A stretch of DNA of 64,000 nucleotides from Verrucomicrobiia bacterium. Its GTDB lineage: Bacteria; Verrucomicrobiota; Verrucomicrobiia; Opitutales; Cerasicoccaceae. The DNA lies in assembly GCA_030432235.1 (NCBI GenBank), contig JAUIHT010000001.1:1488001-1552000 (forward strand), written 5' to 3'. Below are positions 1-64,000 of the stretch, one piece after another; within the stretch, counting starts at the first letter, position 1, and each line of letters opens with the position of its first letter. The notes below the pieces were generated by a model. The model saw nothing but the letters and a program-made list of their open reading frames with translations. It was not told the DNA's origin and ran no database searches. The position numbers and the translations under genes were made by a program.

Positions 1-963
1 CGTGCCGCTGATGCTGGAGACGGGCAGCACCTCGGTGGCACCGTAGGGAGTGTGGACTTCACCGTTGGGCATGATCGCCTTGAGCCGCCGGATGAGCTCG
101 GGCGGGCAGGGGGCTCCGGCCATGAGCACCCGGCGCAGGCTGGGCAACGTTTGCCCATGAGATTCACAATAGTCGGTGATTTTCGTCCAGAGCACGGGCG
201 AGCCAAAGCTGTTCGTGACTTTGTGCTTGTGGATGGCAGCGGCGATTTTCGACGGGTTGGCTTTGGCGGGGCGGCTGGGGTTCATCTCGGGCACGACGGT
301 GGTCATGCCGAGGGCGGGGTTAAAGAGCGCGAAGATGGGCAGCATGGGCAGGTCGACCTCACCGGGCTCGATGGCGAAATGCTCGCGCAGCATGGCCACC
401 TGGGCCTCGAACATCCCGTGGGTGTAGCGCACGCCCTTGGCCGGGCCGGTGGAACCACTGGTGAAGAGGATCGCCGCTAGCTCGTCCGCGCTGGTTTGGG
501 CGGGGGAGAATTTTTGTTCGGAGGCCGCACGGGCTTTGTCCAGAAAACGGGCGTTGAGCGTTACCCGGCTTTTGACCGAGCGGAAGCTCTTTGGAAAAAA
601 ACGGCTGACGGCCTGCGCCAGCGGGATGCCGACGAGGGCTTCGGGCTCGGCATGCCTCACGCAGCGCAGGAAGCCTCTCAGGCCCATGCCCGGGTCGATA
701 ACCACCGGCGGGGCGCCAAGCTTGAAAAGCGCGAAGACGCCCGCGATTAGCTCCAGGCCCGGTCGTGCCATCAGCAGCACACGGCTGCCACGCTGGATGC
801 CCTGCTTCGCAAACAGTACGGCCGCGCCTGTGGCAAGAGCCTCCAATTCCGCCAGGGACAAACGGTGACCTCCTAGCGAGGGTGGTGTCACAACCGCGAT
901 TTGCTCCGGCTGGCTGCGCGCGGAGCTGGTCAGGTGTCGTGCGACGTTGCAAAGTTTGGCCAC
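1..963 (-). CDS. OleC-like fatty acyl-AMP/CoA ligase, 3' part outside window
   Basis: This is a member of the AMP-forming acyl-CoA synthetase (ANL) superfamily. The visible 321 residues include the ATP-binding P-loop LFTSGSTGPAKGV near residue 166 and the A5 motif HTPYGATEVLPVSS near residue 308, after which the gene leaves the window. The YGATE-LPVSS wording and the N-terminus (NVARHL, QPEQIAVV) resemble OleC, the beta-lactone synthetase of long-chain olefin biosynthesis, and annotated 'fatty acid CoA ligase family' proteins. The start chosen is GTG at 963, just after an in-frame stop, and no clear ribosome binding site is seen. It is divergent from a methyltransferase starting at 1015. The role in olefin synthesis is inference because the oleA, oleB and oleD partners would lie outside the window. 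Confidence 0.8.
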   Translation of the reverse strand, partial: MAKLCNVARHLTSSARSQPEQIAVVTPPSLGGHRLSLAELEALATGAAVLFAKQGIQRGSRVLLMARPGLELIAGVFALFKLGAPPVVIDPGMGLRGFLRCVRHAEPEALVGIPLAQAVSRFFPKSFRSVKSRVTLNARFLDKARAASEQKFSPAQTSADELAAILFTSGSTGPAKGVRYTHGMFEAQVAMLREHFAIEPGEVDLPMLPIFALFNPALGMTTVVPEMNPSRPAKANPSKIAAAIHKHKVTNSFGSPVLWTKITDYCESHGQTLPSLRRVLMAGAPCPPELIRRLKAIMPNGEVHTPYGATEVLPVSSISGT

Positions 964-1014
964 GCTGGACAGGCTTCATGGCCTTGGGGCTTCTGCAAGC
1001 CGCAAATCCTTGTC

Positions 1015-1800
1015 ATGACCGCATCAAAATCATTGCCAAAGACTAAGCGTGTCCTATGCCCTTGTTTTATGCCGCCATACACCGACCCCTTTACGGCCAT
1101 CCATCCGAAGGATGACATGTACGATTCGCCATCCAAGGCGTTTTACTATCTCTTTGGCTACGAAGCATTGGAGTTGGTGGAACGTTTCGGCGGCTTGGAG
1201 AAGATCAAGGGCCGGCCCTGCAACATTCTGGATTACCCCTGTGGCTTCGGCCGGGTCTTAAGGCATTTGCGGCGGCGTTATCCGGATGCGCGCATTATGG
1301 CTTCCGACCTCAACAAAGACGGGGTGGGGTTCAGCGCCCATACTTTTGACGCCATTCCGATGAACGCACCGGAGCGTCCGGCGGATTTTCATTTGGAGGA
1401 ATCCTTCGACCTCATTTTCTGCGGCTCACTCCTGACCCACTTCGACGAGGACTTGTGGGATGAGCTGCTGGGCTTTTTCCAGCGCCACCTGGCCATTGGG
1501 GGCCGGGTGATCTTTACCACGACGGGGCGGCATTCAGCCAGCTGGATGCGCTACAAAAAGGGCAGTTTGGGCACTACACCGGAGGTAGCCGCAGCCATCC
1601 TGCGCGATTATGACGCAACCGGCTTTGGCTATAGCGATTACGTGGAGGGCCAGGGCTACGGCGTGGCTTTATCCCGTCCGGACTGGGTCCTGGCAAAAGT
1701 CTTTTCCATGCCGGGTTGGACCTTGGTTGCCGCCGCTGAAAGAGGATGGGGCTGCAATCAGGACTATTTTGTCCTGGAAAAAATCGACCGTGACGAGTGA
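1015..1800 (+). CDS. Class I SAM-dependent methyltransferase
   Basis: The protein has the Rossmann-fold methyltransferase signature: motif I ILDYPCGFGRV, an acidic motif II in IMASDLN, and a motif IV-like segment FDLIFCGSLLTHF, followed by GGRVIFTT. It should transfer a methyl group from S-adenosylmethionine, but nothing shows the acceptor. ATG at 1015 gives 261 residues; a second ATG at 1069 (MPPYTDPF) is an equally possible start, and neither has a Shine-Dalgarno sequence. The gene is divergent from the OleC-like ligase and convergent with a small lipoprotein gene. The family is clear and the substrate unknown. Confidence 0.8.
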   Translation: MTASKSLPKTKRVLCPCFMPPYTDPFTAIHPKDDMYDSPSKAFYYLFGYEALELVERFGGLEKIKGRPCNILDYPCGFGRVLRHLRRRYPDARIMASDLNKDGVGFSAHTFDAIPMNAPERPADFHLEESFDLIFCGSLLTHFDEDLWDELLGFFQRHLAIGGRVIFTTTGRHSASWMRYKKGSLGTTPEVAAAILRDYDATGFGYSDYVEGQGYGVALSRPDWVLAKVFSMPGWTLVAAAERGWGCNQDYFVLEKIDRDE

Positions 1801-1808
1801 CGGATAGG

Positions 1809-1826
1809 GCGTGTTTAACAACACGC
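1809..1826. terminator. Possible hairpin between convergent genes
   Basis: A perfect 7-bp stem GCGTGTT/AACACGC with a 4-nt loop lies between the convergent methyltransferase and lipoprotein genes. There is no T-run, so a role as terminator for either strand is only suggested by position. Confidence 0.3.
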
Positions 1827-1833
1827 GGTCGAC

Positions 1834-2115
1834 TTAATAGTCGGCGTAGGTAATGCCACCCCAGAACAGGGAGACGTTGTCACCGCTGATATTCTTGCGC
1901 TTGACCAGCTCGTCGGAATCCACCTCCAGAGTGGTGTCGCTGATCTTCTTGTAAGAAGCAGGGGAGTAGTCCACGATGCCCAGGATATTAGTGCCCCGGT
2001 TGTTTTTGGCGTACAGGCCGGTCGAGTCGTGCTCGAAGGAGTTATTGCAGCCTGCGACGAAAAAGGTCGCAACGCCGAGAGCGAGTGAAAGCAAGGGCAA
2101 GCGTGAACGATTCAT
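1834..2115 (-). CDS. Small hypothetical lipoprotein
   Basis: The 93-residue product begins with a lipoprotein signal (MNRSRLPLLSLALG, then lipobox VAGC), so it is expected to be lipidated and membrane-anchored outside the cytoplasm. The mature part, about 70 residues, is hydrophilic and matches no family I recognise. The ATG at 2115 is chosen over an upstream in-frame start because it places the positive charges and hydrophobic stretch correctly before the lipobox. It follows the hybrid kinase gene in the same direction, with about 90 bases between them. Function unknown. Confidence 0.65.
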   Translation of the reverse strand: MNRSRLPLLSLALGVATFFVAGCNNSFEHDSTGLYAKNNRGTNILGIVDYSPASYKKISDTTLEVDSDELVKRKNISGDNVSLFWGGITYADY

Positions 2116-2205
2116 AGATGAGTAAAATTGAAGGGCTTCCAAATTAAGGTGCAACGGTAAATTATACCTTTATGAAAGATTTTTCGCCCCTCGGAAGCGG
2201 CTTTT

Positions 2206-4155
2206 TTACACTTCTTTCTGCGAGAGGACGTCATTGAGCACCCAACTGAGCTGCTGGATGGTGTAGGGCTTGCTCAGGGCCCCAATGAAGCCGAACTTAC
2301 GGTAATCATTCATGATCGGGTTGCTGCTGTAGCCGCTGGAGACAATTCCCCGCACGTCCGGGAACTCCTGGGCGATGCGTTGCAGGCTCTCGTGACCACC
2401 CATGCCGCCGGGCACGGTGAGGTCGAACATGACCAGATCGAAGGGATTGCCCTCCTGGGCGGCGGTTCGGTAGTTTTCCACCGCTTCGTCGCCATCCTTG
2501 GCAAAATGGACCTCGTAGCCGAGGTGGGTCAGCATGTCGCCGGTGATTTGCTGGATCATGGGCTCGTCGTCCATGACCAGGATACGGCCCTTGCCGTGGT
2601 AAAGCTTGCCCTCGGTTTGCTGGCCGACGCCGCCGGCATCCGGCAAGGCGGGCAGGTAAAAGGTGAAGCGGGTGCCTTTGCCGATCTCCGAATCGACCAT
2701 GATGTGGCCGCCATGGCTCTTGATGATGGAGTAACTGGTGGCCAGGCCGAGGCCGTTGCCGTCCCGTTTGGTGGTAAAGTAAGGGTCGAAGACGCGGCTG
2801 AGGTTCTCTGGTTGGATGCCGGGGCCGTCGTCTTCCACACGCAGGCGCACATAGTAACCGGGCTCAAGCGGGACGGAAGGCTCGGCGCCAAGCTCGACGT
2901 TTTCGGCTTTCACGGTGATGGTGCCACCTTCCGGCATGGCCTGGGTGGCGTTGATCAGCAGGTTGTTGATGACCTGGCTGATTTGGCCTTCGTCTACTTC
3001 GCCGGGCCACAGATCCCGGGCAATGGCTGCCTGGCAGCGGCAGTTGGAACCGCTCAGAATGAAGCCGGTGCATTCGCGGAGCAGATCCTTGAGCGAGACC
3101 TGCTGCTTGGACGAGGCCTTGCCCCGCGAGAAGGTCATCAACTGGTGGGTGAGGTCCTTGGCACGAGCGGCGGCTTTTTCGGCGGCCTCGAGAATGTTGG
3201 TAATCCGGCCACCCGGCTCACAACTGCTGCGAGCCAGGGAGAGGTTGCCGAGAATACCCGTCAGGATATTGTTGAAATCATGCGCGATGCCTTCCGAGAG
3301 CAGCGCCATGGACTCCATCTTCTGGATCTTGTGCATTTCACGCTCGAGCATGCTTTGCGTGGATATGTCACGAAAGACGATGACTCCGCCCGCGACACGG
3401 CCGCGCACGTCGATAATGGGGGAGGCATGGTAGCTTACTTTGCGCTGGCTGCCGTCGGCGCTGACCAGCAGTACGTCGTTGAAGGGTCCGAGTATCTGGC
3501 CGGTCTTGAAGACCTTGCGGATGGGGCAGGAGCGCGGCTCGTTGTTCTTCTCGCCGATGATGCGGAAGATGTCCGCGAAAGGCTTGCCGCGCGATTTGGC
3601 AAAGGCATGGCCGGTCAGGCGCTCGGCCTCGCGGTTCATAAAATCGGTTTCGCCCCGCGCGCCGGCGATGATGACACCTTCCCCGATAGCTTTGAGGGTT
3701 ACGGAAAGCCGCTCCTGGTCGTTCCCAAGCTGCTCCTCGACGGTCTTGCGGGCGGAGATATCCTCCAGCCGCAGGACGCCGACTCCGCCTTCCTCGCGGA
3801 AAAGTTCCACCGCAGCCCAGAAACTGGTGCCGGACTGCCGGGTCAGGCGCAGCTCGGTTCGTACCGGTTTATTTTCAGCCAGGGATTTTTGCAGGTAGCT
3901 TACCACCTGCATGTCCGTAGTCTTACCCGCCAGTAGGCTGAAGCCCGCTTCAGCCAGCTTTCTGAAGTCGTGGCCCGTGATGCGGGCGAAGCACTCATTG
4001 CCATGCAGGATTTCAGGCTTCTCGAAGAGGTCGCCTTGGAAGAGAACCAGCCCGGTTTGCATCCGCTCGAGCAGGCGCTCGTAAAGGTGTACACCCACCC
4101 CTTCAGGAGGCGTACTCCTGTTCGTTTGGTCACCGGATGCTGAATGAAAAGTCAT
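2206..4155 (-). CDS. PAS-domain hybrid sensor histidine kinase with C-terminal receiver
   Basis: The 649-residue cytoplasmic protein has two PAS-like regions (about 25-140 and 145-270), a HisKA dimerisation domain with the HDFNN-type phospho-acceptor His292, a HATPase domain (N box 395-405, G1 DDGPGI at 442-447, G2 GNGLGLA at 466-472) and a receiver domain from about 523 with the acidic DD pair at 529-530 and phospho-acceptor Asp578. No membrane segment is seen, so it probably senses an internal signal. The receiver ends the protein without an output domain, so phosphate would pass to another protein. No response regulator or Hpt gene lies nearby. The signal and target are unknown. It is transcribed away from glyQS across a 350-bp AT-rich space. 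Confidence 0.88.
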   Translation of the reverse strand: MTFHSASGDQTNRSTPPEGVGVHLYERLLERMQTGLVLFQGDLFEKPEILHGNECFARITGHDFRKLAEAGFSLLAGKTTDMQVVSYLQKSLAENKPVRTELRLTRQSGTSFWAAVELFREEGGVGVLRLEDISARKTVEEQLGNDQERLSVTLKAIGEGVIIAGARGETDFMNREAERLTGHAFAKSRGKPFADIFRIIGEKNNEPRSCPIRKVFKTGQILGPFNDVLLVSADGSQRKVSYHASPIIDVRGRVAGGVIVFRDISTQSMLEREMHKIQKMESMALLSEGIAHDFNNILTGILGNLSLARSSCEPGGRITNILEAAEKAAARAKDLTHQLMTFSRGKASSKQQVSLKDLLRECTGFILSGSNCRCQAAIARDLWPGEVDEGQISQVINNLLINATQAMPEGGTITVKAENVELGAEPSVPLEPGYYVRLRVEDDGPGIQPENLSRVFDPYFTTKRDGNGLGLATSYSIIKSHGGHIMVDSEIGKGTRFTFYLPALPDAGGVGQQTEGKLYHGKGRILVMDDEPMIQQITGDMLTHLGYEVHFAKDGDEAVENYRTAAQEGNPFDLVMFDLTVPGGMGGHESLQRIAQEFPDVRGIVSSGYSSNPIMNDYRKFGFIGALSKPYTIQQLSWVLNDVLSQKEV

Positions 4156-4505
4156 TTAATATCCCAATGTCGAAATCGGCTGTTTCAGGGGGTTCTGAAA
4201 GCCGCTGGCCGACCTATCGTCATCCCTATAGAAAACTTTCGCTGGGTTATGTCATCCGAATACATGTGATATATTCTAAGCAGTTTGGTTAGGTAAAATG
4301 TATTATGCTGATTTTGAGTAGCTTATGGCTCTATTGATTAGCATAAGTGCGCGATCAGGTCAGGATAAATCTACAGAATTTTTTTGGCATGTAAATTTAG
4401 TCAACAGTGTACTTTGATGAATTAGGGGAACTACCCGAAGGACATAGGTTGATTGTGTTATGAATCTTGACCAAACCGTGCCGATTGCCATCCTCCTGAC
4501 CCCTT
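4156..4505. other. Intergenic region between divergent kinase and glyQS
   Basis: These 350 bases are much richer in A+T than either flanking gene and must hold the promoters of both divergent genes. I see no RNA fold, T-box-like leader or long repeat that I can support. The last 15 bases before the glyQS start contain CTCCTGACCCC and no Shine-Dalgarno sequence. Confidence 0.5.
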
Positions 4506-6065
4506 ATGGCCACTGATAACGCCCAGTCCACCGTCTCCATGGAAACCCTTGTCGCCCTGTGCAAGCGGCGCGGCTTTGTCTTTCAGTCCTCCGACATCTA
4601 CGGGGGCTATAACGGCTTTTTCGACTTCGGTCCGCTCGGGGCAGAGGTCAAAAAGAATATCAAGGACGCCTGGTGGGATGACATGGTCCGCCGCCGCGAC
4701 GACGTTGTGGGGCTGGATTCGTCCATTATCATGCACCCGAAGATCTGGAAGGCTTCCGGTCACGTGGACGGCTTTTCCGACCCCATGGTCGACTGCAAGG
4801 AGTCCAAGCTCCGCTATCGCGCCGACCAGCTTTTCTACGCTCCCGTGATTCTGGACGGCGAAGCCGCCGGATTCGTGGCCTACATGGAGGGAGCGGAAAC
4901 GTCCGTGATCGTCAAACAGGCCAAAAAAATCCGCGATTTGAAGGGCAACAAGGAAGCCAAGCTCGACGAAGCGGCTCTCGAAACGGCCAAAGAGTTCACC
5001 GAGTCTACCGCCGAGGAGCGTACTGTGACCCTTGGCCCCGACGCCACTGCGCCGGGCACGTTGACGGAACCGCGGCAGTTCAACCTGATGTTCGAGACGA
5101 AGGTCGGACCTCTCGCAGATGACACGGCTAAGGCTTATCTGCGCCCGGAGACTGCCCAGGGCATCTTTGCCAACTACAAGAACGTAGTCGACACCGGCCG
5201 CGTCAAGGTGCCCTTCGGCATCGCCCAGATCGGTAAGGCGTTCCGCAACGAAATCACGCCGCGCAACTTCGTTTTCCGCAGCCGTGAATTCGAGCAGATG
5301 GAGCTGGAGTTCTTCATCGAGCCTGGCGAGGAAAACCGCCTCAAGTGGTACCGCTACTGGATCGACTGGTGCACGAACTGGCTCGTCTCCATCGGCCTGC
5401 CCCGCGAGGGCATCGGCAAGGATGTTCACCCGCAGGAGAAGCTCAGCCACTACTCCAAGGGCACGACCGACCTCACTTTCGCCTTCCCGCACGGGGTGCA
5501 GGAGTTGTGGGGCATTGCCTGCCGTGGCGACTTCGACCTCACCCAGCATCAGGAGCACAGCGGCAAGGGCATGGACTACTTCGACGAGGTCCGCAAGCAG
5601 GCCGGCGAGGAGCCCTTCAAGTACATCCCGAACGTCATCGAGCCGTCACTTGGGGTGGACCGCACCTTCCTGGCTGTCATGGCCTCGGCCTACTGCGAGG
5701 ACGAAGTTCCCAATGACAAGGGGCAGCCGGAAAAGCGCACGCTGATGAAGTTCCACCCGCGTATTGCTCCCTACAAGGCCGCTATTTTCCCGCTGGTGAA
5801 GAACAAGCCGGAGCTGGTCGAGCGCGCCGACGCCCTTTACCGCCGCCTGCAAAAGCGCTGGAACGTCTTCTACGACGCCTCCGGGGCCATCGGGCGCCGC
5901 TACCGCCGTCAGGACGAAATCGGCACGCCCTTTGGCATCACAGTGGACTTCGATACCATCGAGAAAGACGGCACCGTCACCCTGCGCGATCGCGACACCA
6001 CCGAGCAGGTGCGCATGAGCGAGGACGATCTGGTCAAGTTCCTCGAGGAAAAGATCGAGGGCTAA
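4506..6065 (+). CDS. glyQS: Glycyl-tRNA synthetase, alpha2 type
   Basis: This enzyme charges tRNA-Gly with glycine. At 519 residues it is the single-chain, homodimeric class II form rather than the separate alpha and beta subunits. Visible landmarks are the N-terminal [14 protein letters not shown], the glycine-site [15 protein letters not shown], class II motif 2 around [21 protein letters not shown], and motif 3 [14 protein letters not shown], followed by the anticodon-binding domain containing [23 protein letters not shown]. The family identity is very secure. The stop codon overlaps by four bases the 3' end of a convergent HAD phosphatase gene. Confidence 0.97.
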
Positions 6066-6685
6066 AGCCCCGCCGAGTAAAGCTCCGGCTCAATGTAGAC
6101 CCATTGCATGCCGGCGGTTTCGGCGGCCTTGATGCCCAGCTTGCTGTCCTCGAAGACGAGGCACTTTTCCGGTGGCACGCCCATGAGTTCGGCGGCTCTC
6201 AAAAAGCTTTCGGGGTGGGGCTTGCTGTGGGTGACGTCGTCCTTGGTCACCACGACGTCGAACAGGTCACGCACCCCGGCGGCGACCAGCGTCTCCTCGA
6301 CTTGCTCGCGGCTGCCCCCGGAGGCCACGGCGACCGGATGGGTCTTGTGCAGCTCCCGCGCGATGGTCACCACGGGCTCGATGGGCTGCATGTGTGCGAA
6401 CTCCTCGGCCAGTCGCTGTGACTGTGCTTCGACCACCGCGACGGGGTCGAGGTTGTCGCCGAAGCGTTCGTTGAGCAGTTGCACGGACTCTATCAGCCCG
6501 ACACCGGCCAGGGAGTAGAACAGGTCCCAGGTGAAGTCGAACTTCGCGCCGTACTTTTCGTAGGCATAGCGCCAAGCGCGAAAGTGCGGCGGCATGGAGT
6601 CGGCGAGGGTGCCGTCGCAGTCGAAGATGTACCCGGCAAAATCGCCCTCGGGCAGTTGGATGGGTGGCGGAGGTGGTTTGGACAT
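6062..6685 (-). CDS. HAD-superfamily phosphatase, beta-phosphoglucomutase-like
   Basis: The 207-residue protein carries the haloacid dehalogenase motifs: motif [11 protein letters not shown] near the N-terminus (Asp nucleophile and general acid), motif II Ser in VASGGS, motif III Lys in THSKPHP, and motif IV in VFEDSKLGI. The helical cap between motifs I and II and the overall size fit the beta-phosphoglucomutase / phosphoglycolate-phosphatase-like subfamily, which acts on small phosphorylated sugars. The actual substrate cannot be read from the sequence. It converges on glyQS, overlapping its stop codon by four bases. Confidence 0.88.
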
Positions 6686-6761
6686 AAGGACGCGTGTAAC
6701 TCTGGGAAAAAGAACCCCCGGCGCAAGCCAGCAGTCTTTGCTTCATGCCTGATATATGCCT

Positions 6762-6914
6762 AGCCGCAGATTCACGCAGATGAAACGCAGATTTTTAATC
6801 TTCACCACGAAGACACAAAGGTCACGAAGTCATATTCAGCCAGTCAGCTCTGTTTTCTTCGTGCTTTCATGATAAAAAAGCCATCGTATTTTGAATCTGC
6901 GTGAATCTGCGGCT
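6762..6914. repeat. Composite inverted repeat, CCGCAGATT/CACGAAG family
   Basis: A perfect 20-bp inverted repeat has arms at 6762-6781 and 6895-6914, each containing two offset copies of CGCAGATT. The space between the arms contains CACGAAGACACAAAGGTCACGAAG on one side and CTTCGTG on the other. Related motifs occur at 11695-11782, 16716-16743 and 18572-18625, so this is a member of a dispersed intergenic family. It occupies much of the gap between the HAD gene and hisC; I see no gene in the rest of that gap. Confidence 0.75.
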
Positions 6915-7022
6915 TACTGCATTCTCCTGCTCGAATCCTGTATAAAGGCACAGTTCTAAGTTATCTCGAATACGATTGAACAATCGGTGGAAACTGCTTT
7001 GCTCGATCCTTTTCCAAAAACC

Positions 7023-8162
7023 ATGACCTACACCCAGCTTGTCCGCCCGGAGGTGCTGACGCAGCCCGTTTATGAGCCTGGACGCCCCATTGAGGAGGTC
7101 GCGCGGGACTTCGGGCTGGACCCCGACGGCATCCTCAAGCTCGCCTCTAACGAAAACCCGCTTGGCCCGTCACCGCTCGGCATCAAGGCAGCTCGGCGCG
7201 CCTTGGAGGAGGCCCACCTGTACCCCGACGGCGGCTGCTACGCTCTACGGCAGAAGCTGGCCGAGATACGTGGAGTGCAGCCCAGCGAGTTGCTCATCGG
7301 CAACGGCTCCAACGAGATCATGGTGTTGCTTTGCCAGGCTCTTCTGAAGCCCGGCGACGAGGTGGTGATGGGCGCGCAGTCCTTCATCGCGATGAAGCTC
7401 TCGACGATGATGTTCGGCGCGACCCCGGTCGAAGTGCCGATGCCGGGCCTCAGCCACGATCTTGACACGCTCGCCGCCGCGGTGACCGACAAGACGCGCA
7501 TCGTCTACCTGCCGTCGCCCAATAACCCCACCGGCGACAGCCATTCCCAGGCCGACATCGAGGCGCTCATTAATAAGCTGCCGGAGGATGTGGTTTTTCT
7601 CTTCGACGAGGCCTACGCCGAGTATATGGAAAACCCGCCGGACCTGCGACCGCTCATCAAGGCGGGTAAGAAAGTGGTCTGCACGCGCACCTTTTCCAAG
7701 ATTTACGGCCTGGCCGCCTTCCGCATCGGCTATGCCTACGGGGACGCCGAGCTGATGGGCCTGCTCGGGCGCATCCGCCAGCCCTTCAACGTCAACGCCA
7801 TCGCGCAGGCCGCCGCCACCGCAGCGCTGGGTGACGAGATGCATGTGGCCAAGTCACGCGCGGTCAACACCGCCGGACAGGCGCACCTGGCCTGCATTTT
7901 CAAGAAGCTCGGGCTCGAGTATGTGCCCAGCGAGGCCAACTTCGTGCTTTTGAAGGTTGAAAATTCCCGCCGGATTTTCGAAGTATTACAGTCCATGGGC
8001 GTCATCATCCGTCCCCTTAACGTGTATCAACTGCCTAACTACGTGCGCATCTCCGTCGGTACCGAGCCGGAAAACGACCGGCTGGGCGAATGTCTGGAGA
8101 AAATTCTTGCCGGGCCGGAGGCATCCATCCTGCTTCCCGGGGCCACGGCACCTCAACAGTGA
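7023..8162 (+). CDS. hisC: Histidinol-phosphate aminotransferase
   Basis: This is a class I/II PLP-dependent aminotransferase that converts imidazole-acetol phosphate to histidinol phosphate in histidine synthesis. The protein shows the HisC features LASNENPLGPS near the N-terminus, GNGSNEI, the PNNPTG motif, FDEAYAEY, and the PLP-lysine motif TFSKIYGLA (Lys226) followed by FRIGYAYG and C-terminal YVRISVGT. ATG at 7023 gives 379 residues; an in-frame GTG at 6987 would add 12 poorly conserved residues. The TGA stop overlaps the GTG start of the next gene. HisC enzymes sometimes also transaminate aromatic amino acids, which cannot be excluded. Confidence 0.9.
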   Translation: MTYTQLVRPEVLTQPVYEPGRPIEEVARDFGLDPDGILKLASNENPLGPSPLGIKAARRALEEAHLYPDGGCYALRQKLAEIRGVQPSELLIGNGSNEIMVLLCQALLKPGDEVVMGAQSFIAMKLSTMMFGATPVEVPMPGLSHDLDTLAAAVTDKTRIVYLPSPNNPTGDSHSQADIEALINKLPEDVVFLFDEAYAEYMENPPDLRPLIKAGKKVVCTRTFSKIYGLAAFRIGYAYGDAELMGLLGRIRQPFNVNAIAQAAATAALGDEMHVAKSRAVNTAGQAHLACIFKKLGLEYVPSEANFVLLKVENSRRIFEVLQSMGVIIRPLNVYQLPNYVRISVGTEPENDRLGECLEKILAGPEASILLPGATAPQQ

Positions 8163-9472
8163 GCGACGACCTATACGACATAATCATCGCCGGCGGGCTG
8201 CTGTTGCTCCTGCTGGTGGTCAATGCCGTGCTCGTGGCCTGTGAGATCAGCCTGGTGCGGCTGCGCTATACCCTGGGCGAGGACGAGGAGACCGAGCGGC
8301 TGAAGCAACGCTGGCCCACGCGCTACCTCATCGATAACGCCGGGTGGGCCGCGCAGGTCGTGCGCTTTGGCATCATGGTCGTGACGGTGGGCCTGGGCAT
8401 GGCGGTGTTCCCGCTCATCGACGGCCTGCAGCGCAAAATCCCCTTTTGGGAAGGACAGCCCGGGCGCACGATCATCGTGCTGCTTCTGTTCTCCATCGCG
8501 GCCTCGTTTATCAGCTTTTTCGGATTCCTGGTTCCCCGCGGCCTGGCCGTGCGCAAGCCCCACAGTTCTCTCGCGGCGGTTTCGCTGATCGTCGCGGTGA
8601 TGGTCATCGTGTTGCTGCCGTGGTTCAAGGCCCTGCGCCACACCGCCCGGCGTGCTTTCAGCCTGATGGGCATCACCTTCGAGCACGACTTCAACGTACT
8701 CGACTTCGAGGTACAAATCCGCGCGTTGGCCGACGACGAGGAGCCGCTCTCGCCGCAGACCTTGTCCATCGTGCAGAACGCTCTGCGCATGCGCGAGCTG
8801 GAGACCTCCGATGTGGTGCAGCCGCGCCAGAGCGTTCACTTTATGGACCTCGAGCTCCCGGCGGAGGAAAATCTTGCCATGGCCCGCGAGACCGGTCACA
8901 CCCGCTTTCCGCTCTGCCACGAGGACCTCGACCACTGCGTCGGGCTCATCCACATCAAGGACCTCTTCCGCTGGCCTGGCGGTCCCGCCGCGGCTGACCT
9001 GATACGGCTCAAGCGCGAGATTCTCAGCTTTCAGGAAGACCTGCCCCTGGAACAGGCACTGGCCCAGCTCCTGGCCCGTAAGAGCCACATGGCGCTGGTC
9101 AAGGACGAGTTCGGCGGCGTCTCCGGCATCATTACGCTGGAAATCATCATCGAGCGTATCGTCGGCGACATCCACGACGAGTTCGACCTCCCCGAGGCCG
9201 CCCGCGTGACCACCGACAACGACGAGGACTACAAAGTCGACGGCCTGACGCCCATCCACGAGGTCGAGGAAGCCCTCGATGTCGAAATCGACGACACCGA
9301 GGCGGCCACCTTCGGCGGACTCGTGACCGAGAGCCTCGGCCGCCTCCCCGAGGCCGGCGAAGAGGTCACACTGGAAGAGCCCGGCCTGGAAGTGCGCATC
9401 GAAGCCGTCGACGAAAAACGCATCCTCTCCGCCACGGTCAAGAAAGTCGCCTCCGAAGACGACGACGATTAA
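8159..9472 (+). CDS. CNNM/CBS-domain membrane protein, HlyC/CorC (UPF0053) family
   Basis: The protein has an N-terminal DUF21/CNNM-like membrane region with about four hydrophobic segments in the first 165 residues, a pair of CBS domains in the middle (including HIKDLF and MALVKDEFGGVSGIITLE), and a C-terminal CorC/HlyC domain ending in an acidic tail. Relatives take part in divalent cation transport, chiefly magnesium or cobalt efflux, and the CBS pair commonly binds nucleotide. The GTG start at 8159 overlaps the hisC stop (GTGA), indicating translational coupling although no functional link to histidine synthesis is evident. The molecular substrate is not established. Confidence 0.85.
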   Translation: MSDDLYDIIIAGGLLLLLLVVNAVLVACEISLVRLRYTLGEDEETERLKQRWPTRYLIDNAGWAAQVVRFGIMVVTVGLGMAVFPLIDGLQRKIPFWEGQPGRTIIVLLLFSIAASFISFFGFLVPRGLAVRKPHSSLAAVSLIVAVMVIVLLPWFKALRHTARRAFSLMGITFEHDFNVLDFEVQIRALADDEEPLSPQTLSIVQNALRMRELETSDVVQPRQSVHFMDLELPAEENLAMARETGHTRFPLCHEDLDHCVGLIHIKDLFRWPGGPAAADLIRLKREILSFQEDLPLEQALAQLLARKSHMALVKDEFGGVSGIITLEIIIERIVGDIHDEFDLPEAARVTTDNDEDYKVDGLTPIHEVEEALDVEIDDTEAATFGGLVTESLGRLPEAGEEVTLEEPGLEVRIEAVDEKRILSATVKKVASEDDDD

Positions 9473-9563
9473 GCGGAGGGAGTGGCACGGGACGAGTGAC
9501 GAGGGGCGTGGGGTGCGTAGCCCCAGATCGTGCGCCAGCAGTCTGCGTTAGCCGCGCAGGTCG

Positions 9564-10205
9564 CTACCCGGCCAGGGCGGTGAAGAAGGCGCGCATTTTG
9601 CTCGGGTCTTTGATGCCGGGGGAGGCCTCCACGCCGCTGGCGACGTCTACCATGCGCGCGCCGGAGACACGCACAGCCTCGCGGATGTTGTCCGCGTTAA
9701 GGCCGCCGGCCAGGACGAAGCGCGTGTCAGGGTAGCGCTGCATCAGCTCGGCGAAGCCCAGCCAGTTGCCGGTTTTGCCCGTGCCGCCGTAGTCCTGCGC
9801 GTGGTAGGAGTCGATCAGGATGGTGTCAGCGAAGGCCAGTACGTTTTCGGGGAAGAGCTCGCCCGGCGGGATGCGCGGGGCCAGCCAGAGCGCCTCCCGC
9901 CCGACGATGCCGCTCCAGGCCGCTACCGTAGCCATGGCCACCTCCAGGTCGAAGTGCACCTGAAAATAGTCGAAACCGAGGTCCCCGTGCGCCTCCAGCT
10001 CCTGCGGGGTCGGGGAGACGTCCACGCAGACGCGCTTGCCTGCCGGTATGGAGTTCGACAAACGCCGTGCCTGAGACTCCGTGGCCATGCGGGGGGACTT
10101 GTCATAGCGGATCACGCCGCAGTAGTCCGCCCCCAGCTTGAGCGCGAGCTGAGCGTCCTCAACGCGGGTCATCCCGCAGACCTTGACACGGATTCCGGAT
10201 ATCAT
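9564..10205 (-). CDS. trpF: Phosphoribosylanthranilate isomerase
   Basis: The 213-residue single-domain TIM barrel carries out the Amadori rearrangement of phosphoribosylanthranilate in tryptophan synthesis. Supporting motifs are the N-terminal VKVCGMTRVEDA with the catalytic cysteine, the strand ILIDSYHAQDYGGTG with the general acid Asp and glycine-rich loop, and the phosphate-binding end FVLAGGLNADNI and VDVASGVE. The length matches the family. No other trp gene is present in the window. It lies downstream of lemA on the same strand, after a spacer containing short GCTAAAT repeats. Confidence 0.92.
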   Translation of the reverse strand: MISGIRVKVCGMTRVEDAQLALKLGADYCGVIRYDKSPRMATESQARRLSNSIPAGKRVCVDVSPTPQELEAHGDLGFDYFQVHFDLEVAMATVAAWSGIVGREALWLAPRIPPGELFPENVLAFADTILIDSYHAQDYGGTGKTGNWLGFAELMQRYPDTRFVLAGGLNADNIREAVRVSGARMVDVASGVEASPGIKDPSKMRAFFTALAG

Positions 10206-10218
10206 GGGAGAGAAATTG

Positions 10219-10322
10219 AACGCTAAATGCTAAATGCTAAACGCTAAATTTCATCCGGGTCACGAACACCACGGACAACTTCACCATGTTGTTAAGCATT
10301 CCGCGCTAGGCGTTCAGCGTTT
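10219..10322. repeat. GCTAAAT tandem repeats with imperfect inverted partner
   Basis: The left part, 10219-10248, holds four near copies of AACGCTAA/ATGCTAA. The right part near 10290-10322 has the partly complementary GTTAAGCATT and GGCGTTCAGCGTTTA. The element fills the lemA-trpF spacer and could form a long imperfect hairpin in RNA. I recognise no known regulator here. Confidence 0.5.
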
Positions 10323-10965
10323 ATTTGTCCGCGCTCCCAGTCCCGAAGTCCACCTTGGGAGCGGTGGTGGCGTCGGGGACGGCCTCGAAGTACTCGTCGC
10401 GTCGCTCCAGCCCGGCGAAGCCGGCGATGATGCTGTTGGGGAAAGTGCGGATGGTGGCGTTGTACTGCTGGACGGCCTCATTGTAACGGCGGCGTTCCAC
10501 CGAGATGCGGTTTTCCGTGCCTTCGAGTTGCGACTGCAGCGCTAGAAAGTTCTGGTTGGCTTTGAGGTCCGGGTAGCGCTCGGAAATGACCATCAGGCGG
10601 CCGAGGGCACCCTGGAGTTGCCCGGCGATGGTGGCCTTTTCGTCGACGGTTTTGGCCGCGGCCCACTGGCTGCGCAGCGCGGTGACTTCCGTGAGGACGT
10701 CGGACTCGTGCTGGGCATAGCCCTTGACCGTCTCCACGAGGTTCGGAATCAAATCGAAGCGTCGCTGGAGGACGGTTTCCACCTGGGCCCAGGAGCCGTC
10801 GACCTGCTCGTCGAGCTTGATCATCTTATTGTAGCTGCCCATCAGCCAGAACCCGGCGATGACCGCTATGAGCAGGGCTATGCCGGCCACGATGGCTGCG
10901 ACCATGCCGCAGCCCATGCCGCCGCTGTTGCTTTTGTTTCCGGTTAACTCACTGACAACACTCAT
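10321..10965 (-). CDS. lemA: LemA family protein
   Basis: The 214-residue protein has one N-terminal membrane helix (about residues 18-42, MVAAIVAGIALLIAV) followed by the LemA helical domain, with the conserved VDGSWAQVETVLQRRFDLIPNLVETVKGY, LMVISERYPDLKAN and RRRYNEAVQQYNATIRTFP regions. The topology predicted is a short N-terminus, one membrane anchor and a long helical domain outside the cytoplasm. LemA proteins are widespread and their molecular role is poorly known. It lies three bases after the nucleotidyltransferase-like gene, and the same transcription unit contains a TPM-domain protein; LemA and TPM genes are often neighbours. Confidence 0.92.
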   Translation of the reverse strand: MSVVSELTGNKSNSGGMGCGMVAAIVAGIALLIAVIAGFWLMGSYNKMIKLDEQVDGSWAQVETVLQRRFDLIPNLVETVKGYAQHESDVLTEVTALRSQWAAAKTVDEKATIAGQLQGALGRLMVISERYPDLKANQNFLALQSQLEGTENRISVERRRYNEAVQQYNATIRTFPNSIIAGFAGLERRDEYFEAVPDATTAPKVDFGTGSADK

Positions 10966-10968
10966 GGC

Positions 10969-11670
10969 TTACTTATCTTCAAGTGAGTCGACGGCGTCGA
11001 CTATTTGTTCCACGCTGTGCAGATAAGCGGCGAAAAGCCTGGGCACATCGTCGGGTTTGGCGGCCTTACGTTTGATGGCTTCGACTTGGCGGAAGGGTGC
11101 GGGGTCGAGGGAGATGACTCCGGCCAGTGCTGTCAGGGCCTCGTCGTTCGTGGCGGGGACCTCCTTGCCGAGGCAACGTAGGCTGGCGCGCACCAGGGTG
11201 GTGAAGGTGGCCAGCGAGCCCACCAGCGTTTCCGCGACCAGCTCGGGCTTGCCCCCGGCGGCCAGGTAGCGCTCGCGCAGTTGGATGAGCGCGCCCTTGA
11301 GTTCATGCTCGAGCTGCCAGCGCAGGTGGTGGGTTTCGACAAAGAGCCCGGCCAACGGGTCGTCCCCGGCCAACACCTTGTAATGGGCCTGCATGTCCAA
11401 AAGCTCGATGGGGAAGGCGTCGCGGGACTGCTGCAGGCGCGCCTCGGTGAAGAGCAGCGGGGCGCGGTTGCCAGCCTTAACCCACTCCTTGGCGGGCTTG
11501 GCCAGCGCGTCGAGCACGTCCATCCCCAGGCTTTTGCAGACGACCATCAGGTTGTAGTCCGATCTCTGCCCAGTGTGGTCACCGCGGACCGCGGAGCCGT
11601 AGAGGATGACGGAGACAAGCCCCTCGCCGAGGGCCTTTTGTAGGGTTTGGGTAAAGCTTTCCGGTGTCAT
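10969..11670 (-). CDS. Nucleotidyltransferase-domain protein
   Basis: The N-terminal part contains the minimal nucleotidyltransferase signature LYGSAVRGDHTGQRSDYNLMVV, with GS followed by an acidic pattern, although the second position of the usual DxD-type motif reads DYN, so catalytic competence is uncertain. The remaining 150 residues are mainly helical and could form a HEPN-like or substrate-binding domain. ATG at 11670 gives 233 residues; the in-frame extension upstream lies in an intergenic inverted repeat and is unlikely to be coding. It sits between the TPM-domain gene and lemA, three bases before lemA, so it probably shares their transcript. Substrate unknown. Confidence 0.7.
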   Translation of the reverse strand: MTPESFTQTLQKALGEGLVSVILYGSAVRGDHTGQRSDYNLMVVCKSLGMDVLDALAKPAKEWVKAGNRAPLLFTEARLQQSRDAFPIELLDMQAHYKVLAGDDPLAGLFVETHHLRWQLEHELKGALIQLRERYLAAGGKPELVAETLVGSLATFTTLVRASLRCLGKEVPATNDEALTALAGVISLDPAPFRQVEAIKRKAAKPDDVPRLFAAYLHSVEQIVDAVDSLEDK

Positions 11671-11694
11671 GATGCGAATGAGTCGATTGTTTTT

Positions 11695-11782
11695 AACCAC
11701 GAAACTAACGAAAAACACAAAAGGCTCCTAGAGCAGGCATCCTCGCCGTCTTCTTTTCGTGAATTTCATTCCTTTCGTGGTT
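11695..11782. repeat. Inverted repeat, ACCACGAAA family
   Basis: Perfect 10-bp arms AACCACGAAA (11695-11704) and TTTCGTGGTT (11773-11782) enclose further partial complementarity (AACGAAAAA against CTTTTCGTG). The motif is shared with the inner part of the repeat at 6762-6914. It fills the gap between two genes of the same strand. Confidence 0.6.
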
Positions 11783-11804
11783 CATCCTATTCAAGAAATA
11801 GTGT

Positions 11805-12650
11805 TTACCAGCCGCCGCTGGCGCCGCCTCCGCCGGAACTACCCCCGCCGAAGCCGCCAAAGCCGCCGCCTCCTCCTCCGCCGAAGCCGCCCCCGCCCCA
11901 GCCACCATGACCGCCACCTCCGCTACCCCATATCCAGGGGGTGTGGCGGCGTCCGTTGCGGTAGTAGCCTCGCCTGCGGTTATAGCTTCGAAAGAACGGG
12001 CCAAAGATTAGCATCAGAAAAATGATTAACAGGAAGAGGTCCTTAAGATTATCAATGAATTTGCCTTTGGGTTTCTTCTGTGGCGGCGGGGCCTTGTTCA
12101 ACTCCTGGCGGATGGTCGGGTCGCCCGCGATGAGGCCGTCGAGCTTGGTGACGACCTGCCGGATGCCGCCGGAGTAGTTCCCTGCCCGGAAGGCGGGTGC
12201 GGCCACGCGGTCGATGAGCGCCTTGGCCTGCGCATCGGTGATGGTTCCCTCCAGGCCGTAGCCGACCTCGATGCGCATTTTGCGGTCGTTCTTGGCCACG
12301 AGGAAGAGGACCCCCTGGTCGTGTTCGGCGCCCCCGATGCCCCACTTCTCAAAGAGGCGGTTGGCAAAGTCGTCAATCTGGCCGCCCTGCATGGAGTCGA
12401 TGGTCACGACCACGATGGCGGCGCTGTGCGCGTCCCAAGCCGCGCGGGCGGTATTTTCCATCGCTTGCTCGTCGCCGGGCTGGATGATGCCCGCGAAGTC
12501 GTGCACTGTCTTCGTCTTGTCCTGCGGGAGCGTCTCCCACAGTTCGGCTGCGTGCAGAGCGGGCCCGTTGGCCTGCAGACAGAGCGCTACGGCGAGAAGA
12601 CCGAGAGGGAAAAAGAGACGGCGGAGCTGCTCCGTAGGGAGACCAAGCAT
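11805..12650 (-). CDS. TPM-domain membrane protein with glycine-rich tail
   Basis: The 281-residue protein has an N-terminal signal-like hydrophobic segment (about residues 11-34), a TPM domain (VHDFAGIIQPGDEQAMENTAR, IVVVTIDSM, WGIGGAEHDQGVLFLVAKNDRKMRIEVGYGLEG), a second membrane helix at about 204-218 and a C-terminal tail made almost wholly of Gly, Ser, Trp and Phe. This matches the YgcG/TPM_phosphatase family, whose members are exported and then anchored by the second helix with the low-complexity tail last. Their biochemical role is uncertain in bacteria. It is the first gene of a run with the nucleotidyltransferase-like gene and lemA. The glycine tail may vary in length through slipped repeats. 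Confidence 0.85.
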   Translation of the reverse strand: MLGLPTEQLRRLFFPLGLLAVALCLQANGPALHAAELWETLPQDKTKTVHDFAGIIQPGDEQAMENTARAAWDAHSAAIVVVTIDSMQGGQIDDFANRLFEKWGIGGAEHDQGVLFLVAKNDRKMRIEVGYGLEGTITDAQAKALIDRVAAPAFRAGNYSGGIRQVVTKLDGLIAGDPTIRQELNKAPPPQKKPKGKFIDNLKDLFLLIIFLMLIFGPFFRSYNRRRGYYRNGRRHTPWIWGSGGGGHGGWGGGGFGGGGGGGFGGFGGGSSGGGGASGGW

Positions 12651-12769
12651 CCCCCTATCACGAAGGGGCTACTTGCCTCTTGCAAGGACAGAACGCGGCC
12701 AGGGCCATTCTTAAAACTTCAGTCTGGTATGTCTCTCTCTAATGGCGCGGTGCTCGGTCGTTCTTCTAA

Positions 12770-13207
12770 CCCTACCTGCGCCGCATCCGCATCCTCGAGG
12801 CCCGCCATGGCGACGTCCCGCTGGAAATCCTCCTCGCCGTCGGCCGCTTCGACCTCGCCCGCGCGGTCGAGGCCGGCTCGCACGGCCACGGGCACGACCA
12901 CCACCACGGCGAGGCCGGCGCACAGTTCCAGACCTGGAGCTACGAGACGGATAAACCCTTCGACGCGGAGGCTCTGCGCGAGATGGTCCGCCGCGAACTC
13001 CCGGCCAACCTTTACCGCTGCAAAGGCATCGTCCACGTCGCCGAGGCTCCCGAGGCCCGCCACAGCCTGCAGGCCGTCGGTCGCCGCACCGAGCTGACCG
13101 CCCTCGGCCCCTGGGGTAGGGCCCCGCGCCGCAGCCGCATCGTCGCCATCGGCTCCCGGCTCGACCAGCCCGCTCTCACCGCGCTCTTCGACCGCTGCCT
13201 GGCCTGA
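12770..13207 (+). pseudogene. 5'-truncated CobW/ZNG1-type metallochaperone remnant
   Basis: The reading frame ending at 13207 encodes about 145 residues typical of the C-terminal part of CobW-family GTP-dependent metal chaperones: LEARHGDVPLEILLAVGRFDLARA, then a histidine-rich loop (GHGHDHHHGE), then the CobW_C domain (FDAEALREMVRRELPANLYRCKGIVHVAE and an RRSRIVAIGSRLD end). An in-frame TAA at 12767 stops it just before the homologous part, and no P-loop GTPase domain is present anywhere upstream. Later in-frame starts exist (ATG at 12983), but these cut through the domain. It is best seen as a decayed gene remnant between the TPM gene and a PEP-CTERM gene. Base composition is very GC-rich, like the core genes. 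Confidence 0.7.
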
Positions 13208-13390
13208 GCTCTGCGGGGTGGCGTTTTGAGAGGCTTTGCGCCCAGCGTAACGCGGAAAAGCGTTTCTAAAACAGGATTCGCCTGCCGTATTTGGAGCTTA
13301 TCATAGGGTTAAGAATCTAAATATGGCGGGAAAAATGCTTGATAATGTAGCTAGAATTAACCCTAATGACTATTATTGCATTCACTACCT

Positions 13391-13999
13391 ATGAAAACCA
13401 AACTGTTCCTTGCTGTTGCAAGTTTCGCGCTGTCTCTGACAGCGCCGCTGATGGGCATCATCAACATCACTGCCGTTGAGAGCCCATCCGGGGTCACCAT
13501 CAGCTTCAGTGGATCTCTGGACCTTACGGGCCTCACGAAATCCACCAAAGCGGCTTTTACCAATGGCTACGTAGCTTCGTATTCTGCCAATGGGGATATC
13601 TTCATTGCCCCACCTTCAGCGGAGCCCTTTGCGGAGGCGGACCGCTACACTGGTTCCATCACTTTTTATTCTGGCAACTTCGGTATCAACACGGGCGTTG
13701 CGGTGCCTCCCACCTCTTATTCCGGAACATCGATTATAGGCATTGACCCGCTTACCACCAGCTCGATCCTCGTGCCGTCAGGCTACACCAGTGGTACTAT
13801 CTCCGGCAGCAATTACTACGAGGACATGACGCTTGCTGACTTGGGCTTCAGTCCGGTTCCCAACACCTACACGACCTCCTGGGCGGCGGACTCCATCGTG
13901 ATTAGCACCTCGACTGTTCCTGAGCCGACGACCTATGCCGCTCTGGCCGGGGTAGCTGTTCTCGGTCTGGCCGCCCTGCGCCGCCGCAAGGTCGCCTAA
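13391..13999 (+). CDS. PEP-CTERM sorting-domain protein, hypothetical
   Basis: The 202-residue product starts with a secretion signal (MKTKLFLAVASFALSLTAPLMG) and ends with a PEP-CTERM signal: VPEPTTYAALAGVAVLGLAALRRR. Proteins with this tail are exported, cut by an exosortase and delivered to the cell surface or matrix. The central part, rich in Ser, Thr, Gly and Ala, matches no enzyme I know. The ATG at 13391 is preferred to an in-frame TTG 15 bases upstream. A strong rho-independent terminator follows. No exosortase gene is in the window. Confidence 0.8.
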   Translation: MKTKLFLAVASFALSLTAPLMGIINITAVESPSGVTISFSGSLDLTGLTKSTKAAFTNGYVASYSANGDIFIAPPSAEPFAEADRYTGSITFYSGNFGINTGVAVPPTSYSGTSIIGIDPLTTSSILVPSGYTSGTISGSNYYEDMTLADLGFSPVPNTYTTSWAADSIVISTSTVPEPTTYAALAGVAVLGLAALRRRKVA

Positions 14000-14021
14000 G
14001 TCGAGCGACATTCCTTTCCCA

Positions 14022-14052
14022 AAAGCCGCGAGCATGAGTTCGCGGTTTTTTT
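14022..14052 (+). terminator. Rho-independent terminator
   Basis: A stem CCGCGA/TCGCGG with an 8-nt loop is followed by a run of seven T. It sits 25 bases after the stop of the PEP-CTERM gene. Confidence 0.75.
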
Positions 14053-14083
14053 GTTTCAGATATTGCTCGCTGAGACGGTTGCC

Positions 14084-14383
14084 CTAATCAATGACCGGAT
14101 GGCCCCTGGCGGCGTGCCAGAGGCGCACGACATACACTTTCTGCGTCTCGTCGTGGACTTCGTAAATCAGCCGATAGGGTGAGAGAATGAGTTCACGGAG
14201 CGTTTCCACCTGAAACTCGGGCACGACTCGCCCGCTATTCGGGTGGAGCGCGGCTTGCTCAATATGGTCAATGATGGCCTCGCCAAAGCGTGCAGCCGCC
14301 ACGGGGTCGTCGCTGGCAATATAGGAAACGAGTTGCGCCAGGTCGTTTCGCGCGGTCTCGGTCCAGACTATCGGGTAAGCCAT
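14084..14383 (-). CDS. RelE/ParE-family toxin
   Basis: The 99-residue protein has the ParE-like pattern: an N-terminal strand (MAYPIVWTETARNDLAQLVSYIA), DPVAAARFGEAIIDHIE, HPNSGRVVPEF, and the C-terminal strands ELILSPYRLIYEVHD and VYVVRLWHAARGHP. ParE-type toxins inhibit gyrase whereas RelE-type toxins cleave mRNA; the sequence is closer to ParE but does not settle the target. Its start overlaps the end of the antitoxin gene by 16 bases, the usual antitoxin-then-toxin order. Confidence 0.85.
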   Translation of the reverse strand: MAYPIVWTETARNDLAQLVSYIASDDPVAAARFGEAIIDHIEQAALHPNSGRVVPEFQVETLRELILSPYRLIYEVHDETQKVYVVRLWHAARGHPVID

Positions 14384-14553
14384 GCCTTGAGGCTTTCTTT
14401 GACTTCCTCATGAGGCACGACTTTGCCCTCACGGATGTCCCGACGCCCGCGCTCGATGGCGGCCATGAAGTGAATGCGTTCCTCGATTTCCTCCCAGGTG
14501 GCGTCCTCGGGGAGGCCCTTGATGGAGTCCAGCGCAATTTCCTTCGTGCTCAT
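14368..14553 (-). CDS. Antitoxin of the ParE-type pair
   Basis: The 61-residue protein begins MSTKEIALDSIKGLPEDATWEEIEERIHF and has the acidic, helical pattern of small antitoxins found with RelE/ParE toxins. I see no confident ribbon-helix-helix N-terminus, so DNA-binding autoregulation is not certain. It is upstream of, and overlaps, the toxin gene. Both lie downstream of ispG on the same strand but are separated from it by about 65 bases, so they may have their own promoter. Confidence 0.75.
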   Translation of the reverse strand: MSTKEIALDSIKGLPEDATWEEIEERIHFMAAIERGRRDIREGKVVPHEEVKESLKAWLTR

Positions 14554-14617
14554 GGAATCTGGAGGATGTTTAATTGGCTTGTTGGATGCAATATTGAATT
14601 GCTTTCACCGGTTTGCC

Positions 14618-16693
14618 TTACGCACCCACCGGCTCTTCGACGGGATCGACCCATTTGCCGTGACGGCGGATGAGGTCTTCGAGGCGGTCGAGGGCTTCGG
14701 CCTCGGGGATGTTGAACTCCACGCACTCCTTGCCGACGTAGAGGTTGATCTTGTTGGGCGCGCCGCCGACGTAGCCGAAGTCCGCGTCGGCCATTTCTCC
14801 GGGGCCGTTGACGATGCAGCCCATGACCGCGATGGTCACGCCCTTGAGGTGCCCGGTGCGGCCTTTGATGCGCTGCGTGACTTCCTGCAGGTCGAACAGC
14901 GTGCGCCCGCAGCTGGGGCAGGCCACGTATTCGGTCTTTACGGTGCGCATGCGCGCGCCTTGCAGGATGTTGTAGGCGAGGTTGGTGGCGCGGACCGGAT
15001 CGTCGACGTTCTCCGTACTGATGAGATCCCCGGCGCCGTCGGCGAAGATATTGCCGACGAACATGGAAGCCTCCAGGAGCTGCCGCCCGAAGCCTTCGCC
15101 GTCGAGGATGGTGAAGCCGGGTTCGTAGCGCAGCCACAGCGGCGAACGGATATTCTGAATCGCGAGCGTATTGACCAGCGCGCGGTAGGCCCCGAGCGGG
15201 TGCGTGTCGTCCGGCTTGTCGTCAAAGGCGCTGAGGGTGCGCGCGGTGGTGCACGTAAAGATAAGGTTGTTTTCGTCGATGGCTTTGAACTCCTCGGCGA
15301 AGTCTTCCACGTCCATGGCGGGCAGGTTAACTGCCAGCAGGCCACCGCGGGACTTGACGAACTCACCCCAGGCCATGACCTCGCCGGCGTCTTTTGTCAG
15401 GGTGGGGCAGATTACCAGACGCGGGCCCTGCAGTGTGGCGATGGCGGAGAGGTTGTCGGGGGTGAGACCGGGGGCGACTTCGAGCACGAAAGCCTTCACC
15501 TCTGATGCCAATTGCAAGGCGGCAAAGTTGAAAGCCTCGGCATCGGCGGCGTCCTTGATTTCCAGCAGCAGGCCTTCGATGCGGGCGTCTTTCAACTGCT
15601 TCTGGGCAGCCTTGGCGGTGGCCACGATCTGCTCGGCCTCGGTGGAGAGCTTGCCGGGGATCTTGGTGATAACGCGCGGCGGCTCCAGCGGGTTGATGAG
15701 CGTCTGCGGGCCGAAGCTTACTTCGACCACATCGCGCTTTTTGTACTCGTAAGGGTTGACCAGCTCGGCGTGCGGGTACTGCGGCTCGACGGCGTCGCAG
15801 TTCGCCCACAACGCTTCGGCGCGACGGGCGAGGTCACTGGCGACGGGCACCTCGTACCACGGGTCTTCGGTCAGAGAGACGCGGATGGTGTCCCCGAGGC
15901 CGTCGTAAAGGAGCGCGCCGATGCCGATGGCGCTCTTGATGCGGGCGTCCTCGCCGTCGCCGGCCTCGGTCACGCCGAGGTGGAGCGGGTAGCGCATGTT
16001 TTCCTCCAACATCTTGGCCACGACCAGGCGGTAGGCGGCGATCATGACCTTGGTGTTGCTGGACTTCATCGAGAGGATGATGTCGTGGAAGTTGTGGCTC
16101 TCGCAGATGCGGATGAACTCCAGCGCGCTCTCGACCATGCCGAGGGGGCTGTCCCCGTAGCGGTTCATGAGGCGGTCGGAGAGGCTGCCGTGGTTGGTGC
16201 CGATGCGGAGGGCACGGCCCAGCTCCTTGGCGCGGAGCACAAGCGGGGTGAAGGCCTCGTGGAGACGCTCCAGCTCGAGGTCGTAGTCCTTGTCCGAGTA
16301 CTCCTTGACCGCGAACTTCTTCTTGTCGGCGTAGTTGCCGGGATTCACGCGGACCTTCTCCACGTGCTCGACGGCCACCATGGCGGCGCTGGGCAGAAAG
16401 TGGATGTCGGCCACCAGCGGGGTCTCGGCAAAGCCGGCGGCGGAAAACTGCGCGCGGATGTCCTTCAAGGCCTCGGCGGCCTGCTTGTTCGGCGCGGTGA
16501 TGCGGACGACCTCGCAGCCGGCCTCAGCCAGGCGGATGCACTGCTTGACCGTCGCGGCCACGTCCTGGGTCAGGCTGGTGGTCATGGACTGCACCCGGAT
16601 GGGGTTGTTTCCGCCCACGCCGACATTGCCGACCTTCACCTCGCGGGTTTGGCGGCGCTTGGCCACGAATCGGGATTCACAATAAAGCTGCAT
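14618..16693 (-). CDS. ispG: 4-hydroxy-3-methylbut-2-enyl diphosphate synthase, long form
   Basis: IspG (GcpE) reduces methylerythritol cyclodiphosphate to HMBPP in the MEP isoprenoid pathway using a 4Fe-4S cluster. The N-terminal TIM barrel shows GGNNPIRVQSMTTSLTQD, VADIHFLP and KVRVNPGNYAD; the C-terminal domain holds the cluster ligands Cys592, Cys595, Cys626 (in MGCIVNGPGEM) and Glu633. At 691 residues it is the long three-domain form, with an additional segment of roughly 250 residues between barrel and cluster domain. Chlamydiae, Bacteroidetes, plants and related bacteria have this form, while E. coli has about 370 residues. All the key residues appear present. Confidence 0.96.
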   Translation of the reverse strand: MQLYCESRFVAKRRQTREVKVGNVGVGGNNPIRVQSMTTSLTQDVAATVKQCIRLAEAGCEVVRITAPNKQAAEALKDIRAQFSAAGFAETPLVADIHFLPSAAMVAVEHVEKVRVNPGNYADKKKFAVKEYSDKDYDLELERLHEAFTPLVLRAKELGRALRIGTNHGSLSDRLMNRYGDSPLGMVESALEFIRICESHNFHDIILSMKSSNTKVMIAAYRLVVAKMLEENMRYPLHLGVTEAGDGEDARIKSAIGIGALLYDGLGDTIRVSLTEDPWYEVPVASDLARRAEALWANCDAVEPQYPHAELVNPYEYKKRDVVEVSFGPQTLINPLEPPRVITKIPGKLSTEAEQIVATAKAAQKQLKDARIEGLLLEIKDAADAEAFNFAALQLASEVKAFVLEVAPGLTPDNLSAIATLQGPRLVICPTLTKDAGEVMAWGEFVKSRGGLLAVNLPAMDVEDFAEEFKAIDENNLIFTCTTARTLSAFDDKPDDTHPLGAYRALVNTLAIQNIRSPLWLRYEPGFTILDGEGFGRQLLEASMFVGNIFADGAGDLISTENVDDPVRATNLAYNILQGARMRTVKTEYVACPSCGRTLFDLQEVTQRIKGRTGHLKGVTIAVMGCIVNGPGEMADADFGYVGGAPNKINLYVGKECVEFNIPEAEALDRLEDLIRRHGKWVDPVEEPVGA

Positions 16694-16715
16694 AAAAATT
16701 TGGAATCGGGATTAT

Positions 16716-16743
16716 AACCACGGAAGTCCGTAGGTCACGGAGA
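16716..16743. repeat. CCACGGAAG/CACGGAG repeat
   Basis: This short stretch reads ACCACGGAAGTCCGTAGG followed by TCACGGAGAAAAA. It resembles the ACCACGAAG-type motifs at 6762-6914 and 11695-11782. No good inverted partner is visible, so it may be a single decayed copy. It lies just upstream of ispG. Confidence 0.4.
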
Positions 16744-16872
16744 AAAACAGGGGGCGTTTCGATTTTCTCTGGCCATGGGCACCGTATTATGCTGCCCTAA
16801 TTTTACTGCTCGTTTCAGCCAATGTACATGCATTGCCTGAATTTCTCATATTAAGCTCTATACTACTGCGTT

Positions 16873-17538
16873 ATGAAAAAGAATCCTGCTACACTACAGA
16901 AAGTTGCCCCCGCCACACTCGGTTCCCTGCTCGCAGCGGGCTCTGCCCAGGGCATGATTGTCTATTTAGATGCGGCCAACGCCATTTCCCTGTCCCAAAG
17001 CGATGGAGCAACAAGCGTTGACTGGAATATCGATCAAGCTGGCCGAGTAGAGGCGAGGCTGGTTGGAGTCACCTCATACAATGGTATTTTTCTCGATAGT
17101 GTTTTTTCGGGTACGCATAACTTTGGAGCCTTTCAGGCTGGCTTCTTAAATATGCCCAATCTAGCAACTGGCTATGTCATGAGCACAGGAGTCATCGACA
17201 CCAACTCAGGACCTTTTTTTGGCGAAGGATATGTAATCAGTTACAGTAATTTTCAAATTGCAAAAGGTTTCACTAGTGGTGAAGCAGGCTATATTGGATT
17301 TAAATTCGGTACTTTAGCATCACCTATTTTTGGCTGGGCGAGTATCACGCTGACCACGGGGGCCAATTATAGTATGACCATCAATGAATGGGCCTACGAA
17401 ACCACTGGGGCCGGCATCCAGGTGGGCGACAAGGGGGTCGTCCCTGAGCCGGAGACAACCGCTGCAGGACTGGCAGGCCTCGCCCTCGGCGCTGCGGGAC
17501 TCCGTCGCCTGCGCAAGCGCAAGGCGGCTTCCAATTAA
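16873..17538 (+). CDS. PEP-CTERM sorting-domain protein, hypothetical
   Basis: The 221-residue product has an N-terminal signal (MKKNPATLQKVAPATLGSLLA, ending near SAQG) and a C-terminal PEP-CTERM tail, VVPEPETTAAGLAGLALGAAGLRRL with a basic end. The body, with NFGAFQAGFLN, IGFKFG and FGWASITLTTG, resembles the short secreted 'PEP-CTERM sorting domain-containing protein' group often seen in Verrucomicrobia and has no enzymatic motif. The middle of the gene is AT-richer than its two ends and than nadA and ispG nearby. It converges on nadA. Confidence 0.8.
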   Translation: MKKNPATLQKVAPATLGSLLAAGSAQGMIVYLDAANAISLSQSDGATSVDWNIDQAGRVEARLVGVTSYNGIFLDSVFSGTHNFGAFQAGFLNMPNLATGYVMSTGVIDTNSGPFFGEGYVISYSNFQIAKGFTSGEAGYIGFKFGTLASPIFGWASITLTTGANYSMTINEWAYETTGAGIQVGDKGVVPEPETTAAGLAGLALGAAGLRRLRKRKAASN

Positions 17539-17575
17539 TTTTCCCGTCCTTTCCGCTCTTCCTGTTAAACACCTC

Positions 17576-18556
17576 CTACCGGCTCCAGTCGAGCATGCGC
17601 TGGATGGGGGTGAAGGCGGCGGCGCGGATTTGTTCGTCCATCTCGATGGCGGGGGAGAGGTCGCGCAGGCAGTCACGGAGCTTCTCGATGGTATTCATCT
17701 TCATGAAGCGACATTCGTTGCAGGCGCACTTATCGGTTGGCCCGGCGATGAAAGTCTTGTCCGGCAGCTCGCGCTGGAGGCGGTGAATCATGCCGGTTTC
17801 CGTTGCGATGATAAAAGTGTCGGCAGGGCTGCTTTTGCAGAAGCCAACCATCTTCTCGGTCGAGCAGACTTCGTCGGCCAAGTCACGAACGGCCTCGACG
17901 CACTCGGGGTGGGCGACGACGGGCGCGCCGGGGTACTGCATCTTGACTTTCTCGAGGGCGCGGGTGGTGAAGAGCACGTGGGCATAGCAGCTGCCCGGCC
18001 ACAGGCGCATCTTACGTCCCGTTTGTTTGGCCACCCAGTTGCCGAGGTTTTGGTCGGGCACGAAAAGGATTTCGCGATCCTCGGGCACACGCTCGACGAT
18101 CTTCATGGCGTTGCCGCTGGTGCAGATGACGTCGCTGAGCGCCTTCACGCCCGCGCTGCAGTTGATGTAGGCCACGACGTAGAGGTCGGGGTTGGCTTCC
18201 TTGTAGGCGCGGAGCTTCTCCGCCGGGCAGGAGTCCGACAGGGAGCAGCCCGCTTCCATGTCCGGCAGGATGACGGTCTTGGACGGATTGACGATCTTGG
18301 CCGTCTCGGCCATGAAGTGCACCCCGCAGAAGACGATGACGTCGGCGTCGGCCTCGGCGGCCTTGTAGGAGAGCCCAAGAGAGTCCCCGACGTAATCGGC
18401 GACGCGCTGGATGGGCTCGACCTGGTAGTTGTGGGCCAGGATGACGGCGTTCTTCTCCTCCTTGAGGGCGAGGACCTGCTCCTGGATTTCGCTCAGGGGC
18501 GCTTCCTTCGCCTTCGGGGCGAAGATCATCGGCTCGTAATTGAGTGTCTCGGGCAT
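17576..18556 (-). CDS. nadA: Quinolinate synthase A
   Basis: NadA condenses iminoaspartate with dihydroxyacetone phosphate to form quinolinate for NAD synthesis and carries a 4Fe-4S cluster. The 326-residue protein shows the three-fold repeated domain plan and the three expected cluster cysteines: Cys104 in DMEAGCSLSD, Cys219 in AHPECVEAV and Cys282 in NECRFMKMNTIEKL. Other hallmarks are AHNYQVEPIQ near residue 41 and FCGVHFMAETAKI near residue 76. A Fur-family gene and a small TPR gene lie upstream on the same strand, separated from nadA by a CGCAGATT inverted repeat. No nadB or nadC is in the window. Confidence 0.95.
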   Translation of the reverse strand: MPETLNYEPMIFAPKAKEAPLSEIQEQVLALKEEKNAVILAHNYQVEPIQRVADYVGDSLGLSYKAAEADADVIVFCGVHFMAETAKIVNPSKTVILPDMEAGCSLSDSCPAEKLRAYKEANPDLYVVAYINCSAGVKALSDVICTSGNAMKIVERVPEDREILFVPDQNLGNWVAKQTGRKMRLWPGSCYAHVLFTTRALEKVKMQYPGAPVVAHPECVEAVRDLADEVCSTEKMVGFCKSSPADTFIIATETGMIHRLQRELPDKTFIAGPTDKCACNECRFMKMNTIEKLRDCLRDLSPAIEMDEQIRAAAFTPIQRMLDWSR

Positions 18557-18571
18557 GGTAAATATTTTTTG

Positions 18572-18625
18572 TCCGCAGATTACGCAGATTTTACAGATAA
18601 TAAAGTCTCGGCGTTAATCTGCGGA
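18572..18625. repeat. Inverted repeat, CCGCAGATTA family
   Basis: Arms TCCGCAGATTA (18572-18582) and TAATCTGCGGA (18615-18625) are perfect inverted copies, with an additional CGCAGATT directly after the left arm. The motif is the same as in the outer arms at 6762-6914. It lies between the TPR gene and nadA. Confidence 0.65.
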
Positions 18626-18631
18626 TTAAAA

Positions 18632-19003
18632 TCAGCTGTTCCGTTCCGCCATTTCGGTGAGGAGGCTTTGAAAGGCAGGGTGGGACTGTAGCGGCTTGAG
18701 GTCAGGGTCGTCGCGCATCCACTCCAAGTCGCTATAGCCAAGCTCCACGGCTTTGCGCAGGGCGCGGACGGCGTCGGCCTTGCGACGTTTGAGCGCGAGG
18801 GAGCAGCCGAGATTGTAATGCGCGGTGGCGTTGTCCGGCATCAGGCGGACCAGTTTGCGGTCCATTTTCAGGCCGTCGTCGACGCGCCCAGCCTTGCTGT
18901 AAAGCCCACCGAGAATTTCGATGACCTCGGTGTCTTTGGGCAGGCGGCCCAGCAGTCCCTCGTAAAATTGTATTTCGAAGCTGTAGTCGTCGTCCTTGCT
19001 CAT
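18632..19003 (-). CDS. TPR-repeat protein
   Basis: The 123-residue product starts MSKDDDYSFEIQFYEGLLGRLP and contains about three tetratricopeptide-like helical hairpins (EVIEILGGLYSKAGRVDDGLKMDRKLV, ATAHYNLGCSLALKRRKADAVRALRKAVELG). It ends with PLQSHPAFQSLL, common in single-domain TPR proteins. Such proteins are protein-interaction scaffolds. ATG at 19003 is chosen because the in-frame extension upstream runs into the fur-like gene. It begins 23 bases after that gene and probably shares its transcript. Confidence 0.75.
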   Translation of the reverse strand: MSKDDDYSFEIQFYEGLLGRLPKDTEVIEILGGLYSKAGRVDDGLKMDRKLVRLMPDNATAHYNLGCSLALKRRKADAVRALRKAVELGYSDLEWMRDDPDLKPLQSHPAFQSLLTEMAERNS

Positions 19004-19026
19004 CGAAAAATGAAGCCCCGCTACGC

Positions 19027-19521
19027 TTAGGCCGTTTTGAAACCACGGGTGCAAACGCCGGTGGCGCGGAAGGGCGTGCAGCCGGCCACTACCTGCAGGC
19101 GCTGCGACTGCGGCTGCATATCGAGTTTGCCACAAACGGTTTTGCCGTACCATTCCATAAAGGGCGCGTCGACTTCGAAGATGTGGTCGCAGTCGGCACA
19201 GATAACTTGTGCCTGAAAGGTTTGCGCCTGGCGGTTGGCGAGGTAGTATTTATTGTCGTGGCCGACATCCACCTCGCGGATGAGGCCGCTCTCCGTCAGG
19301 ATCGGCAGGGAGCGGTATACGGTCGCACGGGAGACGGAGTCGTCGAGCTTGCGGGCCTGGTCAAGGAGGTCCTCAGCGGTGAAGTGGCCCTCTGCCTCAT
19401 AGGCGGCGTCAAAGATGGCCAGGCGCTGATTAGTCACGCGCAGGCCCTTGCTGGCCATGAACTCCTTGAAGGTCTCGCGTGGGTTTTCGATTTCGATGGA
19501 TGCGGTGGCGCTATTGCTCAT
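19027..19521 (-). CDS. Fur-family transcriptional regulator with altered metal-sensing region
   Basis: The N-terminal winged helix is clear: [28 protein letters not shown] and the recognition region [19 protein letters not shown]. The dimerisation domain has the first zinc pair Cys108/Cys111 ([12 protein letters not shown]), but the histidine-rich segment that normally precedes it (HHHDH-type) reads QAQTFQAQ, and the C-terminal cysteines are Cys148 and Cys156, spaced more widely than the usual CxxC. The family is known to sense Fe, Zn, Mn or peroxide through metal bound at those histidines, so the signal here may differ. It is first in a run with the TPR gene and nadA. Confidence 0.85.
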
Positions 19522-19639
19522 TCAGATTCCAAATAAACAAGGATCGTGCCAGTCTCAAGTCAATCGCAAAAAGAGTAGAGGCGTAGTAATAATGTAAAGA
19601 GGATGTTGACAGGGACGTGTAATTCACGCTTTATCAAGG

Positions 19640-19668
19640 TTTTCATGCTTAACTAACGCTCATATAAT
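19640..19668 (+). promoter_or_regulatory. Probable sigma-70 type promoter of the OmcB-like gene
   Basis: A perfect -10 hexamer TATAAT (19663-19668) lies 17 bases after TTTTCA (four of six matches to the -35 consensus). This places transcription start about 23 bases before the ATG. A TTGACA at 19606-19611 is an alternative upstream -35, but its best -10 is poor. Confidence 0.5.
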
Positions 19669-19697
19669 TCGATAGTTCTTCCATATCTATACAGTCC

Positions 19698-21365
19698 ATG
19701 AAACTCATGCACACACTAACCAAGCATCTGTGGCTCTCTGCCGCATTCTCCGTGGCCGTACTTTTTACCGGTTGCGAATCAACCAAAGTTAAAAACGCTC
19801 CCGAAGCCTATAATGACCGATATCCATCGCGTGAGGTCAAAGGCTACTCGACCAGCGCCCAAACGAAGCAGACTGTCGCCCCAGCCAACAGCGGCGTCGT
19901 CGTTTCCACTGACAGCGAAACCATCTACGAAGACAATCTCGTCAAGCTCGAGAAGGTTTACAACAGTGGTTCCACGGTGGGTTCGGACTTCAACTACGAC
20001 ATCATCGTGACGGCCAAGCGCGCCATCACCAATGTCGAAGTGGATGAGTTTCTGCCGGACAGCATCAAGTTCAAGGACTCCACTCCGAAGGCCGACATGA
20101 ACCAGTTTGGTATGCCCAGCTGGGATCTGGAAGCCTTCGACGCCGGCGACCAGGAAAAGATCAATGTCACGGTCGTTCCCGGCAAGGTTGGCCAGTATAA
20201 GGTCTGCAGCGTTGTTCGCGCTGACCCGCTGGTGTGTCTGCCGCTCTTCGTTGGCAAGCCCGAGCTGACCATCGCCAAGTCCGGTCCTCCCCGTGTTGAG
20301 CTCGGTGAGTCCGCCACCTGGGACATCATCGTTACCAACACCGGTAACGCCATTGCCGACAATGTCGTGATTAACGACACCATGCCGGCCGGCTTCACCG
20401 CCACCAGCCCGGTTTCCAAGAACGTTGGTTCTCTCGACCCCGGCGCCAGCAGCAACTTCACCGTGACCGGTAAGAGCAACAAGGTCGGTCAGTTCACCAA
20501 CACTGCTGTGGCCAGCTTCACCGGTGGCGAGTCTGTCCAGGCTACCGCTCCGATCGAAGTGGTACAGTCCGCTGTGGCCATCACCAAGACCGGCCCGGCT
20601 ACCGGCTACATCTTCGTCAACCAGCCTTACACCATCACGGTGACCAATAAGGGTAACACCACCCTGAAGAACCTCGTCGTGACCGACAACCTGCCCGACG
20701 GCGCAGTCCTCATCGGCAAGGTTGACCAGAGCGGTGAAGTTTCCGACACCGATTCCGGCAAGACCGTTCTCAACCCGCAGTTCTACGGTACGAAGAATGT
20801 CTACGGTTACTGGAAGCCCGGCAGCGACAACCCGCTCGCTGACGACTATGCCGACCAGATTGACTGGAAGATCGACAGCCTCGCTCCGGGTGCTTCGAAG
20901 TCCTTCAAGGTTTCCTTCCACGCCAACAAGCCGATGACCACCGTCAATAAGGCGACCGTCACGACTGACCGCGGCCTGACCGACACGGCTACCGCCGAGA
21001 CCGTCTGGAAGGCTGTTCCGGGTGTTCACACCACCTTGATGGACAGCATCGACCCGATTCAGACCGGTGAGCAGACTGTCTACACCCTGAAGACCCTCAA
21101 CCAGTCCGGTTATGACACCTTCACGGTTACGTCGCAGACGGTTACTGTTCCGGATGGTCTGAGCATCGTCAGCACCTCCCAGGGTGGTACCATCAGCGGT
21201 AACAAGGTGTCCTTCCTGCCCGTGACCCTCGGCCCCGGCAAGGAAGTCTCCCGCACCATCACCGTTACGGGCACCAAGGGTGGCACGCACACCACCGTCA
21301 TGGAAACCCTGACCAACTTCCGCGACACGCCGGTTGTTGACCAGGAATCCACCACGGTCTACTAA
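19698..21365 (+). CDS. OmcB-like surface lipoprotein with DUF11-type repeats
   Basis: The 555-residue protein begins with a lipoprotein signal (lipobox LFTGC, Cys at about residue 26) and continues with several beta-rich repeats of the DUF11/conserved-repeat kind, seen as [24 protein letters not shown] and [23 protein letters not shown]. This organisation and the segment [21 protein letters not shown] recall the chlamydial large outer-membrane protein OmcB, but only a few cysteines are present (KVCSVV, LVCLP, lipobox). Codon choice is strongly biased towards a small set, suggesting high expression. A good promoter and a strong terminator flank it. A structural envelope role is inference. Confidence 0.75.
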
Positions 21366-21391
21366 GCCGCCCGCGCCCAGCGCACACTTTC

Positions 21392-21422
21392 AAAGCCCGC
21401 CGGACATCCGGCGGGCTTTTTT
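21392..21422 (+). terminator. Strong rho-independent terminator
   Basis: A 12-bp perfect stem AAAGCCCGCCGG/CCGGCGGGCTTT with a four-base loop is followed by T residues. It lies 26 bases after the OmcB-like gene. Confidence 0.9.
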
Positions 21423-21546
21423 CATGCTCAATCAGGAAAGCACCTCGCGCTTGAATACTCCGAGGGGTGGCGGATTTCCTTTCCAGAAAACGGGCTTTTT
21501 TGCTTTTTCTATTTCCCGATGCGTTGGCATAGCACAGTCTTTCACT

Positions 21547-23793
21547 GTGAGTGCCTCGGAGTCATTGGTCGAAGTCCTGCCGCTGACCGGTATCGGCGCG
21601 CCGCTTGCCTACGCGGTCCCCGGTGGCGTCGCTGGCTGTGTGGCGCCCGGTGCCTTGGTGCGTGTGCCACTACTTAATCGGCACTGCCTCGGCGTCGTCA
21701 CCCGCGAGGGTAGTGAACAGCAAGTGCCAGCGGGCAAGCTCAAGTACGTGATCGAAGGGTTGTATAAGGAACCTGTGCTGACCCCGGGGTTGATTCAGTT
21801 GGCCGACTGGATGCGGCGCTATTATGCCGCGCCCGTCGAGGCGGTCTTGGAAACCATGCTGCCCTCGGCCTTGCGACAGGAGATGAGCGCCAAGGTTAAT
21901 CGCATGCTTTGCGCTGCAAAGTCGATTAGCGTCGAGGAGGAAGAAGCGCTGGCCAAACGCGCACCCAAGCAGGCTGAGGTCTACCGCTTTATTTCCCAAC
22001 AGCCGCGGCCTGTTCCACGCGGGCTGGTGCTCAAGCGCCTGCATACCAGTGCATCAGTCTGCGACTCCCTCATTGAAAAGGGCCTTTTGCGCGAAACGCA
22101 TGAAGAGGAAGCGCGCACCGTCTACAGCGATGTGCTGGGAGAGGCCGAGAAAGTTTCGCCTGCCGAAGTGGAGTTGACCGAAGAGCAGGCAGCGGCAGGA
22201 AGCGATATCGCCGCCAGTCTTGATGCGCGCGAGTTTCGTGTTCACCTCTTGCACGGTGTGACCGGCTCGGGCAAGACAGAGGTCTACCTGCGCGCTATTA
22301 AAACCGTTATCGACCGGGGCGGTTCCGTCATCTACCTGGTGCCCGAAGTAGCTCTGACGCCGCAGACGGTAGGGCGCTTGCGTGGACGCCTTGAGCAGCT
22401 CGGGGTCAAGATCGTCGTCTGGCACAGTCATCTGTCGCACGGTGAGCGGTTCGACGCCTGGTTCTCTCTCCTACGCGGAGAGGCAAGGGTGGTGGTGGGC
22501 GCGCGTTCGGCTATTTTTACTCCGGTTTCAGACCTCCAACTGGTCGTCGTGGACGAAGAGCACGAGCCGGCCTATAAACAGGCCGAGTCGCCGCGCTATC
22601 ACGGGCGCGATGTAGCGGTGTATCGCGCCATGCTCGCCGGGGCGGTATGCGTGCTAGGTTCGGCGACGCCCTCTCTGGAGTCGCTCTACAACGTGCAGCA
22701 AAAAAGCTACCGGCTCAATCGTATCACTCGTCGTGTGGACGACCGCGCGCTGCCCATCCTGCACCTGGTTGATATGACGCGCGAACGTTTGCGCAGCGAC
22801 GGTGCGGTCAACATCTCGCAGATGCTGGCGGACAAGCTGCGCGACCGCTGGGAGCTGCGTGAGCAGAGCATCCTGTTTCTCAATCGTCGCGGCTACGCCA
22901 GCTCTATGCTCTGCCCGGACTGCTCTTACGTCGCGATGTGCCCGCACTGTGACGTCATGTTGACCTACCACCGTCACGAGCAACGCATCAAGTGCCACGT
23001 CTGTGGTTACCACGCGCCTGCGCCGCATCGTTGCCCCAAGTGCGACTCCACCAAAATTCGTTGGCGCGGTTACGGCACGCAACGCATCGAGGAAATACTG
23101 GGGGCGCTGATCCCGGGTGCGAAGGTGGTGCGCATGGACACCGACACGATGACGAAGAAGCACCTTTTCCGGCAGATACTGGCGGACTTTCGCGTGGGCA
23201 AAATCGACATCCTCGTCGGCACACAGATGATCGCCAAGGGGCTCGACTTCCCCAATGTCACCCTGGTGGGTTTGGTCGATGCCGATGTCTCTCTGCACGT
23301 GCCCGACTTCCGTGCGGCAGAACGTACTTTTCAATTGCTTGTGCAGGTGGCCGGGCGAGCGGGCAGGGGGGACAAGGCCGGGGAGGTTGTAGTGCAAACC
23401 TTCATGCCGCACAGTCCGCCTATCCAGTACGCGCGCCAGTCAGACTTCGACGGATTCCTCGAGGCGGAGCTGGAGCAGCGTCGCGAATTCAACTACCCGC
23501 CATTCCGTCATCTGGTGAGGCATTTGTTCCGGGGGCGTAATCCGGAGAAGGTGCAATTCTACGCCGAGCAGTGGACCCGCAAGCTGGAGAAGGAGTTAAA
23601 GGATCCCATCGAGATTCGTGGGCCCGTGGCCGCGCCGATGGAGAAGATGAAGGACCACTACCGCTTTCACTCGTGGTACTTTATCGGCAATGTCTCGCGC
23701 GTGCTGCCCAACATCGTTGCCCTGCGCGAAGCCTTTCCCATGGACGAGGATGTGGTAGATGTTCTCGATGTCGACCCCGTCGATATGACGTGA
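21547..23793 (+). CDS. priA: Primosomal replication helicase
   Basis: PriA is the 3'-5' DNA helicase that recognises stalled forks and starts replisome reloading. The protein has the N-terminal DNA-binding domain, helicase Walker [13 protein letters not shown], motif [18 protein letters not shown], a zinc-binding insertion with four CxxC pairs (CPDC, CPHC, CHVC, CPKC), the [18 protein letters not shown] motif and [12 protein letters not shown] at 21547 gives 748 residues, the normal family length, and begins beyond the terminator of the preceding gene; a longer in-frame reading would start inside that terminator and the omcB-like gene. All helicase and zinc residues are intact. Confidence 0.95.
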
Positions 23794-23822
23794 GTAAGGT
23801 AGCGGGGAGATTGTCCTGTGCG

Positions 23823-24530
23823 TCAGCTTTGCAGTTCAGCTTCGGCGAGGGCTTTCTTTGCCACGCGGGTCACGTAGATGGAGACGCCCAGAGCGGCGAG
23901 CAGGCCTACGCCCAGCACGACGTAATGCACCCATTCATGCGGGGCGGCTTCCTGGTGCATGGCGCTGAGGTGCTTGGCGGTGAAGCCGATGTAGACCTCC
24001 GCGAAGACGATGGGTGCGCGGGCGAATCCACCCAGCATATACTGACCAAAGGTTACCCGACTGATGGCCAGCAGGTAGCTCATGGCGGTGAACGGCACCG
24101 GCGTGAGGCGAATCATAAAGACCATCTTTGCGCCCTTGCTGCTGACCGCGCGATCAATAACAGCGAACTTCGGATGTGTTTTAAAGAGCCTTTCGATTTT
24201 ATCACGGGCCAGGCTGCGGCCAATCCAGAACAGCAACGCCATGCTCAGAAACTCCGCCACGAGAAAGTAGGTGAAGCCCCACATGAGCCCGAAAAGCGCA
24301 CCAGCCGCCACTGCGAAGGCCGCCGCCGAGATGCTGACCACCGACAAGACGACGAACACTGCCACGTAAATGATCGGCGCCCAGAAGCCCTGCTCGCCCA
24401 CCCAATGCTCGAAGATCGGAAACTCGTGCCCGAAGACCTTGGCCAGTACGACGAAAAGCGCAATTACTGGAAGGGCCAGGACAATGCGCAGCCAGCGCCT
24501 TTTAAAAAGCGCTGGCAGATCAAAGCGCAT
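23823..24530 (-). CDS. TVP38/TMEM64 family membrane protein
   Basis: The 235-residue protein has about five hydrophobic segments and the SNARE-associated (DedA-like) core: AAGALFGLMWGFTYFLVAEFLS, the GRSLARDKI loop, and RLTPVPFTAMSYLLAISRV. TVP38/TMEM64 relatives are polytopic inner-membrane proteins; DedA-type members are linked to lipid carrier transport and membrane homeostasis, but the function of this subgroup is not settled. It is the second of two neighbouring paralogues and its start overlaps the end of the first by 11 bases, so they are surely co-translated. Confidence 0.85.
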   Translation of the reverse strand: MRFDLPALFKRRWLRIVLALPVIALFVVLAKVFGHEFPIFEHWVGEQGFWAPIIYVAVFVVLSVVSISAAAFAVAAGALFGLMWGFTYFLVAEFLSMALLFWIGRSLARDKIERLFKTHPKFAVIDRAVSSKGAKMVFMIRLTPVPFTAMSYLLAISRVTFGQYMLGGFARAPIVFAEVYIGFTAKHLSAMHQEAAPHEWVHYVVLGVGLLAALGVSIYVTRVAKKALAEAELQS

Positions 24531-25269
24531 CGGCTTCCTTCAGCGCCTTGCGCGCCACACGGGAGATATAAACCATCGCCACGACCGCCACCACGCCCCC
24601 GAATATCATGCCGACGTAATGGGCGTCGGAGTGATGCTCCAGGCCTGCGGCGCGCTTGGCCAGGTGTGCCGCCACGTTGCCGTAGTAGGTTACCGCGAAG
24701 AGGGATGGCAGTATGCCGGGCATGGCCAGCAGGTAGTTTTTGAAGCGGATGCGGCTGACGGCCAATATGTAGTTGAGCGGGCCGAAGGGAACCGGACCGA
24801 GCCGGAGCAGGAAGGAGATTTTCAACCCCTGCGCGCCGACCACCGCTTTGTCGATAGCGGCAAACTTCGGGTGCTTTGCCATGAAGCCTTCCACCTTGTC
24901 CTTGAGGATGTGCCGTCCCAGGTAAAAGGGTAACAGGCTGGCGAGCATTTCCGCGATGACGGCATACAGGTAACCCCACCAGATGCCGAAGAGCGCCCCC
25001 GCGGCAAAGATGAAAATGTCCGCTGGTACGAGGAAGAGGGTGCCGATAACAAACAGGGCGATGAGCAACACCGGCGCCCACGGTCCTGTTTCTTTTATCC
25101 ACTCTTCGATAGCGGGAATATGATCCTGCATCAGGTAGCCGCCCGCCGCAATGACGGCGATGAGGATACCCAGTAACACACAGCGCAGACCGATCTTTTT
25201 CCACTCATGCTTGTGATGTGGAGTATCGGCCCCGGCAGCAGTCAGGTGCCTGTGCAGTATTTTCTGCAT
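24520..25269 (-). CDS. TVP38/TMEM64 family membrane protein
   Basis: The 249-residue paralogue of the next gene carries AAGALFGIWWGYLYAVIAEMLA, LGRHILKDKVEGF and RLGPVPFGPLNYILAVSRI, with membrane segments spread from residue 30 onward. The strong likeness in the core and the 11-base overlap point to local duplication. Heterodimer formation is possible but not shown. The upstream 118-bp space leads to a divergent small gene at 25388 and should contain the promoter. Function as for the paralogue: probable lipid or envelope homeostasis, by family only. Confidence 0.85.
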   Translation of the reverse strand: MQKILHRHLTAAGADTPHHKHEWKKIGLRCVLLGILIAVIAAGGYLMQDHIPAIEEWIKETGPWAPVLLIALFVIGTLFLVPADIFIFAAGALFGIWWGYLYAVIAEMLASLLPFYLGRHILKDKVEGFMAKHPKFAAIDKAVVGAQGLKISFLLRLGPVPFGPLNYILAVSRIRFKNYLLAMPGILPSLFAVTYYGNVAAHLAKRAAGLEHHSDAHYVGMIFGGVVAVVAMVYISRVARKALKEADAL

Positions 25270-25387
25270 AGCGTCTATACTGTCTAAATCCCCTGTGTTC
25301 GCTGCAAGGGTAAAGCAGCAGGCTCAGTAGGTTCTTTGAGGGCTTTTTCGTTTACCCGGTGGCCTGTCTGGTTTATTCATTAGCATC

Positions 25388-25882
25388 GTGGAATCCAAAA
25401 CCCAGATTAAGGGGCTGCCTGCTGTTATCATTCTCTTGATTGTTGGTGGGATTGCCTATTTCGCATCGGGACCGAACGGACTAGACAGCCTCAAGCGCTG
25501 GATCAGCTTCGGCAAAACGCATCAGGCTCTCGGCATTTCGCAGGAGACGCTCTGGAACAACGGACAGCAGCCCATGCGCAATGCGATTTACGAGCATTAC
25601 ATCCAGGCTTACATGACGCCGATGATGGCCAAGGTGAAGGCGGACCCCTCGCTTACGCCCAAAATACAGGCGCTGACGAATTCCCTGAACACTTTGAAAA
25701 TCACCGGTATCGACACTGAGCTGCGCTATCGTCACGACGCGGACGAAAAGGACAAAAAGCTCAACGTCACCGTGACCTACACGATGACTCCCGCGCCGCC
25801 CGACGGCATCACGCAGCGCACCTATCGCGTCGACGTGAGCAACCACGGGCGGGGCCACTGGCTTGTCCTGGGCGAGGAGTAG
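25388..25882 (+). CDS. Hypothetical single-pass membrane protein
   Basis: The 164-residue product begins at a GTG, has one hydrophobic helix at about residues 10-27 (GLPAVIILLIVGGIAYFAS) and then a soluble domain that alternates helices and a strand region rich in charged residues (DTELRYRH, LNVTVTYTM, TYRVDVS). It looks like a membrane-anchored domain exposed outside the cytoplasm. I do not recognise the family. It is divergent from the TVP38 pair and convergent with the next membrane gene, ending five bases before it. Confidence 0.65.
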   Translation: MESKTQIKGLPAVIILLIVGGIAYFASGPNGLDSLKRWISFGKTHQALGISQETLWNNGQQPMRNAIYEHYIQAYMTPMMAKVKADPSLTPKIQALTNSLNTLKITGIDTELRYRHDADEKDKKLNVTVTYTMTPAPPDGITQRTYRVDVSNHGRGHWLVLGEE

Positions 25883-25886
25883 TGGC

Positions 25887-26648
25887 TCAGGAGGATTGCG
25901 GGCCTGCTTTCGTGTGCGCGGTTATATCCTTTTGGACTTCGCGTACCTGCCACATGACCAGCAAGGACCAGAAGCACAGGACGAGGTTTTGCATCGGCAG
26001 TTGCAACGCCAGCGGCAGCATGTAGATGGCGGCCACCGCGGGCGTCCACACCGCGATATTGCTTATCAGGACTGGCAGCACCTTGTAGGCATACCAATGG
26101 CGAAAGCTCAGGCGCAGTTTGCCGGTATTCCGGCGCACGTACCCCTTCTCGGTCAAGTGGCTGTCCTTCCAGCCGTAGGCCCAGGCGGTCGTCGGTGCGG
26201 CCACCAGTGGTACGTAGACCAACATGTCGAAAGCGATTTTCTTCACCACCGTGGCGATATCGTGGCCGTGTCCGAAAAGCCAGGCCTGGAATTGGTAAAA
26301 GAGGTCAACCTCTACGCCTTTCCAGGCCCAGAACAAACTGAGGAAAAACAAATGGGACCACGGAACCGGGTAGAGCGCGGACGGGCGCAGCCGCTGCACG
26401 ATCCACGGAATGAGCGCCCCGAAAATAACCGTGCTGAACAGTGCATAGCTCCAGCCGACGGTTTCCCTAAGGACGGTGATGCGATCAAAAGCCGCCCGGA
26501 CAGAGTCGATGAAATGATAGCTCCCCACCATGCCGAGGGCAAACACCGCAAGCGCCAGCCCCGGCCAACGATTTGCCCAGGCCGCCTCCACTCCGCTCTT
26601 CCAGGGCGGCTTGCGCCGGATCGTTACTGGTTTTTCTCCTATCCCCAT
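25887..26648 (-). CDS. Polytopic membrane protein with Mpv17-like pattern
   Basis: The protein has four to five hydrophobic segments. Its C-terminal half reads KKIAFDMLVYVPL, WAYGWK, WYAYKVLPVLISNIAVWTPA and LCFWSLLVMW, an order that recalls the eukaryotic Mpv17/PMP22 family (a K..DQ...P segment, W..W.P, then a final FWN helix). That similarity is my reading by eye and is not proof. ATG at 26648 gives 253 residues; ATG at 26750 would add 34 cysteine-containing residues of uncertain status. A still longer TTG start at 26804 lies inside a palindromic repeat and is improbable. Function unknown. Confidence 0.6.
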   Translation of the reverse strand: MGIGEKPVTIRRKPPWKSGVEAAWANRWPGLALAVFALGMVGSYHFIDSVRAAFDRITVLRETVGWSYALFSTVIFGALIPWIVQRLRPSALYPVPWSHLFFLSLFWAWKGVEVDLFYQFQAWLFGHGHDIATVVKKIAFDMLVYVPLVAAPTTAWAYGWKDSHLTEKGYVRRNTGKLRLSFRHWYAYKVLPVLISNIAVWTPAVAAIYMLPLALQLPMQNLVLCFWSLLVMWQVREVQKDITAHTKAGPQSS

Positions 26649-26797
26649 CTGTGCAAAGAACGATTCCGCAATATCTATGCCCCCCACGCAAGGCTCTTGT
26701 GCGTGTGGAAGTGCGCTGACAGGCCGGACACAGTCAGAATGTAGGTTCATAAAGCAGCGTAAAGGCTTGGTCTCGATCAGACCGTCCGTTTCAAAAA

Positions 26798-27036
26798 GCG
26801 CCAACGGCGCGGCCCCATCGTAGCCTAGGGCAACGCCCTAGGTATGTGTTGAAAAAACTCACCGCAGGCTGAAGGCCTGCACCAATATGTATCTTGGTAG
26901 GGATCGTTGTTCTCAATGGTCCGTTCGCCTGCGACTGAGCGCGGCGATGGTGCAGGCCTTCAGCCTGCGTGGTCGGGGGGACGTCGGTGTCCTGGGGCGT
27001 TGCCCCAGGCTACGTTGGACAAGGCCCTTGGCCTTG
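26798..27036. repeat. Nested palindromic repeat element (REP/BIME-like)
   Basis: This gene-free stretch is symmetrical. From outside to inside it has GCGCC-AAC-GGCGC (26798-26810), CCTAGGGC-AAC-GCCCTAGG (26824-26842), a perfect 22-bp arm (26863-26884), a central spacer, the inverted arm (26948-26969), CCTGGGGC-GTT-GCCCCAGG (26991-27009) and CAAGGC/GCCTTG (27020-27036). The short hairpins share a three-base AAC or GTT loop. The structure resembles bacterial interspersed mosaic elements moved by RAYT transposases, but no such gene is seen here. Confidence 0.75.
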
Positions 27037-27048
27037 AGGGATTAAAAA

Positions 27049-27345
27049 CTATACGAAGTATGAAAGTGAGATAACTGGGCCTTTGCCCACTTCGTGTTGA
27101 CGATAATTGAGAAAGGCTGAGCACTCAATCAAGGCGTCCCATATGTCAGGACATCTCTCTTTCAGTCCCTTAGCCCTATTGATGTGAAGAAAGATAGATT
27201 CTCCGAGTAACACATCTCCCATGCAGTCAATCCAAGCATTCATGTTCTTTCCGTAGTAGGTAGGGAAACCAAAAGTCTTGGCGAAGAAATCGTGAAAGGC
27301 AGTCCAATCACTGATACCGCTAACATCTATTGAAATGGTCTTCAT
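27049..27345 (-). CDS. Barstar-family protein, orphan
   Basis: The 98-residue protein fits the barstar fold: an N-terminal strand (MKTISIDVSGI), the helix FHDFFAKTFGFPTYYGKNMNAWIDCMGD that forms the RNase-binding face in barstar, and terminal strands. Barstar family members inhibit barnase-type ribonucleases or serve as immunity proteins against polymorphic toxins. No RNase or toxin gene is beside it; the neighbours are a palindromic element and uvrB. The gene is AT-richer than uvrB. An orphan immunity role is inference. Confidence 0.8.
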   Translation of the reverse strand: MKTISIDVSGISDWTAFHDFFAKTFGFPTYYGKNMNAWIDCMGDVLLGESIFLHINRAKGLKERCPDIWDALIECSAFLNYRQHEVGKGPVISLSYFV

Positions 27346-27437
27346 CCTCTGCTGCTAAATGTTTTCACATGGCTTATTGAGTCAAATATGAAACTGTCCG
27401 TCGGGACGACGGACGCTACCTTTTCCTCACCTGCCTA

Positions 27438-29492
27438 CTACTTGCCTTTGCCCCACTTGACGTCCTTGCCGCGCTGAACCTTTTTGCGGCGGCGGGTGGC
27501 TTTGGGGGATTCGCGGCGGGCTCCGGTTTTGTAGCCACCGGTTTCGCCTTTGCGGAGGGCTTCTATCTGGTCACGCAGGACGGCAGCGCGTTCGAACTGC
27601 AACTGCTCGGCGGCTTCGAGCATCTCGCTTTCCAGTTCGGCCAGGACGGCGGCCACGTCCTCGTCGCCGTGGGCCTCGGCCACGTTGACGGCGTCGGATT
27701 CCTTTTGGCCGTAGTGGAGGCTAGCTTGTACGGCGCGCTTGACGCTCTTCGGGGTGATGCCGTGCTCGGTATTGAAGGCAATTTGTTTTTCGCGGCGCTC
27801 GTTGGTGACTTCGAGGGTCTTGCGCAGCGAGTCGTTCATCTGGTCGGCGTAGAGTAGCACGCGGCCTTTCTCGTGACGGGCGGCGCGGCCAGCCGTTTGG
27901 ATGAGGCTGGTGTGGCTGCGTAAAAAGCCTTCCTTGTCGGCGTCGAGGATGCCTACGAGGGCGACCTCGGGCAGGTCGAGCCCTTCGCGCAGAAGGTTGA
28001 CGCCCACGAGCACGTCAAACTCGCCCCGTCGGAGGTTGCGGAGAATCTCCACGCGCTCGATGGCGTCGATGTCGCTGTGCAGGTATTCCACGCGGATGTT
28101 TGCCTCGCGCAGGAAGCCGGTCAGGTCCTCGCTCATGCGCTTGGTTAGGGTGGTGACGAGCACGCGCTCTTCGGCGGCGACGGCCTTCTTGATTTCGCCG
28201 ATGAGGTCCTCGACCTGGCCCTGCGCAGGGCGGACCTCCAGCACGGGGTCGAGCAGGCCGGTGGGCCGGATGATTTGCTGGGCGATGACACTTGAGTGCT
28301 CCAGCTCAAAGGCGGCGGGGGTGGCGGAGACGAAGAGGATTTGCCCGGCCTTCTTGTGGAACTCGTCCATCTGCAGCGGGCGGTTGTCCAACGCCGAGGG
28401 CAGACGGAAGCCGAAGTCGACCAGGCGTTCTTTGCGGGCGCGGTCTCCTTTGTACATGGCGCCGATTTGGGGCAGGGTGGCGTGGCTTTCGTCGAGAATG
28501 GTGACGAAGTCGTCGGGGAAGAAGTCCAGCAGGCAGAAGGGGCGGTCGCCGGGGTTGCGGCCGCTGAGGTGCCGCGAGTAGTTTTCGATGCCGCTGCAGA
28601 AGCCGATTTCCTGGAGCATCTCCAAGTCGTACTCGGTGCGCATGCGGATGCGTTGGGCTTCGATGAAGCGCCGGTCCTTATCGAAGTTTGAGACCTGTTC
28701 CTCCAGTTCGGAGCGGATGGCCTTGACGGCGTGCTCGAGTTTGTTGCGCGGCGTGATGTACTGGTTGGCCGGGTAAAGGTGAAAATAGCTCAGGCGCTCG
28801 CCGGTGGCGCCGGTCAGGGGGTCCAGCTCGTGCACTGCCTCGATTTCGTCGCCCCAGAACTCCACCCGGATGGCGCTCTCCATGTAGGCCGGGAAGACGT
28901 CGACCACGTCTCCACGCACGCGGAACTTCCCGCGCGTCAGGCTGACGTCGTTGCGCTCGTAAAGGTTGTCGATGAGGCGCTCGAGAAATTTATCGCGACC
29001 GAGCTCGTCGCCCTCGCGCAGGGGAATCATCATCTCGCGGAAATCCTCCGGCGAGCCCAGGCCGTAGATGCAGGACACGCTGGCGACCACGATGACGTCC
29101 CGGCGGCTGATGAGCGCGCTGGTGGCGGCGATGCGCAGGCGCTCGATTTCGTCGTTAATCGACGAATCTTTTTCGATGTAGGTATCGGTCGAGGGCACGT
29201 AGGCCTCGGGCTGGTAATAGTCGTAGTAGCTGACGAAATACTCGACGGCGTTGTTGGGGAAGAAGGCCTTGAACTCGCTGTAGAGCTGCGCCGCGAGCGT
29301 TTTGTTATGGCTCATGACCAGCGTCGGGCGTCCCAGCTGCTGAATGATGTTGGCCATGGAGTACGTCTTCCCCGAGCCCGTGACGCCGAGGAGGGTCTGG
29401 TAGCGGTTGCCCGTCTGGAAAGACGCCACGAGGCGGTCAATGGCCTCGGGCTGGTCCCCCATGGGGGCGAAGTCTGCCTGCAAATCGAACAT
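27438..29492 (-). CDS. uvrB: Excinuclease ABC subunit B
   Basis: UvrB is the DNA-damage verifying helicase-like subunit of the UvrABC nucleotide excision repair system. The 684-residue protein has the start [21 protein letters not shown], Walker [16 protein letters not shown], the beta-hairpin [30 protein letters not shown] (motif II), motif [14 protein letters not shown] and a C-terminal UVR coiled domain ([25 protein letters not shown]) that binds UvrC. A basic tail of about 25 residues follows. All functional motifs are intact. It stands alone here; uvrA and uvrC are not in the window. Confidence 0.97.
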
Positions 29493-29665
29493 GCGAAAGC
29501 CATCAGCATGCGCAGGAATTTGGGGAATGCAAACGGGAAGGGGGAGACTCGTTTATGTACGATGCTATTGTTCGAGCTTTAGAAAGGGTGAATATATTTG
29601 CTAGTTGGTTATTTCATTGAAATCCTGATTCCCTTTTAGTCGTAAATGCTAAAGACAGGAAAAGA

Positions 29666-30136
29666 ATGAGGATGATACAGATTATATGTTTGTTCTGTAC
29701 GTCATTATTCGCGGGATGCTACAGGCCTCCAGTAGCGACTTATGAGGGCCAATCGAGTATGGGAGAGGCAGGGTTTCAGGCTCTCGATTTTGTGCTGGAA
29801 GATTATGGTCCGCCATGGAACATAACCATCTATCCAAATGAAAATGAGCGGAATCAGCTGCTTTTAGTCTATTTTCGGAATGCTTCTGAATTCTCACTCT
29901 TAATTGGAGGTACTATTTACCATCAGTATGATTACATTCCAGTTGAACCAGGGCAAAAAATACTGTGTTACTCGGGGTCATTGGTAGAGATTCCCAATAA
30001 GAATCTTCGAATATTTCGATCTGGCGAATACGAACCCCATGACATTTGTTTTGAACTAGTGATTGAGTCGCAAGATGGTACAATGCTCGAACCTCTAGAT
30101 GTTAAGGCCACTAATCCACGCATTTTCTACAAATAG
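29666..30136 (+). CDS. Hypothetical lipoprotein
   Basis: The 156-residue product begins MRMIQIICLFCTSLFAGC, a lipoprotein signal with lipobox LFAGC. The mature domain is acidic, with beta-strand-like segments (NITIYPNENERNQLLLVYF, FSLLIGGTIYHQYDYIPVEPGQ). No family is recognised. The ATG has a usable Shine-Dalgarno sequence (AGGAAAAG) ahead of it, unlike most genes here. The gene is much AT-richer than uvrB and the symporter on either side, which suggests a later arrival or weak selection. Confidence 0.65.
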   Translation: MRMIQIICLFCTSLFAGCYRPPVATYEGQSSMGEAGFQALDFVLEDYGPPWNITIYPNENERNQLLLVYFRNASEFSLLIGGTIYHQYDYIPVEPGQKILCYSGSLVEIPNKNLRIFRSGEYEPHDICFELVIESQDGTMLEPLDVKATNPRIFYK

Positions 30137-30350
30137 TTAAGGCCCAGTAGTACCCACTTGAGTGCTTTTTTGGGGGCTGCACATCCACCATGGACTGTCC
30201 ATGTGGTTTGTGTAGCTTCGAGAAATGTTCTGTTGGCGATCATGTATCCGACCCTCATTTACAGTAGCGAGACTTCTCTTTGCGGATAAGTCCGCCTAAA
30301 GCCTTGACCAAGTTGCGCTTAAACGGTCAACTGCGCGGGCATACCCTTCT

Positions 30351-30665
30351 ATGAGCGATACCCCGAGCGAACTCAAGGCGCGGCAACAGGCGTTGCTGCG
30401 CGGATACTGGCGAAAAAACCTGCTGCTGATGGGCGGCTGTCTGATTGTCTGGGCCGTGGCCGGCCTGGGCTGCGGCATCCTGTGGGCGGACAAGCTCAAC
30501 GCCTACCACCTGTCCGGCTACCCGCTGGGGTTTTGGTTCGCGCACCAGGGGGCGATTATCGTATTTGTGCTCATCATTCTCTTTTACGCGCTGGTCATGA
30601 ACCGCCTCGATAGGATTCACCACGAGGAGCTGGAAGCCATCGCACGGGAAGGAGGCGTACAATGA
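30351..30665 (+). CDS. Small subunit of sodium:solute symporter (DUF4212)
   Basis: The 104-residue protein has two membrane helices (LLLMGGCLIVWAVAGLGCGIL and the IIVFVLIILFYALVMNRLDR segment), the YWRKNL start and the YPLGFWFAHQGAI loop typical of the DUF4212 small subunits that accompany actP-like symporters. Its TGA overlaps the ATG of the large subunit (ATGA), so the two are translationally coupled. The pair acts in the inner membrane. Which substrate is carried is not shown; acetate or other short organic acids are carried by related systems. Confidence 0.9.
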   Translation: MSDTPSELKARQQALLRGYWRKNLLLMGGCLIVWAVAGLGCGILWADKLNAYHLSGYPLGFWFAHQGAIIVFVLIILFYALVMNRLDRIHHEELEAIAREGGVQ

Positions 30666-32548
30666 GTGTCCAGGTCTACACCTATATCTTCGTCGGCCTG
30701 ACCTTTGCGCTCTACCTGGGCATCGCCTGGTGGGCGCGCGTGGCCGATACCAAGGGTTTTTATGTGGCGGGTCGCGGTGTGCCTGCTGCCGCGAACGGCA
30801 TGGCGACGGCGGCGGACTGGATGAGTGCGGCCTCGTATATTTCCATGGCGGGTCTGATATCGACCATGGGCTACGCGGGAGGCGTCTACCTGATGGGTTG
30901 GACGGGCGGCTTCGTTTTACTGGCGCTGCTGTTGGCTCCGTACCTGCGCAAATTTGGCCACTTCACCGTGCCGGACTTCGTGGGGGACCGTTTCGCCACG
31001 CGCACTTTGGCTGGCGTGAAGAACCCGACCTTGTCGCAGCGCATCATCGGCAACCCCGCGCGGCTCGTCGCGGTGGTCTGCGCGTTGTTCGTCAGCTTCA
31101 CCTACGTGGCCGGGCAGATGCGCGGGGTAGGGGTGGTCTTCAGCCGCTTTCTCGATGTCGATATCAACGTCGGTGTGGTCATCGGCATGATCATCGTCTT
31201 TATCTACGCCACTCTCGGCGGCATGAAGGGCATCACCTGGACCCAGGTGGCGCAATACTGGGTGCTCATCACGGCCTTCGTCGTCCCGGCGATTGCGATT
31301 TCCATCAAACTCACCGGCGACTGGCTGCCGCAGGCGGGCCTCGGCGGTGAGGTCTCACCGGGCGTCACCCTGCTGTCCAAGCTCAACCAGATCAGCACGG
31401 ACCTGGGCTTCAGCAGTTACACGGACACCTTTACGGGCGGCTGGGACAAGGTAAACGTCTTCCTCGTCGCGCTGGCTCTGATGGCAGGCACGGCGGGCCT
31501 GCCGCACGTCATCGTGCGCTTTTACACGGTCAAAAGCCCCCGCGCGGCGCGCTGGAGCGGTTTCTGGGCGCTGTTTTTCATCGCCGGGCTCTACCTGACC
31601 GCGCCGGCCATCGCGGGCTTCGCGCGCTACTACATGCTGGAGTCGCTCAACGGCGCCAAGGCCACGGAAATCCCTGACTGGTTCAAAAGCTGGGAAAAGA
31701 CCGGCCTCATCCTCTGGTTCGACGACGGCGACGAGACGCTGGAGTACGTATCCGGGCCGGAGAACGAAATCTTCCGCCGTGGCGGTATGAGCGAGGCCGA
31801 GACCATTGCGCTGGTGCGCAACCATCAGCAGTGGGTCGACACCGGCGGGGCCAAGGGCGAGGACGCTCGCGTGATTCTGACCAAGGCCGGGCTCTCCGGG
31901 CCGGATCGCGACATCATTGTGTTGGCCACGCCCGAGATGGCGGAGCTGGCGAGCTGGATCATCGCCTTCGTGGCGGCCGGTGGCTTGGCTGCGGCACTTT
32001 CCACTGCCAGCGGGCTGCTGCTGGTGATTTCCTCCAGCGTGGCGCACGACCTTTACTACCGTGTGATCAACCCCGAGGCCACGGACAAGAAGCGCCTGCT
32101 GGTCGGGCGCGGAGTCATTGGCCTGGCCGTGGTGGTGGCGGGGCTTTTTGGCATCTACCCGCCGGGCTTCGTCAGCCAAGTGGTGGCCTTCGCCTTCGGT
32201 CTGGCCGCGGCGAGCTTCTTCCCGGTCATCCTGCTGGGTATCTTCAGCAAGCGCGTCGGTACGGTCCCCGCAATCATCGGTATGTTGGCCGGGCTCATTT
32301 TCACGCTCTATTATATTATCGGCACGGTCTTTCTCGGCATGGACAAGTGGACCCTCGGTTTATCGGATAATGGCATCAGCCCGCAGGGCATTGGCGCCGT
32401 CGGTATGCTGGTCAACTTCGCCGTCACCCTCGCCCTGACGCCCTTCACCAAGCCGCCTACGCCGGAAATCCAGGACATGGTTGACTCCGTCCGCGAGCCC
32501 GAGGGCCTCAGCCCCGCCGTCCTCGTCGACGACGCCCCGGAGCACTAA
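30662..32548 (+). CDS. Sodium:solute symporter, large subunit (VC_2705/ActP-like)
   Basis: This 628-residue SSS-family protein has about 13 hydrophobic segments and the family start TKGFYVAGRGVPAAANGMATAADWMSAASYISMAG, with FVSFTYVAGQMRGVG and GLPHVIVRFYTV further on. It couples sodium entry to uptake of a small organic solute. A soluble stretch of roughly 100 residues (about 335-440, with IPDWFKSWEKTGL and NHQQWVDTGG) interrupts the membrane segments and probably lies on one side of the membrane; it is common to the VC_2705 subfamily. It is coupled to the DUF4212 gene by an ATGA overlap. No sensor kinase gene of the type often found with these pairs is nearby. Confidence 0.92.
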   Translation: MSVQVYTYIFVGLTFALYLGIAWWARVADTKGFYVAGRGVPAAANGMATAADWMSAASYISMAGLISTMGYAGGVYLMGWTGGFVLLALLLAPYLRKFGHFTVPDFVGDRFATRTLAGVKNPTLSQRIIGNPARLVAVVCALFVSFTYVAGQMRGVGVVFSRFLDVDINVGVVIGMIIVFIYATLGGMKGITWTQVAQYWVLITAFVVPAIAISIKLTGDWLPQAGLGGEVSPGVTLLSKLNQISTDLGFSSYTDTFTGGWDKVNVFLVALALMAGTAGLPHVIVRFYTVKSPRAARWSGFWALFFIAGLYLTAPAIAGFARYYMLESLNGAKATEIPDWFKSWEKTGLILWFDDGDETLEYVSGPENEIFRRGGMSEAETIALVRNHQQWVDTGGAKGEDARVILTKAGLSGPDRDIIVLATPEMAELASWIIAFVAAGGLAAALSTASGLLLVISSSVAHDLYYRVINPEATDKKRLLVGRGVIGLAVVVAGLFGIYPPGFVSQVVAFAFGLAAASFFPVILLGIFSKRVGTVPAIIGMLAGLIFTLYYIIGTVFLGMDKWTLGLSDNGISPQGIGAVGMLVNFAVTLALTPFTKPPTPEIQDMVDSVREPEGLSPAVLVDDAPEH

Positions 32549-32647
32549 GGCTAGGCGAAGCCTTGCATCCTCGAAACTTCATTTCGTGATGGGGCTCTGC
32601 CCCATCGGTGCGTGGCCGCACAGGACAAACATGGGGCTCTGCCCCAT
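32547..32647. repeat. Cluster of short hairpins, GGGGC-TCT-GCCCC type
   Basis: Directly after the symporter stop there is a hairpin AAGGCT/AGCCTT (32547-32564), then two near-identical palindromes (A)TGGGGC-TCT-GCCCCAT(C) at 32588-32606 and 32631-32647. None has a T-run. They occupy about a third of the 309-base gap; the remainder up to 32857 shows no gene or other signal. Confidence 0.6.
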
Positions 32648-32857
32648 CGCTCGCATTGCTCGCTGCCTCGTGGAGGCTTGAGTTTTCATAACTGAGGCCC
32701 TTTAACGGTGCCACCATCTAACTGTGTCATGGAAGAGGTTACCGACATTGCCGCTGCCGGGGAGCTCGTCACGGCCAAACTGGAGAAACGGCGGCAGGGC
32801 GGCTGAGCCCCGAATGAACTGGACAGCGGGCGAGGCGAAGTCACGCTGAAGCGGTTG

Positions 32858-34273
32858 ATGCTTTCGTATCGTATTGTTCTGATGTCCTGCGGCTTCGCTC
32901 TTCTAGCGATGCTCCTGAGCCTGAGAATGTTTTCGCCAGCCTTCGGTGTCATTCAGCCAACGCGTTGGGACGCGGTTGAGGTGCTCAGCCGGCCGGAAAT
33001 CAATCGCTGGCAGTTCGTGCGCATGCAACTGGAGGACCCCTTTGTGGAAATTCAGAGCGTGAGTAACAAGGTCATCGAGTGGCGGTTGCTTTTTCCCCTG
33101 ATGGCTTATGCGACCGGGATGAGGCCTGAAGTTTATGCCTGGTTGCCGGTGCTGGGAGCGTTCTTGTGCCTGAGCTGGCTGGCCTGGCTGTTGCGGCGAG
33201 AGACGGCCAGCCCCTGGTTGTCCTTTCTGGGGACAGCCTTGTTTGCCACCGGCTCCTGGCACTTCGTCGCGGTCGGTTGGCTGGGTTACTTTGACGGCTG
33301 GTTCATGCTGGCCTTGTTGTTAACCGCTTTTTCGCGGAGCCGCCACGTGCTCCTGGTGACCGCATTGCTGGCCCCCTGGGTGGATGAGCGTTTTATCCTG
33401 GCCCTGCCCATGGTGCTCGGTTTGCGATTTCTTTTTTTGAAAGGCTGGGAGCCGGAGCAACGCAAACCCCTCCTTAAGGACGCAGTATGCGTCCTGACCC
33501 CCGCGATTGCCTACCTGGTGCTGCGTCTGGCTGTATTGGTGTTCGGCTCGGACGGACATAGCGGCTTTATGCTCGAAGGGATGCTGGCAGTGATTGGGGG
33601 CGACCAATGGCCGTTGGTTCTTTGGGGCCTATGGGAAGGGCTTCGCGCAGGATTTATTCTGTTGGGCGCCTGCCTATTCTGGAGTTATCGGGACGCGCCG
33701 CGATGGGCTTTCTTTACATTCCTGGGGCTTGTTGCCCTGAGCACGCTTGTCTCCATGACGATTGCCGGGGATACCGCACGATCAGCCTCCGTGTTGTGGC
33801 CGCTGGCGGTGGCAGGCATCCTGATGTTGGCCCGCGAGCAAAAGCCCCTGGCGCTGTGGTTTTGCGGAGGCACCCTGGCGGCTAACCTCCTGCTGCCAGC
33901 TTATTTGGTATTTCTGGTGGACCAGCGGCCCATTCGCTCCCTCACAGAGGAACTCGATCGTATCGACAGCTATACGGTGGCAAAAGATCCACAGCTGGCT
34001 TTGCGCTACGCCGATTATGCTAATTACCTGGTTAATTTGCACGACCAGGACGGTGCTCTACAAGTTTATGATGACATCGTTTATGCTAACTCATTAGAAG
34101 CGTCGATGCCGCTCTATCTGGTCAAGCGAGCCGAGCTGCACTTGGCCCGTGGGGACAGGGCCGCCGCCACTGGGGACGTGCAAACGGCTTGGACCTTGTC
34201 CCGTCCGGGGTCTTCACAGCGTCGGTGGCTTGTCGAGCACTATGGGGATTTGCTCAGGGAAACGCAGCCATGA
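32858..34273 (+). CDS. Polytopic membrane protein with C-terminal TPR-like tail
   Basis: The 471-residue protein has about ten hydrophobic segments, a soluble loop near residues 40-75 (VIQPTRWDAVEVLSRPEINRW), and a final 110-residue soluble tail with helix pairs (LRYADYANYLVNLHDQDGALQVYDD, LYLVKRAELHLARGDRAAATGDV) that look like TPR units. The pattern is that of GT-C-like membrane glycosyltransferases or polymerases, but no DD or DE catalytic motif stands out. Its TGA overlaps the ATG of the next gene, a GT2 transferase, which supports a joint role in lipid-linked sugar transfer. The function is unproven. Confidence 0.7.
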   Translation: MLSYRIVLMSCGFALLAMLLSLRMFSPAFGVIQPTRWDAVEVLSRPEINRWQFVRMQLEDPFVEIQSVSNKVIEWRLLFPLMAYATGMRPEVYAWLPVLGAFLCLSWLAWLLRRETASPWLSFLGTALFATGSWHFVAVGWLGYFDGWFMLALLLTAFSRSRHVLLVTALLAPWVDERFILALPMVLGLRFLFLKGWEPEQRKPLLKDAVCVLTPAIAYLVLRLAVLVFGSDGHSGFMLEGMLAVIGGDQWPLVLWGLWEGLRAGFILLGACLFWSYRDAPRWAFFTFLGLVALSTLVSMTIAGDTARSASVLWPLAVAGILMLAREQKPLALWFCGGTLAANLLLPAYLVFLVDQRPIRSLTEELDRIDSYTVAKDPQLALRYADYANYLVNLHDQDGALQVYDDIVYANSLEASMPLYLVKRAELHLARGDRAAATGDVQTAWTLSRPGSSQRRWLVEHYGDLLRETQP

Positions 34274-35064
34274 AACCGGAAGTCGTCACCTCGGATGGCC
34301 GGTTGCGATTGCTCTCCGTCGTCATTCCTGCACGCAACGAGGAGGCGTCCATCGAGTCCACCGTGCGCGCTCTCCACAAAGTGCTTAACGAAGGGACCGT
34401 GCCGCATGAGATTGTCGTGGTCGATGATGGCAGTACCGACCGCACCGGAGATATTTTGGGCAGGCTTGCGGATGAATTGCTGGTTTTGCGTGCTATCGCC
34501 AATCCCGGTCCACACGGTTTCGGCCGGGCCGTCATTCGTGGTCTTGATGCCATGCTCGGAGACGCCGCCGCCATTGTCATGGCGGACGCTTCCGATGCGC
34601 CCGAAGATGTCGTGCGTTATTGGGAAAAACTAGGGGAGGGCGCGGACTGCGTTTTTGGCAGCCGCTTTATCCCCGGGAGCCAGGTTATAGACTATCCCTG
34701 GCTCAAGCTCTTGCTCAATCGCTGGGCCAATCTTTTCATTCGCGTTATTTTCAATATCCGCCTGAATGACACCACCAACGCTTTCAAGGCCTACCGGCGG
34801 GAAGTCATCGACGGTTGCCGTCCGCTCATCGCCCCCCACTTCAACCTGACTGTGGAGTTGCCCCTGAAGGCCATTATTCGAGGCTTCACCTGGACGGTTA
34901 TCCCAATCTCCTGGAAAAATCGCACCGCCGGCCGGACCAAACTGAAAATCAAGGAGATGGGCAGCCGCTATCTGTTTATCGTCCTGTACCTCTGGCTGGA
35001 GAAATACTTCAGTCGCGGAGACTATCGGGTGAAAAGGGACGTCGGAGAGCCTTGTGGGCAATAA
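34270..35064 (+). CDS. Family 2 glycosyltransferase, polyprenyl-phosphate hexose synthase-like
   Basis: The 264-residue protein has the GT-A fold signatures: VVIPARNEEASIESTVRALHK, VVDDGSTDRTGDIL, the metal-binding region VMADASDAPEDVVRYW, GSRFIPGS and the segment NDTTNAFKAYRREVI. It is closest by eye to dolichyl/undecaprenyl-phosphate mannose or glucose synthases, which move a sugar from a nucleotide donor to a lipid phosphate on the cytoplasmic face. ATG at 34270 overlaps the stop of the membrane protein gene. A role in providing lipid-linked sugar for that membrane protein is inference. Confidence 0.88.
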   Translation: MKPEVVTSDGRLRLLSVVIPARNEEASIESTVRALHKVLNEGTVPHEIVVVDDGSTDRTGDILGRLADELLVLRAIANPGPHGFGRAVIRGLDAMLGDAAAIVMADASDAPEDVVRYWEKLGEGADCVFGSRFIPGSQVIDYPWLKLLLNRWANLFIRVIFNIRLNDTTNAFKAYRREVIDGCRPLIAPHFNLTVELPLKAIIRGFTWTVIPISWKNRTAGRTKLKIKEMGSRYLFIVLYLWLEKYFSRGDYRVKRDVGEPCGQ

Positions 35065-35127
35065 TCGCCCTTCCGAAGCTCGCGCGCTTGACGGCGCGGG
35101 ATGTGCTGTCATGGTGGCAGGCTCACC

Positions 35128-36522
35128 ATGTCTGAATCCCAATACGATCTGATTGTCATCGGCGGCGGCCCGGCGGGCTACGCCGGAGCTATTCGCGCCG
35201 GGCAGCTCGGCAAGAAAGTTGCCTGCGTGGAAATGGAACGCGCCGGCGGCACCTGCCTGAACTGGGGCTGTATCCCCTCCAAGGCCCTGCTCAAGAGCGC
35301 CGAGCTTTATCAGAAGATGCTCCACGCCGACGATTTCGGCTTCACTGTGAAGGGCATCGAGGTGGACTTTGCCAAGGTGGTCGAGCGCTCCCGCGGCGTG
35401 GCCAACCAGATGGCCAAGGGCATTGAGTTCCTTTTCAAGAAGAACAAGGTCGATTACATCGTCGGCAAAGCTCAGATCGAGGCCGCTGGCATGGTCCAGA
35501 TTACCGAGGGCGACAAAAAAGGCGAGTACCTGACCGCCAAAAACATCCTCATCGCCACCGGCTGCCGCGCCCGCATGTTGCCCGGCCTGGAAAAGGACGG
35601 CCAGCGCATCATGACCGCTCGCGAAATCCTCGACCGCCGCGACTTGCCCAAGAGCTGTGTTGTCCTCGGCGCCGGCGCCATCGGCATGGAGTTCGCCTAT
35701 TTCCTCAGCTCCTTTGGCTGCGAGGTGACCGTGCTCGAAATGCTCGATGACGTTTTGCCTGTCGAGGACGCCGAAGTGTCGAAGTTTGTCGAACGACAGT
35801 TCAAGAAGCAGGGTATCACCGTGAAGACCGGCACCAAGGCTGAAAAGATCGCCGTCGGCAAGAAGTCAGTCACCCTCGATGCCACCAAGGGCGACAAGAC
35901 CGAGAAGCTTGAGGCAGAGAGCCTGCTCGTGGCCATCGGCGTGACCGCCAACATGGACGGTCTGCTCTCCAGCAAGGTAAACCTGGAGATGGACCGCAAT
36001 TACATCAAGGTGGACAGCCATTACCGCACCAACGTGCGCGGGATTTACGCCGCCGGGGATATCATCGGGCCGCCCTGGCTGGCCCACGTTGCCACCTACG
36101 AGGCCGTGCAGGCCGTCAATGGCATCTTCAGTCACGGCGAGCCGCGTCCCATGCTGCGTTTCCCCGGCTGCACCTACTGTCAGCCACAGGTCGCCAGCAT
36201 CGGACTGACGGAAAAGGCCGTGAAGGAAAAAGGTATCCCGTACAAGGTCGGGAAGTTCCCGTTCACCGCCAGTGGCAAGGCTGTGGCCTCGCTGGAGTCC
36301 GAAGGTTTTGTGAAACTCATTGTGGCCGAGAAGGATGGAGAAATCCTCGGGGCGCATATCACCGGAGCCGAGGCCACCGAGCTTATCGCCGAGTACGGCC
36401 TGGCCATGGAACTGGAAGCCACCTGGGAGGAAGTTCACGGCACCATTCACGCGCATCCGACTCTCTCCGAGGCACTTATGGAGGCCGCTGCCGCCACGCA
36501 CGGCGAGGCTATCCACATTTAG
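35128..36522 (+). CDS. lpdA: Dihydrolipoyl dehydrogenase
   Basis: The FAD-dependent E3 subunit reoxidises dihydrolipoamide in 2-oxoacid dehydrogenase complexes or the glycine cleavage system. The 464-residue protein shows the FAD-binding GGGPAGYAGAIRAGQ, the redox-active disulfide GGTCLNWGCIPSKALL, the NAD-binding GAGAIGMEFAYF, the IYAAGDIIGPPWLAHVA FAD motif and the C-terminal active-site HAHPTLSEAL with the His-Glu pair. ATG at 35128 is taken as the start; an in-frame ATG at 35101 would add nine residues. No E1 or E2 gene lies nearby. Confidence 0.94.
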   Translation: MSESQYDLIVIGGGPAGYAGAIRAGQLGKKVACVEMERAGGTCLNWGCIPSKALLKSAELYQKMLHADDFGFTVKGIEVDFAKVVERSRGVANQMAKGIEFLFKKNKVDYIVGKAQIEAAGMVQITEGDKKGEYLTAKNILIATGCRARMLPGLEKDGQRIMTAREILDRRDLPKSCVVLGAGAIGMEFAYFLSSFGCEVTVLEMLDDVLPVEDAEVSKFVERQFKKQGITVKTGTKAEKIAVGKKSVTLDATKGDKTEKLEAESLLVAIGVTANMDGLLSSKVNLEMDRNYIKVDSHYRTNVRGIYAAGDIIGPPWLAHVATYEAVQAVNGIFSHGEPRPMLRFPGCTYCQPQVASIGLTEKAVKEKGIPYKVGKFPFTASGKAVASLESEGFVKLIVAEKDGEILGAHITGAEATELIAEYGLAMELEATWEEVHGTIHAHPTLSEALMEAAAATHGEAIHI

Positions 36523-36727
36523 CCATAGCGAGTTGGCGATATCGTAGTTGGGTCTACCCCTGTGTTTCCGGGGGATTGTTACGGTTGCGTTACGGCCATG
36601 GGGAATTCTCGTGGCGACGTCTATCTGTGCTGGCGCTGAGCTTTACGGGTGTTCTAGTATATTTTTATTCGCTAAATCGCGAATATGGCTTCCGGCTTGC
36701 TACTATAGGTGACGTTCAGCAGCACAT

Positions 36728-39700
36728 ATGTTTTTTAGGAGGAAAAACACCCGATTTCGGCGGCAAAGTCTGCCTGCTTGCTCATTTTTGAGCAAAAGGC
36801 AGGGGGGCTTTGCCCTCATTGTGGCCCTGTCCCTGATGGGATTTTTACTTCTGTTGCTGTTGAGCCTCTCCGCGCTCGTCAGTGTGGAGCTGGCCGGCAT
36901 CCAGCAGTCTAAGGCCAAGCTCGCTGCCCGCGAAAACGCCCGCCTCGGCCTTCTGGCCGCCCTCGGCGAGCTGCAAGTGCAGGCTGGCCCCGACCAACGC
37001 GTGACGGCTCGGGCGGACATTTCGGATTCAACTTTAACTGGGGGTACACGTTTCTGGACAGGGGTTTGGGATAGTGCAAATACTACATCTCCGATGACGT
37101 GGTTGGTTTCAGGGGAAAACCCAGATCCGGCATCAACTCCTAGTGGTAATAACACCGTCTCGTTAGTTGGGGAGGCAACTGTTGGTACTACGAGCATTAA
37201 CCCTAATGCCAATAACCAGAAAATAGTGGTTGAGTCGGTGCCGGCTGAAGAGAATGGGCGCTATGCATGGTGGATTGGGGACGAGGGTGTAAAAGCCAAT
37301 ATCAGCCATGTGGGCAGCGAGGACATTTACCCTGAACCCGCCAATCAAGTCGATGTGGTCAAACGCCATGAGCGCGGTATCAATTTTGCCCAGAATGGAG
37401 CGCGTGTGGGCGTGGAAGCATTAGTCGGGACTTCATTCTCTGAGTCCGGCGAGTTTCGTCAGACTCATGAGGGTACAAGTCATGAATTAGCTCGGGCATT
37501 GCACTTATCCGACCTTATGCAGGTTAATAACCTGAAGGATGACTTTATGCCACGTTATTTCCACGATCTGACAGTGCATTCCTCGGGCGTGTTGGCTGAT
37601 AGCGTGAACGGTGGGTTGCGTATGAATCTCGATAATCCAGTAGGAACAGATCCTAATGACCCCTTCACTAATGGAGATCTGAATGCTTACATTAATCACC
37701 AAGCCAATTATACCTCTTTTCAAACGGAGCGCTACTGGACTACTTATGGTTTGGATGCGGTTGATCAAATGGCAGAGGACTGGGAAAATAATATGCCTGA
37801 AAAGCCAGAAGAAGGGTATAGGGCATACCATCATTTGACACCTATCATTACTGAGTTTATTATCTATTTCTCTGTGTTCCATCGTCCCAGTGACGGAGGT
37901 CATCCAGGAATACGTTATCAACTCGAGTTGGAGTTATATAATCCCTATCCTTTTCCTATCTTACTCTCCAGTTCTGACCGCAAGCCTCTGACTGTTATGG
38001 TGGAAGGCTTACCTGAAATAAAGGTGACGAAGAATCCTGTATCAGGTGCGTCAGTTTCTTCCGGTTGGGTCGCAATGGATGATCTTCCGCTGAGTTCGAG
38101 TTCAGGTGACGTTGAAACATCCTCATGGCTTGAAATCACTGACAGCAACCTTGGAGATGAGGGCGAACAAGACAGCGTTGGCTTTTTGATGCCAGGTGAA
38201 GTCTACCGTTTGAATGAGCCAAACAGGGTCGGTGGCCTACTGAAGTACATGCGAGGGTATCAGCCCAAAACAGTCGAAGATGCGGATGAAATTGTCGTTG
38301 AGTGTCGGGCGCCTGATGGCGAGGAAGAAGGTAAATTAAATGTGAAGCTAATAAAGGGGTACACTTACAAGACGGAAGGTATTAATACGCGTACAGCAGG
38401 CGACCCTTCGGTTTTTGAGTTGAAAAACTTACCCTACGAGGGAAATCCAGATTACTTTTATTTTGTTTATGATAGAGCGGATGGTAAGCCGGCTGGTGGT
38501 CGTGGCACAGCCGGTGACAAAAAATATATCCAAGGAAGTGGAAATCAAGGCAGTGTAGAAATTGATAAGACCTATATCTTTGCCTTTCATTTCCGCTTGG
38601 GTGCTGGAATCGACAGTCCCGAGCTGGAAGAGTTTCTTAAGTACTACGATCTCCGAAACCCTTCCATCGACTATGAAGGCAGCTTCTCCTATATAGATGA
38701 GGATGGTAACGAGGTAACACGTGCCTATGCCGATTTTATAGATCAGGCTTCTTTCAATCCCATCAGCACCGAGACTTTCATCTCGAAGGTATTGTCGCGT
38801 GAGCCCACCTTTGATGCCTTTTGGGATTTACAGAGTCGCTACCGCGATCCGGAGGCCGCAGCCGCTGATCGTTATCAGGACTTGCGCCTGTATGATGTTC
38901 CGACTCAGAGTCCGACTAACATTGCCTCTCTACGTCATGCTTACTTTGTGGGTACTGCACCATTAAGTCTGACCAGCCCTAATGGAGGAGGCCTCAACGA
39001 TGCATTCGACAAGTACTTCTTTTCCTCAATACCCGATACAGGTTGGACACCAGATTCTAAGCTCGACTTACCAAACCCCTATATGCGCGTTGTTGATGAA
39101 ACACAGTCCACCAGTGCTTTAAGGGCCTATGATTCGGCCCAATACCTAATGGTTGATAGCGCTTTTAATATTAACTCAACTTCTTTCGAAGCTTGGGCTG
39201 CCGTACTGGATCAAGGTACTACTGACTATAGTCTTGATGAAGGGGATCGCCAAGGAATATTCATCAAAAGAACCTCATCCAATGGGGTGCCCAGCGATAT
39301 TGATTTGGAGAATTACTTCTTTCGATTTCCTTTTGGAGCACTTGAATATAACAAAGCTTTGGGGGATTCTCCGTTAGAGGGGACTGATGATGTTATTGGG
39401 CTAAAGAATCTGTCCGGAAGTGAATTACTGCGGGAATCGACGCGGCAGGGATTCCGTTCTCTAAATTCCAGCGAGGGAGATCAGCAAATTCAGCAGTTAG
39501 CATATCGTATCGTCGAGGGTATCAAGGCGAGAGGCCAGCCCTTTGGCTCTGTTTCCGAGTTTATCAACAGTGGTATTGTTGAGGACGCGATTGAGGCAGT
39601 TGGCCCTGCAGTGACGGAAGTAGAACTGCCTGAGGTGACTCCTATTAATGAAGGCATTAAGTCCTTTGCTCCGGTTTATGTGCGACAGAGTGATGTGATT

Positions 39701-39940
39701 TCGACGATAGCTTCTCACATGTCAGCTCGTTCAGATACTTTTCTTATCCGATCTTATGGAGATTACCGCGATCCACTTTCGGATAAAATTATTTCCACTG
39801 CTCTTATTGAAGCGGTTGTTCAACGCGTCCCGGAGATTATCGGCGACGGCACCACCGTCGTTGACCCTATGTCCAACGCGACCGAAATTAATAGCGGTCG
39901 TGCGTTTAAGATTGTGAGTATGAGATGGATAAACGACTAA
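36728..39940 (+). CDS. Verru_Chthon cassette A-type pseudopilin-like surface protein
   Basis: The 1070-residue protein starts with a basic leader followed by a prepilin-peptidase type site and hydrophobic helix (QGGFALIVALSLMGFLLLLLL), lacking the usual Glu at position +5, as in PilX or GspK-like proteins. The end carries FLIRSYGDYRDPLSDKI, EAVVQRVPEII and FKIVSMRWIND, a pattern I know from the Verru_Chthon cassette protein A family of Verrucomicrobia. The body is a large, poorly conserved extracellular domain. Family partners B, C and D are not seen next to it. The first 300 and last 100 bases are GC-rich and the body is AT-rich. The downstream gene overlaps it by 16 bases. The role in pilus-like assembly is inference. 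Confidence 0.75.
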   Translation: MFFRRKNTRFRRQSLPACSFLSKRQGGFALIVALSLMGFLLLLLLSLSALVSVELAGIQQSKAKLAARENARLGLLAALGELQVQAGPDQRVTARADISDSTLTGGTRFWTGVWDSANTTSPMTWLVSGENPDPASTPSGNNTVSLVGEATVGTTSINPNANNQKIVVESVPAEENGRYAWWIGDEGVKANISHVGSEDIYPEPANQVDVVKRHERGINFAQNGARVGVEALVGTSFSESGEFRQTHEGTSHELARALHLSDLMQVNNLKDDFMPRYFHDLTVHSSGVLADSVNGGLRMNLDNPVGTDPNDPFTNGDLNAYINHQANYTSFQTERYWTTYGLDAVDQMAEDWENNMPEKPEEGYRAYHHLTPIITEFIIYFSVFHRPSDGGHPGIRYQLELELYNPYPFPILLSSSDRKPLTVMVEGLPEIKVTKNPVSGASVSSGWVAMDDLPLSSSSGDVETSSWLEITDSNLGDEGEQDSVGFLMPGEVYRLNEPNRVGGLLKYMRGYQPKTVEDADEIVVECRAPDGEEEGKLNVKLIKGYTYKTEGINTRTAGDPSVFELKNLPYEGNPDYFYFVYDRADGKPAGGRGTAGDKKYIQGSGNQGSVEIDKTYIFAFHFRLGAGIDSPELEEFLKYYDLRNPSIDYEGSFSYIDEDGNEVTRAYADFIDQASFNPISTETFISKVLSREPTFDAFWDLQSRYRDPEAAAADRYQDLRLYDVPTQSPTNIASLRHAYFVGTAPLSLTSPNGGGLNDAFDKYFFSSIPDTGWTPDSKLDLPNPYMRVVDETQSTSALRAYDSAQYLMVDSAFNINSTSFEAWAAVLDQGTTDYSLDEGDRQGIFIKRTSSNGVPSDIDLENYFFRFPFGALEYNKALGDSPLEGTDDVIGLKNLSGSELLRESTRQGFRSLNSSEGDQQIQQLAYRIVEGIKARGQPFGSVSEFINSGIVEDAIEAVGPAVTEVELPEVTPINEGIKSFAPVYVRQSDVISTIASHMSARSDTFLIRSYGDYRDPLSDKIISTALIEAVVQRVPEIIGDGTTVVDPMSNATEINSGRAFKIVSMRWIND

Positions 39941-40662
39941 GCTACCCGATAATCTTTTTTCTGTTTCTGGGCTTTGGTGTGCAACTATACACATACGCTC
40001 AAGATCAAGACTTGGCAGTTCCTGCTGAGGAGGAAGGCTATGTAAAAGTGGCATTCCATCTATATGCTTTAGGCCGAGCTAAGTTTCGTGATGTGTATTA
40101 TTTCCCTACTCCGGGCAAAGCAGAAAAATTGAAAATACGTATCAGTCAGCAGTCTGAAGAATATTCATATTACGGTCCGAAGGAAATGGGCTTGTTCAGG
40201 CGTTATCCTGGCGAGGTTCCGGGAACATATCGTTACGAAAAAATCGCTTCACTGGAGTTGTCCAAGGGTGAGAGTAGCCTGCTAATCTTTCTGACTCCGA
40301 GCAGAGGTGAAGATGGTTCGACTAAGGAGTTTAATATGGCTGCCATGCCTATGATCCATGATGCAGTCGGCCCCAATCGCTTGGCGTTCTTTAATGGAAC
40401 TGGGGTTCGCCTTATGGGAGTCCTTAATAGGGAAAGGTTTGTCCTAGATAAAGGCCTTTCCAAAGAATTTTCTTCTACAGGTATTGATCATGGTAACGAT
40501 GTTCTTTTAGGGCTTATGGTGCAAAATCAAGATTCTTTGAAAGTAGTCCTGAATAGTAATGTTCAATTTTCTCCAAACCGGCGCACTCTCATAGTACTTA
40601 TGCCTCCGGAAGAGGTTGGCTCTTTTGAAATCGTTGCGTTCCGTATAATTGAGGGAGCTTAA
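39925..40662 (+). CDS. Secreted hypothetical protein coupled to the cassette A-like gene
   Basis: The 245-residue product begins with a signal peptide (SYPIIFFLFLGFGVQLYTYA, likely cut after YAQ) and has a beta-rich domain with FHLYALGRAKFRDVYYFPTPGKAEKLKIR, SLLIFLTP and RTLIVLMPPEEVGSFEIVAFRI. I recognise no family. The ATG lies inside the end of the pseudopilin-like gene, so the two are translated together and this protein is a candidate partner outside the cytoplasmic membrane. Composition is AT-rich like the body of its neighbour. Confidence 0.7.
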   Translation: MDKRLSYPIIFFLFLGFGVQLYTYAQDQDLAVPAEEEGYVKVAFHLYALGRAKFRDVYYFPTPGKAEKLKIRISQQSEEYSYYGPKEMGLFRRYPGEVPGTYRYEKIASLELSKGESSLLIFLTPSRGEDGSTKEFNMAAMPMIHDAVGPNRLAFFNGTGVRLMGVLNRERFVLDKGLSKEFSSTGIDHGNDVLLGLMVQNQDSLKVVLNSNVQFSPNRRTLIVLMPPEEVGSFEIVAFRIIEGA

Positions 40663-40700
40663 GCCCCTTCGCTATTTGTAACTGTAAAAAACCACAAATT

Positions 40701-43700
40701 ATGAATAATATTCCTCAAGTCTTTTTTTTGGTAGCCTCGCGTTTTCCGGAATTACTATTGCGAGTCGGTGGTAGAGGCCGTTCTGGCATTAATCATCGTA
40801 TTGTTTTATTGCTCTGTCTTGTAGGAAGTCTGGTGCCATTCTCTGTCAAGGCGGATTACACCGTTGATTTTGAAGATGGAGACAAGTCCTCGTACTCTTC
40901 CGGAACAACGACTTTAAATGGTATCGACTGGAATTTTACTGAAGCACTGGTGGGTAATGCTACGGGCGATATAAAGAATGGAACCAAAGCTGCACGCATT
41001 CGCAATAACGGTTCCATTGCCATGTTGGCAGACAAGTCTGGGGGCATTGGAGACGTCACGTTCTATTATGCGCGGTCTGACTTCTCCGGAGATCGTAGTG
41101 GCGTGGCACCGTCTTTCGTCGTCGAGTACAGTAATAGCGCCGGCTCTGTATGGGTGCCGTTTGGTAATGAGACCAGTTTAGACGCAGTTGATACTCTGAC
41201 CGAATTTACTGCGACAGCCAATGTTTCCGGTGATGCGCGTATCCGCATTCGGCAAGTTTCCGGAGATACAGGCAAACGCTGGAATGTTGATGATATCGTG
41301 ATCACGGATTATAATGGTGGCGGTGAGCCAGTCCCTCCGGCAGTGGGCACTCCTGAAGTATCTTCCATACAGGAAGAGCAGGCTGATGTTCTAGCCGAAT
41401 ACGTGGCAAACGATGCTGCATCGATTACGGAATATGGTTTTGTATTCTCGGAAACCTCATTGAACGCTGATCCGCAGATTGGAGGAGCCGATGTCACTTT
41501 GCTTGATAATTCTGGCACTCCTTTTAGTCCCTTTAGCGCAACTCTTACGGGCTTAACTATATCTACGGGTTATTCTGTTCGTGCGTATGTTATTTATGAA
41601 GGGGGGACTGTTTATTCACCGATTGTTACGTTTACTACTTTGACGCCCCCTCCGGTGTTGGATGGTGTGACTGATTATACTCAGGATTTTTCTACATTTA
41701 CCGGTGATGGAACCTTGCCGAATGGCTGGGAAGTTACCTCTAGCGGCAATCGCCTGGAGCATTCTGAATGGGCAACCACGGATACTGCGGTGAAATATAG
41801 CTCAGCAACGGTCGATGTTTTTGGCTATCAGCATACGGGGAGCACCGGAAATGTTACTCAAACGCTCACGCTTAAAAATGATACGGGTAGTGTTCTTGAT
41901 GCTGTTACCATCAGTTATTATGGTCGTGTTGAACGCATCACGGAAGGTCGCTCGCCATTCTATACGGTAACCGTAAATGGGACTGAAGTGGCGTCTCTGG
42001 CTTATGATACGGCCAGTAACGAAGACAATCTGCTACGTGAAGCCTCGGTGAGTGGTTTGGGAGTGGCAGATGGTGGCTTGATCACTATAATATGGGCTTC
42101 TTCTGGTGACTCAGCAGGCTCTCCGGGTTCGGGCTCACGCAAGCAGATTGGGATCAGTGATGTTACCGTATCGACTGGCGCATCTGTTGTCGCTCCCTCG
42201 ATTGATTACCTGACACTTTTTGATGGAAGCCTTACAGAAACCGCTTTTGGTGTCGATTCGGAGATTGCCTCCGACGGTGGTGCGGAAATTACACAACGTG
42301 GTTTTTTAATCGCACAAACCGCATTGGAGCCCATGCCTACTTTGGAAACGGCTAATACGACCATCGACTATTATACAGCCGATAATGATCCTTTTTTCTA
42401 CTTTGATTACACGGGCTTGACTGCAGGTACCTCTTATTCGGTACGTTCATTTGCCACCAATAGTGCTGGTACCACTTATTCCAGCGTGCTTGAAGTGAGC
42501 ACATTGACTGTGGCTCCCAGTTTGACGGCGGGCACACCATACGAAGAGAGTTTCCTTGATTTTGCAGGTGTAGAGACACTGCCACAAGGTTGGACTGCCG
42601 AATCCTCGGAAGGAGTAAACGGCTATATAGGTGTATGGGGATTGGGCAGTAGTGGTGGTTTCTTAGGGCCAGATACTGGCGCTGAAGTCGGTGTACTTGG
42701 CTACCAACATACGAGTTCGACTGGAACCGTTACCGTAACCTTGCGATTGGTTAATGATACCGGTGCGACGCTTACCAGCCTCAATGTATCTTATCTTGGC
42801 CGTGTCGAGCGTGTGGATCAGACACGTATTCCCATTTGGACATTCGCGGTGAACGGTACGGAATTTCCTGAACTGAATTACAGCACCGAAGTAGGAGAGG
42901 ATACACTGATATCTGGTACGGCTACCGGTTTGAATATCGCTGATGGCGAGACCTTTTCTATCACTTGGTCCAGTGACCGAGGACAAAGCTCGGGTGCTTC
43001 GCGCCAGATTGGCATTGCGGATGTGTCCATTAGTGTACCGGATGCTAATCAACTCACGGCACCTACAGTAACGCCTGCCAGCGGCACTTATTTGGATGTC
43101 TTTAGTGTGACGGTTACCACACCGGATTCTGATGTGGATCTTTATTATACTTTGGATGGCAGCGAACCATCCGAATCATCTTCACTCTATTCGGGCCCAG
43201 TATCGATTTCGGAAAGCACTACTTTCAAAGTAGCGGCGTTTTCAGATAATCCTTCACTGGATCCAAGTCCCGTGGTGACGCGTGTCTATGAGCTTCCCAT
43301 TTTTGTCACACAACTCTCTGAGGTAACCAGTCCTATCTTGGGGCAGCTATATAAAATAAGCACGGAAGTTATCGTAACTTATATTGATCCGGGTGGTTTT
43401 CGTGGCCAGGCGTACTTTCAAGACGCAACAGGCGGCCTCTTTATGGACGACGACAATCTAGTGGTTAATGCACCAGGCAGGCTGGCTGTCGGCGATGGCG
43501 TTACAGGACTCGTCGGTCGCTTTACCGAATACAACAATCAAATAGAATTCCAAGTAGAGCTTACAGAAGGGACTATCAGTAGTACTGGGAATACCATCAC
43601 CCCGATTACGCTTACGTTGGATCAGCTTTTCTCCAGTTTCGTAACCTACCGCTATCGTTTGGTTAAGGTCATCAACGCTGCTTTCGATTCCGCTGATGGT

Positions 43701-44351
43701 TCAGCGACTTTTGCTGCAGGCAATGTATCAGCAATCTCGGATGCATCGGGCAGTGCTGGATTCCGTACATTCTACAGCACCGATTATATTGATACTGTGA
43801 TACCTCAAGGGGATGTTGACATCGTCGGTATTCCCAATTCCCAAGTAGTGGACGATGTTCCGGGCAATTACCTGTCTGCCCGTAGCTTGGCGGATATTAC
43901 CGAGGCATCCGGTGTGCAGACTCTGTCAGACTACATGGCGAGCTTTGGTCTTTCAGGACCCGATGCCGCTGCTGACGCCAACCCCTCGGGAGATGGTGTG
44001 GCCAATATCTTCAAATTTGCCTTCGGTGGCAATCCGCTGGTCAGCGATTTGGACATCCTGCCGGTCATCGGTACCACCGTTATTTCCGACGAGGTTTACC
44101 TGACCTACACGGTATATCTCGCTCAGGCCTTTACTTGGGATGATACGGCTAAAACACTTACCGGTGCCGGGATTATACTCTCCATTGAAGAATCAACCAA
44201 CATTACCGTTTGGGATCCGGCGGATTTCAGCCTCGTTGGAAGTTTCACTGACGGTGAGATACCGGCGGGTACCGAAGTGGTTTTCGTAAGTGACCAGTCG
44301 CTGGACAGCCTCCCCACCACCTTCTTGCAAATCGAGGGAGTCGAAGAGTAA
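40701..44351 (+). CDS. Large modular secreted protein (1216 residues)
   Basis: An N-terminal signal region (hydrophobic helix about residues 33-50) is followed by beta-rich modules. Two of them, about residues 325-490 and 610-775, are clear duplicates: both contain LP-GW, VLGYQHT or VFGYQHT, TL-L-NDTG, SYYGRVER/SYLGRVER, VNGTE and SRKQIGISDV/SRQIGIADV. Linkers resemble fibronectin-like units (STGYSVRAYV, GTSYSVRSFATNSAGTTYSS). Later come a chitobiase/beta-hexosaminidase C-terminal-like unit (YYTLDGSEPSESSSLY) and a C-terminal DANPSGDGVANIFKFAFGGNPL segment common in verrucomicrobial secreted proteins. No catalytic site is seen. It follows the pseudopilin-like pair by 38 bases. Adhesive or structural role suggested. 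Confidence 0.75.
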   Translation: MNNIPQVFFLVASRFPELLLRVGGRGRSGINHRIVLLLCLVGSLVPFSVKADYTVDFEDGDKSSYSSGTTTLNGIDWNFTEALVGNATGDIKNGTKAARIRNNGSIAMLADKSGGIGDVTFYYARSDFSGDRSGVAPSFVVEYSNSAGSVWVPFGNETSLDAVDTLTEFTATANVSGDARIRIRQVSGDTGKRWNVDDIVITDYNGGGEPVPPAVGTPEVSSIQEEQADVLAEYVANDAASITEYGFVFSETSLNADPQIGGADVTLLDNSGTPFSPFSATLTGLTISTGYSVRAYVIYEGGTVYSPIVTFTTLTPPPVLDGVTDYTQDFSTFTGDGTLPNGWEVTSSGNRLEHSEWATTDTAVKYSSATVDVFGYQHTGSTGNVTQTLTLKNDTGSVLDAVTISYYGRVERITEGRSPFYTVTVNGTEVASLAYDTASNEDNLLREASVSGLGVADGGLITIIWASSGDSAGSPGSGSRKQIGISDVTVSTGASVVAPSIDYLTLFDGSLTETAFGVDSEIASDGGAEITQRGFLIAQTALEPMPTLETANTTIDYYTADNDPFFYFDYTGLTAGTSYSVRSFATNSAGTTYSSVLEVSTLTVAPSLTAGTPYEESFLDFAGVETLPQGWTAESSEGVNGYIGVWGLGSSGGFLGPDTGAEVGVLGYQHTSSTGTVTVTLRLVNDTGATLTSLNVSYLGRVERVDQTRIPIWTFAVNGTEFPELNYSTEVGEDTLISGTATGLNIADGETFSITWSSDRGQSSGASRQIGIADVSISVPDANQLTAPTVTPASGTYLDVFSVTVTTPDSDVDLYYTLDGSEPSESSSLYSGPVSISESTTFKVAAFSDNPSLDPSPVVTRVYELPIFVTQLSEVTSPILGQLYKISTEVIVTYIDPGGFRGQAYFQDATGGLFMDDDNLVVNAPGRLAVGDGVTGLVGRFTEYNNQIEFQVELTEGTISSTGNTITPITLTLDQLFSSFVTYRYRLVKVINAAFDSADGSATFAAGNVSAISDASGSAGFRTFYSTDYIDTVIPQGDVDIVGIPNSQVVDDVPGNYLSARSLADITEASGVQTLSDYMASFGLSGPDAAADANPSGDGVANIFKFAFGGNPLVSDLDILPVIGTTVISDEVYLTYTVYLAQAFTWDDTAKTLTGAGIILSIEESTNITVWDPADFSLVGSFTDGEIPAGTEVVFVSDQSLDSLPTTFLQIEGVEE

Positions 44352-44685
44352 GCAGTTCGATCATCCAGGTTGAGGTTAGCTGTGCTCAGGCACACGCATG
44401 CGTAGTCGATATAAGTGGCGACGCTAAGGCTCACTTGTGCCTTGTGCCATTTGGACAGACATACGCTGATTGGTGTGATTACCTTCTTGGGACGCTTGAT
44501 GTAGAGTATAATCCGTAAAAAAATGACCTTTGGAGCTCTGGGTAGGGGAAAAGGTCCAAAAAATTAGGCTATTTTCACGTTTGTCACATCCCTGCCATGA
44601 AATTGGCGCGATGATAGCTTATTCTCATATGCGTTCCAGAGGAGGAACAATTTAACTTAAATTCGAAAACTACTACATAAAACGA
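44352..44685. promoter_or_regulatory. Intergenic region with possible promoter before PEP-CTERM gene
   Basis: No gene is visible in these 334 bases. A perfect TATAAT occurs at 44507-44512, with only a weak TTCTTG 17 bases upstream. Closer to the gene, AGAGGAGGAAC at about 44637-44647 looks like a ribosome binding site, but lies some 40 bases from the ATG and is followed by no start codon. The rest shows nothing I can name. Confidence 0.3.
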
Positions 44686-45381
44686 ATGATGAATAAGATT
44701 TCCGCATTAATCGCTTCAGGGGCTACCTTTGCTGCATCCAGTCTTATGGGTCTCTCAGTTGGCAGTTTCGCTTTCACCGCAGTTGGTGTCGATGACGAGG
44801 ATTTTCAAATTGTCGCGCTGGAAGACATCAGCGCAGGCGAGACTGTTTTCTTCACCGATGACGAATGGGGTGGCTCCTCTTTTAACACAGGAGAGGGTTT
44901 TGTCTCCTGGATTACTCCCACAATCAGTGCGGGTACGGTTATTACATTAACCGATACATCCACAACGGTAGGTGGTACTGTTACTTCGCAAGCTGGTACT
45001 TTTGCCCTGTCAAATAGTGGTGATGGTATCTTTCTTTATCAGACATCCAACAATGTCTATAATGGTTCTGTCAGCACTATTATTGGGTTCGCAGGTGAAG
45101 ATTCGGGTGATGCAGGTACCTTGTCCGGAACTGGTCTGACTATCGGTTCCTCTGCAATTTACTTTGGAGGTGACAATGGTATGTATACTGGCTCTCGCTC
45201 TGGAGAAAGTTCATTCGCTGATTATCTTCCGCTCATTTACAACAGCACTTGGAGTACTAGTGGGTCCGCACAGACGTACAGCACCACAGATTTCTCTATC
45301 GTCCCCGAGCCGACTACTTACGCCGCAATTGCTGGTGTGTTGATGCTCGGTTTGGCTGCCTATCGCCGCCGTCGCGCTTAA
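44686..45381 (+). CDS. PEP-CTERM sorting-domain protein, hypothetical
   Basis: The 231-residue product has an N-terminal signal (SALIASGATFAASSLMGLS) and a PEP-CTERM tail, IVPEPTTYAAIAGVLMLGLAAYRRR. The body resembles the start of lamin-tail-like or 'nuclease-associated' secreted modules: FAFTAVGVDDEDFQIVALEDI, GETVFFTDDEWGG and GDGIFLYQ. Two adjacent ATG codons are available (44686, 44689). A hairpin terminator follows. Together with the next gene it extends the cell-surface island. Confidence 0.8.
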   Translation: MMNKISALIASGATFAASSLMGLSVGSFAFTAVGVDDEDFQIVALEDISAGETVFFTDDEWGGSSFNTGEGFVSWITPTISAGTVITLTDTSTTVGGTVTSQAGTFALSNSGDGIFLYQTSNNVYNGSVSTIIGFAGEDSGDAGTLSGTGLTIGSSAIYFGGDNGMYTGSRSGESSFADYLPLIYNSTWSTSGSAQTYSTTDFSIVPEPTTYAAIAGVLMLGLAAYRRRRA

Positions 45382-45410
45382 TAGCGTTCTTTACATAATC
45401 CAGTTTTCAA

Positions 45411-45440
45411 AAGTCGTCGGGTTCGCCCGGCGGCTTTTTT
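45411..45440 (+). terminator. Rho-independent terminator
   Basis: An 11-bp stem (two G-T pairs) AAGTCGTCGGG/CCCGGCGGCTT closes a TTCG tetraloop and is followed by T residues. It lies 29 bases after the PEP-CTERM gene. Confidence 0.75.
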
Positions 45441-45559
45441 CGGGTCCCCACTACATCCGTTACGAGCAAGTTACCCGTTGGGCACCGAATTGATACCGAC
45501 TTTTGATACAATTTTCGCGCTGGGGTAATGCCTACTGTCCGGTGCACTAACAACAACAT

Positions 45560-46279
45560 ATGAAAACATGCCTTGTCTCAATAATCGCTTCGGGGATTCT
45601 CGGGGCTTCAACGCTGCTTGGTCAGTCGTTTATCGGTAATGCAACACCATCCGATGGCCAGTCTGGCGTATTTGCCTACTGGAACTTCAATGGTCTATCA
45701 ATAACTACAGCTTCCTCGCCAGGTAGTGGGGGTGTGCCGACTTCGCTCGCTTCCGATTTTGGCTCGGCCACACTTTCCCTTACTCCATGGACGGGGCTGG
45801 TTGATGACTTCAGCGGGTCTACCATTAACGAAGAGTTATCATCGGGAGCTGGTCCCTCGCTGTCGTTGGTGGGTAACACGGGCAATGGTAGCTACATTCA
45901 GTTTTCTTTTTCCATGGAGAATTTGGAAAGTCTGGAAGTGGAGTTTGCTGTGCGCGGTACGAGTACCGGATTCAATAGTGGTCTGTGGTCTTACAGCACC
46001 AACGGCACAGACTTCACTGGTTTTGGTAGTAATACTGCGTCGACTAGTACTACGTTTGGTACTGCAGGGCCCATCTCAACTACGGGCTTGGACAATGTCA
46101 CCACAGCGTTTCTCCGCTATACGTTGGCAGGTGCTAGTTCGACAAGTGGTAATAACCGCATAGACAATCTTACCTTGAGTGCGACGTACGCAGCCCCTGT
46201 TCCCGAGCCGAGTGCTTATGCGGCTCTGGCGGGTGTACTGGTGATTGGCCTGGCCATGTATCGCCGCCGTCGTGCCTAA
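45560..46279 (+). CDS. PEP-CTERM sorting-domain protein, hypothetical
   Basis: The 239-residue product has a signal peptide (MKTCLVSIIASGILGASTLLGQ) and a PEP-CTERM tail, PVPEPSAYAALAGVLVIGLAMYRRR. The middle reads VFAYWNFNGLSI, WTGLVDDFSGSTINEE, YIQFSFSMENLESLEVEFAVRG and NRIDNLTL, a pattern frequent in exported verrucomicrobial proteins and reminiscent of the repeated modules in the large 40.7-44.4 kb protein (concanavalin/jelly-roll-like). No catalytic motif is seen. A terminator shared with the convergent mscS gene follows. Confidence 0.8.
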   Translation: MKTCLVSIIASGILGASTLLGQSFIGNATPSDGQSGVFAYWNFNGLSITTASSPGSGGVPTSLASDFGSATLSLTPWTGLVDDFSGSTINEELSSGAGPSLSLVGNTGNGSYIQFSFSMENLESLEVEFAVRGTSTGFNSGLWSYSTNGTDFTGFGSNTASTSTTFGTAGPISTTGLDNVTTAFLRYTLAGASSTSGNNRIDNLTLSATYAAPVPEPSAYAALAGVLVIGLAMYRRRRA

Positions 46280-46300
46280 GCTGAAAAGCATTTAATATCA

Positions 46301-46334
46301 AAAGCCGTCGGGTGTGTCTCGGCGGCTTTTTTTG
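46301..46334. terminator. Rho-independent terminator between convergent genes
   Basis: A 10-bp stem AAAGCCGTCG/CGGCGGCTTT (one G-T pair) is followed by seven T on the plus strand. On the minus strand the A-run gives a weaker signal for the mscS transcript. Confidence 0.75.
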
Positions 46335-46337
46335 TGC

Positions 46338-47453
46338 CTAATTGCCATCAGGTCCGGAGCCTTCGACGGCCTGGCGCAGGGCGATTTCGAGCGGGCGCTT
46401 GTCGTCGCCGGCGAGGTAGATAGTCTTGGTGGGGAAGGCGAAGTCGATGCCCTCGGCCTCGAAGCGCTTGAAGACCTCCAGCAGGAACTTCTCATTGAAG
46501 GCAAGGAAGTCCCAGTAGGCCGGCGGGTGGTACCAGTAGATAACGAAGAGGTTGAGGCTGTCGGCGTTGAGGTTGTTGAAGTAGACGCGCGGGGGGAAGT
46601 CCTCCTCCATACCCTCATGGTTATCAAGGAGTTCTCGCACGATGGCGAGGGCGCGCTCGATTTTAGCCGGGGGCGTGTCGTAGGTGATGGTGATGTTGTG
46701 AATCTGGCGGATGTGCGGGCGTTTGCCGATGTTGCGGATAACGTCGCCGGAGAGTTTGCCGTTGGGGATGGTGACGACATGCCCCTCGAGAGTGCGCTGC
46801 TTGGTGCACATGATGCCGATTTCCTCGATGGGGCCGTCGTTGCCCTCGTATACGATGCGGTCGCCGAGGTCGAAGGGGCGGTTGATAAAAAGAACGATGG
46901 AGCCGAAGAAATTTGAGACGCTTTGCTGGGAGGCCAGTGCCAGTGCCGCCGCGCCGAAGCCCAGGCCGGCCAGGATGGTGGTCATGTCCTGGTTGCTGAC
47001 GAGCTGGATGCATTGCAGTAGAGTCAGGATGATGATGATGGCCCGTAGGCAGTTGCGGATCATAGGACCGAACATCGAGTTCAGCGAGCCGCCCTGGCTG
47101 GCGATTTCTGAAAGCCAAACCTCGGGTACGCGCACCAGCAACCAGCAGGAACGCGCGATAGCCAGCACCAGAATTAGATCGCTCGTGACGCCTTGGAAGC
47201 GCTCGACAGTGCCGGGAAACAGAATCAGGTCCAGAGCGAAAACCTGCGCGATGGCGAAGCCGAGGAAGCCCAGTCCGTCGGCAAAGGCGGCAAACCCCTC
47301 GGAGGAAACTGCGTGTCCGCCTTCGGCACGCTTTTTAGCCAATCGACGTAGACCTGTTCGGGCAAATACCGCGCACAGCCAACCGACCAGGATGATGACT
47401 GCGGTGACCAGATAGTTGCCCAAAGGATTGCCCCAGTAAATTTGATCCAGCAT
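46338..47453 (-). CDS. MscS-family mechanosensitive channel
   Basis: The 371-residue protein has four or so N-terminal membrane helices, the pore-lining helix AGLGFGAAALALASQQSVSNFFGS, and the beta-domain starting IVLFINRPFDLGDRIVYEG with the VTIPNGKLSGDVIRNIGKRP motif. MscS-type channels open on membrane tension and release solutes during osmotic downshock. ATG at 47453 is chosen; the in-frame extension to 47549 has no conserved sequence. It is the last gene of a same-strand group with tauE, ubiB and a phasin-like gene. Confidence 0.92.
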   Translation of the reverse strand: MLDQIYWGNPLGNYLVTAVIILVGWLCAVFARTGLRRLAKKRAEGGHAVSSEGFAAFADGLGFLGFAIAQVFALDLILFPGTVERFQGVTSDLILVLAIARSCWLLVRVPEVWLSEIASQGGSLNSMFGPMIRNCLRAIIIILTLLQCIQLVSNQDMTTILAGLGFGAAALALASQQSVSNFFGSIVLFINRPFDLGDRIVYEGNDGPIEEIGIMCTKQRTLEGHVVTIPNGKLSGDVIRNIGKRPHIRQIHNITITYDTPPAKIERALAIVRELLDNHEGMEEDFPPRVYFNNLNADSLNLFVIYWYHPPAYWDFLAFNEKFLLEVFKRFEAEGIDFAFPTKTIYLAGDDKRPLEIALRQAVEGSGPDGN

Positions 47454-47548
47454 GAGTTTTGAAGCTATGGTTCCCGTCGGAAATAGCAACGGGAAGCCGC
47501 CGTTAATTCTCGATTTTGCCCAAGCACTTGCTGAGCAAATCACGGGCA

Positions 47549-48310
47549 CTAGAAGATAAGGCGCAGGCCGGCGATAATTATCAGAATCCAGATAATCTTC
47601 TCGTAGATATCCTGCCGGATGTGCTTGACCAATCGCGGCGCGATAAGCGCACCCATTACGGCAAATATGCCGAGGGAGAGGCTCATGCCGATGCTATCGA
47701 AACTGATGATGCCAAGGTCGACCATCAGCGGTATCTTGCAGACATTGACAATGAAGAAAAACCAGGCGGTCGTGCCGATGAACGCATACTTGGGTAGCCG
47801 CACTGCCATCAGATAGAACGATGCAATCGCACCGGCGGCATTGGCCAGCATGGTAGCCAGGCCACCGGCTAGCCCGGTGCCGGTAATGAACCACCAGGTA
47901 TGTGGCACCAGGTCCTCCGCGTCTTTATCCTGACGTGAGACCAGCCAGCGCCGGAAAAAGTGCAGCGCTGTCATCAGGAGAAGAATGACACCGATGACCG
48001 TGCCGAAGATTCGCGCTGGTATCCATTCGAAGACTCCCCAGCCGATTAAGATACCGGCCAATGTCGGCGGCAGCAGGCGCTTCAGGTACTTCCACTCGGC
48101 ATGGCGGCGGTAGACGATGATGGCCACGATATCGCCGCAGATGAGTACCGGCAGCAGGATGCCGACGGAGGGCTTGGGGCCAAAGACGACGGCAAATAGA
48201 TAAATGGTCAGGTTGCCTGCACCGGGGAGGCCACCTTTGCCTAGACCAACCAGAAATGCACCGAGGGAAACCAGCAGCCAGGCTGTCGGGGTCAGCTCCA
48301 TGGGCGACAT
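47549..48310 (-). CDS. TauE/SafE family membrane transporter
   Basis: The 253-residue protein has about eight hydrophobic segments and the family features LGAFLVGLGKGGLPGAGNLTIYLFA and, in the second half, GLAGGLATMLANAAGAIASFYLMA, showing the duplicated arrangement of TauE/SafE proteins. Such proteins are proposed exporters of sulfite or other sulfur-containing organic anions. The start lies three bases after the ubiB-like gene, so the two are co-translated. A second ATG three codons on is also possible. Substrate unknown. Confidence 0.88.
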   Translation of the reverse strand: MSPMELTPTAWLLVSLGAFLVGLGKGGLPGAGNLTIYLFAVVFGPKPSVGILLPVLICGDIVAIIVYRRHAEWKYLKRLLPPTLAGILIGWGVFEWIPARIFGTVIGVILLLMTALHFFRRWLVSRQDKDAEDLVPHTWWFITGTGLAGGLATMLANAAGAIASFYLMAVRLPKYAFIGTTAWFFFIVNVCKIPLMVDLGIISFDSIGMSLSLGIFAVMGALIAPRLVKHIRQDIYEKIIWILIIIAGLRLIF

Positions 48311-48313
48311 CGT

Positions 48314-49990
48314 TTACTTATGGCGGCCATGCCGCACGATATCCCACATGATGAGGATACCGAAAACAATGGAGGCTTTGAAACCCATCATCCCGATAAA
48401 GGAGGGCAGGGAGCTGTAAAGGTCCAACAAGTCTGGATTGTCCGGTGCGGTTGCTGCGACCATGATAGCCGAAGACAAGAGCATGAAAGCGGTGATGATG
48501 GCCAAAACCATTCGGTTGGTGGCCGCCTCGAAGACTTCCCCGGCCTCGGCAATGCCGGTGTGCTCCATACGGATTTTGATTTCGCCATCCTCAAGATGAC
48601 GGAAGAAACGCTGGATTTCTCCGGGGAGTTCCCGCAGGCGTCGGAAGTGGTTTTGGAAATCCCACCACTGCGCCTTGACCATGTTGATTGGGTTCCAGCG
48701 CTCTTTGTTGAGCTTTTGCAGGAAGGGCTTGGCGATGGTGCGGATGTCAAATTTCGGATCGAGGGTCATGCCGACTTCCTCGATGGAAATGATAGCCTTG
48801 GCCAACAGGGAATAGTCTCGCGCCAGGTGGATGCCGTTTTGACCGAAGACAAAAAGCAGGTCGATAACGATGTTGCCGATGGCCTCACCGTGGCCGAACT
48901 TTGACTGGTACTGCCGCAGGACGAAGCCCACTTCCTTCTCCAGCTGCGTTTCGTTGACGCGTGTCTTGCCCATGGCCATGAGCATGGCCACGCGCACGAC
49001 CTTTTCCGGGTCGTTGGAGGCGATGGCGCTGAACAGGTCGGCCAGGAAGTAGCGCATCTCACGGGTGAGCTGCCCAGCCAGCCCCCAGTCGATAAAGCAC
49101 AGGCGTCCGTCCGCCGTGATCATGATGTTGCCGCCATGGGGGTCTGCATGGAAGAAGCCGGAGAGGACGATCTGGTGAAATACACTCTTGCCGCCGACCC
49201 GCGCGAGGCGCTTGGCCTCCTCGTCGGGCAGTTTTGCGTCCGACGGGCTGACGCCTTCGATCCATTCGCAGACGTTGAGACGTGCGCAGGTGAAGTCCGT
49301 GTAAACCTTGGGGGCGAAGACTTCCTCCTTGTAGGGATTGATGAGGTTGAAGAGGTGCGCGTTGTTGGCTTCGATGGAGAAGTCCAGCTCCTCCATGATG
49401 CCCTTGCCCACGGAAGCGACGACTTCCGGCAACTCATAGGGGCGCAGATCTTCCACCTTTTCATGGAGCTGCTTGACGATCCAGCCGATGATTTCGATGT
49501 CGGCCTTGATCGCTTTCTTGATGTTGGGGCGCTGTATCTTAACCGCGACCGGCTCACCGCTCTCCTTGAGGGTCGCTTTGTAGACCTGCCCGATGGAGCC
49601 ACAGGCTACCGGGATGGTGTTGAAGTCGGAGAAGTGCTCGTTGTAGTCGCAACTCAACTCAGCATGGAGCACGGCCTGCATCTCCTCGAAGGGGACGGGT
49701 TTGACCTGGCTGCGGAGCTTTTTCAGCTCCTGAATGAGAGGCTCCGGCGCGATGTCCGGACGGCTGCTCAGCACCTGGCCAAACTTGACGAAGGTGGGAC
49801 CGAGATCTTCCAGGGTACCCCGGATGCGCTGCCAGATATTCTGGTTGAGCGACTCCTGGGGCACGAAGTGGCTGAGCCAGGATTTGGGCAAGCCAAGCTC
49901 GGCAAGTATATCACCAAAGCCGCGTCGCACCAGAACGGTAACGATTTCCTTGGCCCGGACGGCGTTGCTGAGCAGGTCGAGTGTCTTCAA
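48314..49990 (-). CDS. AarF/UbiB (ABC1) family protein kinase-like protein
   Basis: The 558-residue protein has the ABC1/UbiB signature KFGQVLSSRPDIAP, the Lys motif AVKIQRPNIKKAI, the QVYKATLKESGEPVA glycine-poor loop (AxxxGSIGQVY form), FFHADPHGGNIMI and FIDWGLAG, and two C-terminal hydrophobic helices (about residues 500-550). Members act with quinone biosynthesis or membrane lipid homeostasis, using an atypical kinase/ATPase fold. The apparent start is TTG at 49990, since NAVRAKEIVTVLVRRGFGDIL is the conserved N-terminus and no nearer ATG fits. A phasin-like gene is 18 bases upstream. The pairing is common in other bacteria. Confidence 0.92.
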   Translation of the reverse strand: MKTLDLLSNAVRAKEIVTVLVRRGFGDILAELGLPKSWLSHFVPQESLNQNIWQRIRGTLEDLGPTFVKFGQVLSSRPDIAPEPLIQELKKLRSQVKPVPFEEMQAVLHAELSCDYNEHFSDFNTIPVACGSIGQVYKATLKESGEPVAVKIQRPNIKKAIKADIEIIGWIVKQLHEKVEDLRPYELPEVVASVGKGIMEELDFSIEANNAHLFNLINPYKEEVFAPKVYTDFTCARLNVCEWIEGVSPSDAKLPDEEAKRLARVGGKSVFHQIVLSGFFHADPHGGNIMITADGRLCFIDWGLAGQLTREMRYFLADLFSAIASNDPEKVVRVAMLMAMGKTRVNETQLEKEVGFVLRQYQSKFGHGEAIGNIVIDLLFVFGQNGIHLARDYSLLAKAIISIEEVGMTLDPKFDIRTIAKPFLQKLNKERWNPINMVKAQWWDFQNHFRRLRELPGEIQRFFRHLEDGEIKIRMEHTGIAEAGEVFEAATNRMVLAIITAFMLLSSAIMVAATAPDNPDLLDLYSSLPSFIGMMGFKASIVFGILIMWDIVRHGRHK

Positions 49991-50008
49991 GCGGCAGGGT
50001 GGGGCGTC

Positions 50009-50323
50009 TTACGCTCCCTCATTGGTTGCACCGACGGCCGGCGCCTCCAGGGCGGCTACACGCTCCTCCAGGGCGGCGAGGTCCTTGCGGGAGGCGACAT
50101 TGGCGCGGGCCAGGGCCTCGTCAAAAAGTTTGGAAAACTCGCACCGGGCTTTTTCGTACTCCTCACGACTTTGCTCGACGATTTTTCCAGCCATTTCCTG
50201 GGCTTCCTGGGTGGAGACTTTTCCTTTCTCAACCCATTCCTGCAGAGTTTCCTGCGCGCTTTCCTTGGTGACAACGGCCGCACCTATGCCGGCCAGCATG
50301 CTTTTTTTAATTAAGTCGATCAT
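50009..50323 (-). CDS. Phasin-like coiled-coil protein
   Basis: The 104-residue protein begins MIDLIKKSMLAGIGAAVVTKE and continues as a nearly uninterrupted helix with heptad-like spacing (LQEWVEKGKVSTQEAQEMAGKIVEQSR), ending in an Ala/Val-rich coiled coil. This is the pattern of small phasin-family or PhaF-related regulators that often precede AarF/UbiB genes. Whether polyhydroxyalkanoate granules are involved is not shown; no pha genes are in the window. ATG at 50323 is chosen over a longer in-frame reading that runs back into the intergenic space. Confidence 0.75.
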   Translation of the reverse strand: MIDLIKKSMLAGIGAAVVTKESAQETLQEWVEKGKVSTQEAQEMAGKIVEQSREEYEKARCEFSKLFDEALARANVASRKDLAALEERVAALEAPAVGATNEGA

Positions 50324-50386
50324 GGCGACAATGAGTAAAGACACTCGCGGTCTTGCGTACAATAACGAAAGCGCGCTCCCCGGCAC

Positions 50387-53300
50387 TTAGGCGCGGCGGC
50401 GGCGCAGGCTCCAGCCGACGGCGGCGAGGCCGAGAATGAGCAGGGCCCAGGTTTCGGGCTCCGGCACGGCCTGGAAGTTGGTCAGCGCGATTTCAAAATC
50501 GTCGTAGAAGATGTTGAACTGGCCGATCAGGTTCTCGTCGAAGTCGTAGACCATGAGCAGGCCGCCGTCGCTCAGGCCGGCGAAGACCCCGAGGAGCTGG
50601 CCACCGTCGAACGCCTCCAGAATGGGGAAGTAATCGGAAGAGGTCAGCAGGCTGGCCATTTCGGTGGGGCCGTCGACATAGAGCTGCGAACCGTTGATGT
50701 TGAAATCGCCGGTGGTGAGAATCTGGTCGAACTCAATGGAGTCAAAAATCTTGATGACTACGGTGGAATTGGAGTCCAGCGTAACGTTGCCGTCGAAGGT
50801 GAGTTGCCCGCCGTAGCCGGTAGAGTTGGCCGAGTACGCCTCGTACCCGTAGTTTTCCGGCTCAATCTCAATGCCGAACCCGGTGATGTCCCCGAGTATG
50901 GTTCCCTGGCCAATGAGCAGGCCTCCGTTAAAGGTCGCCCCTTGCTCGAAGGTAACGATGGAGTCGTTATAAATGCTGGTTTCGACGAAATACTCCTCCG
51001 TGTTATTCAGACTCCTGACAGATTCCTCCTGCTCGTATGTCCCGGTGAAGCGCGTGTCCGAATCGAGATAAACTTGACCGTAGTTGGCGAAGTCACCGCC
51101 AATAACCGCCTCAAATGTTTCTGCGGGTGTCACACTCTCTGAGGCCGGTGCGTAGGAATAAACGCTGAACTGACCGTAGTTGTTAATGGCACCGCCGTTG
51201 GTTGTGACGCTGATGCTGCTGCCCGGTGCCATGGACCAGTAACCATAATTCTGCACTAGGCCATCATCGAGGAGTATCTCTCCGCTGTTGTGACTGACAT
51301 AGGCCCAGTTTTCAAGCACACGTGTCTGCAGTATCTTCTGCTCGGCGCCGTATATGGAGAAGTAGCCGGAGCTGTTCATATAATCGCCTATAGACAGCGG
51401 ACCGTTAGCCAACGAGCCTGATATGGTACCCGACAGCCACTGGCCGCCCTGAATGACTACGCCGCCCAGGCCTGTCAGCATGGGGGCTGAAAAAGTCTCA
51501 GTAGCGTTTAAGGCTTCGGGGCCTAACAAATCCAGATATCCGATGGTGTGGATACCTTCGTTGGGAGTGAGGCCGAGGTCCAGAGTTGCGCCGGAGTTTA
51601 GCATCACGCCGCCTTCTGTTTCAAGGAGGCCGGTGACATTGACGTTGGCGTTGTAGATTTCGATGTAGCTGGTGCCGCCGCCGACAATGGTGGAATACTG
51701 CCCAATATCCCCCTCGAAGTCGTAGGTGCCGTCTGTCAAAGTCAGCTTGGGGTTGGAGCTCGTCGTATATGTACTTTCGGAACCGATGACGACAGGAGAG
51801 CCCAACTGAGTGGATGAGGTGTCCGTAAATACGCCTCCACCGGAGAGGATGAACTCGCCGGTGGTAATCTGCAGGGAGCCCTCATTTTCGAAAAAGACGT
51901 CGATGCCGCTAGTTCCGTCGGTGACGACGAAGATACTGCCTGTATTCAGGAACTTGCTGCCTTCTTCGTTATTGGTGTCGCCGGTATGGATATAGCTGTC
52001 GGTCGTATTAAAAGACCACAGGCCACTGTTTTCGATGACGCTGTTGCCCATTTCGAAGCTGCTGTATTGGAAGACGCTGCCGTTGTTTATGAGCTTATGG
52101 TTTTGGATGACCTTGCTGGAGGTGTCCTGGATATTGAGCGTGGCGGTGTTCTGGACGATAGTTTCCCCGGATGTGCTGGGAGTGGGGATGGCACTCACGA
52201 TACTGGAGCTTACGGCATAAGTGCTTTCAAGGACGACGGGCTCGGTGCCGAAGGTGCCACCGTTCCAGTCACCGCTATTATTGATGAAAAACTGTCCTTC
52301 CGGAACGATGAGCCCGCCCTGGAAATCCAGGTAATCGGTTTCCAGGGTGGTACCTGAGCTGCCATAAAGTTCTCCCCCTGAAACGACCTTTGTGGTTCCA
52401 TTGACGTCATAGGTGCCGTCTATATAGAGAGTGGCGCCTTCGTTTATCAGGACATCGCCGTTGCTGGTGCTCACCGAAGAATCGCTCGAGACGGTAAAAC
52501 TGCCGTTGCTAAAGTTGAGCACCGGGTTGGAGACGGAAACGGTCACATCTGGGCTGGGAGGATCGCCAGCATAGAGCGTGGAACCGCTAGTGAAGTAGCC
52601 GCCCTGAGCCAAAGCGAGGCTGCCGCTATAGACGTTGATGGTTCCGCCACCACTTTGGACATTCGTGTTCAGGAGAGACTCTCCCGAGCCGCCCGTTTTT
52701 TCAATAACGCCATAGTTGTACAAAGTGGGGGGAGTGCTGACACCGTAGTCGATGGAGGCGTCATCCTGGAAGTCGATGCTGCCGGCGCCGTTCACAAAAA
52801 TCTGCTGGCCGGAACCATACAGGTAGAGCGTTGAGGCGCCGGTAAACTTGACAGCGCCGTCAATCTGAGCGCCGCTACCGTAGAGTTCACGGTAGTTGCT
52901 GCCGGAAATATCCAGTGTCCCGGTACTCTGTACCGCCAGGCCCGAACCGGAGTCGATATGGCCGTTGGCCCATTCAACATTGCCTTTGATGCCGCCGGCA
53001 TCCGCGCCGTTGACGAAGGTGCCGAAAAGCGAGCCGTCGGTCAGGTCGAGCTTGCCTCCGGACCAGTCCAAGTCGCCATATACCGTAAAATTGCCGGTCG
53101 TGCTGACGGTGCCGTTCGACCATTGTAAACCTGTGGTAGAATTTCCATCGGTACCGAAAGTGTAATAGGCGCTTCCAGTGAGAACACCCCCGCTGATCAT
53201 GGAGAGGTCGGTCGCTTCCAGTGTACCGGAGCCTTCAATCTGGCCGTTGCTCATTTCGAGGGCCAAAATCTGTGTGGCTGGAGCCCCGATATCCGCGGTC

Positions 53301-53494
53301 ACTGCGGAGTCGAAAATCGCGGTGTCGGCGGTGCTCGGTACGTTGGTTGGGCTCCAGTTGTTCGCATTGTACCAGTCCGTATCAACGGATTCGGTGAAGG
53401 TGATGTCCGTGCCCACGCCACTGGCCCAAACGGGCAGCATAGCCAAGGTGGCAGACGCAACATGCAGGAGATTGAAACGCAGTGACCCAATCAT
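50387..53494 (-). CDS. Large PEP-CTERM beta-helix-like surface protein (1035 residues)
   Basis: The protein has a signal peptide (about residues 1-26), a start resembling autotransporter-associated passenger repeats (WYNANNWSPTNVPSTADTAIFDS), and then over 900 residues of short beta-repeats such as YTFGTDGNSTTGLQWSNGT, VYGDLDWSGGKLDLTDGS and INNSGDWNGGTFGTEP. It ends VPEPETWALLILGLAAVGWSLRRR, the exosortase sorting signal. Composition is Gly, Ser, Thr and Asn-rich with few charges. An adhesin or matrix role fits. The gene runs towards the phasin-like gene, from which it is 63 bases away, and is divergent from the tRNA. Confidence 0.85.
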   Translation of the reverse strand: MIGSLRFNLLHVASATLAMLPVWASGVGTDITFTESVDTDWYNANNWSPTNVPSTADTAIFDSAVTADIGAPATQILALEMSNGQIEGSGTLEATDLSMISGGVLTGSAYYTFGTDGNSTTGLQWSNGTVSTTGNFTVYGDLDWSGGKLDLTDGSLFGTFVNGADAGGIKGNVEWANGHIDSGSGLAVQSTGTLDISGSNYRELYGSGAQIDGAVKFTGASTLYLYGSGQQIFVNGAGSIDFQDDASIDYGVSTPPTLYNYGVIEKTGGSGESLLNTNVQSGGGTINVYSGSLALAQGGYFTSGSTLYAGDPPSPDVTVSVSNPVLNFSNGSFTVSSDSSVSTSNGDVLINEGATLYIDGTYDVNGTTKVVSGGELYGSSGTTLETDYLDFQGGLIVPEGQFFINNSGDWNGGTFGTEPVVLESTYAVSSSIVSAIPTPSTSGETIVQNTATLNIQDTSSKVIQNHKLINNGSVFQYSSFEMGNSVIENSGLWSFNTTDSYIHTGDTNNEEGSKFLNTGSIFVVTDGTSGIDVFFENEGSLQITTGEFILSGGGVFTDTSSTQLGSPVVIGSESTYTTSSNPKLTLTDGTYDFEGDIGQYSTIVGGGTSYIEIYNANVNVTGLLETEGGVMLNSGATLDLGLTPNEGIHTIGYLDLLGPEALNATETFSAPMLTGLGGVVIQGGQWLSGTISGSLANGPLSIGDYMNSSGYFSIYGAEQKILQTRVLENWAYVSHNSGEILLDDGLVQNYGYWSMAPGSSISVTTNGGAINNYGQFSVYSYAPASESVTPAETFEAVIGGDFANYGQVYLDSDTRFTGTYEQEESVRSLNNTEEYFVETSIYNDSIVTFEQGATFNGGLLIGQGTILGDITGFGIEIEPENYGYEAYSANSTGYGGQLTFDGNVTLDSNSTVVIKIFDSIEFDQILTTGDFNINGSQLYVDGPTEMASLLTSSDYFPILEAFDGGQLLGVFAGLSDGGLLMVYDFDENLIGQFNIFYDDFEIALTNFQAVPEPETWALLILGLAAVGWSLRRRRA

Positions 53495-53600
53495 GTATCG
53501 TAGATTAAAGAACGATTAAAGATGTGGCAAAGCAATTCTGTCACAGCTGGTTCCGGATCCTGCCCGTTTCTGGTGGCTGAAAAAATTTCCACGAAATCCC

Positions 53601-53628
53601 TTGACGGCCCACGGCGCTCTTGTACTTT
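53601..53628 (+). promoter_or_regulatory. Probable promoter of the initiator tRNA
   Basis: TTGACG (53601-53606, five of six) is followed after 16 bases by TACTTT (53623-53628, three of six). The expected transcription start falls about eight bases before the mature tRNA. Confidence 0.45.
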
Positions 53629-53643
53629 CTCCCTTTTCTTTGT

Positions 53644-53720
<77 letters not shown>

Positions 53721-53743
53721 ATTTCAAGACGCCGAAAGGCATG

Positions 53744-53780
53744 ATAAGCCCGTGACTGTTAACCGGTTACGGGCTTTATT
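53744..53780 (+). terminator. Rho-independent terminator after the tRNA
   Basis: Arms AAGCCCGTGAC (53746-53756) and GTTACGGGCTT (53766-53776) pair over 11 bases (one G-T) around a 9-nt loop, followed by TATT. It also lies at the 3' end of the convergent DeoR gene. Confidence 0.75.
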
Positions 53781-53798
53781 GTGCGATGAGCAATGGGT

Positions 53799-54578
53799 TC
53801 ACCGCAATTTTTCCGCATGAAGGATAGTCAGGCCTTGTTCGCGCATATCCTCTTCGATGAGCGATCTGCCGTCGGGTACGTTCGTTATCAAATGGCTGAT
53901 ACGTTTGATCCCGCATACGCGACACATGGCCCGCTTGCCGAGTTTGCTCTGGTCGGCCAGGATAACGGCGCTGTCGCAGCGCTCTATCATTTTGCGCTCG
54001 GTTTCCACGATTGCCTCCGACGTATTATAGAGCCCGTCCACAGTAATACCGCCGACGGATAAGAAGGCCCAGTCCGCATGGTAAAAGTCCAGGCTATGCA
54101 GGGTGCCCGGGCCCGTCAGCATATTGGAGCCGCTCTGTATTTTGCCCCCCGTGAGATAGATTTCCCAATCGAAGTACTGCATGGCGGCATTATCGAGATA
54201 GGCCGAGACCCTCAGCGAATTGGTAATGATCCGCAGGGGGATGCGCGGCAGATGAAAACAAATATGATAGGTCGTCGTGCCCCCGTCGATAAATACGACA
54301 TTACCCGGGCTGAGCAGGCCCACGGCCTTTCTGGCAATGGCCGCTTTTGCTTCCGAGTGCTGCACCTCGCGCAGGTTAAACGGTACGTTGCCCTCGGTGC
54401 GAAGCAGGCGTACTCCGCCGCGTATGCGTTCAAGGGTTCCGTTGTCGGAGAGTTCATCGAAGTCCCGCCGGATCGTTGCCCGGCTCGCGCCCGTGACGCT
54501 CATGGCTCGCTCAAGATAGAGCATGCCTAGCTTGCCGGTCAGCTGGAGTATCTGCTCATGTCGCTCGATTTTATTCAT
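53799..54578 (-). CDS. DeoR-family transcriptional regulator
   Basis: The 259-residue protein has an N-terminal DeoR helix-turn-helix (LGMLYLERAMSVTGASRATIRRDFDELSDNGTLERIRGGVRLL) and a C-terminal sugar-phosphate sensing domain with the FIDGGTTTYHI motif and YDTSEA-like segment YNTSEAIVETERKMIERC. Members usually repress carbohydrate genes and are released by a phosphorylated sugar. It is divergent from the epimerase/dehydrogenase genes, with a 112-bp space that contains direct repeats, so it most likely controls them. ATG at 54578 is chosen over an in-frame start at 54614. Confidence 0.9.
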   Translation of the reverse strand: MNKIERHEQILQLTGKLGMLYLERAMSVTGASRATIRRDFDELSDNGTLERIRGGVRLLRTEGNVPFNLREVQHSEAKAAIARKAVGLLSPGNVVFIDGGTTTYHICFHLPRIPLRIITNSLRVSAYLDNAAMQYFDWEIYLTGGKIQSGSNMLTGPGTLHSLDFYHADWAFLSVGGITVDGLYNTSEAIVETERKMIERCDSAVILADQSKLGKRAMCRVCGIKRISHLITNVPDGRSLIEEDMREQGLTILHAEKLR

Positions 54579-54596
54579 CAGTAATTTAGATGAAAA

Positions 54597-54630
54597 TGAA
54601 TCATAAAGCGTCAAAAATTTGAATCAAAAA
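54597..54630. promoter_or_regulatory. Candidate operator: direct repeats before the epimerase operon
   Basis: TGAATCATAAA (54597-54607) and TGAATCAAAAA (54620-54630) agree at 10 of 11 bases and are 23 bases apart, about two turns of the helix. They lie between the DeoR gene and the gene run it probably controls. The assignment is by position and spacing only. Confidence 0.35.
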
Positions 54631-54690
54631 AGTGCATAAAAAGTCAAATTGGGTCGGCGGCTTTGACGAAATGGGCTTCGCTAGTTAGTC

Positions 54691-56361
54691 ATGAAGCTGA
54701 AGCTTGGCATCAAATCCGACCCGATTGAATACCGCTACTCGTTTCCCTGGCTTTTTCGCCTGATGGCCGAGGAGGGGATTACGTCGCTCCAACTTGGAAC
54801 CTTCTTCGAGTTGTACCAGTTGCCCGATGACTATTTTCTGCGCCTGAGAAAACAGGCTGAGGATTTCGGCATCGCGATCGATAGCTTGTTCACCGCACAT
54901 CGTGAGCTTGGGGGGTTCTTCCGGGAGGATCCGGAGTGGGTTGCTGTTGCCAACAAGAACTACCAGCGCCTTATACAAATCGGCGGCATTCTGGGGGCCA
55001 AATCGGTCGGGTCCAATCCCGGCGCATTGCCCCGCGATCTCATGGGCCTGAAAAAGCAAGGCATTCAATGCTACCTCAGGCATATGAAAGAGCTGATGCA
55101 TTATGCCAAAGAGCAGGGGGTTGGCTGGCTTACGATTGAGCCCATGTCATGTCTGGCCGAGCCGCCGACGCTGCCGGAAGAGATGGCTGCCATGGCAGAA
55201 GAACTTCATGCCTACCATCAGGAGCATCGTGAGTCCACTGCGCGTGTGGGCTATTGCACGGACATCGCTCACGGTTACCTGAGCGCCGATGAAAGTGAAC
55301 GCATCAGCCACGTCGAGCTGTTCAAGGCCTCCTTGCCGTGGCTCTATGAGGTGCATCTCAAGAATACGGACAATCGGTTCAATTCCACCTTTGGCTTCGA
55401 GCCGGACAATGTGGAAAGGGGCATTGTCGATGCTGCCATGTTCCGTGGTATCATTGAAGACAATGCCGACCTCATACCGGTCGACGAGCTGGCATGCTAC
55501 CTCGAGATCGGTGGTCCAAAGCTGGGGAGAGATTACACCGATGGTAAGCTGGAGGCGCAACTGCGCGACTCGATACAATACCTGAAGCAGCATTTCCTCC
55601 ACGCGGATCCCGCTACGGAAGTTGCCGATAGCTGCCTGGAGCTGCCGGTACAGGATGACGAGCGGGTGTATGTATCGCCGTCGATGATGTGTGTCGATCC
55701 GCTCAATTTCGAAAACGCCCTCAGACGGCTCGAAGTACTCGGTGTCGATATGCTGCACCTTGACATCATGGACGGGCACTTCGTGCCAAACGCGCCGATG
55801 GGACTGGGGGTTCTCGAAGCGCTGTGTGAGCGTACACATCTGCCGATTGACGTGCACCTCATGGTTGAAAACAACGACTTCTTTATCGGATTGTTGCAGA
55901 ACCTGAATATCCACCAGATTTCGGTCCATGAAGAAGCCTGCCCGCACCTTGACCGGACGCTCAGCCGCATTCGAGAAATGGGCGCCAAGGCTGGAGTTGC
56001 GCTGAATCCCTCCACGCCGCTTAGTGCGCTTGATTTCATTCTGGACCGCATCGACTACGTTCTGCTTATGACAGTTAACCCCGGCTTTGCAGGGCAGAAG
56101 ATGACGCCTGCCTCCATACGCAAGATCAAGGACTGCCGCGATTACCTGAACCGGCACGGCTATAGTCATATTCCGATTCAGGTGGATGGGAACGTCAGCT
56201 TTGGCAATATCCCTGAAATGGTTGCTGCGGGCGCCCAAAACCTCGTGGCGGGTACGAGCAGCATCTTCAATGCGGCGAGCTCCTGGAAGAGCAACCTGGA
56301 GCGCACCCGTGAAGCCATACGTGCGGGTCTCGCGCGTCGCGACAACCAAGTCCTGACTTAA
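54691..56361 (+). CDS. Fusion: sugar phosphate isomerase/epimerase + ribulose-phosphate 3-epimerase
   Basis: The 556-residue protein joins two TIM barrels. Residues 1-305 look like the xylose-isomerase-like (AP-endonuclease 2 / IolE) superfamily: GWLTIEPMSC, GYCTDIAHGYL, YEVHLKNTD and YLEIGGPKLGRDYTD. Residues 326-550 are a ribulose-phosphate 3-epimerase or allulose-6-phosphate epimerase: SPSMMCVDPLNFENAL, LHLDIMDGHFVPNAPMG with His356/Asp358, DVHLMVEN with His389, MTVNPGFAGQKM and VDGN with Asp499. Both halves have their metal or catalytic residues. The gene is first in a run with two dehydrogenases and divergent from a DeoR regulator, so it probably acts on a sugar and its phosphate in one pathway. 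Substrate unknown. Confidence 0.85.
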   Translation: MKLKLGIKSDPIEYRYSFPWLFRLMAEEGITSLQLGTFFELYQLPDDYFLRLRKQAEDFGIAIDSLFTAHRELGGFFREDPEWVAVANKNYQRLIQIGGILGAKSVGSNPGALPRDLMGLKKQGIQCYLRHMKELMHYAKEQGVGWLTIEPMSCLAEPPTLPEEMAAMAEELHAYHQEHRESTARVGYCTDIAHGYLSADESERISHVELFKASLPWLYEVHLKNTDNRFNSTFGFEPDNVERGIVDAAMFRGIIEDNADLIPVDELACYLEIGGPKLGRDYTDGKLEAQLRDSIQYLKQHFLHADPATEVADSCLELPVQDDERVYVSPSMMCVDPLNFENALRRLEVLGVDMLHLDIMDGHFVPNAPMGLGVLEALCERTHLPIDVHLMVENNDFFIGLLQNLNIHQISVHEEACPHLDRTLSRIREMGAKAGVALNPSTPLSALDFILDRIDYVLLMTVNPGFAGQKMTPASIRKIKDCRDYLNRHGYSHIPIQVDGNVSFGNIPEMVAAGAQNLVAGTSSIFNAASSWKSNLERTREAIRAGLARRDNQVLT

Positions 56362-56380
56362 CTTCAGCGACATTTAGCGA

Positions 56381-57484
56381 ATGAAGAACATTGTCTATTA
56401 TCTGGATGGGCCGGGCGGTGCCTTTAAGGCTGTTGAAGAACCCATGCCTGAACCGGGCCCGGGGGAAATACGAATCCGCATGCGCCGTACTTCGGTTTGT
56501 CAATCCGATGTGGTCATTTACAAGGTGGGTTTACCGCGCATCAAGCAGTGGCCCGCGATAATCCTTCACGAGGTATGCGCAACGGTCGATGCCGTCGGAG
56601 AGGGTGTGACGAAGTACGCGCCAGGTGATCTGATTGGCATTGGTTGCGATATCCCATGCGGCGATCTCGATTGCATTTATTGCGGGCGTCAGGGAACCGG
56701 CGATTGGACATCCTGCCCGAACACCATCGCGACCGGGCACGAGTTTCCGGGATTCGCACGCACGCACGCGATACTTCCCGACTGGTTCGTCGAGCTTGGC
56801 CCGATTGCGAAGTTTGATGATGGCGTTAATCCGGACCATGCCTGTCAGCTTGAGCCGTTGGCGTGTTGTCTCGAAGGCATGACGCGCGTCAACAACTGCA
56901 TCGAGAACCGCATCGTCGTTTTGATTGGCGCAGGCTCGCAAAGTACCTATGCGTTGCAGTGCTCGTTGGCGATGGGGGCGCGCAAGGTGATTCTCGTTAA
57001 TCGCGGAGAAGACCGTCTGCAGCGCGTGTTGCGGGATTTCGGTAGCGAGCGCGTTGTCGGGATTCGCTGGGATGACAATGTCGTCAGCAATATTCTCGAA
57101 GCGTGCAGGCCGTTTAATGAGCCGCATTTTGTCATGATGAATGCACCCGCCGAAGCCGGCTACCGCCTTTCGACGGAGTTGCTCGGCTATGGCACGGTGC
57201 TGGATGCCCACGCCGGAGTAAAGGGAGCCGGGGGCAAACCTCAAATCCAGCACGAGGTCGACCTCAATAATGATATCCACTACAAGCTTCAGTGTTATCA
57301 GGCGACGCACGGCTCAAGCATGCACGGAATCGGCCTTGCCCATCGGATGATTAATGAAGGCATGTTGCCGCTCATCGATAAGATGACCAACGACACCGAG
57401 CGCTTTCACCATAGCGAGCTTTTGCCGGCCATCCAGCGGGCGGCGGACAAGGATTCGCTCAAAGTTATTATTAATTGGAGCTAG
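56381..57484 (+). CDS. Zinc-dependent medium-chain dehydrogenase
   Basis: The 367-residue MDR-family protein has the catalytic-zinc pattern (Cys40 in TSVCQSD, His63-Glu64 in ILHEVC) and a structural-zinc-like lobe with Cys93, Cys98, Cys101 and Cys112 whose spacing is not the classical one. The cofactor loop reads LIGAGSQSTYALQ, followed by MGARKVILVNR. Such enzymes oxidise polyols or sugar alcohols with NAD. It begins 19 bases after the epimerase fusion and ends just before a second dehydrogenase, forming one operon. The substrate is unknown. The odd lobe and the EPLACC segment separate it from ordinary sorbitol dehydrogenases. Confidence 0.8.
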   Translation: MKNIVYYLDGPGGAFKAVEEPMPEPGPGEIRIRMRRTSVCQSDVVIYKVGLPRIKQWPAIILHEVCATVDAVGEGVTKYAPGDLIGIGCDIPCGDLDCIYCGRQGTGDWTSCPNTIATGHEFPGFARTHAILPDWFVELGPIAKFDDGVNPDHACQLEPLACCLEGMTRVNNCIENRIVVLIGAGSQSTYALQCSLAMGARKVILVNRGEDRLQRVLRDFGSERVVGIRWDDNVVSNILEACRPFNEPHFVMMNAPAEAGYRLSTELLGYGTVLDAHAGVKGAGGKPQIQHEVDLNNDIHYKLQCYQATHGSSMHGIGLAHRMINEGMLPLIDKMTNDTERFHHSELLPAIQRAADKDSLKVIINWS

Positions 57485-57486
57485 TC

Positions 57487-58542
57487 ATGCGCGCACTCGT
57501 ACTTGAAGAGGATAAGAAGCTCGTTTACCGGGAGGACTATCCCATGCCGGTGGCGCCGGATGAACGCCCGGCTGCTTTGGTGAAAGTTGCCGCATGCGGT
57601 ATATGCGGGTCGGACATCCCGCGCGGCTTTGGCGGTAAAGCCTATTTTTATCCTCTGGTCATGGGACATGAGTTTAGCGGTGTTGTCGAAGAACCGGTTG
57701 TGGGTGGACGTTTCAAGAAGGGAGATCGCGTTGCTGTCTTTCCTCTTATCCCGAAGAATGTCGATACGGATCCGGCCAACCAAACGGGTAACTATGCCCA
57801 GTCCCGCGAGTACGATTACTATGGCTCACGGCGTGACGGCGCCTTTGCGGATTACCTGCGCATTCCGGAGTGGAATCTGTTTCCAGTGCCCGAGCATGTT
57901 GACTTGCTCCACGCTTCCATGACAGAGCCCGCAGCCGTGGCTCTGCACGCGGTGCGCAAATTACGCGTGCCGGCTGGAAGCGATGCCGTGGTCTTCGGGG
58001 CGGGACCCATCGGTAATATGACGGCGCAATGGCTGCGCATTCACGGTTGTTCACGTATCTTCATTGTGGATATCGAGCCACGCAAACTCGCGCTCGCCGA
58101 ACAAATGGGCTTTGTACCGGTGGACGCGAGGGAGGTGGACCCCAAAGCCGCCATACTGGATGCCACCCAGGGGGCAGGCGTTCAATGCAGCATCGAAGCC
58201 TGCGGGCTGCCGGTTACGTTCCTGCAAGCTGTACAGGTGGCGGGCATGTTTGGTGAGGTGGTCTTCATGGGGAACATTGCGGGTGAGTTCAAAATCGGCG
58301 AAAAGGATTTTTCGGAAATCCTGCGCAAGGAGCTAACCATCCACGGAACGTGGAACAGCAAGATAACCCCGGTTGGCACGGATGACTGGTCCACCGTGCT
58401 CAAGTATTTGGATCGCGAGCTCGACGTTGCCCCACTGATTACGGACAAGCTTCCGCTCGCGGAGGGGCCTGCCATCTTTGAGGATTTGGTCAATCGAACC
58501 AACTATCACAACAAGGTGATCTTCGACTTGCTTGGCGGTTAA
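57487..58542 (+). CDS. Medium-chain dehydrogenase, galactitol-1-phosphate dehydrogenase-like
   Basis: The 351-residue protein resembles GatD-type dehydrogenases: CGICGSDIPRGF (catalytic Cys), MGHEFSG (His61, Glu62), EYDYYGSRRDGAFADY, TEPAAVALHAVRK, VFGAGPIGNMTAQWL and GIAGEFKIGEKDFSEILRKEL-like C-terminus (NIAGEFKIG). The four cysteines that normally hold structural zinc are missing; that loop reads PLIPKNVDTDPANQTGNYAQS. ATG at 57487 has GGAG six bases upstream and is two bases after the previous stop, so the two dehydrogenase genes are tightly coupled. It probably oxidises a polyol or polyol phosphate. Confidence 0.85.
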   Translation: MRALVLEEDKKLVYREDYPMPVAPDERPAALVKVAACGICGSDIPRGFGGKAYFYPLVMGHEFSGVVEEPVVGGRFKKGDRVAVFPLIPKNVDTDPANQTGNYAQSREYDYYGSRRDGAFADYLRIPEWNLFPVPEHVDLLHASMTEPAAVALHAVRKLRVPAGSDAVVFGAGPIGNMTAQWLRIHGCSRIFIVDIEPRKLALAEQMGFVPVDAREVDPKAAILDATQGAGVQCSIEACGLPVTFLQAVQVAGMFGEVVFMGNIAGEFKIGEKDFSEILRKELTIHGTWNSKITPVGTDDWSTVLKYLDRELDVAPLITDKLPLAEGPAIFEDLVNRTNYHNKVIFDLLGG

Positions 58543-58550
58543 AGGCACGC

Positions 58551-59381
58551 CTATTCACTGACTTTCGGATGTGACCAGGCAGCATGGCGGACTTGGCGCG
58601 GAGATGCGCCTGCCGTTTCACGTACGACTCGTGAAAAATGATAAGGTGTCTGGAATCCGCAGCGATAGGCGATTTCGGAGATGCCCAGTCCGGTATTGCG
58701 CAGCAGGTTAATCGCTTCGCGGGTGCGGATTTGCCAGAGGTACCGGATAGGCGTCGTGCTTAGGTGCTCTTTGAAAAGACGAATCAGGTGCGGGCCACTG
58801 ATTGCGGCGGCGACGGCCAGGGCGTCCAGGTCCAGCGGTTCCTGGTAATGATTATGGATGAGGTCGAGGGCGCGCTCCACGGCGGTTGGCAGGGGAGGGT
58901 TTGGTGTCAGCGAAGCACCCGCGTCGGCCAGAAAGCAGGCCAGGATGGACTCGGCCAAGCTCTCTTGCAGCGATTGCTCGGCCGGCTGTAGTGAGCCCGC
59001 GCAGGTCATGGCCATCCGATGCAATTCCTCCAGGCGCTTAGATACCGCAACGCACTGGGGCAGGCTGTCGATGATGTTGAAGGCTTCGGGACTTAACTGC
59101 GCGTTGCACGCCTGGCTCCAGCCGTGGCAGGTGTCAGGCGCAAAGACGAAGTACTCGACCCTGCCGGGTAGCAGAAGCGTTGCTTGTCCTTCCTCCAGTT
59201 CAAAGGACTTATCTCCCGCGTCGATGTGACAGGAACCGCGAAAAACATAGACTAGTTGCAGGTTCGGCTGGATGCGAGGCCCGCACGTGCCTCCATCGCC
59301 ATAGACAACATCATTGACGATATAGCCGGTGTTTTTCCCGATAATGTTCATTTCAGACAAATATATGCCGATCGGGGGCAT
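58551..59381 (-). CDS. AraC-family transcriptional regulator
   Basis: The 276-residue protein has an N-terminal cupin-like ligand domain (LVYVFRGSCHIDAGDKSFELEEGQATLLLPG) and a C-terminal pair of helix-turn-helix units (LDALAVAAAISGPHLIRLFKEHL and LGISEIAYRCGFQTPYHFSRVV). It should activate transcription when it binds a small molecule, usually a sugar. It converges on the dehydrogenase operon, ending nine bases away, and is divergent from the PhyH-family gene, whose promoter it may share. A second in-frame ATG at 59351 is possible. Confidence 0.9.
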   Translation of the reverse strand: MPPIGIYLSEMNIIGKNTGYIVNDVVYGDGGTCGPRIQPNLQLVYVFRGSCHIDAGDKSFELEEGQATLLLPGRVEYFVFAPDTCHGWSQACNAQLSPEAFNIIDSLPQCVAVSKRLEELHRMAMTCAGSLQPAEQSLQESLAESILACFLADAGASLTPNPPLPTAVERALDLIHNHYQEPLDLDALAVAAAISGPHLIRLFKEHLSTTPIRYLWQIRTREAINLLRNTGLGISEIAYRCGFQTPYHFSRVVRETAGASPRQVRHAAWSHPKVSE

Positions 59382-59433
59382 GGTAAAGATTGAAAAGGCA
59401 TGCTACTATGGGGCATCAACAACACTTAACATC

Positions 59434-60432
59434 ATGAGCATCCAATCCCCGACTTCCATCGCCACCGACCAACCCGGCTACTTCACTCCCGAACAACTTG
59501 GGGAGGATTCGATCCGGTTTTTCAAGGAGAAGGGTTACCTGGTTCTTGTGGGTGGCTTCAGCGCACAGGAAGTCGCTCAGCTCAACCGCGAGATGGTCGC
59601 CATCTGTCGGGGAGAGCGTGGCGAAATGCACATGCGAAATGATGGTAACAGGCAGCACGGCGAAATCGATATCGATGCCTTGGCCGAGCTGTCGGATGAG
59701 GAGGTCATCAGCAAGTTTCTCTGTATCCATCAGGTCCACAAATTCTCCGATGTTATGTTTCGCGCACTGGCTCAGCCGAACCTGGTCAGGGTTCTGACCG
59801 GGGTGGTCAGCCCGAATGTCAAATGCATGCAGTCGATGCTCTTCATCAAGGCCAGCGGCAAGCCCGGACAGGCCTGGCATCAGGACGAGGACTACATCCC
59901 CACGCGTGATCGCTCGCTCATCGGCGCGTGGATAGCGCTGGATGATGCGACGGTGGAGAACGGCTGCCTCTGGGTCATTCCGGGCTCGCACAGTCACGGT
60001 GTGCTTTGGCCGCAATATCCGCACAACAACCCCGACTATGACTGCGCCACCATGGCCTACGACTTTCCCTACGCCGACTCCGACGCGGTACCCGTGGAGG
60101 TGCCCGCTGGCAGCATCGTGTTTTTCAACGGCTATCTCTTGCACAAGTCACTGCCGAACCGCACCACAGGCCGGTTTCGACGTGCGCTGGTCAATCATTA
60201 CATGAGTGCGGAGTCGCTTCTGCCCTGGCGTCATCGTGAGGACATCAGTAATGCCAAGAATGACTACCGCGACATCGTTCTGGTCGCGGGCGAAGATCCT
60301 TACGCCTGGAAAGGCACAGAGGATATTTCAAGGGCTTACATTCGCCCTGCCGGGCAAGGCGGTTGTGGTGATGGACGCACCGAGCTGGAATCTTTCCGCA
60401 AAAAGTCCGTCTTTGAGCGAGAGAAGGCTTGA
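59434..60432 (+). CDS. Phytanoyl-CoA dioxygenase (PhyH) family protein
   Basis: The 332-residue protein has the double-stranded beta-helix of Fe(II)/2-oxoglutarate oxygenases: metal ligands His149 and Asp151 in AWHQDEDYI, His237 in YLLHKSLPNR, and Arg247 or Arg249 in GRFRRALVNHY for 2-oxoglutarate. WIALDDATVENGCLWVIPGSH is the usual core. PhyH relatives in sugar-use loci hydroxylate small molecules, and the substrate is not known. ATG at 59434 is chosen since an in-frame reading from further upstream overlaps the AraC gene. The gene faces away from the AraC regulator, 52 bases from its start. Confidence 0.87.
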   Translation: MSIQSPTSIATDQPGYFTPEQLGEDSIRFFKEKGYLVLVGGFSAQEVAQLNREMVAICRGERGEMHMRNDGNRQHGEIDIDALAELSDEEVISKFLCIHQVHKFSDVMFRALAQPNLVRVLTGVVSPNVKCMQSMLFIKASGKPGQAWHQDEDYIPTRDRSLIGAWIALDDATVENGCLWVIPGSHSHGVLWPQYPHNNPDYDCATMAYDFPYADSDAVPVEVPAGSIVFFNGYLLHKSLPNRTTGRFRRALVNHYMSAESLLPWRHREDISNAKNDYRDIVLVAGEDPYAWKGTEDISRAYIRPAGQGGCGDGRTELESFRKKSVFEREKA

Positions 60433-60570
60433 GCCGCACCGACGCGGTTTCGATTTAGTCTGAAGGCCTCCCGCCGGATAGGGTGTCCAGTGGGGGATTG
60501 CCTGGATGGATATCATTGTGGCGTTGATATCGAAAATCCACGGCCTTTCTTTTATCTTTTCGGTAGACAA

Positions 60571-60599
60571 TTGCTGTGTAAAAGGTATCCCTTTATTAG
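60571..60599 (+). promoter_or_regulatory. Possible promoter of the rhamnosidase gene
   Basis: TTGCTG (60571-60576) is followed after 17 bases by TATTAG (60594-60599), giving three and four matches to consensus. The 200-base space before the rhamnosidase gene is AT-rich and otherwise blank. Confidence 0.3.
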
Positions 60600-60632
60600 T
60601 GTTATTGAAATACTATTAAAAATATCACAGAT

Positions 60633-62981
60633 ATGCCGACTGCCCCCCTCTCTCCCTTCGCTCATTCGAGCTGGATTTGGCCGCTCAACCACCATTGGAA
60701 CATACAGAACGGCTACGCGCTTTTCCGTAAAACCTTCACTCTGGGAAATGTACCAGCGAGTGCGCCGTTGTTCATTACCGCGGATCAGGCGTACCGCCTG
60801 TGGGTCAACGGAAGTTTTGTTGGGCGTGGTCCGGCACGTGGTTTTCAGCGGAGCTGGCCTTATGACGAAATCGACATCTCGCCGTATTTGCGTACCGGAG
60901 AGAACTTGATTGCGGTACGCGCCTACAATCCCGGCTTTAGCAACTTCCAGTATGTCAGCCAGGGGTTTGCCGGGCTGTTGGTCAGTGGGTGCTGGGGTAG
61001 CGTGGAGGTTCACAGTGACGAGACTTGGCAGTGCCTGCGCCAGCAGGGCATCAAGGGCGACGCTTATCTGTCCTCGATGCAATTGTTTCCGCAGGAGCAT
61101 ATCGACCTGCGCGAAGAGCCCGTCGGCTGGCAGAGCTTGGCGGAGGTAGAGGGCGATTGGCGCGCGCCGATAACGCGTCCCTGGAACTCCGCTCCGTGGT
61201 ATGCGCTGGAGTCACGCGATATACCGCTCTTGCGCGAAGAGCTGTGGCCTGTCGCACCGTTGATTGGAATGGGGGAGGGCGCTTGCGCCGAAGGTTACCG
61301 CGAAACCAACAACATCGTGGCCACCCGTGTGCTAGAAGACCGCTCGCACCAATCGGCGGGTGGGGAAGCCACCACCGTCGCGGTTGAACCTACGGGGACA
61401 GGGCGCTTTCGCAGCTTCCTGTTCGATTCCGGCAAGACCGTGGTGGGCAGCCTCGTCGTGACCGTCAAGGGAGCGCAGGGCGGCGAGATTATCGATACGC
61501 ATTTGACCGAGACCATCGACGAGGATTCGTTGACTCTCGATCAAAAGATGGATGCCCACTGCCGCATGGCTTTTGGCGACCGGCTGGTGTGTCGTCCAGG
61601 CGAGCAGACGCATTCTTTCTTCCATCATTACGGTTTCCGGTTTCTGGAGGTCACGGTGCGCGATGCAGAAGCTCAACTCGAGCTGGAGCTCAAGCTGAAC
61701 TGGGTGGGCTATCCAATGGAGCGCAAAGGCAGTTTTTACAGCTCGGACAAAGAGCTGGAGGCTATCTGGGAAACCTGTGCCTGGACGCAGCAATGCTGCA
61801 TGCTCGACGCTTACGTCGATACGCCCTGGCGCGAGCAGGCTCAGTGGTGGGGCGATGCCCGTGTGCAGGCTTGGAACACTTTTCATCTGAATGGCGATAC
61901 GCGTCTGTTTCGGCGTGGCATCAAGCAAATCGGCAGCCAGCAGACCGAGGACGGGGTCACTTACGGCCACGCGCCGACGATGGCCCATAATTGCATTTTG
62001 CCGGACTTCACCCTCATCTGGTTTATCACCTTGTGGGACTATTATTGGCAGACCGGAGAGACCGAGGCACTGCTCGCGCATCATGAGCAAGTGCAGCGTG
62101 CCTTGAATTACTTTCGTGACTGGACGGACCCGCAATCCGGCCTCCTCACCTACGACGACCGCTACTGGCTGTTTCTGGACTGGACGGGGATATTCAAGGA
62201 CGGCACGCCGACCCTCTATAATCTGTGGTTGCTCATAGCGCTGGATAAGCTGGTGGAGCTCTACCGTGTAGCCGAGCGGCCCGCCGATGCCGAGCCTCTG
62301 GAAAAATGGGCTGCTGAGCTGCGTGGTGCACTGGGCGAATTGGTGGGGAAGGACGGCTTCATCCGCGACGGTATCGATCGCCAAGGCAAACGCGTGGAAA
62401 GCACCTGCCTGCATAATCAGGTGCTCGCGTTGTACGCAGGTTTAGACGGCGTTTCCGCAGAGGTTGCAGAGGAAAAGCTCTTGTTGCCGTTTATTCGTCG
62501 TGAATGGGTGCCCGAGGTGCATCCCTCGGCATATTGGATCACCTACGTTTTTTCCTATCTGATAAAAGCAGGCTACGAAGAGGAAGTCCTGGCTTATATC
62601 AAGGAGCGCTGGCAGCCCATGGTGGGTCATGGAACCACGTGGGAAAACTTCGAACCGGTTATTGCCACGGAAAGTTTTTCACATGCCTGGTCGGCACATC
62701 CGCTATTTCATTGTATGGCTACCGTGGGAGGAGTTCGGCAGGCCGCGCCCACCTGGAAGCGTATTCTCTTCCGTCCGGTTTTCCATGGAGATACCGGTGG
62801 CGCGGTGATTCCTTCGCCGCATGGCCTTATCGAAAGTTCGTGGGAGCGCCTTGCGAACGAAAAAATCCATGTGACTCTCCGTCTTCCCGAGGGAGTTGAG
62901 GCGGATGTATCGCTGTCCGGTTTGGCCCCGGAGGTTGTTTCGGGCTCGCGGGAGTGGGACATCGCGCTGATGACGGCCTAG
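60633..62981 (+). CDS. GH78-like alpha-L-rhamnosidase
   Basis: The 782-residue protein fits glycoside hydrolase family 78-type organisation: an N-terminal beta-sandwich (ALFRKTFTL, FITADQAYRLWVNGSFVGRGPARG, YDEIDISPYLRTGENLIAV), a second sandwich (RSFLFDSGKTVVGSLVVTVKG), an (alpha/alpha)6 barrel with ETCAWTQQCCMLDAYVDTPWREQAQWWGDARVQ holding likely catalytic acidic residues, and a C-terminal sandwich (ESFSHAWSAHPLFHCMATV). Such enzymes remove terminal alpha-L-rhamnose from glycans or glycosides. No signal peptide is visible, so it may act in the cytoplasm. It follows the PhyH gene after 200 bases and precedes a secreted carbohydrate-binding-like protein. Confidence 0.85.
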   Translation: MPTAPLSPFAHSSWIWPLNHHWNIQNGYALFRKTFTLGNVPASAPLFITADQAYRLWVNGSFVGRGPARGFQRSWPYDEIDISPYLRTGENLIAVRAYNPGFSNFQYVSQGFAGLLVSGCWGSVEVHSDETWQCLRQQGIKGDAYLSSMQLFPQEHIDLREEPVGWQSLAEVEGDWRAPITRPWNSAPWYALESRDIPLLREELWPVAPLIGMGEGACAEGYRETNNIVATRVLEDRSHQSAGGEATTVAVEPTGTGRFRSFLFDSGKTVVGSLVVTVKGAQGGEIIDTHLTETIDEDSLTLDQKMDAHCRMAFGDRLVCRPGEQTHSFFHHYGFRFLEVTVRDAEAQLELELKLNWVGYPMERKGSFYSSDKELEAIWETCAWTQQCCMLDAYVDTPWREQAQWWGDARVQAWNTFHLNGDTRLFRRGIKQIGSQQTEDGVTYGHAPTMAHNCILPDFTLIWFITLWDYYWQTGETEALLAHHEQVQRALNYFRDWTDPQSGLLTYDDRYWLFLDWTGIFKDGTPTLYNLWLLIALDKLVELYRVAERPADAEPLEKWAAELRGALGELVGKDGFIRDGIDRQGKRVESTCLHNQVLALYAGLDGVSAEVAEEKLLLPFIRREWVPEVHPSAYWITYVFSYLIKAGYEEEVLAYIKERWQPMVGHGTTWENFEPVIATESFSHAWSAHPLFHCMATVGGVRQAAPTWKRILFRPVFHGDTGGAVIPSPHGLIESSWERLANEKIHVTLRLPEGVEADVSLSGLAPEVVSGSREWDIALMTA

Positions 62982-63060
62982 GCCGCTTAGGGGAGAGTGC
63001 CTAGTTGAGATTTTTTTGCTTGAAATTATCTTAATCACACGTTTAATCAATGGCATATCT

Positions 63061-63078
63061 CCTGAGTAAATGCTCAGG
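63061..63078. other. Small palindrome upstream of the secreted protein gene
   Basis: CCTGAG-TAAATG-CTCAGG forms a 6-bp stem with a 6-nt loop, 30 bases before the next start codon and 80 bases after the rhamnosidase stop. It may be an operator or weak terminator; there is no T-run. Confidence 0.3.
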
Positions 63079-63107
63079 CTTTAATCCAACCCCTTCCAGA
63101 ATACTCC

Positions 63108-64000
63108 ATGAATAGATCCCTGTTTATCCCACGTATTTACACGTCAATATCTCTGCTTTCCCTTGCTTTATTGACGACGCTGACCGCTAAAGCTCAGCCA
63201 AGCCTGATGCCTGCCAGCAGCGAGTCCCTGCAGGTGAGAGACGCTACCGCCGAATTAGTCGAGGTGGATGGTGAGTCGGCACTCAAGATGGAATTCGGCC
63301 CCAGTGAAAAGTACTCGAATGTGTTCATTCAGGCACCCGATGGCGTATGGGATTTATCCCAGTACGCCGGTATCGAAGCGGTGGTGACCAACCAAAGCGA
63401 CGAGATGCTGAAGTTCGGAATGCGCGTGGATAATAACCGGCCGAAAAACGAGCGGGCCTGGAATCAGACCGGTGCGAGAATCCAGCCGGGCGAAACGGCC
63501 ACGGTGCGCGTGACCTTCGGCATGGATTACGGCAAGCCTGGCTTTCAACTGGACCCTGCCTCGGTGGAGTCGGTGTTGTTTTTTATGGGTAAGAGCCCCA
63601 AGTCCAGCGCTGTTCTGCTGAAGAGCCTGAAGCCTTGGGGGACTGCCAGCGAGCAGGTCAATATCGATGATCTGAAGGGGACGGCGCCGCAAAGCTCCAT
63701 CCTTTTTGACTTCAAAGGGGCGAACCCGCTCCAGGGGGTCAAGGGTCTCGATTCGACCTATGAAGTGGAGGAGTATGAAGGTAAGCCGGCATTGAAGTTT
63801 ACTCTCGGCCATAACAACCCGTACCCGAATGTTTCCTTTACTCCGAGTGAGCCGCTGGATCTGTCCGCCTACGAAAGCATCGAGTTCGACATCGTCAACC
63901 TGAACGACGAATCCGTCGGTATCGGTGCGCGTGTGGACAACCCCAATGCCACCGGTCGTTCCAACTCCAATAGTGGCTCGGTAACGCTGGACCCGGGCCA
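63108..64000 (+). CDS. Secreted protein with tandem carbohydrate-binding-like modules, 3' end outside window
   Basis: The visible 297 codons begin with a signal peptide (hydrophobic IYTSISLLSLALLTTLTA, likely cut after KAQ). Two similar beta-sandwich units follow: the first contains ALKMEFGPSEKYSNVFI, WDLSQYAGIEAVVTN and FGMRVDN, the second ALKFTLGHNNPYPNVSF, LDLSAYESIEFDIVN and IGARVDN. Such galactose-binding-like N-terminal modules in Verrucomicrobia and marine bacteria often precede a glycoside hydrolase, for example of the agarase or porphyranase kind; the catalytic domain would lie beyond the end. It follows the rhamnosidase on the same strand, so export and glycan binding fit the locus. 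Confidence 0.75.
   Translation, partial: MNRSLFIPRIYTSISLLSLALLTTLTAKAQPSLMPASSESLQVRDATAELVEVDGESALKMEFGPSEKYSNVFIQAPDGVWDLSQYAGIEAVVTNQSDEMLKFGMRVDNNRPKNERAWNQTGARIQPGETATVRVTFGMDYGKPGFQLDPASVESVLFFMGKSPKSSAVLLKSLKPWGTASEQVNIDDLKGTAPQSSILFDFKGANPLQGVKGLDSTYEVEEYEGKPALKFTLGHNNPYPNVSFTPSEPLDLSAYESIEFDIVNLNDESVGIGARVDNPNATGRSNSNSGSVTLDPG

Follow-up and report, generated by a model that had tools for sequence, protein, structure and literature searches.

We have found a gene that joins two epimerase-type TIM barrels in one reading frame and lies next to genes for zinc-type dehydrogenases; fusions of this kind occur in some members of Verrucomicrobiota, Planctomycetota and Armatimonadota. The window, the whole stretch of 64,000 nucleotides from an Opitutales bacterium that was analysed, carries the fusion gene at 54691–56361 on the + strand. 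In relatives from several remote groups of bacteria both halves have stayed intact, with one or more dehydrogenases alongside, so that an uncharacterised pathway for an unusual sugar is probable; we infer that it is one of phosphoketose/polyol-phosphate remodelling. That the fusion protein serves there as a bifunctional epimerase, in the polyol-phosphate-linked remodelling of an unusual ketose or polyol, is a proposal to which we give an even chance. The combination is new and its parts are known: two epimerase families have been fused and are accompanied by dehydrogenases, and this fusion was not described in the titles and abstract openings of the literature searched.

The open reading frame runs from ATG to TAA over 556 codons (556 aa) and is free of internal stops, the stretch between the halves included. 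The original prediction of two complete TIM barrels of different families in one frame is borne out by this open frame, by a PF00834 match in the C-terminal half and by the AlphaFold2 fold of the N-terminal half. Active-site residues had likewise been predicted for both halves, and 12 of the 13 positions tested proved invariant in 37 aligned fusions: E150, D191, H194, H222 and E272 in the N-terminal half and S331, H356, D358, H389, M391, M460 and D499 in the C-terminal half are identical in 37/37, and the contact methionine M360 of the C-terminal half is kept in 35/37. The roles of these residues in the two active sites are ones that we presume. With the catalytic positions kept, the reading that one half is dead in the homologues was ruled out for the 37 aligned fusions. 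The alignment (A1) covers fusions from three phyla and omits L034, L035, L037, L039 and L040 (genome already represented), the truncated L067 and the broken L042. In the last of these, from a small MAG (G530), the N-terminal half is broken by a frameshift/two stops in the aligned frame (8001–9675 of L042), and the frame of the C-terminal half is open.

Between the barrels lies a variable low-complexity linker (about aa 306–324, nucleotides 55606–55662, + strand), as judged from the alignment and the model. The linker region of the 37 fusions spans 29–93 residues (median 37) between two flanking invariant serines and is often rich in Pro, Ala and Ser, with short repeats in L098. Residues 306–320 have a pLDDT <50 in the full-length AlphaFold2 model, whose overall pTM is only 0.57. 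The simplest reading is that of two independently folded enzymes on a flexible tether.

By AlphaFold2 fold and alignment, the N-terminal half (aa 1–305, 54691–55605, + strand) is a xylose-isomerase-like TIM barrel, an EryC/3qxb-like epimerase domain. This assignment was invisible to the first searches, since there was no significant Pfam match and phmmer against PDB gave only weak ones. At E ≤ 10 the first 307 residues had a single chance-level Pfam match (LPD22, E 0.29, below cut-off) and the N-terminal half had none to PF01261; a single-sequence phmmer search found 3qxb (E 0.065) and one unrelated chain (E 0.17). Two divergent unfused barrels (L116 and L119) match PF01261 with 54.8 and 55.6 bits (cut-off 31.1). 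The AlphaFold2 model of the N-terminal half, computed from 37 aligned sequences, shows a complete TIM barrel (mean pLDDT 92.3). Its best structural match in VIA-align is 3qxb (Z 31.5, 283 residues, 2.3 Å), followed by EryC (4k3z; Z 29.7, 286 residues, 2.6 Å); Foldseek places EryC first and 3qxb second. Lower matches are Art22 (Z 28.0), UlaE (25.2) and tagatose/allulose 3-epimerases (about 24–25). The model and its structural matches thus show that naming this half a sugar isomerase/epimerase barrel, as had been done, was right at the level of the fold.

We presume a metal quartet of E150, D191, H222 and E272, plus H194; the quartet aligns with the E/D/H/E of EryC and 3qxb and is invariant also across the 37 rows of a second alignment (A2). 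The A2 profile, which includes two divergent unfused barrels, found EryC at E 6e-39. A profile of fusions only, run against PDB, found 3qxb at 4e-5, and EryC (4k3z) was absent at E ≤ 1e-3. At the sequence level, the link of the N-terminal half to EryC is weaker than the A2 profile suggests. EryC is described as a D-erythrulose-1-phosphate 3-epimerase (PMC10733421) and as a tetrulose-4-phosphate racemase (PMC5992420). From this activity, and with 3qxb and EryC as the nearest structures, we infer with moderate confidence that the N-terminal half is a metal-dependent ketose 3-epimerase, more likely one acting on a ketose-1-phosphate. Brucella EryC shares with it the xylose-isomerase-like barrel and the aligning E/D/H/E positions; it differs in being only about 18% identical, in being missed by the fusion-only profile and in being a stand-alone protein of an erythritol operon (PMC5992420). 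Unlike the fusion, 3qxb from Rhodospirillum rubrum is a single barrel of about 297 residues; its entry name is ‘putative’ xylose isomerase.

The C-terminal half (about aa 325–545, 55663–56325, + strand) is a PF00834 barrel (aa 328–523, 208.6 bits versus a cut-off of 21.1 in hmmscan) with the Ser/His/Asp/Met/His/Met/Asp set that we take to be catalytic in this superfamily. It had been named a ribulose-phosphate 3-epimerase; the superfamily holds, but by tree and motifs this half groups with E. coli AlsE and not with Rpe. Among the NCBIfam equivalogs it falls narrowly below the rpe model TIGR01163 (210.4 bits, cut-off 212.6) and below the AlsE model NF007266 (170.1 bits, cut-off 271). In an IQ-TREE phylogeny of 53 rows (31 C-type sequences, AlsE and Rpe of E. 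coli MG1655 and 20 of 21 paralogues), a split with support 97/95.8 sets the C-terminal half and AlsE against E. coli Rpe and 19 rpe-like copies. The AlsE side has 33 rows (31 C-type, AlsE itself and the paralogue L014) and the Rpe side 20. Paralogues were chosen from the samples by top score and not at random, and one of them (L028, containing stops) was omitted. The branch of AlsE is very long (3.22) and its exact placement unsure; we therefore limit the claim to ‘AlsE-like rather than Rpe’, with no orthology implied.

The motifs agree with the tree. Common to AlsE and the C-terminal half in the window are MC.D, GFAGQ and an additional residue ahead of the last Phe (GTSS-F loop); the counterparts in E. 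coli Rpe are ILS.D, GFGGQ and GSA-IF. C-type rows deviating from the AlsE motifs include L050 (GYAGQ) and L119 (LACAD), among others. A separate rpe-like gene is present in the window genome. Being closer to AlsE, the C-terminal half is predicted from its sequence to be an AlsE-type 3-epimerase rather than Rpe. E. coli AlsE (3ct7), which is matched by the fusion profile, is also a PF00834-type barrel, and its motifs, once aligned, have H/D/M, H and D at the same positions. AlsE is a stand-alone D-allulose-6-phosphate 3-epimerase whose allose operon also encodes a kinase and an ABC transporter, whereas the C-terminal half is fused to a second barrel and linked to zinc-type dehydrogenases.

Two such dehydrogenase genes follow the fusion gene. 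ADH1 (GroES-like, 367 aa; 56381–57484, + strand; identified by profile scans) starts 19 bp past the fusion stop, and the GatD-like ADH2 (57475–58542, + strand; TTG start) overlaps its end. The best NCBIfam model for ADH2 in the window is galactitol-1-phosphate 5-dehydrogenase (GatD), with 193.5 bits versus a cut-off of 550, so that ADH2 is no equivalog of this enzyme. The same model was best for 8/8 ADH2-type proteins scanned (193–271 bits), and scyllo-inosose 3-dehydrogenase was a close second for some of them (in L122, 244.6 versus 247.6 bits). ADH2 may act on a phosphorylated substrate, but a model for an unphosphorylated one scores almost equally in some loci. To describe gene neighbourhoods we used 48 loci, 36 of them fused, with ORFs and labels assigned by BLAST against chosen references; the counts miss genes unlike these references. 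A GatD-like ADH2-type gene is present in 36/36 fused loci (broken L042 included) and a second ADH in 29/36. In five of the seven loci lacking the second ADH, the contig ends within the cluster (L039, L043, L097, L098 and L109); in L049 and L108 it is truly absent from the stretch covered.

In a 387-genome sample of the window's phylum, eight genomes have the full-length fusion (the window's included) and two (G045 and G158) have the halves apart. A set of 177 nearer relatives, which overlaps this sample, contains seven genomes with the full fusion, and G045 and G158 match with the N-terminal half alone at E ≤ 1e-60. The phylum of a Pirellulales MAG (294 genomes) gave 10 matches at E ≤ 1e-60, four of them full length; the other six are a 618-codon frame with both halves (G808), a truncated gene (G643), three N-terminal halves alone and one C-terminal half. 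The C-terminal half of G647 lies at a contig end and G643 is cut by one, so that either may be part of a fusion or not. The phylum of a Chthonomonadia MAG (201 genomes) gave 22 matches at E ≤ 1e-55, of which 15 are full fusions; the remaining seven are one pair of neighbouring halves (G1250), one N-half match (G1251) and five C-type genes only. Among 251 genomes from the phylum of an Anaerolineae MAG we found no fusion, one N-terminal half and one related C gene.

Searches of plasmid records with the full-length query produced 573 matches, none covering 80% of it; the 15 listed all cover the C-terminal half or run into it, and the N-terminal half alone had no match among plasmid records. On a Priestia filamentosa plasmid (L176, 6992–8664), a gene annotated as rpe, with about 47% identity to the C-terminal half, stands directly before rbsK, an arrangement resembling the ribokinase-like/C pairing of L117. 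A match in Rhizobium etli (H2) was set aside: by our own reading of the unannotated ORFs there, it resembles a common rpe gene with a RuBisCO-like gene as its neighbour.

Fused and unfused labels change three times in the tree of N-terminal halves, and a single fusion clade is not rejected (p-AU 0.063). The fused C-terminal halves make a clade of their own (support 100/98, 25 rows), which includes the unfused L113 and also L102, which may be fused or unfused; the C-type partners of G045 and G158 and of L114, L116, L117 and L119 fall outside it. The unfused counterparts show a range of arrangements. The N gene and then the C gene are immediate neighbours in G1250 (L113), and matches to N, ADH2, ADH1 and C stand in a row on one strand in G1251 (L114). 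In G045 and G158 (L051 and L050), RhaA, N, ADH2 and ADH1 share a strand, and the C-type gene and a DeoR gene are divergent. G958 (L119) combines a divergent PF01261 barrel with ADH2, ADH1 and C, and the set of G1264 (L116) is similar, though its ADHs are separated by an additional ORF. Other sets are smaller: ADH1, a ribokinase-like gene and C in G1243 (L117); N and both ADHs with no C alongside in G525 (L118); and an unfused N-half without a close C-half in L099, L100 and L101, the latter two also without ADHs. In complete unfused sets, the ADHs lie between or beside the epimerase genes; the fusion thus joins the two ends of the set.

Divergently from the fusion gene, the window encodes a DeoR/GlpR-family regulator (53799–54614, − strand; profile scans). 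This protein had been predicted to control the pathway, and may do so. A DeoR-like gene is found in 20/48 loci (in one of them about 6 kb away), and an RpiR-like regulator takes its place in 7/48 loci, mostly of Armatimonadota; two of the RpiR-like proteins were confirmed by Pfam as HTH_6 plus SIS. Regulators of families with a DeoR sensor domain or a SIS domain, borne by some of the cluster regulators, often sense phosphosugars. Outside the conserved core of the window locus, profile scans identified an AraC-family regulator (58551–59381, − strand) and an alpha-L-rhamnosidase-type glycosidase (60633–62981, + strand). From the glycosidase on, a glycan-degradation region continues from the cluster (window 60633–64000 and L052 8418–14157), with an agarase-CBM/weak GH42 protein, a GH1 enzyme and a sulfatase; its target is perhaps a sulfated rhamnose-containing polysaccharide. 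A PhyH-family (phytanoyl-CoA dioxygenase-like) oxygenase is encoded beside the sugar genes (window 59329–60432). A 1035-aa protein encoded at 50387–53494 (− strand) has an apparent signal sequence and, at its end, what we take to be a PEP-CTERM sorting tail.

A gene of the L-rhamnose isomerase (RhaA) family is present in 10/48 clusters. Nine intact linked copies, together with two unlinked ones (one each in G158 and G529), form a clade with support 1.00 (FastTree) apart from 18 other RhaA copies; 20 unlinked loci were taken into this tree and the split L060 copy was left out. In L060 (G391), the rhamnose isomerase gene linked to the fusion (11970–13222 of the locus) falls into two separate frames. 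Another RhaA copy exists in 8/10 genomes with a linked one; G528 and G530 have the linked copy alone. With a clade of their own and an additional copy in most genomes, the linked RhaA proteins likely have a different substrate or separate regulation. Two RhaA proteins were scanned: that of L032 exceeds both equivalog cut-offs, and that of L050 exceeds one and narrowly misses the second. We dropped the notion that rhamnulose-1-phosphate aldolase is replaced by the fusion cluster, as presence and absence of RhaA and Aldolase_II failed to discriminate: RhaA (PF06134) is in 34/40 genomes and Aldolase_II (PF00596, aldolase subtypes pooled) in 38/40, including five fusion-less sisters. Kinase genes are found in 4/48 clusters: L032 and L042 each have a rhamnulokinase-like gene (FGGY), and L059 and L117 each a ribokinase-like one (PfkB); weaker or distant kinase-like matches occur in L044 and L101. 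No sugar kinase was seen among 11 window-side proteins scanned (eight plus three further downstream), nor with three kinase queries over the window from 44001 onward and L052.

In the pathway that we propose, the N-terminal half would be a divalent-metal 3-epimerase for a ketose, probably a ketose-1-phosphate, of the EryC/UlaE/tagatose-3-epimerase kind. The C-terminal half would be a 3-epimerase of the AlsE type; its substrate would be a 2-ketose with the phosphate at the far end, and its reaction the conversion of D-allulose-6-phosphate to D-fructose-6-phosphate or a close analogue of this step. Both families epimerise C3 of a ketose and one or more dehydrogenases accompany them, which makes it probable that the two epimerisations are separated by one or two redox steps; two 3-epimerases in series on the same carbon would cancel each other, and the dehydrogenases offer the missing steps. 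They would oxidise or reduce a polyol or polyol phosphate linking the two ketoses. In the most economical version, the carbonyl would move between the N- and the C-step by way of a polyol phosphate, one carbon being reduced and a different one oxidised. In several Opitutales the starting ketose or polyol would probably be made by the RhaA paralogue, and the end product would be a central ketose-6-phosphate or -5-phosphate entering central sugar-phosphate metabolism. The original prediction had coupled the halves, with the substrate of the second derived from the product of the first. The fusions, and the similar unfused genes in the same clusters, argue for coupling; a direct hand-over from product to substrate is doubtful.

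The main rival is an oxidise–epimerise–reduce editing of an unphosphorylated sugar, in the manner of E. coli ycjQRS, with the C-terminal half acting after a separate kinase step; we consider it unlikely, though a serious contender. YcjQ, YcjR and YcjS are two sugar dehydrogenases and one epimerase/isomerase, and the set works on glucosides, not on sugar phosphates (PMC11543891). The fusion cluster has a like make-up, and ycjQRS is a precedent for a dehydrogenase pair with a PF01261-type epimerase, as in the fused loci with two ADHs. YcjR (6wn6) is indeed among the structural matches of the N-terminal half, at rank 45 among the 50 listed, and ADH2 scores well also against scyllo-inosose 3-dehydrogenase. 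However, YcjR ranks far below EryC, 3qxb and the tagatose-3-epimerase structures and also below UlaE, and a polyol-phosphate dehydrogenase is the best model, though below cut-off, of all eight ADH2-type proteins scanned. Unlike the fusion cluster, ycjQRS has no AlsE-like partner named in the available part of PMC11543891.

A plain rare-sugar route is rather improbable as a whole. The RhaA paralogue would convert an aldose (e.g. D-allose) to D-allulose, the N-terminal half would interconvert D-allulose and D-fructose in their free form, phosphorylation would fall to a kinase of the ribokinase or FGGY type, the C-terminal half would yield fructose-6-phosphate and the dehydrogenases would serve the matching alditols. 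The linked RhaA genes, the intact ones in one clade, fit this route, as do the AlsE-like C-terminal half, the ribokinase-like genes of L059 and L117 and the rpe-annotated gene beside rbsK on the Priestia plasmid. Yet in structure the N-terminal half lies closer to EryC, a phospho-tetrulose enzyme, than to the free-ketose epimerases, kinases are as rare in the clusters as noted above and 38/48 loci have no RhaA nearby.

There is a small chance that the C-terminal half is simply a second copy of ribulose-5-phosphate 3-epimerase whose fusion serves dosage or co-regulation, with no particular tie to a pathway. Its best scores are those of rpe models and structures, but the tree and the motifs set it apart from Rpe. 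A further rpe-like match exists in 8/8 fusion genomes of the 387-genome sample and in 6/7 fusion-carrying genomes of another set (the broken one included; the exception is G526), and unfused related C genes adjoin TIM-barrel or ADH genes. The joining of two genes by an assembly or sequencing artefact has practically no probability: a search for the same architecture in other genomes found the one-frame fusion in many separate assemblies, which excludes chance or sequencing error, and the same frame in 37 aligned proteins with differing linker lengths refutes the artefact reading.

Polyol-phosphate-linked remodelling by a bifunctional epimerase, the reading that we prefer, could take a specific form, to which we attach a slim probability: a redox-neutral flip of an L- into a D-sugar, from L-ketose-1-phosphate to D-ketose-6-phosphate. 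The RhaA paralogue and a RhaB-like kinase would make the L-ketose-1-phosphate. The N-terminal half would epimerise it at C3 (L-fructose-1-phosphate to L-allulose-1-phosphate), and one dehydrogenase would reduce C2 to give allitol phosphate, with its symmetric carbon skeleton. The GatD-like dehydrogenase would then oxidise C5 to give D-allulose-6-phosphate, which the AlsE-like C-terminal half would convert to D-fructose-6-phosphate. The fused barrels would thus be mirror-image 3-epimerases flanking a symmetric pivot. Worked out by hand, the stereochemistry is consistent for L-fructose and for L-xylulose (giving D-xylulose-5-phosphate); L-rhamnulose gives 1-deoxy-D-fructose-6-phosphate. Such a flip would explain why an AlsE-type C-terminal half occurs together with a GatD-type dehydrogenase. 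If true, it would be a natural route from L-sugars to D-sugars, useful for rare-sugar biocatalysis.

Verrucomicrobiota, Planctomycetota and Armatimonadota are known for glycan degradation. The presence of the fusion and its dehydrogenase set in these three phyla argues strongly, at the genomic level, that some of their members have a carbohydrate pathway not yet characterised, and it provides a testable hypothesis for genes otherwise named only rpe, sugar isomerase or alcohol dehydrogenase.
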